Shown here: in pieces, positions 1-23,194 of the stretch | Layout of the letters: each line of letters starts with the position of its first letter | How positions within the stretch are numbered: the first letter of the stretch is position 1 | Origin: Pseudomonadota bacterium | Lineage (GTDB): Bacteria > Bdellovibrionota > Bacteriovoracia > Bacteriovoracales > Bacteriovoracaceae | Direction: 5' to 3' | DNA length: 23,194 nt | Assembly: GCA_023432655.1 (NCBI GenBank) | Contig: JAEYUK010000329.1 | Coordinates: 1 to 23,194 of the forward strand | Notes under the pieces: generated by a model | Told to the model about the DNA's origin: nothing | Seen by the model: the letters and a program-made list of their open reading frames with translations, nothing else | The model's database searches: none | Made by a program: the position numbers and the translations under genes

Positions 1-101
1 AGTTGATTTCGGCCTTCAACATTGATGATAATCTCACCATTCCAGTTATTTCGGGATTGGGTCTGACACTTTTAAATTATTTCATTCCTGTATTTGGATA
101 A
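1..101 (+). CDS. C-terminal fragment of a membrane CTP-transferase / dolichol-kinase-like protein
   Basis: A frame open from the left edge ends at TAA 99-101 and gives about 32 residues. The stretch IDDNLTIPVISG followed by a hydrophobic tail (LGLTLLNYFIPVFG) resembles the C-terminal end of the phosphatidate cytidylyltransferase / phytol-dolichol kinase family, where a conserved D-D-N-x-T-I-P precedes the last membrane helix. If so, it is an inner-membrane enzyme that transfers a phosphate or CMP group to a lipid. Only the tail is visible, so the assignment rests on one motif. The stop codon runs straight into a terminator shared with leuS. Confidence 0.5.
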   Translation, partial: LISAFNIDDNLTIPVISGLGLTLLNYFIPVFG

Positions 102-136
102 AAAAAAAGGCCGGTTTTTAAACCGGCCTTTTTTTA
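101..136. terminator. Bidirectional intrinsic terminator between convergent genes
   Basis: Perfect 11-bp stem AAGGCCGGTTT (107-117) / AAACCGGCCTT (120-130) with a 2-base loop, flanked by an A-run on the left (101-108) and a T-run on the right (129-135). It therefore has a U-tract in both directions. It serves the upstream + gene and leuS on -. The leuS stop codon (134-136) lies within the right-hand T-tract. Confidence 0.9.
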
Positions 137-2539
137 TGGCTTCACAACAAAATTACAAATTTTCCCAGGAACATAAATTTCTTTAACAATAGTTCCTTCG
201 AGATACTTAGAAATTTTTTCATCCGACTTCACTAGTGCCATGAAGTCATCTTTAGAAATGTCTGCTGCAACTTCAAACGTTCCCCGTGTCTTACCATTAA
301 TCTGAACAGCGATAGTGATGAGATCATCTTTTGCTAGCTCAGGATTAAAACTTGGCCATTTTTCATGGGCCAACGTTTTGTCGTGACCTAAGAAGGCCCA
401 GATTTCTTCTGCCAGGTGAGGGGCATAAGGGGAAAGAATAAGCGCAAATTTCTCAGCGCTAGTTCTCGAAACCTTACCAGTCTTGTAAACGTGATTTACA
501 AAAATCATCATAGACGAGATACCAGTGTTAAAATGCATGGCCTCAATGTCTTCAGTGACTTTTTTCATCATCTTGTGAAGTTCTTTTACATTGGATGCAT
601 CTTCTCCGGCATCATCGATATAATTACCCTGATCAAGGAAGAATCGGTTTACACGGTTAAGGAAGTTATAAACACCTTTAACTCCATTCATTGACCATGG
701 TTTTGTTTTTTCCAGTGGACCCATGAACATTTCATAAAGACGTAATGTATCGGCCCCAAATTCTTTTACAACCAGATCCGGATTAATGACGTTACCACGA
801 GACTTACTCATCTTCTCGCCGTCTTCACCAAGAATCATCCCTTGGTTGACTAGTTTATGAAACGGCTCTTTAGTTGAAACCAGACCGAGATCAAAGAGAA
901 CTTTATGCCAGAAACGAGAGTAGAGAAGATGAAGAACTGCGTGTTCTGCTCCACCCACGTATAAGTCTACCGGCATCCAGTAGTTTTCAATTTTTGAGTC
1001 CCATGGTTTTTCAGTATTTTTGGGGTCACAAAAACGCAGGTAGTACCAACAAGATCCAGCCCATTGAGGCATAGTGTTGGTCTCGCGTTTTGCCTTCTTG
1101 CCGGTTTTAGGATCAATGACATTAAGCCATTCATCAATGGTCGCGAGAGGAGATTCGCCTGTTCCTGACGGCTCATACTTTTCTACTTCAGGAAGAGCAA
1201 CTGGAAGTTCATCAACATCAAGACAGCGAACAGTGCCATCTTCAAATTTTAAAATAGGGAACGGTTCTCCCCAATAGCGCTGACGAGAAAACAGCCAGTC
1301 ACGAAGTTTATAGTTAACTTTTTTAGAACCAATGTTTTTTTCTTCCAACCATGAAATCATTTTCTGGATGGCTTCGGCTTTATTCATGCCATTGATGAAA
1401 TCAGAGTTTACATGTTCTCCGTCATCAGAAAAGGCAGCTTCTTCAATGTTTCCACCTTTAACCACTTCAACAATAGGGAGATTGAATTTTTTGGCGAATT
1501 CGTAATCACGCTCATCATGGGCCGGTACCGACATGATGGCCCCTGTTCCATAAGTATTCAGAACATAGTCAGCGATATAGACCGGAACTTTGTTTCCATT
1601 GGCCGGGTTGACGGCATAGGCTCCGGTGAAAGCACCGGTCTTATCTTTGTTGAGTTCTGTTCTCTCAAGATCAGATTTAAGTGCAGTCACCTCACGGTAT
1701 TTAGCAATTTCATTTTTTTGAGCATCAGTTGTGATTTTATCAACTAAGGCATGTTCTGGAGCAAGCACCATGTAGGGTGCCCCAAAGAGAGTGTCAGGAC
1801 GGGAGGTAAAGACTTCGATGGATTCGTTTGAACCATCAACAGCAAACTTAATCAATGCCCCTTCAGATTTCCCAATCCAAACTCTTTGCATCTCTTTGAC
1901 AGACTCTGGCCAATCTAAAAGTTCTAAATCCTGAAGAAGTCTTTCTGCATATTCAGTAATTCTTAGCATCCACTGCTTCATTGGCTTACGAATGACTGGA
2001 TGACCACCGACTTCAGATTTCCCATTGATGACTTCTTCGTTGGCCAGAACGGTTTTTAAATTCGGGCACCAGTTCACCATCATGTGGGATTCGTAGGCGA
2101 GACCTTTGTTGTAGAGTTGAACAAAAATCCACTGAGTCCACTTGTAGTAATCAATATTCGAAGTTGCGATCTCACGGTCCCAATCATAAGAAAACCCAAG
2201 CATTTTTAATTGGCGTTTGAATGTTTTGATATTGTCTTGAGTTGTGATATTTGGATGGATACCCGTTTTGACTGCGTGATTTTCTGCCGGAAGACCAAAG
2301 GAATCCCATCCCATTGGATGAAGAACATTAAAACCTTTCATGCGCTTATAGCGGGCCATGATATCAGTGGCGGTATAACCTTCAGGGTGTCCTACATGAA
2401 GGCCTGCGCCTGATGGGTAAGGGAACATATCCAGAACGTAGTATTTAGGTTTAGTCGTATCAATGGTCGTTTTGAAAGTTTGGTGATCGTCCCAGTATTT
2501 TTGCCATTTAGGTTCGATAGCTGCGAAATTGTATTCCAT
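134..2539 (-). CDS. leuS: Leucyl-tRNA synthetase
   Basis: Cytoplasmic class I aminoacyl-tRNA synthetase that charges tRNA-Leu. The 801-residue length matches the shorter bacterial LeuRS type (about 800-860 residues). The class I HIGH motif appears as HVGH (48-51) in the stretch [20 protein letters not shown]. The editing (CP1) domain carries TSRPDT (245-250) and the downstream VPAHDERDY stretch, so proofreading of mischarged tRNA looks intact. KMSKS is at 576-580, followed by the anticodon-binding domain and a small C-terminal domain. The start is supported by GGAGGAAG about 4 bases upstream of the ATG. The gene follows three exported-protein genes on the same strand with a 71-bp gap, so it may have its own promoter or be read through from upstream. 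No T-box leader is visible. Confidence 0.98.
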
Positions 2540-2610
2540 GAAACTTCCTCCAAGATTTGAGGCTTCATTTTAAAAGAAAATGACCGGTTTTAGAAGGGAA
2601 TAGAGGAGCG

Positions 2611-3387
2611 TTAAATACAATTTAGGACGTCGGTTCTGAACTTCTTCATTAGATAACAGTTGAGATCCCGATTTTGCTCTTGGGTTAGTTCTCCTTCAAA
2701 AAGAAACAAACTACTGATTTCAGTGGCTGCACTCGCCTTGAGCGTTAAATCAGGAGACTGATTGTGAATTTCTCCGGAATTAATAGTCGAAGAAGTCAAA
2801 GGGATCAGATCTGCTTTTGAATCATTGATCCAAAGTTCCTGGCGTTCAGTATTGGTGGATCGATTTTTGTTATAGACGAACTTAATTATAGTAATGTCGT
2901 TATCAAGTGATAAAGAATTTGTCCTCTGAACCAGTGCTTCTGATGAGAAGCCTGTTCTGACAATAAGTCCTTCTTTATTTAGCCATTTAATTCCCAGAAT
3001 CTCATCTGTTCCATCGGTGACAGTCAAAAGTTCAATCCCATTTGTTGGAATAAAAGCGATGATGATAGTGAAGCTTTCTGAACTCAAAGGAGCAAGGTCC
3101 AGGTTCTCACAGTAAAGGTAATTTCTAGAGGAGCTTTTGAAAAGAGGGATGCCTTTAGAGAGTTCATATTCAACTTTAGGGTATACATTTGAGAGGCAAG
3201 TTCTATCAAAGGGAGAAAGATCTCTTAAACCATTTCTAAAATCTGTATCTGCTTGGTGAGTTTCAGCATCATACCAAAGAGCTACAGGTAGGTGTTCAAG
3301 AGAGCTTTCTTTCTCTGGTAACGAGATTGTAGGTTTAGAGCAAGAGGCGAAGAGCACCAAGAAAAGGATCGAGTTTAATATCTTCAT
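2611..3387 (-). CDS. Lipoprotein with LamG/concanavalin-A-like domain
   Basis: A 258-residue protein with a lipoprotein signal: a hydrophobic stretch ends in the lipobox LFASC with the lipidated Cys at residue 16. The body reads like a laminin-G/concanavalin-A-like beta sandwich. It starts with a PVALWYDAE-type first strand and ends with EISSLFLFEGELTQEQN and CYLMKKF; such an 'activity or decoration term plus xLT/SxEQ' helix and a 'YL..KY/F' end are typical of LamG domains in environmental bacteria. These domains usually bind carbohydrate or surface ligands; no catalytic residues are apparent. It probably sits on the outer membrane, facing the periplasm or the exterior. The start codon is preceded by AAAGG very close to the ATG, which is weak. 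It lies 75 bp downstream of the caspase-like gene on the same strand. Confidence 0.75.
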   Translation of the reverse strand: MKILNSILFLVLFASCSKPTISLPEKESSLEHLPVALWYDAETHQADTDFRNGLRDLSPFDRTCLSNVYPKVEYELSKGIPLFKSSSRNYLYCENLDLAPLSSESFTIIIAFIPTNGIELLTVTDGTDEILGIKWLNKEGLIVRTGFSSEALVQRTNSLSLDNDITIIKFVYNKNRSTNTERQELWINDSKADLIPLTSSTINSGEIHNQSPDLTLKASAATEISSLFLFEGELTQEQNRDLNCYLMKKFRTDVLNCI

Positions 3388-3405
3388 CCTTTTAGGCTAA
3401 TTCCC

Positions 3406-3441
3406 GTGAAAAAATATACAATTTAATTTTTTCTTTCGGAA
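3406..3441 (-). promoter_or_regulatory. Possible sigma-70 promoter for the LamG-like lipoprotein gene
   Basis: On the minus strand TTCCGA (3441-3436) and TATATT (3418-3413) are separated by 17 bp, with a TG directly before the -10. The -35 matches consensus at only 3 of 6 positions. It would give a leader of about 20 bases. AT-rich background makes chance matches likely. Confidence 0.3.
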
Positions 3442-3462
3442 AATTCTTCCAGTCGAGGTGCG

Positions 3463-5445
3463 TTAATTACTTCCACCCAAACCGAAGCCTCCACCTGATC
3501 CACCAAATCCGCCACCCTGAAAGATAAGGCTTTCTTGGACTGTTGGAATTTGTAGTCCCATATTTGGCGTAGTCATATAGCCGTTCATTGGGCCAGTGAA
3601 CATCATGCCACTACCTGGATTAGTGTAGTGACTTAAACGAACAGGGAAGGTAGGGTTTTCAACCTGCCCAGTATATTCGTGCCAACTGAATGGGTTTTGA
3701 AAATGCTGAAGATGGTTCGCCTGAACAGCATTTAACCAACGCGCCACTTTTTTTTGTTTATCAGATAAGGCATTAGCACTCAGTAACGAATTTATATTGT
3801 GAATGTTCTGGAGCAATTCTTTGCGCGTTTTCTTGGAAAGGTTTTCCTTATTTGGAATCCAAACGGGAATACCGTTTTTGGCCACCGAATCTTTGATCGA
3901 CTGATGAGAAATTCTTTGTTGTTCGATGGCAACCTCTGTATTTTTCACAGATTCTCTCAAGCTACTAACAACCTGAGCAATATTCTCTTTAACGTATTTG
4001 GCATTTTGACTAAAGTACCGGTGATTCGAAACCGCTTCCATGAGCTTAGTTAATTTTTCCTGATCAGCGGCCGAAGGATTCGATTGCGTCCCAATGTAGG
4101 TTCCTGTTTCATCAACCATATTTTTAATGTGAGAATAGGCTGGATCCTTTAAAAGCTTATCAAGTTCTGCTTGGGCAGCATTGGCCTGGTTTTGGGCTTC
4201 AGTGACTAAAGCTTCTGGATTCTTCTCAACGTTTTCGAGATTTCTTTTCATTCCTTCCAATGAGTCCTCACTGCTCTTAATGGATTCCGCCATGGATTTT
4301 TCCATCGAGGTGGGATTAAGTTCACTGAGGATGGCCTCGGCTTCTGCCAGGTCGTCCTTGTAATAACTCGCAAAATTTTCTTTTACGCCGTGATAAAAAA
4401 GTAAATTAAAAACAGCGTTCACATCAAGATCAACTTCAAGTTGTTCCACACAATGTTCTAAACGTCGTGCCTTATTATATAACTGCCGAAGGGCCCCTTG
4501 CGTATTGAGAGGCGGTTCGAGTTCACCTGAATCATATTTCTGGAATTCACGAGCGATGGCTTCTACTTCAGATTTTTTCTCTATACATTCTTTAGTATTG
4601 AAGCTTTTGAATTTTTTTCTCGAGCCATCGTTCCCATAATAAAATTCCTTTTCATCATCACAGTTAAGATACATGGCCGCATGTAGCTGATTAAGTGCCT
4701 GGAAATTGTTCTTGGTATAATTGGTAAGTTTGCTCTCATCGGCTTGGCTTAAAAGCTGCTTTTCTTTTAGCAGGATATCAGAGAGGTATTGGTGTCCCTG
4801 GGGTCGGTCAGCAAGGGGAGCAGACCCGTCATATCCAGCGATGATTTTGGCCTTGGGAAAGATATTTTTCCAGGCGTAAATTTCTTTTTGTACTCCAGTA
4901 TAGCAGCCCAAAAGGAGTACTGAAGAAGTTTCATTGATGTCGCCGTAATCCTTCATAATATCTTGAAGCTCATGGCGACCAAATCCACCTTTGTTTCCTC
5001 CGAACTCACCACCTCCGTCATGACCTGAGATCGTGAAAACCTGAAGCTTACCATTTTTTGACTTTATTTCATCTAGGGCTTCACGGATTCCTTGATCAAA
5101 AGGTGGTTGGGAATCAACAAAGGCATTCATTTTACTTGTAGCTTCTTGTAAAGCGGCAACCTCGTTAGCACAATTGCCTTTAGCTCTCGTGCATCTTTCA
5201 ACCCGTTTGGAAGCTTCGTTGAAAGGACCAGTGAATTTTCCATATTCTTTATAGTTCTTAGGAACGACCATGAGATGTTCACCGCGCTCACACGCGGCTT
5301 TCCTGGAAGTTTCAATTTCAATTTCTGAGTTATTGGTATCAACAAAAAGCATGACCTTAGACGGATCAATCTTTTTATTACAGGCCGGCTGGGCCATTAA
5401 GGGTAAAGAAAACAGACATCCCAAGGTCAGAATAATTTTTTTCAT
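3463..5445 (-). CDS. Secreted caspase/clostripain-like (clan CD-type) putative cysteine peptidase
   Basis: A 660-residue protein with a clear signal peptide (cleavage near LMAQ, residue 19). Residues about 30-225 contain hydrophobic strands followed by a His motif, FTISGHDGGG (His142), and 39 residues later a Cys motif, SVLLLGCYTG (Cys181). This order and spacing (strand-H-G/D ... strand-xxC) is the hallmark of the caspase/clostripain/gingipain/CHAT fold, so His142/Cys181 form a plausible catalytic dyad. After the Cys comes IIAGYDGSAPL, a reasonable next strand and pocket loop. Residues about 340-560 are highly charged and helical, probably coiled coil. The last 20 residues are a Gly-rich low-complexity tail. 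A small exported gene lies 2 bp upstream, so the two are co-translated. I do not recognise a named family; peptidase activity and substrate are inferred. A non-peptidase caspase-fold protein is the alternative. Confidence 0.6.
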   Translation of the reverse strand: MKKIILTLGCLFSLPLMAQPACNKKIDPSKVMLFVDTNNSEIEIETSRKAACERGEHLMVVPKNYKEYGKFTGPFNEASKRVERCTRAKGNCANEVAALQEATSKMNAFVDSQPPFDQGIREALDEIKSKNGKLQVFTISGHDGGGEFGGNKGGFGRHELQDIMKDYGDINETSSVLLLGCYTGVQKEIYAWKNIFPKAKIIAGYDGSAPLADRPQGHQYLSDILLKEKQLLSQADESKLTNYTKNNFQALNQLHAAMYLNCDDEKEFYYGNDGSRKKFKSFNTKECIEKKSEVEAIAREFQKYDSGELEPPLNTQGALRQLYNKARRLEHCVEQLEVDLDVNAVFNLLFYHGVKENFASYYKDDLAEAEAILSELNPTSMEKSMAESIKSSEDSLEGMKRNLENVEKNPEALVTEAQNQANAAQAELDKLLKDPAYSHIKNMVDETGTYIGTQSNPSAADQEKLTKLMEAVSNHRYFSQNAKYVKENIAQVVSSLRESVKNTEVAIEQQRISHQSIKDSVAKNGIPVWIPNKENLSKKTRKELLQNIHNINSLLSANALSDKQKKVARWLNAVQANHLQHFQNPFSWHEYTGQVENPTFPVRLSHYTNPGSGMMFTGPMNGYMTTPNMGLQIPTVQESLIFQGGGFGGSGGGFGLGGSN

Positions 5446-5447
5446 GA

Positions 5448-5777
5448 CTATCTCTTATCTTTAAGCATTTTTATTTGTGATTCTTTTAGTTCTGGATATT
5501 TTTTCTTTAATTGAGGGATGGTTTTGGAGGCCAATTCCATGAAGAAAATGTCCTTCTTGAGTTCATCCCAGCTTTCAATGGCCGGAACCCCACTTAAGAC
5601 TTCTTCTCTTAAGTCCCGATCGGGTAGAGCGCTTTGGGCGGTACTTCCTTGGTGGACTTTAAAATTCCCCTCTAGAGTTTTCCCGTCGATATTCTCATCC
5701 AACAGTAGAACCTGGGCTTTTTGGGCCGCGGTCATGTTGGAGATGCCAAGTAAAAGAAAAGTCAGAATAAATTTCAT
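5448..5777 (-). CDS. Small exported protein paired with the caspase-like gene
   Basis: A 109-residue protein with a typical signal peptide (MKFILTFLLLGISNMTAAQ, cleavage around residue 19). The mature part is about 90 residues, strongly charged, with a predicted helical, Lys/Glu-rich C-terminal half (ELASKTIPQLKKKYPELKES). It has no cysteines and no motif I recognise. Its stop codon is only 2 bp from the start of the caspase-like gene, so the two are very probably one operon and translationally coupled. Small secreted proteins encoded next to a secreted protease can be inhibitors, pro-region-like chaperones or partners; which applies here cannot be told from the sequence. Confidence 0.8.
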   Translation of the reverse strand: MKFILTFLLLGISNMTAAQKAQVLLLDENIDGKTLEGNFKVHQGSTAQSALPDRDLREEVLSGVPAIESWDELKKDIFFMELASKTIPQLKKKYPELKESQIKMLKDKR

Positions 5778-5862
5778 GAGTGCCTCTGAGTAAAGTATTC
5801 AGACGGCTTATCGGACGGTTAATTAAGAGGATTAGTTACGAAATGATTTAGTCAGGAATAAT

Positions 5863-5904
5863 AAAAAAAGGGACCTCACGCATCCGGCGCTAGTCCCTTT
5901 TTTA
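5863..5904. terminator. Intrinsic terminator hairpin
   Basis: Perfect 11-bp stem AAAAAAGGGAC (5864-5874) / GTCCCTTTTTT (5893-5903) around an 18-base loop. It lies 20 bp past the stop of the minus-strand gene at 5924 and has A/T-tracts on both sides. It should end that transcript before the next operon begins at 5777. Confidence 0.8.
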
Positions 5905-5923
5905 CAGGGGGGTATTACCGCTA

Positions 5924-6313
5924 TTAAGCAGAGTGACAGTTGAGGGGGTACGTCATCTCATGCCCTTTAGGGGACGTAATGGAAAGGTAATCGTTTACTT
6001 CGGAAAAAGCGTTGGCGTTTTTCACATTAATCCGATGTTTGTTGCCGTCAATGTAAAGGGTTTTAGAAAAACCCAAATGTTTTTTATGAGTTCGAACGGA
6101 TTCGGACCCAATGGATGAGATGGAGCGATTGATGCCAGCTTCATCTTCTTTATGAAAAGAAATCCGGTCCTCTTCAATGGTGAAAGACTTTTCACCAAAA
6201 GCAGTAGAACAGACAATGGCTCCAGTGGCCGCATGAGAGTTAAAAGCATGGATCATGAGAATAAGTCCGAAAAATCCCAGGACTGTTGAAAGTGATAATG
6301 TTCTGTTTTTCAT
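5924..6313 (-). CDS. Small exported two-cysteine protein, function unknown
   Basis: The chosen start at 6313 gives 129 residues. It is preceded by AGGGGGAACC, a good ribosome site, whereas a start 9 codons further upstream has none and would put charged residues before the signal peptide. The protein begins MKNRTLSLSTVLGFFGLILM and is cleaved near HAFNSHA (residue 28). The mature part is about 100 residues with beta-strand-like alternation and exactly two cysteines, one near the mature N-terminus (GAIVCST) and one near the C-terminus (MTYPLNC), probably a disulfide that closes the fold in the periplasm. No family recognised. Transcription ends at the hairpin just downstream. Confidence 0.8.
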   Translation of the reverse strand: MKNRTLSLSTVLGFFGLILMIHAFNSHAATGAIVCSTAFGEKSFTIEEDRISFHKEDEAGINRSISSIGSESVRTHKKHLGFSKTLYIDGNKHRINVKNANAFSEVNDYLSITSPKGHEMTYPLNCHSA

Positions 6314-6447
6314 AGGTTCCCCCTGTATATAAGTTTTCAAAGACGCCTCGTCCTTGCCGCCTTCCCTCGGGGACTAGTAATACAATCCTGATGCCAAGAA
6401 TTGCCCATTAAAATCAAGTGGTTAGAGAAAGAGAAGAACAGAGGGGT

Positions 6448-6461
6448 TAGACACGTGTCTA
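6448..6461. promoter_or_regulatory. Palindromic candidate operator upstream of the LysR gene
   Basis: The 14-bp sequence TAGACACGTGTCTA is a perfect palindrome and is nested in a wider inverted repeat, TAGAGAA (6423-6429) / TTCTCTA (6462-6468). It sits immediately upstream of the putative -35 of the regulator gene, the usual position for a LysR-type binding site. Autoregulation is inferred. Confidence 0.5.
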
Positions 6462-6466
6462 TTCTC

Positions 6467-6502
6467 TAGTCACTTTTTTTAATCCCTTCTATAATCGGGC
6501 GA
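6467..6502 (+). promoter_or_regulatory. Sigma-70-type promoter for the LysR gene, predicted leaderless transcript
   Basis: TAGTCA (6467-6472, 4 of 6 to consensus), a 17-bp spacer and a perfect TATAAT (6490-6495). The expected transcription start, 7 bases after the -10, is the A of the ATG at 6502. No Shine-Dalgarno sequence precedes that ATG, consistent with a leaderless mRNA. Confidence 0.6.
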
Positions 6503-7389
6503 TGGTTCCTTTAAATTACAATCAGCTTTATTACTTTTATAAAATTGCAGAATTAGGTTCAATTGCATCGGCTTCCAAAGATGTGCTGATCAGTTCTCCG
6601 GCCTTATCCATGCAGCTCAAAGAATTAGAAGAAACACTAGGCACTCCTTTATTTTCCCGGGTTGGTAAGAAGCTCGTGTTAACCGAAGCCGGTACTATTG
6701 TTCACGAATATGCCAAGGATATTTTTAAGCTTGGGTTTGAATTGAAGGATACTTTGGCCGATCGTAAAAAATCGGCTGAAAGAGCTAAAATTGAAATTGG
6801 TTGTCAGGATTCATTACCTAAGCATATTGCCGATTCTCTACTCACCTTTTTAATTGGTCACAAATCTTGTCGGGTTATTTTGAGAGAGGGTAATCGTGAA
6901 GAGTTGATAGCGATGCAAAACGAGTTTAAATTAGATCTCATCCTCACAAACTCGCTTCCCCAGACTAAGGATTCTTCTATCTTTGAAACGAAGATTCTCT
7001 GCAAAGAAAACATTATTGTTGTCGGTCATCCCAAGTTTAAGAATTTAAAATGGCCTCAATGTTTAAATGAGGTTCCAGTTATTCTTCCTACATACCACTC
7101 CAGCACCAGACAAAAAGTAGATATTTACCTGAAAGAAAATAACCTTGTGGTTGACGTCATCGCTGAAGTTGAAGATAAGGCCACAGAGATTGATCTAGCG
7201 ATTAATGGAAATGGACTGATCTTTGTCACCAGAAGTAGTGTGGCTTCCTTACTTAAAGAGAAGAAACTGGTAGAGATGAAAAGCTTAAACGACACATTTG
7301 AGGAAGTTTGGATGTGTGTCGGAAAACGTAAGCTCTTAAATCCATTGGCCTTATTCGCCATGAAAAACTTTACTCTTCCTGTTAAGTAA
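6502..7389 (+). CDS. LysR-family transcriptional regulator, NhaR-like
   Basis: A 295-residue LysR-type regulator. The N-terminal winged helix-turn-helix (about residues 4-65) reads NYNQLYYFYKIAELGSIASA, then SSPALSMQLKELEETLG and PLFSRVGKKLVLTEAG. The N-Y-N-x-L-Y-Y-F opening is characteristic of NhaR, the activator of Na+/H+ antiporter and osmotic-stress genes, rather than of generic LysR proteins. Residues about 90-290 form the periplasmic-binding-protein-like effector domain. No antiporter gene is adjacent; the next gene is hpf, 104 bp downstream on the same strand, so the target is unknown. A palindrome and strong promoter lie just upstream. LysR family membership is near certain; the NhaR subgroup is likely but not proven. 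Confidence 0.92.
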   Translation: MVPLNYNQLYYFYKIAELGSIASASKDVLISSPALSMQLKELEETLGTPLFSRVGKKLVLTEAGTIVHEYAKDIFKLGFELKDTLADRKKSAERAKIEIGCQDSLPKHIADSLLTFLIGHKSCRVILREGNREELIAMQNEFKLDLILTNSLPQTKDSSIFETKILCKENIIVVGHPKFKNLKWPQCLNEVPVILPTYHSSTRQKVDIYLKENNLVVDVIAEVEDKATEIDLAINGNGLIFVTRSSVASLLKEKKLVEMKSLNDTFEEVWMCVGKRKLLNPLALFAMKNFTLPVK

Positions 7390-7428
7390 ATTGCGCTTAA
7401 CCTTACATTCAATATTACTGAATATTTT

Positions 7429-7443
7429 AAAGTACTGTACTTT
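7429..7443. promoter_or_regulatory. Perfect inverted repeat in the hpf upstream region
   Basis: AAAGTAC T GTACTTT is a perfect 7+1+7 palindrome 50 bp before the hpf start. It follows two copies of AATATT (7411-7416 and 7421-7426). It could be an operator; no regulator is identified. Confidence 0.35.
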
Positions 7444-7454
7444 GCTAGACTTGA

Positions 7455-7477
7455 TTTGAGGCAGAGAAAGCCTCAAA
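7455..7477 (+). promoter_or_regulatory. Leader hairpin directly upstream of the hpf ribosome-binding site
   Basis: TTTGAGGC (7455-7462) pairs perfectly with GCCTCAAA (7470-7477) around a 7-base loop AGAGAAA. The ribosome site AAGGAG follows 2 bases later. There is no T-tract, so it is not a terminator; it may affect mRNA stability or translation of hpf. Confidence 0.5.
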
Positions 7478-7493
7478 TAAAGGAGTTCGATTT

Positions 7494-7820
7494 ATGCAAG
7501 TACAAGTTCATTATCAGGGATTAGAAAATTCTCCATGGATGAATCAATTCATTACTGAGCGTATACAGAAATTAAACCGTTACCTCGGTACTGCAGCAGC
7601 GATTCAGATTAACCTAAAGTTTGAAAACAAAAGATACATTACTAGTTTGGCCATTCATAATAAGAATCAAGACTATGCTTTTAATGGAGAAGGCGACAAT
7701 CTTTATGGATCTTATTCTCAAGCTCTTGATAAGGCCATCAGAGCACTGGGTGAGCATAAGCGAATGCTGAAAGACAAAATTAATAGAAGATATACTCCGC
7801 TAAAGAATGCTGTAGCCTAG
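7494..7820 (+). CDS. hpf: Ribosome hibernation-promoting factor, short form (HPF/RaiA family)
   Basis: A 108-residue member of the ribosomal subunit interface protein (S30AE) family. It binds the decoding region of the 30S subunit in stationary phase or starvation and blocks translation, promoting inactive 70S or 100S particles. The N-terminal strand MQVQVHYQGLENSPWMNQFI and following helix ITERIQKLNRYL match the family, as does the second helix YSQALDKAIRALGEHKRMLKDKI. It has only the S30AE domain, without the C-terminal dimerisation domain of long HPF, so it resembles gamma-proteobacterial HPF/YfiA. The start is supported by AAGGAG 9 bases upstream. The gene ends in a strong bidirectional terminator. 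Neighbouring rpoN or PTS genes, common near hpf elsewhere, are absent here. Confidence 0.93.
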   Translation: MQVQVHYQGLENSPWMNQFITERIQKLNRYLGTAAAIQINLKFENKRYITSLAIHNKNQDYAFNGEGDNLYGSYSQALDKAIRALGEHKRMLKDKINRRYTPLKNAVA

Positions 7821-7837
7821 CATTTCCTTTCTTAAAC

Positions 7838-7868
7838 AAGAAGCTGCCTTAGGGCAGCTTCTTTATTT
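7838..7868. terminator. Bidirectional intrinsic terminator
   Basis: Perfect 11-bp stem AAGAAGCTGCC (7838-7848) / GGCAGCTTCTT (7853-7863) with a 4-base loop, followed by a T-rich tail. It ends hpf on + and the convergent exported-protein gene on -, whose stop codon (7863-7865) overlaps its right arm. Confidence 0.88.
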
Positions 7869-8597
7869 ATAGCTATCAATGATTTTGTTAACCACTTCTA
7901 TCTCTTCGACGAAATTTTCTTTCAAAGCATTTTTATCCTTAACAGGATTTTTCACCGCCCAAAGACTATAGCTGATGATGAGGGTTTTGTTCTCTTTAAG
8001 CGGGACGTAGGATGAAACACTCACCCCTCCAAAAATATCTCGGTTAAACTGGCTCATTTCCTTAAACATGATGGTTGAGGCTCCCTGAGAAATGACGTCT
8101 AATTTCTTTGCTGCTCCTACCGCACGGATAACTTTAGAATTTGGGAGAGTGCTTAAATCATCGGCATCAAAATACGTTTGCATTTTGTACTTCATGGGCT
8201 TTTCCCCAGGAATTGTCACAATGAAAACTTTGGGAGAAACCTCTTGAATTTTTTGATCACCCATAACCTTAGTTACGAATTTTTTATCAGTCATTTGTTC
8301 CTCCTCGAAAAAGCCAACGGGTTTTGAAGCGATGGAGACGGCCTTACTAATCAGTAAAGTGACGTTACTTTCCTGAATGAGCGACAGTGAATCGAGATCG
8401 AATATTTCAGGATAAGTTACCACCAGCTTGCGAGGGGAGATGGCCGTGAAAAAATAGTGAATATCTCCTTTAAGTAAATCCTCTGTTTTAATCGGGAAAT
8501 TCAATTCTTTTTGTTCCACAGTCTTGGCATTAACTGTAAAAGAAATGATAAGATTGAACACCAGTAGGGAAATAACTTTTTGAAAAGATGGATTCAT
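7863..8597 (-). CDS. Exported protein of unknown function
   Basis: A 244-residue protein with an N-terminal signal peptide (hydrophobic VISLLVFNLIISFTV, cleavage near NAK, about residue 24). The mature part looks like a mixed alpha/beta domain with repeated hydrophobic strands (RKLVVTYPE, VTLLISKAVSIAS, KVFIVTIPGE, TLIISYSLWAV) and no cysteines. I recognise no family or catalytic motif. It is likely periplasmic. It lies divergent from def, with 74 bp between the start codons that must hold both promoters, and convergent with hpf through the shared terminator. Confidence 0.8.
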   Translation of the reverse strand: MNPSFQKVISLLVFNLIISFTVNAKTVEQKELNFPIKTEDLLKGDIHYFFTAISPRKLVVTYPEIFDLDSLSLIQESNVTLLISKAVSIASKPVGFFEEEQMTDKKFVTKVMGDQKIQEVSPKVFIVTIPGEKPMKYKMQTYFDADDLSTLPNSKVIRAVGAAKKLDVISQGASTIMFKEMSQFNRDIFGGVSVSSYVPLKENKTLIISYSLWAVKNPVKDKNALKENFVEEIEVVNKIIDSYK

Positions 8598-8671
8598 ATG
8601 TTTTACCTTTGTTCGATCAGTCTTATCGGTTATTGGCCCCGGAAAGTAAGTAGATTTTTGGAGAATGCCGC

Positions 8672-9208
8672 ATGATCAGGCCAATATGCCGTATGGGTAA
8701 CCCGATTTTGAGAAAAATCACACAGGAAGTGCCTAAAAATATTCTAAAGACTGACAAGTTTGCTCAGATACTTGAAGATCTATTAGATTCTATGAAGCAC
8801 TACGGTGGAATTGGAATTGCCGCTCCTCAGATTGGGATTGATTATCAAGTGGCCTTGATTGAACTCACGGGGATAAATCGGTATGGCGAAGAAATTAATC
8901 TGCCTCTCACAGCTTTCATCAATCCACGAATTGAATATTTAACAAATGCCACTCAAGGATTTTGGGAGGGCTGTCTGTCTGTGCCTGGTTTAAGGGGATA
9001 TGTTGAGCGTCCGGAAAAAGTGAAAGTTAATTATTTAGATGTTGAAGGTAATGAACAAGAATTGGTAGCCTCTGGTTTTCTTGCCACAGTACTTCAACAT
9101 GAACTCGATCATTTGCAGGGCATCTTGTATATTGATAAAATTAAGGATTCCAAACATCTTTCTTATCAGGAAGAATTCGACGAATTTATTCAAAAACGGA
9201 CAAACTAG
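8672..9208 (+). CDS. def: Peptide deformylase
   Basis: Cytoplasmic metalloenzyme that removes the formyl group from the N-terminal methionine of new proteins. All three signature motifs are present in 178 residues: GIGIAAPQ (46-53), EGCLS (99-103, metal-binding Cys101) and QHELDH (142-147, metal-binding His143 and His147, catalytic Glu144). The start is supported by GGAG about 8 bases upstream. It is not paired with fmt, its frequent partner, but with a MATE transporter whose GTG start overlaps the last base of the def stop codon (TAGTG), so the two are probably translationally coupled. Confidence 0.97.
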   Translation: MIRPICRMGNPILRKITQEVPKNILKTDKFAQILEDLLDSMKHYGGIGIAAPQIGIDYQVALIELTGINRYGEEINLPLTAFINPRIEYLTNATQGFWEGCLSVPGLRGYVERPEKVKVNYLDVEGNEQELVASGFLATVLQHELDHLQGILYIDKIKDSKHLSYQEEFDEFIQKRTN

Positions 9209-10548
9209 TGAGCTCACTTTCACCCTCCCGTTCTCAAGCTTTCAAAGAGCTTTTAAAGTTATCTCTTCCTATCATGTTTGGTCACATCGGGATCATGCTG
9301 ATTGGTACCGGTGATATGATTATTGCTGGTCGCTATTCCCGAGAATGTCTGGCCGCCATTGGTTTGGCCATCTCCATTTGTAATCCCATAATGATTTCTC
9401 TTCTTGGATTTCAATTTTCTATCTCGCCATTACTTGCTCAGAAAAGAGGGAACGGCGAAAAAATTGAGGATTATTTTTGGACCATTATTTTTTATAGCTT
9501 CTTGATTTCGATTGTTTCCTGCGGTCTTACTTATTTAAGTATGTATCTCGTTCCGTGGCTGGAATATGGTCAAGAATTAGAAGCGATCATCGTTGAATAT
9601 CTGATGGTCTCAAGTTTCTCTGCCTTTGGTCTTTGTTTCTATCAGGGAATAAAAGAGTTTTATCAGTCTGAAGAAAAGACAACTGCCGCTAACGTGATCG
9701 CTCTTCTGGCTGTTGGAGTTAATCTTTTTTTAAACTATTCATTTGTCTTCGGTAAGTTTGGAATGCCCGAATTAAAAGAAGCTGGGCTCGCCTGGGCAAG
9801 CTTCACCGTCCGATGTTTCATGGCCTTGATGTTATTTATTCCGACATACAAATTATGGAAAACCTCAAAAAACATTAATTGGGGATTCATTAAAGAGATG
9901 TTCCGCTTAGGTGGGCCGATTTCTTTAACCTTGTTTTTTGAAGTCATGGCCTTCTGCTCAGTGACTCTCTTCGTAGGAAAGTTCGCTGAAATCCAGACCG
10001 CCGCTAATAACCTGGCCCTAAACATCGGCTCTCTGGCCTTTATGATTCCACTGTCCATTTCCGCAGCAGTCGGGGTCAAGATCGGTCATGCTTATGGGGA
10101 AAAAAATTACAATACGATTTTTACTTTCAGTCAGATTAGTTTGATTGCTGCCGTATGTTCATCAGCTTTAATGGGATCCTTCTTTTATTTTTTTCCATCA
10201 CTCGTGACTTCTCTTTATACTGATGATCTTCTCGTCTTAGATTGGGCAAAAAAGCTTTTATTCTGGGTAGCTTGCTTTCAACTCTTTGATGGTACTCAAA
10301 TCACAATTGCCGGTATTTTAAGGGGCCTATCAATTACCAAGGCTGCCTCGTATGCGGTTTTCTTCGGCTACTGGATTATTGGAATTCCGTTCGGATATTA
10401 CCTGGCTTTTTATCAGGGCCTTGAAGCTCAAGGATTCTGGATTGGACTGGTGGTGTCTTTAGCAGCGGTGTCGGTGATGCTGGGCTTGATCTTAAGACAA
10501 AAACTTCTGGCCTTCCACATTGAAGGCCAGAAGTTAAAAACTACATAA
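9208..10548 (+). CDS. MATE-family multidrug/Na+ or H+ antiporter
   Basis: A 446-residue inner-membrane protein with about 12 hydrophobic segments, the MATE length and topology. The N-terminal half contains LKLSLPIMFGHIGIMLIGTGDMIIAG and LAAIGLA, matching the NorM/DinF pattern (LPIMxGxxxxxxxGxxDxxxAGxxG..ALAAxG), and the second half repeats it at LGGPISLTLFFEVMAF. Such proteins export cationic drugs, dyes or metabolites using an ion gradient; the substrate here cannot be deduced. The start is GTG overlapping the def stop by one base. The last codons contain a perfect 14-bp hairpin, and the stop lies 8 bp inside the convergent gene on -. Confidence 0.93.
   Translation: MSSLSPSRSQAFKELLKLSLPIMFGHIGIMLIGTGDMIIAGRYSRECLAAIGLAISICNPIMISLLGFQFSISPLLAQKRGNGEKIEDYFWTIIFYSFLISIVSCGLTYLSMYLVPWLEYGQELEAIIVEYLMVSSFSAFGLCFYQGIKEFYQSEEKTTAANVIALLAVGVNLFLNYSFVFGKFGMPELKEAGLAWASFTVRCFMALMLFIPTYKLWKTSKNINWGFIKEMFRLGGPISLTLFFEVMAFCSVTLFVGKFAEIQTAANNLALNIGSLAFMIPLSISAAVGVKIGHAYGEKNYNTIFTFSQISLIAAVCSSALMGSFFYFFPSLVTSLYTDDLLVLDWAKKLLFWVACFQLFDGTQITIAGILRGLSITKAASYAVFFGYWIIGIPFGYYLAFYQGLEAQGFWIGLVVSLAAVSVMLGLILRQKLLAFHIEGQKLKTT
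10502..10535 (-). terminator. Hairpin inside the MATE gene, probable terminator of the convergent minus-strand gene
   Basis: AACTTCTGGCCTTC (10502-10515) pairs perfectly with GAAGGCCAGAAGTT (10522-10535) across a 6-base loop. Read on the minus strand it lies 6 bp past the stop of the gene at 10541 and is followed by a short T-run (TTTT). Read on + it is followed by A-rich sequence, so it can only act as an intrinsic terminator for the minus gene, yet it lies wholly in MATE coding sequence. Confidence 0.7.
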
Positions 10549-11032
10549 AAAAGTCGCCGTTTCCTTGAACCATAGTGTGGCTGCACTTGTATTTTAGAAC
10601 TCCTCCAAAAAATCCAAAAAGAGGATGAAGCCAAAATTTCTGCGCCTTAATCTGATAAGGCCGCGGCACAACCGCCACCGCCATCTGTTTAGCAGGAACA
10701 TTCCTTAAAACTGTACGAATTTTGAATTCTCCATTCTCATCAAGATTAGCAAAGCTATAACCTTCTTCTTGTCCTTCATAATGAGTGTAAGGATGGACAT
10801 ACCAACGATTGGTTTTTACATAGACGACTACTTTAAATTGATCATAGGCATCTGTCGGAAGACCTGATACATGGCCTTTAATGTGCGAGTTTCTTACGAT
10901 CTCATCCACGGTGACTTCGGTGTTTCTGCATTCAGTTTGATATTCTCTGATAATCGCTCGGGACTCTGATTTCCAGCTGGCCTGGGCCTGGGAGGATAAA
11001 ATCAGGGTCGTCATTAGAAGTAAGCTTTTCAT
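10541..11032 (-). CDS. Exported protein of unknown function, beta-sandwich-like
   Basis: A 163-residue protein with a signal peptide (MKSLLLMTTLILSSQAQA, cleavage about residue 18). The mature part has strands such as QFKVVVYVKTNRWYVHP, GEFKIRTVLRNVP and MAVAVVP that suggest a carboxypeptidase-regulatory or transthyretin-like beta sandwich, and two cysteines, one early (YQTEC) and one late (KYKC), which may form a disulfide. The start is supported by AAGGAG 6 bases upstream. The 3' end overlaps the MATE gene by 8 bp. No named family recognised. Confidence 0.78.
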   Translation of the reverse strand: MKSLLLMTTLILSSQAQASWKSESRAIIREYQTECRNTEVTVDEIVRNSHIKGHVSGLPTDAYDQFKVVVYVKTNRWYVHPYTHYEGQEEGYSFANLDENGEFKIRTVLRNVPAKQMAVAVVPRPYQIKAQKFWLHPLFGFFGGVLKYKCSHTMVQGNGDFFM

Positions 11033-11061
11033 TGGGGCTCCTTAAATTAACGTTTATTTTA

Positions 11062-11097
11062 TTCTCCTCTGAATAGGGAGTAGGTACAATAAGGGGT
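11062..11097 (+). promoter_or_regulatory. Possible promoter for the HIT-family gene
   Basis: TTCTCC (11062-11067), a 17-bp spacer, and TACAAT (11085-11090, 5 of 6 to consensus) would start transcription near 11097, about 45 bases before the ATG. The -35 is poor. Confidence 0.3.
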
Positions 11098-11141
11098 GTA
11101 AATTACCGTGAAGTTTGTTGACTTAAAAGATCAGGTTTTGC

Positions 11142-11570
11142 ATGACATGCCCATTATGCCAGAGAGTAGAGCACACCCAGTCCCATCAGTATCCTTATCT
11201 CATCCATGAATTCGAAAACTCGTATCTCTATCTGGGAGAACATCAGTTCTATCGAGGTTATTGCGTCCTTGTTACTAAAGAGCACTTTCAGGAAATGACC
11301 GATGTCCCAGAAGAGAAAAGAGAGATTCTCTTTAGAGAAATGATGAGTGCTCATGCGGCCATCGAGAAAGCTTTTCATCCAAAAAAGATGAATATGTGCA
11401 GTCTTGGAAATGTTGTTCCTCATGTTCACTGGCACTTCTTCCCACGCTACGCCGATGATGCAAATTTTACTAATCCGCCTTGGTTGCAAATGCATCTGTT
11501 TGATACGGTCAAAGTGACACCGGATGAGCGGAGCGAACTTATTAAAAAAGTGAAAGATAAAATTTTTTAA
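11142..11570 (+). CDS. HIT-family nucleotide hydrolase/transferase
   Basis: A 142-residue cytoplasmic protein. The histidine-triad motif H-x-H-x-H is clear at 94-98 (VVPHVHWHFFPR), with His96 the expected nucleophile that attacks the alpha-phosphate of nucleotides such as AMP-lysine, Ap4A or similar. The N-terminus has CPLC (3-6), half of the zinc site found in many HIT proteins. The phrase LGEHQFYRGYCVLVTKEHFQEM is the typical 'xxPxxPGHxLVxPKxH' strand region in a diverged form. The start is fixed by an in-frame stop 15 bp upstream; the ribosome site is weak (AGG). The exact substrate is not predictable. Confidence 0.9.
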   Translation: MTCPLCQRVEHTQSHQYPYLIHEFENSYLYLGEHQFYRGYCVLVTKEHFQEMTDVPEEKREILFREMMSAHAAIEKAFHPKKMNMCSLGNVVPHVHWHFFPRYADDANFTNPPWLQMHLFDTVKVTPDERSELIKKVKDKIF

Positions 11571-11622
11571 TGTAGGCCACTGTCAGAATTGTATTAAGCT
11601 TTAACAAAAAACGAATTAATGA

Positions 11623-11651
11623 TTGCCAATCGACAGGCAGAGTCTTTCAAT
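11623..11651 (+). promoter_or_regulatory. Possible promoter for the secreted nuclease gene
   Basis: TTGCCA (11623-11628, 5 of 6) and TTCAAT (11646-11651, 4 of 6) are separated by 17 bp, about 35 bp before the nuclease start codon. It is the best sigma-70 match in this intergenic stretch. Confidence 0.35.
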
Positions 11652-11686
11652 CTTAGGGACAAATAAATTTTACCATGGATGTGTAA

Positions 11687-12556
11687 ATGAAGTTTTCCCT
11701 GCTGCTCCTATTATTATTAAGCACGACGACTTGGGCCAAGTGGACAGTCACAACCTACAACATTAGAAATTTCGATAATGATATGCGCGAAGGCCGCACT
11801 GATCTTGTTGAACTCGCAAAGATTCTTAAGAGTTCACAAGGTGATGTGATGGCCTTCGAAGAAATTGTTAATACGAAAGCTTTCGAAAACTTAATCAAAA
11901 ATAATCTTCCCGGGTATGCCTACAAAATATCAACCTGTGGCGGAGGCGGAAAACAACAGCTCGCCATCGCTTACAATCCTAAGTTGTTCCAATATGTAAA
12001 TTCCACGGAAGACCGTACCTTTACCGGAAAGTTCGATGGGAGTTGCGGTTCTCTAAGACCTCTTCTTTTGGTGGATCTTCTCCATAAAGAGTCGAAGCAA
12101 ACTTATACTTTTGGGGCCGTTCATTTGAAAGCTGGCGGTGATAATCGGGCCATGTCCCAACGCTGGAAGCAGTACCTTCTTATGCAAGAACTAGCTGAGG
12201 ACTATGCCGGGAAAAACCTTATCCTATTAGGTGACTTCAATACGACCGGCTATAACATCAAAGATCAGGATTATACAAAATTCGAAGATTTTCTAGGAAC
12301 TTCTGGACTCAGAACTGTTTCTGAAAACCTAGGCTGTACGAGTTATTGGCATGGTGGACTGATTGGTGGAAATGATTATCAGCCTTCAATCTTAGATCAC
12401 GTTGTCATTCAGGATAAGAACATGGGGTCGGTTACCGATGTAAAGCTCGGGGCACATTGTGCTAGAGTTGAGTGCCGTCCTGCAACACCAGCGGAATTAG
12501 GAGTGAGCTACGAGTCGGTTTCTGATCACTGTCCGATCCAGGTTACATTTAAGTAA
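11687..12556 (+). CDS. Secreted endonuclease/exonuclease/phosphatase-family (DNase I-fold) protein
   Basis: A 289-residue protein with a signal peptide (MKFSLLLLLLLSTTTWA, cleavage about residue 17). All landmarks of the EEP (DNase I/exonuclease III) fold are present: TYNIRNF (Asn25), the metal-binding Glu in AFEEI (58-59), VHLKAG with His146, LGDFNT with Asp183 and Asn185, LDH (237-238) and the terminal SDHCP with Asp280/His281. Several cysteines (including C84, C120, C217, C258, C263, C282) suggest disulfides in an exported enzyme. The likely role is degrading extracellular or prey DNA/RNA or another phosphodiester such as sphingomyelin; the nuclease call is favoured because of similarity to secreted bacterial nucleases, but lipid phosphodiesterase cannot be excluded. 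The gene stands alone; the stop lies in a 6-bp inverted repeat (GGTTAC/GTAACC). Confidence 0.88.
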   Translation: MKFSLLLLLLLSTTTWAKWTVTTYNIRNFDNDMREGRTDLVELAKILKSSQGDVMAFEEIVNTKAFENLIKNNLPGYAYKISTCGGGGKQQLAIAYNPKLFQYVNSTEDRTFTGKFDGSCGSLRPLLLVDLLHKESKQTYTFGAVHLKAGGDNRAMSQRWKQYLLMQELAEDYAGKNLILLGDFNTTGYNIKDQDYTKFEDFLGTSGLRTVSENLGCTSYWHGGLIGGNDYQPSILDHVVIQDKNMGSVTDVKLGAHCARVECRPATPAELGVSYESVSDHCPIQVTFK

Positions 12557-12636
12557 CCTTCCTTTCTTTCCTCATCCACAAATAAATTGAAATCTGTTAT
12601 CCTTGGGAGATTAAACATCTCTCAGGGATAGTTATC

Positions 12637-13830
12637 ATGACATTTTTGTCCGACCGAGTTTTAAAATTAGCTGAATCTGAAACCCTGGCCATGGCCCGTT
12701 TGGGTAATGAATTAAAAGAAAAAGGTGTTGATGTTATCAACATGAGTCTGGGTGAACCGGACTTCAATACTCCTGACTTTGTGAAGGTCGCTGCGAAGTC
12801 TGCTATTGATGATAATTTTTCATATTATACCCCAGTTCCTGGATACAGGGATCTTCAAGTTGCCATAGCCCAAAAATTTAAAAGAGATAATAATCTGGAA
12901 TTTAACCCTTCTCAGATTGTGGTTTCAACCGGGGCCAAGCAGTCCATCATTAACGTTGTGATGGCGACCATAAATGCTGGTGATGAAGTGATCCTTCCCG
13001 TGCCTTATTGGGTAAGTTATTCGGAGATGATTCAGTTAAATGAAGGCAAAGTTGTTTTACTTAATACTGATTATAAATCAGATTTCAAAATCACGCCTGC
13101 CCAACTAGAGGCTGCGATTACTCCCAAAACAAAGATGTTTCTTTTCTCAAATCCATGTAACCCAACCGGGACTATGTATACTGAAAAAGAACTGCGAGCC
13201 TTAGGAGAAGTGTTTAAAAAGTATCCTCATGTTCTCATTATTTCTGATGAGATTTATGAATATATTACCTTCGGTGAAAAACTTTTTTCTATCGGTTCAA
13301 TACCTGAATTAAAAGACCGGGTTGTGACCGTCAATGGTCTTTCAAAGGGCTTTGCTATGACCGGATGGCGGTTAGGTTATTTGGGAGCACCGGAAGAGAT
13401 TGCTAAGGCCTGCGTGAAAATTCAGGGACAGTTTACTTCGGGAGCAAGTTCGATATCTCAGAGGGCCGCACTAGAAGCTGTGAAAGCTGGCCCCGAAGTT
13501 ATTGCGACGATGAGAGAAGCTTTTAGAAAGAGAAGAGATCTTCTCATATCCCTCATGAAAGATGTGCCGAATGTGAAAGTTAATAATCCCGGGGGTGCTT
13601 TTTATCTTTTCCCTGAGGTCTCTTTTTATTACGGCAAAAAATTCGGAGATCAAACGATCAAAGACGGCAAAGATCTTTGCATGTATCTGTTGAATCACGC
13701 TCATGTTGCGATGACTCCTGGAGGGGCTTTCGGAGCTCCGAATTACATTCGTCTGTCTTACGCAGCTTCAGAAGATCAGATTCGTGAAGCTGTAAGCCGA
13801 ATAAAAAAAGCTCTTATGGAACTTAAATAA
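12637..13830 (+). CDS. aspC: Class I/II PLP-dependent aminotransferase (aspartate aminotransferase type)
   Basis: A 397-residue fold-type I PLP enzyme that transfers amino groups between amino acids (probably aspartate) and 2-oxoglutarate in the cytoplasm. Visible landmarks are SLGEPDF, YTPVPG (65-69), SNPCNPTG (171-178, Asn175 contacting PLP), SDEIYE (203-208, Asp204 and Tyr207), the Schiff-base lysine in NGLSKGFAMTGWRLGY (Lys237), and Arg372 in YIRLSYA, which binds the substrate alpha-carboxylate. The SKGFAMTGWR and SNPxNPTG patterns point to subgroup Ib, as in Thermus and Bacillus AspB/AspC. The precise amino acid preference cannot be read from sequence. AGGGA precedes the ATG by about 8 bases. 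Next is a small exported gene and fumC, so oxaloacetate/fumarate metabolism is clustered here. Confidence 0.93.
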   Translation: MTFLSDRVLKLAESETLAMARLGNELKEKGVDVINMSLGEPDFNTPDFVKVAAKSAIDDNFSYYTPVPGYRDLQVAIAQKFKRDNNLEFNPSQIVVSTGAKQSIINVVMATINAGDEVILPVPYWVSYSEMIQLNEGKVVLLNTDYKSDFKITPAQLEAAITPKTKMFLFSNPCNPTGTMYTEKELRALGEVFKKYPHVLIISDEIYEYITFGEKLFSIGSIPELKDRVVTVNGLSKGFAMTGWRLGYLGAPEEIAKACVKIQGQFTSGASSISQRAALEAVKAGPEVIATMREAFRKRRDLLISLMKDVPNVKVNNPGGAFYLFPEVSFYYGKKFGDQTIKDGKDLCMYLLNHAHVAMTPGGAFGAPNYIRLSYAASEDQIREAVSRIKKALMELK

Positions 13831-13858
13831 GTATGTAAGAACTCAGGCCAGAATTTAG

Positions 13859-13889
13859 GTCCGGTCGACACCTTGGTTAAAGACCGGAC
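13859..13889 (+). terminator. Inverted repeat downstream of the aminotransferase gene
   Basis: GTCCGGTC (13859-13866) pairs perfectly with GACCGGAC (13882-13889) around a 15-base loop, 28 bp after the aminotransferase stop. The following sequence is only moderately T-rich, so it may be a weak terminator or an mRNA-stabilising hairpin. Confidence 0.4.
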
Positions 13890-13941
13890 TCTAAAGTTAA
13901 GTTATGTTTCATTTCGAAGTAAACCCTCTCAGGAGTTCGAA

Positions 13942-14298
13942 ATGAAATTTCTTTTTCTACTATCCATACTTTCACTATCTTCTCAATCGTTTGCTGCAGT
14001 CGCCTGGAAAGTCGTCGCCGAAACCACAAACTGCGACGATAAAATTCAAGTCCTGGCCAAAGAAGGAGAGAAATACGTGCTGGTCGTTAATGGTGACCAG
14101 AAGACAAAACTATTCAATCAGGATGGAAGTGCTTTCGAAGAGGCCCCGAAGAGTACAACCATTTATAACAATTCAGACACTGGCGAGTTTCGATATACCT
14201 TTATCCAGCCAAGTGTCGTCGAGGGAAATCTTCCAAAAATTAATATCACAAATCATGATGGCGAGAAATCTCGTTGTAAGATGAAACTTAACCAATAA
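13942..14298 (+). CDS. Small exported two-cysteine protein, function unknown
   Basis: The start at 13942 gives 118 residues and is preceded by AGGAG 7 bases upstream; a TTG-initiated frame 23 codons further upstream has no ribosome site and runs into the inverted repeat. The signal peptide [18 protein letters not shown] is cleaved near residue 18. The mature domain of about 100 residues is beta-rich with two cysteines, Cys31 and Cys112, near its two ends. This architecture resembles the unrelated-looking small protein at 5924-6313. The stop codon TAA overlaps the fumC ATG by one base (TAATG), implying cotranscription and coupled translation with a cytoplasmic enzyme, an unexpected pairing. 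No family recognised. Confidence 0.78.
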
Positions 14299-15716
14299 TG
14301 ATGACTACATCCTTTCGTCTCGAAAGAGATACTTTTGGTGAAATTAAAGTCCCCCAGGAACATTACTGGGGGGCCCAAACGGAACGCTCTCTCCATCATT
14401 TTAAAATTTCTCATGAGAAAATGGACTCTGAGTTAATTCATTCTATTATCTTGATAAAAAAAGCTGCAGCCGAGATTAATGTAAAAAACAATGTCCTTCC
14501 TAGTGATAAGGCCACAGCTATAAAAACAGCGGCGGACAAAATTTTACAAGGTGGATACACCGAAGAATTTCCTCTGTCCGTCTGGCAAACCGGAAGCGGA
14601 ACTCAAACCAATATGAATGTTAATGAAGTTCTCGCGAACCTGGCGAGTGAACTGATGGGTGGAGTAAGAGGGGAAGAACGCCTCATCCATCCAAATGACG
14701 ACGTCAATAAGGGACAAAGCTCCAATGATGTCTTTCCAACAGCAATGAGTATCGCTGCCGTTTCAGTACTTAAAAAAAAGCTCTTGCCCTCTGTAAAGAT
14801 ATTAAGAAACTCTCTGCAAGAACGAACTCAAAAGTTTTGGAATATTACAAAAATAGGAAGAACTCACTTGATGGATGCAACTCCACTGACGTTAGGGCAG
14901 GAGTTCTCGGGGTATGTTTCTCAACTAGATCACGCTCTTATGCACATAGAAGATACTTTATCTCATCTTCAGGAACTTGCCATCGGTGGTACTGCAGTAG
15001 GTACAGGTCTCAATGCTCCAGAGGGATTCGCTGAAAAAATGGCAGAGGTTCTTTCTACTTACACAGGATTTGAATTTAGAACAGCTCCAAATAAATTTGA
15101 AGCCCTCGCCGCCAATGATGCTCTTGTCGCCGCTCATAGCGCACTTAAAGGGTTGGCCCTGGCCTTATTCAAAATAGCAAATGATATTAGATGGCTTGCC
15201 AGTGGTCCCCGAAGTGGTCTCGGAGAAATTGCGCTTCCTGAGAATGAGCCCGGTTCCAGTATTATGCCGGGTAAAGTTAATCCTACTCAATGTGAAGCCA
15301 TGACGATGTTGTGTGCCCAGGTCATAGGTAACGATGTGGCCATTTCTATGGGAGGAGCTTCAGGGAATTTCGAATTGAATGTTTTTAAACCCATGTTGAT
15401 TCATAACTTTCTTCAGAGTGTGAGGCTATTGTCCGACGGATGCCGTTCCTTTGAAGAGTTTTGTGTGAGAGGTATAACTGTTCGCCAGAAACAAGTGGAT
15501 GAGCACCTTCATAGATCACTCATGTTAGTTACGGCCTTAAATCCTCACATAGGTTACGATAAGGCCGCCAAGATTGCTAAAAAGGCCCATCAAGAAGATA
15601 AAACTCTGAAGCAATCTGCGATTGAACTGGGTTATGTCACTGAAGAAGAATTTGATCAGTGGGTAAGACCTGAGAGCATGACTAATCTGAAAGATCCTGG
15701 CCCATTAATGAGTTAA
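14298..15716 (+). CDS. fumC: Class II fumarate hydratase
   Basis: Oxygen-stable, iron-independent TCA-cycle enzyme that interconverts fumarate and malate in the cytoplasm as a homotetramer. The 472-residue length fits FumC (about 460-470). Signature regions are [13 protein letters not shown] (98-110), [17 protein letters not shown] (131-147), [10 protein letters not shown] (187-196) and the superfamily motif [11 protein letters not shown] (319-329) with the catalytic serine. The C-terminal [19 protein letters not shown] is typical of fumarase rather than aspartase or argininosuccinate lyase. Two consecutive ATG codons begin the frame, the first overlapping the preceding stop; ribosome site weak, so coupling is likely. 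The 3' end overlaps a minus-strand lipoprotein gene by 35 bp. Confidence 0.96.
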
Positions 15717-15921
15717 GTTCCTGACGGTGAAGAATGGCCTTATCCCGGCAGCCGCTAAAGACTGAAGGAATATTAAGATCACGTAAGGCCAATACACATC
15801 CCTTAAGATATGAAGCCTGAGCTTGATTAAGAGCAGCATCAAGACTCACTAAATTCTTCTCTTGAGAAGGAGGAGTGTGAGCGCAACTTATGAGAAGAAC
15901 AAAGAAGGCGATGAATTTCAT
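15682..15921 (-). CDS. Small predicted lipoprotein
   Basis: A 79-residue protein with a good lipoprotein signal ([13 protein letters not shown], lipidated Cys at residue 13). The mature part contains [17 protein letters not shown] and FSGCRDKA, a helical stretch with two further cysteines, reminiscent of the many tiny lipoproteins of predatory bacteria. Its last 35 bp are antisense to the fumC tail. The start lacks a clear Shine-Dalgarno sequence, so the gene is less certain than its neighbours, but the lipobox and Lys/hydrophobic signal are unlikely by chance. It is divergent from the phospholipase-like gene with 46 bp between. Confidence 0.6.
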
Positions 15922-15931
15922 GAATATAATT

Positions 15932-15968
15932 TTGGAATAAAATCTCGGTCCGGTCTAGAATATTTCTA
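15932..15968 (+). promoter_or_regulatory. Possible promoter for the phospholipase-like operon, predicted leaderless transcript
   Basis: TTGGAA (15932-15937, 4 of 6), an 18-bp spacer and TAGAAT (15956-15961, 5 of 6). The expected start, 7 bases after the -10, is the A of the ATG at 15968, which has no Shine-Dalgarno sequence. Confidence 0.45.
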
Positions 15969-16438
15969 TGCATATACTCACACTTCTTTTTGTAAGCACC
16001 TTTGGTCTCGTGGCCCTGGCAGAGACATCTGTTCCATCTGATTTTAAAACAGATTACTGCACCAATTACCCGGAAGGGCCCAAAGAAGATCCGAGTGCCT
16101 GGAAACATTGTTGTTTGAAGCACGACATGTATTTTTGGGCGGGAGGATCTAAGCAAGATCGTTACGATGCTGATCTTGAACTCAAAAACTGCATCGTAGA
16201 CGCTGGTTATCCAAGACAGGCGAGGATCATGTATAGCGCAGTCAGGATGGGGTCATATTCTCCTGTAAAGTACCCTGATCGAAGATGGGGCAACGGCTGG
16301 AAGAATAGAGCAGAATTTAAAGCTCTTTCATTAGAAGAAATTCAAAGTATCAAAGCTGAATTAGATTCTGGCTATAAATACATCTCGGATGATCTTAAAA
16401 GTAACTTCCTCTCAGACCTTTTAAAACGTAAGAATTAA
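15968..16438 (+). CDS. Secreted phospholipase A2-like protein
   Basis: A 156-residue protein with a signal peptide (MHILTLLFVSTFGLVALA, cleavage about residue 18). The stretch WKHCCLKHDMYFWAGG holds CCxxHD at 48-53, the active-site signature of secreted phospholipase A2 (Cys pair, catalytic His52, metal-binding or supporting Asp53). It is followed by RYDADLELKNC, where an Asp and Cys are also expected on the second active-site helix. The C-terminal 70 residues (RMGSYSPVKYPDRRWGNGW and beyond) are not from classical PLA2 and I do not recognise them. The likely action is hydrolysis of phospholipids outside the inner membrane. The classic Ca2+-binding glycine loop is not obvious, so activity is uncertain. 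The next gene starts 1 bp after the stop, forming a two-gene operon with an acylase-family hydrolase. Confidence 0.7.
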   Translation: MHILTLLFVSTFGLVALAETSVPSDFKTDYCTNYPEGPKEDPSAWKHCCLKHDMYFWAGGSKQDRYDADLELKNCIVDAGYPRQARIMYSAVRMGSYSPVKYPDRRWGNGWKNRAEFKALSLEEIQSIKAELDSGYKYISDDLKSNFLSDLLKRKN

Positions 16439-16439
16439 T

Positions 16440-18527
16440 ATGATTTTTGTTTTCATCTCTCTCTTTCTTTTTTCTGCTCAAGCAGAAACTTCATTCTCCT
16501 GTAATGCTCAGTATGATGATTTGAATATCACCAGGCAGGTGACTGAATCCACTGAACATTTCTATTATTGTTTTGGATATCATCATGGAAAAGACCGTGC
16601 GTGGGAGATGGATTATTTTCGGAGAACTGGTCAGGGAAGAAATTCCGAAATTCTCGGCTTTAATCAATTGAAAGCTGACCTTATGATGAAGCTTCTGAAT
16701 CTCGAAGCTCTTTCAAAGAATATATGGGAGAGTTTCGAAGGCGAAAAGAAAATCATCCTTGAAAAGTATGCCGAAGGGGCCAATGAAGGATTTAAAATAG
16801 GGGCGAATGCTACTGAATTCAAAAAGTTTAACTTCACTCCGGAAAAATGGAAACCAGAGCACACGATTTTAGTCCTGCTTCTGCAATCTTTCGACCAGAC
16901 CCGAAAGACTTTTATGCGGGACTATGACGAAGAAAAAAATAAGGAACACTGGAAAGAAAAGGCGGAAGAACTTTTTAATGAGGATCATATGCCTTGGGAC
17001 AATACGATCCTGAAGGAAGGCGAGTATGAAGTTGCATCTTCTGATCTTCCAAAGACAACTTTAAACTCACGGTCTCTTAAGTTGTGGTCTGAGTTTCCCA
17101 CAGTCTTTGGTCTTGAATCCGGTTCAAATAATTGGGTTGTCAGTTCCGCAAAATCTAAAACCGGCAATGCTCTCCTTGCAAACGACCCCCATTTAGATTT
17201 AAAGACTCCTCTGTTTTGGTACTGGGTAAATTTAAAATCCCCAGAAGGTCGGGTGTTAGGAGCGAGTGTGCCGGGAGTGCCAGTCGTTGTTTCCGGTACA
17301 AATGGTAACGTCGCTTGGGGACTTACGAACTCCTACTATAACTCTGCAGATATCATGGCGATCAAAAATCTTCCCTCGGAGAAGGTAGAAGTCATCTGGC
17401 CCCGAGTGGATATCAAACTCTGGTTTTTTAAAATCCCATTCTTTTTTAAGAGTTTTGAACGATTAAAATCAGGGCACCCTGTTCTTCCTCTTGAAACAGA
17501 GCTTAATGAGAAGCTGGCCCTCAGGTGGGCCGGTTATAGTCTTAAGGCCCATGATTTTTATCCAATGTTTGACCTCTTTAAAGGGCAAAACGTCAGTGAA
17601 ACTCATTCTGTTATCTTGAAGGTTGGTGTTCCTTCCTGGAATTTTGTCTATGCTGATAAGGCCGGAGAAATTGGCTATGGACTTGTGGGGAAGACTTATA
17701 AAACGATCGGTAAAACTCCGCTTGGAATTCCTCTCGTCTCATTAGAGGAATTTGAGAGGGAAGAATTCTTAGAACCTCATGAAAGACCCTCTCTCTTGAA
17801 ACCGGTACGACATTATATTTACTCCGCCAATAATCGCCATTGGCCTACAGACGCAAAGTTTTATGGTGGCAGAGGCTACAGTGAATCTTTCAGAGGATTT
17901 AGAATTGATGAAATGCTTCAAGCTCCTCAGGACATAGATAGCTTCAAAACTATTCAATGCGATAGGGAAGCGGTGGATGCGAGATTCTTTTTGCCCAAAC
18001 TCCAAAAATTGCTAGATCTTCCTGAGTTTAAATACTGGGATCGACTGGCCTTAGATCAATCCAGAGTTATGCCACTCTACCGACGCTTAATGGATCTCAT
18101 GATGAAGGAGTGGAAAGTGAATGAATATGCACTCTATAGACTCCTTGATCAATTGAACGACCAGCAGGTTAAAGAGTTGCAAGGTTTCCATCAACTGGCC
18201 CTTGCCGACATTGGAGAGAGAAACTGGAACGAAGTTTTATTTTTGAACTTTCCTCATATGTCTAAGTCGGAAGCATTAATCTTTTCTCCAGTCATTCCGG
18301 GGGTGGGAGATAAGCATTCGGTCAACCCAGGAACTTCTAAATGGAATGAAGAGAAAAAGATTTATGAGCACTACTCGGGCGCTTCCATGCGTTTAATCAT
18401 TGAGATGGGAGAAGTTCCAAGAATCTTTTTAAGTCTTCCAGGTCTTAACCGTTTTTACGATCAACAACCGCCTTTTTCTCCATGGGAGGAGTGGCGTCGT
18501 TGTGATTATCGGGAAGTTGTTTTTTAG
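16440..18527 (+). CDS. Penicillin-acylase-family (S45) Ntn hydrolase, exported
   Basis: A 695-residue protein with a short signal peptide (MIFVFISLFLFSAQA, cleavage about residue 15). The family's N-terminal chain features are recognisable in FGYHHGKDRAWEMDYFRR and GRNSEILG. The autoproteolytic junction is ESG/SNNWVVSS, making Ser229 the new N-terminal nucleophile of the beta chain. This is followed by ANDPHLDLKTP and the SGTNGNVAWGLTN region that forms the oxyanion site. The C-terminal part has HSVNPGTSKWN and YSGASMRLI before the usual final tryptophan-rich segment. Members hydrolyse amide bonds of penicillins, acyl-homoserine lactones, N-acyl lipids or peptides; substrate here is unknown. 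Being 1 bp behind a phospholipase-like gene suggests a lipid or acyl-amide substrate, but that is inference. The TAG stop overlaps the stop of the convergent TM2-like gene. Confidence 0.9.
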   Translation: MIFVFISLFLFSAQAETSFSCNAQYDDLNITRQVTESTEHFYYCFGYHHGKDRAWEMDYFRRTGQGRNSEILGFNQLKADLMMKLLNLEALSKNIWESFEGEKKIILEKYAEGANEGFKIGANATEFKKFNFTPEKWKPEHTILVLLLQSFDQTRKTFMRDYDEEKNKEHWKEKAEELFNEDHMPWDNTILKEGEYEVASSDLPKTTLNSRSLKLWSEFPTVFGLESGSNNWVVSSAKSKTGNALLANDPHLDLKTPLFWYWVNLKSPEGRVLGASVPGVPVVVSGTNGNVAWGLTNSYYNSADIMAIKNLPSEKVEVIWPRVDIKLWFFKIPFFFKSFERLKSGHPVLPLETELNEKLALRWAGYSLKAHDFYPMFDLFKGQNVSETHSVILKVGVPSWNFVYADKAGEIGYGLVGKTYKTIGKTPLGIPLVSLEEFEREEFLEPHERPSLLKPVRHYIYSANNRHWPTDAKFYGGRGYSESFRGFRIDEMLQAPQDIDSFKTIQCDREAVDARFFLPKLQKLLDLPEFKYWDRLALDQSRVMPLYRRLMDLMMKEWKVNEYALYRLLDQLNDQQVKELQGFHQLALADIGERNWNEVLFLNFPHMSKSEALIFSPVIPGVGDKHSVNPGTSKWNEEKKIYEHYSGASMRLIIEMGEVPRIFLSLPGLNRFYDQQPPFSPWEEWRRCDYREVVF

Positions 18528-18832
18528 AAGTTTCTGATAACGAGGTAAACGAGAAGAAAAATAATAAGTAATACGAAGACGATTTTTTTATAAGTTTTAT
18601 CAAAATTAATAAAAGAATTTTCGCCCTTATTAAAGGCAGCATCTACCACGCAAATAAGATGAAGAATCAGTCCTGGCCAGAAAAACATGAAATAGCCGGC
18701 ACCTACGAAGAGTGCCCAAAAGATTCCCGGCATAACCTGACCTTTAAGCAGTTGGCCTAAACCAGGTAACATCATTGACCAAATGGCCGCAATGGAATTA
18801 TCAACTTTGTTATCTACGGGATTCACATCCAT
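18524..18832 (-). CDS. TM2-like inner-membrane protein
   Basis: A 102-residue membrane protein. Residues about 15-65 contain AIWSMMLPGLGQLLKGQVMPGIFWA followed by a second hydrophobic segment ending in CVVDAAF, matching the TM2/DUF5683-like pattern (PGxGQxxxGxxxxGxxxxxxx...xxWxxxDA). A third hydrophobic segment, KIVFVLLIIFLLVYLVIRNF, forms the C-terminus. Function of these proteins is unknown. The ATG has only a distant purine-rich site (AAAGGGAAAG). The stop overlaps that of the acylase by 4 bp (TTAG). Confidence 0.75.
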   Translation of the reverse strand: MDVNPVDNKVDNSIAAIWSMMLPGLGQLLKGQVMPGIFWALFVGAGYFMFFWPGLILHLICVVDAAFNKGENSFINFDKTYKKIVFVLLIIFLLVYLVIRNF

Positions 18833-18942
18833 AATTTTGCTTTCCCTTTATAAATCAGATTATACACCTCTAATCACAAGATCTATAAGAGAATAACTGC
18901 CCGTAAGTTTCGATTTTTACAGAAGTCTACAAAGAAAACTCA

Positions 18943-18966
18943 TTGAGCATTTCGCTCAAGTTTTTT
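18943..18966 (+). terminator. Possible intrinsic terminator in the gene-free stretch before 19028
   Basis: TTGAGC (18943-18948) pairs with GCTCAA (18954-18959) around a 5-base loop and is followed by G then six Ts. No + gene ends nearby (the acylase stops over 400 bp upstream), so it could end a short untranslated transcript or act as an attenuator for the next gene. Confidence 0.4.
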
Positions 18967-19027
18967 GGTCAAATGGTCGATATGTCTTTAAGCTCTCAGC
19001 ATGAAGAGTGTTTCATTGGAGGTACGT

Positions 19028-19189
19028 ATGAGTAGTAAACACAGTAGTAACGGACAAAAAAAGAAGCTGACGAAAAAAGAGCAAAAAGCTTTGAATCACG
19101 CCAAGCTCATGGCCCAAAAAGGCGGCGGAGCTAGCAACGTGGTAGACATCAATGCCTACCGTGATCAACAAAATAAAAAAGCAGCTTAA
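19028..19189 (+). CDS. Small Lys-rich protein of unknown function
   Basis: The start at 19028 gives 53 residues and is preceded by an excellent ribosome site (GGAGGT, 5 bases before the ATG); an in-frame ATG 9 codons earlier has none. The protein is very basic in its first half (QKKKLTKKEQKALNHAKL), then has AQKGGGASNVVDINAYRDQQ and a Lys-Ala end. No signal peptide or cysteines. A cytoplasmic nucleic-acid-binding or stress-related small protein is possible. A GC-rich hairpin follows. I recognise no family. Confidence 0.7.
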   Translation: MSSKHSSNGQKKKLTKKEQKALNHAKLMAQKGGGASNVVDINAYRDQQNKKAA

Positions 19190-19201
19190 TTACTTCTATT
19201 C

Positions 19202-19224
19202 GAGGGGGACGTTCTGTTCCCCTC
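19202..19224 (+). terminator. Hairpin after the small Lys-rich gene
   Basis: GAGGGGGAC (19202-19210) pairs with GTTCCCCTC (19216-19224) with one G-T pair and a 5-base loop. The tail (CCGTATTTAAATT) is only weakly T-rich. It may be a leaky terminator between the two small genes. Confidence 0.45.
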
Positions 19225-19302
19225 CCGTATTTAAATTCGGTTTCCATTTAGTTCCACATCCTCTTTAATCATTCTACGATTTCTTTTAACCAAGGAGTCG
19301 GT

Positions 19303-19449
19303 ATGCCACGTGGTAGCAAAGAAAAGTATTCTCCTAAACAAAAAAGACAGGCTGAACACATTGAAGAGAGTGTGAAAAAACGCGGTGGAAAAACCAAAGA
19401 TGCTGAAAGAATCGCCTGGGCCACTGTTAATAAGTCTAAAAAGAAATAG
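19303..19449 (+). CDS. 48-residue basic protein of the MPRG-type small-protein family (often labelled plasmid stabilization protein)
   Basis: ATG 19303 to TAG 19449 encodes 48 residues beginning MPRGSKEKYSPKQKRQAEHI and containing KRGGKTKDAERIAWATVNK. This matches, by recall, a widespread family of roughly 50-70-residue proteins starting MPRG(S/D)K.KYT.KQ.RQAEHI and containing AERRAWATVNK, usually annotated 'plasmid stabilization protein' on thin evidence. Here it lacks the Gly/Lys-rich tail of longer members. The start has AAGGAG 6 bases upstream. It is 24 bp before a hydrolase gene and probably cotranscribed with it. It should act in the cytoplasm; true function is unknown. Confidence 0.85.
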   Translation: MPRGSKEKYSPKQKRQAEHIEESVKKRGGKTKDAERIAWATVNKSKKK

Positions 19450-19473
19450 TATCGAACTGACAAAAGGAAAGGC

Positions 19474-20196
19474 ATGAAGAGCGATGGGAATTTTCTCACG
19501 GTAGAGACAACTGCAGGATTGATGGATGTTTATGTGGCCAGTCCAACTGATGGTGGGAAGTACCCTGTGGTTGTCGTGCTCCAGGAAGCCTTTGGAGCGA
19601 ATAGTCACATAAAGGACATTTGTCACCGGCTGGCGGCCGAAGGTTTTATTGCTGCTGCCCCAGAACTCTATCATCGTGAGGGACGGCATATTGTTGTGAG
19701 CTACGAAGATCGGAAAGCTTTTATGCCCCTTATGGGAACGCTCACGAATAGAGGAATCGTAGACGATGTTCGAAATACTCTAAATTTTTTAGAAAATCTT
19801 CCAGGTGCTGATCTGACTAAAGTTAATTGCATTGGATTTTGTGTTGGTGGCTTCGCCGCGGCCCTATGTGCAACAAAACTCAGATTAAATAAAATGGTAT
19901 CTTTTTATGGTGGAGGAATCGTTCACGCGCGCGAAGGCATTCTATTAGCTCCATTAATAGACGACCTCAAGCTGATTAAGTCGAAAAGTCTATTCTTCTT
20001 TGGAGGAGAGGACGTCAGTATCCCGATGGATGATATTAAAGTGATTAAAGAAAGATTGGCCAAGGATAAAGTTCCGGCGGAAGTCATCGTGTATCCCGAG
20101 GCGAATCACGGTTTTTTTTGCAATGAACGGAAGAGCTTTAATAAAGAGGCCGCCGAAGCGGCCTGGAAAGTAACGATAGATTTTTTTAACAATTAG
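19474..20196 (+). CDS. Dienelactone hydrolase-family alpha/beta hydrolase
   Basis: A 240-residue cytoplasmic alpha/beta hydrolase. The nucleophile elbow is GFCVGG with Cys123, characteristic of dienelactone hydrolases rather than serine esterases. The acid is Asp180 (FFFGGEDVSIP) and the base His212 (YPEANHGFFC). Glu38 in VVLQEAFGAN is the conserved residue that activates the Cys in this family. The complete triad suggests an active enzyme, but no chlorocatechol or other aromatic degradation genes are nearby, so the natural substrate is probably another lactone or ester. AAAGG precedes the ATG. The C-terminal 20 codons include a GC-rich hairpin, and the stop overlaps the convergent gene by 4 bp. 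Confidence 0.92.
   Translation: MKSDGNFLTVETTAGLMDVYVASPTDGGKYPVVVVLQEAFGANSHIKDICHRLAAEGFIAAAPELYHREGRHIVVSYEDRKAFMPLMGTLTNRGIVDDVRNTLNFLENLPGADLTKVNCIGFCVGGFAAALCATKLRLNKMVSFYGGGIVHAREGILLAPLIDDLKLIKSKSLFFFGGEDVSIPMDDIKVIKERLAKDKVPAEVIVYPEANHGFFCNERKSFNKEAAEAAWKVTIDFFNN
20147..20164 (-). terminator. UUCG-tetraloop hairpin within the hydrolase gene, possible terminator for the convergent gene
   Basis: On the minus strand AGGCCGC-TTCG-GCGGCCT forms a perfect 7-bp GC-rich stem with a C(UUCG)G tetraloop followed by CTTTATT. It lies about 29 bp beyond the stop of the minus-strand gene at 20193. The U-tract is imperfect. The bases encode residues of the hydrolase C-terminus on the opposite strand. 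Confidence 0.5.
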
Positions 20197-20936
20197 AGAT
20201 TTACGTACTCTTCACATTGTTTTTTGCTTCCACCCAGGGCGCGACCCAGTCTTCCTGCAGTGGCTTCAAGACAGGCCTGGTATAGCTCACCTTTATCGAT
20301 TTCTGGGCGTTCAACACGAACAGGAGTTCCGTTTCGATCAACCCCTAAAAGATTTCGAGCGAGTAATTCGGGGATCCAGATTGGGTGCGGAGTAATTTTG
20401 TAATAACAGGTATAGTGTCCATAGACGGTGTTTCTAGGGAAAGTTTTTTCTCTAAAAATGAGTTCAACCAATTCTGTTTCACTGGCCTTAATTTCTTTGC
20501 AGTTTTCGCTGAAAGCGAATTTTTTAGTCCACTCAGGGATAGTCATAGGATTCTTGATGTACTTGAAGCCAGCATCCATAACCCACATGTTACCTTTCTC
20601 ATTGATGACAGGAGCTACGTGGTACCACCAGGTCTTTCTAAGACTTAAATTAAGTTCACCCTCTGGTTTCTCATCCGAAGTGAAGAAGATGAAAATCTTA
20701 CCAGTGTCTAAATTATGCTTTCTTTTGAAATCGTTGGCCCACATGTGTGCGCGGTTTGAGCAGATAGAACTATTGGTTTTAATGAAATCACGATCCATTC
20801 TAGTGAAAAGAGATTCCTTATTAAGACCTTTTTCTGAGATATCTGTAAGTTTCCAATCATAATCGAGTAGTTTTATCTCGGCAGCTGATGCCGTAAGGGC
20901 AAGCATGGCCACTAGAGTAAGAATAAAATACTTCAT
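20193..20936 (-). CDS. Secreted papain-like protein resembling protein-glutamine glutaminase (deamidase)
   Basis: The start at 20936 gives 247 residues with GGAGG 8 bases upstream; a start 5 codons earlier overlaps that site. A signal peptide (MKYFILTLVAMLALTASA) is cleaved near residue 18. The core reads SSICSNRAHMWANDF (Cys59), then KTWWYHVAPVI (His106) and MWVMDAGF (Asp121). Order and context match bacterial protein glutaminase, where CYARAH, YHVA and a following Asp form a Cys-His-Asp triad; spacing there is about 41 and 20 residues, here 47 and 15. Such enzymes deamidate glutamine side chains in intact proteins. The conserved DP after the last strand is DA here. A C-terminal segment with three further cysteines is outside the recognised core. 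It is single-gene, convergent with the hydrolase. Family call is by motif recall; a transglutaminase-like or other papain-fold enzyme is the alternative. Confidence 0.68.
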   Translation of the reverse strand: MKYFILTLVAMLALTASAAEIKLLDYDWKLTDISEKGLNKESLFTRMDRDFIKTNSSICSNRAHMWANDFKRKHNLDTGKIFIFFTSDEKPEGELNLSLRKTWWYHVAPVINEKGNMWVMDAGFKYIKNPMTIPEWTKKFAFSENCKEIKASETELVELIFREKTFPRNTVYGHYTCYYKITPHPIWIPELLARNLLGVDRNGTPVRVERPEIDKGELYQACLEATAGRLGRALGGSKKQCEEYVNL

Positions 20937-21224
20937 GTTGAGATCCTCCACGTAATTTTTACAGGGTTGTACGAACTAAGACTCACTTTGTCTACGCTAG
21001 AAAATGACTTTAACGTTTAAGTGCTATCTTGCTGTTATTAGGGGGTTAAATCTCGCTAGAAAGGATTCTGTTAAAGCAATCTTACAAGGAAAAGTTTGGG
21101 GAAGAAGGGTCAGATTGATACTAATTTCAGAAAAATTAATGTTGACTCAAATTTAACTTTTAGAACTGTTACGAAATAGATTAAAGGTTGAAGAACATTA
21201 ATCCATCACAGGGGCCGGTTTTCA
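20937..21224. other. 288-bp gene-free divergent intergenic region
   Basis: The longest gene-free stretch in the window, between two divergently transcribed exported-protein genes, so it must hold two promoters. A TTGACT is at 21142-21147 but has no good -10 at the right distance. A 50-codon open frame (21004-21156) has no ribosome site and I do not call it. No strong hairpin or repeat was found. A small RNA cannot be ruled out. Confidence 0.6.
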
Positions 21225-22097
21225 ATGAAAAAGTTTCTTGTCCTTCTACTCGTCTGCTCGCAAGCTTTCGCACAATCAACAACCGAGGTAAATACCTCTC
21301 AAGCTGATGCTTCTTCCTCTCTTTGGAAGAGCTTCAAAGAAAGAACCCGTATCAGTTATTTCAGTGAGACCTTGGGTCCTTCAATTCAAAAGCTTGATGA
21401 CAATGAAAGAAATGATGATGGTACGATCGCCGATGATCCAACGACAATGTATCACTCTTTCAACATGAGATTTAAATTGAATTCCTGGTTTGATCTCTAC
21501 ATGAGCCCGAGATTCAGTACGGTTTTTGGGAACCGTGATGATCTACCGGACTACTGGGATAAACAGGCCCTCCGGATGGATGACTGGCAGTTCGGATTTT
21601 ATGCTAACTTTGTAAAAACCCAAAACTTCCAATACCGTCAAAGAATTACTCACCGAGCTCCTTTCAGTAAAAAATCTAAAAACGAAAACATTGAATCCCA
21701 AATTGAATGGCAGCATGATCTCACTTACAGCGTAAATCCAGCATTTAGAATCATTCATTGGAATAACTACCGCTACTACGCTTACAATTCTCAATCAACA
21801 ACTGAAAGATACAGAATCAATTTCACATCACTTTTCAATTACACTCTTACCGATAAGTGGTTAGTGCAGTTTATGCATGAACTTGATCTTCAGCATAGAA
21901 ATCGTAAGGATAAAGACCATCCAAAGCATCGTGACTTTAACCACATGAAACCTTATCATCACTACTATTCTTTCGGGGTAGGTTACTCGCCAATTAAGCA
22001 GTTAACTTTCATCCCGTTTTTACGTATGACGGATGGCCTGGCCCTTCGTAATGAGACGACCATTGTGGGTCTTACGATTTTAGGAAGTGTTTTATAA
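21225..22097 (+). CDS. Predicted outer-membrane beta-barrel protein
   Basis: A 290-residue protein with a signal peptide (MKKFLVLLLVCSQAFA, cleavage about residue 16). From about residue 40 the sequence alternates polar and hydrophobic/aromatic residues in repeated strands with acidic or basic turns (SFNMRFKLNSWFDLYMSPRF, FRIIHWNNYRYYAY, YRINFTSLFNYTL, KWLVQFMHELDL, YYSFGVGYSPIKQLTFIPFLRM), about 12 strands, as in outer-membrane barrels. There are no mature cysteines. The last residues are hydrophobic (GLTILGSVL) but lack the usual terminal Phe/Trp. Role (channel, enzyme, adhesin) is unknown. An AGGGG lies 11 bases before the ATG, rather far. Confidence 0.75.
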   Translation: MKKFLVLLLVCSQAFAQSTTEVNTSQADASSSLWKSFKERTRISYFSETLGPSIQKLDDNERNDDGTIADDPTTMYHSFNMRFKLNSWFDLYMSPRFSTVFGNRDDLPDYWDKQALRMDDWQFGFYANFVKTQNFQYRQRITHRAPFSKKSKNENIESQIEWQHDLTYSVNPAFRIIHWNNYRYYAYNSQSTTERYRINFTSLFNYTLTDKWLVQFMHELDLQHRNRKDKDHPKHRDFNHMKPYHHYYSFGVGYSPIKQLTFIPFLRMTDGLALRNETTIVGLTILGSVL

Positions 22098-22111
22098 TTT
22101 AGATTAATTCC

Positions 22112-22183
22112 AAGGGGTTAGGGTACTAAAGCCTTTTTGTCGGAAATCCGATAAGAGAGCATGAAAAACCTAACCCCTTTTTT
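22112..22183 (+). terminator. Terminator-like stem overlapping the start of the next gene
   Basis: AAGGGGTTAGG (22112-22122) pairs perfectly with CCTAACCCCTT (22169-22179), followed by a run of six Ts (22178-22183). The 46-base loop contains a smaller hairpin (TCGGA 22140-22144 / TCCGA 22147-22151) and the start codon of the downstream lipoprotein (22161). The right arm is codons 3-7 of that gene. Confidence 0.6.
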
Positions 22184-23194
22184 AAGTGGAATTCTCCTTC
22201 TTACTGCTTGCACCCATGGGGGACGGCATCTTGCCAGCTCTCCTCTTACTCCCCCTCATTTAGATAATCTGCTGGCCGCAAGCGAGGTCATTTTAAGAGA
22301 TGTCGAGGACGCGCGTTTCCCACAATACTGTGTCGACTATCTAAAAGAATTGGAAACCAATATCGATTCTATGAGCGCCACTGGTGGCGTAGGGCAGGAT
22401 TTAAAACAAAATGCGGATGCTTTATTTAAGGCCTCTTGGGAAATTCGCAATCGACTTCATAAAAGGCTCTCAGAGTTTGATAAAGAGTGTGCTCATCAAT
22501 TGGTAGCGAGCTTCAGGCAATTTCGTTTTTTAGAGGATTATTTCCTAGAGATAAGCCGGAACGTGGAAGATAAAATTCCTTCCGAAATTAAGTTCCAGGA
22601 GCAGCCTGTTCCCATGCTGGAGACGGATGTCCCTTATTATTCTTTTCTCTCTGTGCCCGACATAAAACTCGAGGCCGGTGATATTTTGGTTTCTAGAGGG
22701 ATGAGTTTCATCTCGGGGATGATTGCACGACTCGGAGTGCGTCCCACTCATTTTAGTCATTTGATTATGGTGCACGAAGACTCGGAAAGTAAAAAGTTAC
22801 AAACGATTGAGTCTTACATTGGAGTAGGTGTGGGTACCTATGACATGGATTACGCTTTAAAAAATGAGAATGTCAGGATCCTTTGGTTACGGCCGAAAGA
22901 TAGGGAGATGGGGAAGAAAGCTTCCTTTAAAATGGCAGAACTTCTCAAACAGAAAAAACGAATTCGCTACGATTACTCAATGGACTTTGAAGACTTTGGC
23001 AGGATGTCTTGCAGTGAAGTGGTTAAGGCCGGCTATCACATGGTGAATTCCGAATTCAAGGTTCCTTATTATCCCAATGAGATCTTAGATAACTCAGATT
23101 TAGTGAGAAGACTAAAACTTGTTCATGGTGAAACTTTCGAACCAGGTGATATGGAAATTGATCCACGTTTTGAACTAATGGGGGAGTTCAGAGA
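22161..23194 (+). CDS. Lipoprotein with a YiiX/NlpC-P60-like permuted papain domain (3' truncated by window)
   Basis: An open frame of 344 codons runs off the right edge. It begins MKNLTPFLSGILLLTAC, a lipoprotein signal with lipidated Cys17. Residues about 35-150 are helical and charged with no recognised motif. From about residue 172 the domain reads AGDILVSRG, then THFSHLIMV (His200), then ESYIGVGVGTYDMD (possible third polar residue Glu218) and RMSCSEVVKAGY (Cys284). His before Cys is the circularly permuted order of YiiX/YebB (DUF830) and LRAT-like members of the NlpC/P60 clan, which hydrolyse peptidoglycan peptides, or act on lipids or amides. Substrate unknown. It is probably anchored in the outer membrane. 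Its start codon and first codons lie in a terminator-like structure. Confidence 0.75.
   Translation, partial: MKNLTPFLSGILLLTACTHGGRHLASSPLTPPHLDNLLAASEVILRDVEDARFPQYCVDYLKELETNIDSMSATGGVGQDLKQNADALFKASWEIRNRLHKRLSEFDKECAHQLVASFRQFRFLEDYFLEISRNVEDKIPSEIKFQEQPVPMLETDVPYYSFLSVPDIKLEAGDILVSRGMSFISGMIARLGVRPTHFSHLIMVHEDSESKKLQTIESYIGVGVGTYDMDYALKNENVRILWLRPKDREMGKKASFKMAELLKQKKRIRYDYSMDFEDFGRMSCSEVVKAGYHMVNSEFKVPYYPNEILDNSDLVRRLKLVHGETFEPGDMEIDPRFELMGEFR

Follow-up and report, generated by a model that had tools for sequence, protein, structure and literature searches.

A predicted exported caspase-fold protein and its small co-encoded partner in Bdellovibrionota

What is the role of a large, apparently exported protein with caspase-like motifs whose gene lies directly behind that of a small, apparently exported protein in a member of the Bacteriovoracaceae? 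The question is raised by the window analyzed in this study, a stretch of 23,194 nucleotides on contig JAEYUK010000329.1, in which both genes are located on the reverse strand. BIG (3463-5445) encodes 660 aa and SMALL (5448-5777) encodes 109 aa, and two bases (5446-5447) separate the stop codon of SMALL from the ATG of BIG. Both N-termini resemble Sec signal peptides by eye, that of BIG covering about residues 1-18 (5392-5445), and from these starts we infer export of both proteins. The predicted model of BIG contains a caspase-like alpha/beta domain at residues 27-265 (4651-5367), which is also covered by structural matches, and a long helical, coiled-coil-like region at residues 378-524 (3874-4314). 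The Gly-rich tail at residues 643-660 (3466-3519) is of low model confidence and lies inside the low-confidence end 614-660. The reading frames with their 2-bp gap, the coiled coil and the Gly-rich tail had all been described in the initial annotation, and they stand. With a probability of roughly 55%, we propose that BIG is an exported clan CD peptidase and that SMALL is a dedicated exported partner which holds it in check.

The pair may form its own transcription unit, since a hairpin followed by a T-run (5866-5901, reverse strand; -18.7 kcal/mol, z -3.3), a possible terminator of the upstream gene at 5924-6340, is located between this gene and SMALL. The hairpin is absent from the terminators given by the pattern scan, which also places no terminator at the SMALL/BIG junction and, on the strand of the pair, no promoter ahead of SMALL. 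The promoter scan yielded 4 sites versus 7.0 expected, and shuffled sequences give more promoter-like sites. No Rfam match was found.

Clan CD peptidases possess a six-stranded caspase-like sheet with conserved helices (PMC4357240). In the predicted model of BIG, the order of strands and helices assigned by DSSP and the structural matches over residues 27-265 agree with this sheet, strand directions not being part of the comparison. His142 (codon 5020-5022), in the motif SGHDGGG, follows strand 3 (residues 133-140), and Cys181 (codon 4903-4905), in LLLGCYTG, follows strand 4 (residues 171-179); these strand ends are the positions of the clan CD dyad, and both residues are predicted to be catalytic. 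The caspase-type fold suggested in the initial annotation is thereby borne out by the model, which displays no different fold. The top structural match is a SAVED-CHAT chain (8tl0), and legumain chains are also among the matches; the best Foldseek match has an E-value of 0.0052, with none reaching E 0.001, and viral structures gave no match at E <= 0.001. Legumain chains and a GPI transamidase chain are likewise among the structural matches of the co-fold described below. Some legumain-type enzymes and GPI transamidase are transamidases or ligases. By analogy, BIG could use its dyad mainly for such a reaction rather than for proteolysis, a reading with which these matches are consistent and which we regard as quite improbable.

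The BIG protein search scored the 7997 candidates sharing most words and gave 136 relatives at E <= 0.001, of which the best 120 were listed. All listed relatives with an organism name belong to Peredibacter or Bacteriovoracaceae in the phylum Bdellovibrionota, and shorter members exist, such as P0049 with 522 aa. Among 121 aligned sequences, His is found at position 142 in 119/119 and Cys at position 181 in 120/120 with a letter there, so that the motif match is more than chance. A divergent set (n = 27), with identity to the window BIG down to 19%, retains only ten invariant columns, namely A51, P62, S140, G141, H142, C181, W192, G204, C332 and L348. The fetched loci gave 54 distinct BIG ORFs or pieces; 52 of them extend over one or both dyad columns, and 48 over both. 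Both residues are kept in 47 of these 48, the exception being L110 with Glu in the His column and an adjacent His; Cys181 is kept in all 50 that cover it. The initial annotation had staked its reading on conservation of the dyad in homologues, and the dyad is conserved. Cys332 (4450-4452) is as invariant as Cys181, being present in 48/48 covering ORFs or pieces, and has a possible structural role; invariance alone is therefore no proof of catalysis. Based on the predicted fold together with the conserved dyad, BIG is likely a peptidase, and we take it to be a probably disulphide-stabilised cysteine peptidase of clan CD.

BIG was found in 19 of 145 relatives of genome G001. At the level of the phylum, 64 of 368 genomes carry it; some of these matches are weak, near E 0.001, and perhaps due to chance. 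The family is thus widespread and not universal. A search of genome contigs with one protein gave one locus. Relative to L001, dN is 0.14 for BIG and 0.07 for SMALL, with dS saturated for SMALL and not computable for BIG. At L055 (1485-3255, genome G248) a single in-frame TGA splits the BIG frame between the His and the Cys parts, which may denote a pseudogene, an error or recoding.

Known peptidase families were compared at the level of both single models and profiles. No Pfam or NCBIfam model scored above cut-off on the window BIG, and no Pfam cut-off was reached by ten relatives. Scanning 33 and 27 family members returned only scattered matches, each in at most three members (for one scan, among the best 25 of 59 families). 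PF00656 (C14) did not match the window BIG or the ten relatives at E up to 1, and the Pfam models of legumain (C13), clostripain (C11, PF03415) and C80 were likewise not found on these eleven proteins. Sequence search of the PDB with BIG returned weak matches above E 0.05, and PADLOC a single weak coiled-coil match. CHAT proteases act in intracellular defence. Unlike BIG, they match PF12770, which was found neither in the window BIG and the ten relatives nor in any of 97 phylum genomes.

For the profile test, residues 22-300 of the divergent BIG alignment were compared by hhalign with 13 of 14 C14 (PF00656) loci and 13 of 14 C11 (PF03415) loci from the same phylum, one empty C11 row being dropped. 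For the C14 profile the score was 34.2 (single-comparison E 0.00043, with an hhalign probability of only 34%), against 15.5 for the reversed C14 profile and a maximum of 22.3 among 150 shuffles. With three subsets of C14 as profiles, the scores were 25.5, 26.5 and 21.7, and the lowest of them falls within the shuffle range. In the alignment, the SGH142 of BIG is placed on the SGH of C14 and Cys181 on the C14 cysteine, and this comparison of sequences indicates a relationship between BIG and C14 in register with the dyad. The C11 profile aligned with 12 columns at strand 1 only, not over the dyad, and scored 17.0; its reversed version scored 18.0. C14 and C11 themselves are not detected by each other in this test (15.4), so that a relationship between BIG and C11 may go undetected as well. 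BIG thus resembles the caspases and orthocaspases of family C14 (clan CD) in predicted fold, dyad position and profile-aligned SGH and Cys motifs, but differs from them by the signal peptide, the large added helical region, the separate small partner and the lack of a Pfam C14 match. Legumain, clostripain and C80 belong to clan CD as BIG is predicted to do, and two BIG relatives are named 'Peptidase C80 domain-containing protein' and 'Clostripain' in UniRef.

SMALL relatives numbered 19 with the single sequence and 36 with the divergent alignment. In these proteins a variable N-terminal part precedes two conserved elements, the stretch LPDR..R and a helical domain, and the conserved core in close relatives is WDELKKDIFFM...KYPE. 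In 28 divergent members, D76 and Y94 never vary, and R57, D71 and P95 are almost invariant. Pfam matches on SMALL members are scattered, in at most two members each, and no PDB sequence match to SMALL was found.

The initial annotation had proposed to check whether the two genes occur together across Bdellovibrionota genomes, and they do. The 368 genomes contain 58 SMALL matches in 45 genomes, 42 of which also carry BIG (Fisher p 2.5e-35), and 52 of the 58 are at most 2 kb away from a BIG match on the same strand, 47 upstream of it and 5 downstream. This count covers all 58 SMALL places and 82 of 102 BIG places, the 20 omitted being second pieces of listed genes. The three genomes with SMALL and without BIG are G169 (a weak match), G019 and G023; SMALL-like genes with no BIG found in their loci were observed at L107 and L106 in the latter two, respectively. 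A 4-base stop/start overlap joins the genes in thirteen loci, and a gap of 2-3 bases in six others, including L001. Tandem SMALL-BIG-SMALL-BIG copies are present at L003/L022 and L007/L021. Pair distances of SMALL and BIG are correlated (r 0.82 over 36 pairs, against 0.32 for the best of 2000 permutations), with species descent as a confounder. By these genomic counts, SMALL is a real partner of BIG.

This partnership leaves the task of SMALL to be weighed. Instead of inhibiting BIG, SMALL may assist its folding or secretion as a chaperone or activate it as a subunit, and the coupled synthesis, the mostly upstream position and the frequent pairing would fit a chaperone equally well. However, among the BIG matches of at least 850 nt, SMALL is present for 38/50 and no SMALL is recognised for 12/50. 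At least three of these twelve (G072, G328 C91 and G327) begin at the end of a contig or extend beyond it. Re-examination of ten of the twelve (L096-L105) found no SMALL, with L099 and L100 running off the contig on the 5' side. In G085, the start of BIG overlaps with a 78-aa exported-looking ORF that gave no match to the SMALL profile. Since SMALL-less BIGs are also found away from contig ends, SMALL may not be required, and several distant BIGs would fold either without SMALL or with an unrecognised one. We consider a chaperone or activator in place of an inhibitor rather unlikely.

The SMALL and BIG genes of L001 are in frame and three bases apart, so that reading the SMALL stop codon as Gly gives one chain for co-folding. 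The alignment had 82 rows (4 fused, 58 BIG and 20 SMALL) and left out seven distant SMALLs and the four SMALLs closest to L001. The fused chain reached a pLDDT of 85.7 and a pTM of 0.76, which are scores of the single chain and not of the SMALL-BIG interface. Residues 51-109 of SMALL (5451-5627 in the window) are helical and confident in this L001 model (10-residue means 86-97), and residues 1-50 are weak (means 47-69), with short strands at 21-25 and 39-43 at low confidence.

CHAT proteases cleave a partner. By analogy, SMALL could be a substrate instead of an inhibitor, cleaved by BIG to release a signal or effector piece; the variable N-terminal part followed by the conserved LPDR..R stretch and helical domain would suit such a role, as would the SAVED-CHAT chain as top structural match. 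The nearly invariant Arg57, however, lies inside a confidently predicted helix of the co-fold and would therefore be a poor protease site, and we hold cleavage of SMALL to be unlikely. In the preferred reading, an inhibitor or inhibitor-chaperone, SMALL would be made first, from the same message as BIG and by coupled translation, and both proteins would be exported through their signal-peptide-like starts. SMALL would then bind BIG in the periplasm or outside the cell via the conserved helical domain, holding it inactive or helping it to fold until the enzyme is needed. Binding of BIG by SMALL is probable; actual restraint is plausible at slightly less than even odds.

Secreted proteases with a dedicated inhibitor include staphopain with staphostatin and SpeB with Spi. 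These pairs, and gingipain with its propeptide, would work alike, as secreted cysteine peptidases restrained by a dedicated polypeptide. Unlike the gingipain propeptide and similar polypeptides, SMALL is a separate, predicted-exported protein of an unnamed family, and inhibition by it is our proposal. To our knowledge, few caspase-fold enzymes are found outside the cell together with a separate dedicated partner, and the pair would offer a new case of a controlled protease. No description of a BIG-SMALL family was found among the literature titles listed, with most subscription journals outside the range of the search, which leaves absence unproved. The sequence and model evidence makes it likely that the BIG family, with its usual SMALL neighbour, is a new, partner-controlled protease family. 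More tentatively, the BIG family may be new within clan CD and have its centre in Bdellovibrionota. Its exported caspase-fold protease would then be under the control in trans of an exported partner that is co-translated with it and represents a new protein family. The two would form an extracytoplasmic protease-gatekeeper pair, tandem in some lineages, that serves in predation or envelope remodelling. In a lineage known for predators, BIG is a candidate for a cysteine peptidase that predatory bacteria secrete, and the pair is ready for testing.

The host-interaction (hit) locus Bd0108/Bd0109 of Bdellovibrio bacteriovorus is laid out in the same way, with adjacent genes for a small and a larger exported protein, and the SMALL-BIG pair could be its Bacteriovoracales form. 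However, Bd0109 is reported as an RHS-repeat protein beside pilus genes (PMC4267844, PMC3818213) and Bd0108 with a CXXC motif (PMC4267844). Pfam gives no RHS match for the window BIG at E up to 1, and the protein is predicted to be caspase-like and helical, a different fold; the window SMALL contains no Cys, and no pilus gene was recognised by eye around the pair. This identity, compared through those descriptions, was dropped as extremely improbable. The prey-damage secretome of B. bacteriovorus includes cysteine proteases (PMC11003981) that are not known to be of the BIG family. One protease listed there, Bd3070, is called an amidase in PMC11656739 and was set aside as a candidate for the family.

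The only tie of the pair to predation is its host bacteria. In the window, inspection by eye places the pair next to genes for a leucyl-tRNA synthetase, a LysR-type regulator and an exported protein of 258 aa; the flanking genes differ in other genomes, and nothing in the neighbourhood hints at a substrate of BIG. The gene upstream of the pair (5924-6340, reverse strand) encodes a small exported-looking protein without Pfam match, of 138 aa as listed and 129 aa in L001, and a homologue also adjoins the pair in L001, L010, L065 and L067. Just upstream of BIG in genomes G016 and G015, the ORFs L023 537-1286 and L012 28-648 appear papain-like by eye, the former with PF00112 at E 0.15, below cut-off, and the latter with no PF00112 match. 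Elsewhere in the window (15968-18527, forward strand), the gene of a penicillin amidase family protein (PF01804, E 1.2e-93) is immediately preceded by that of an exported-looking protein of 156 aa, in which a phospholipase-A2-like stretch, HCCLKHD, was recognised by eye and no Pfam match up to E 0.01 was found. An exported-looking protein at 20193-20951 (reverse strand) matches Gln_deamidase_2 (PF18626, E 2.1e-10) above cut-off and is likely, by this match, a secreted protein glutaminase.
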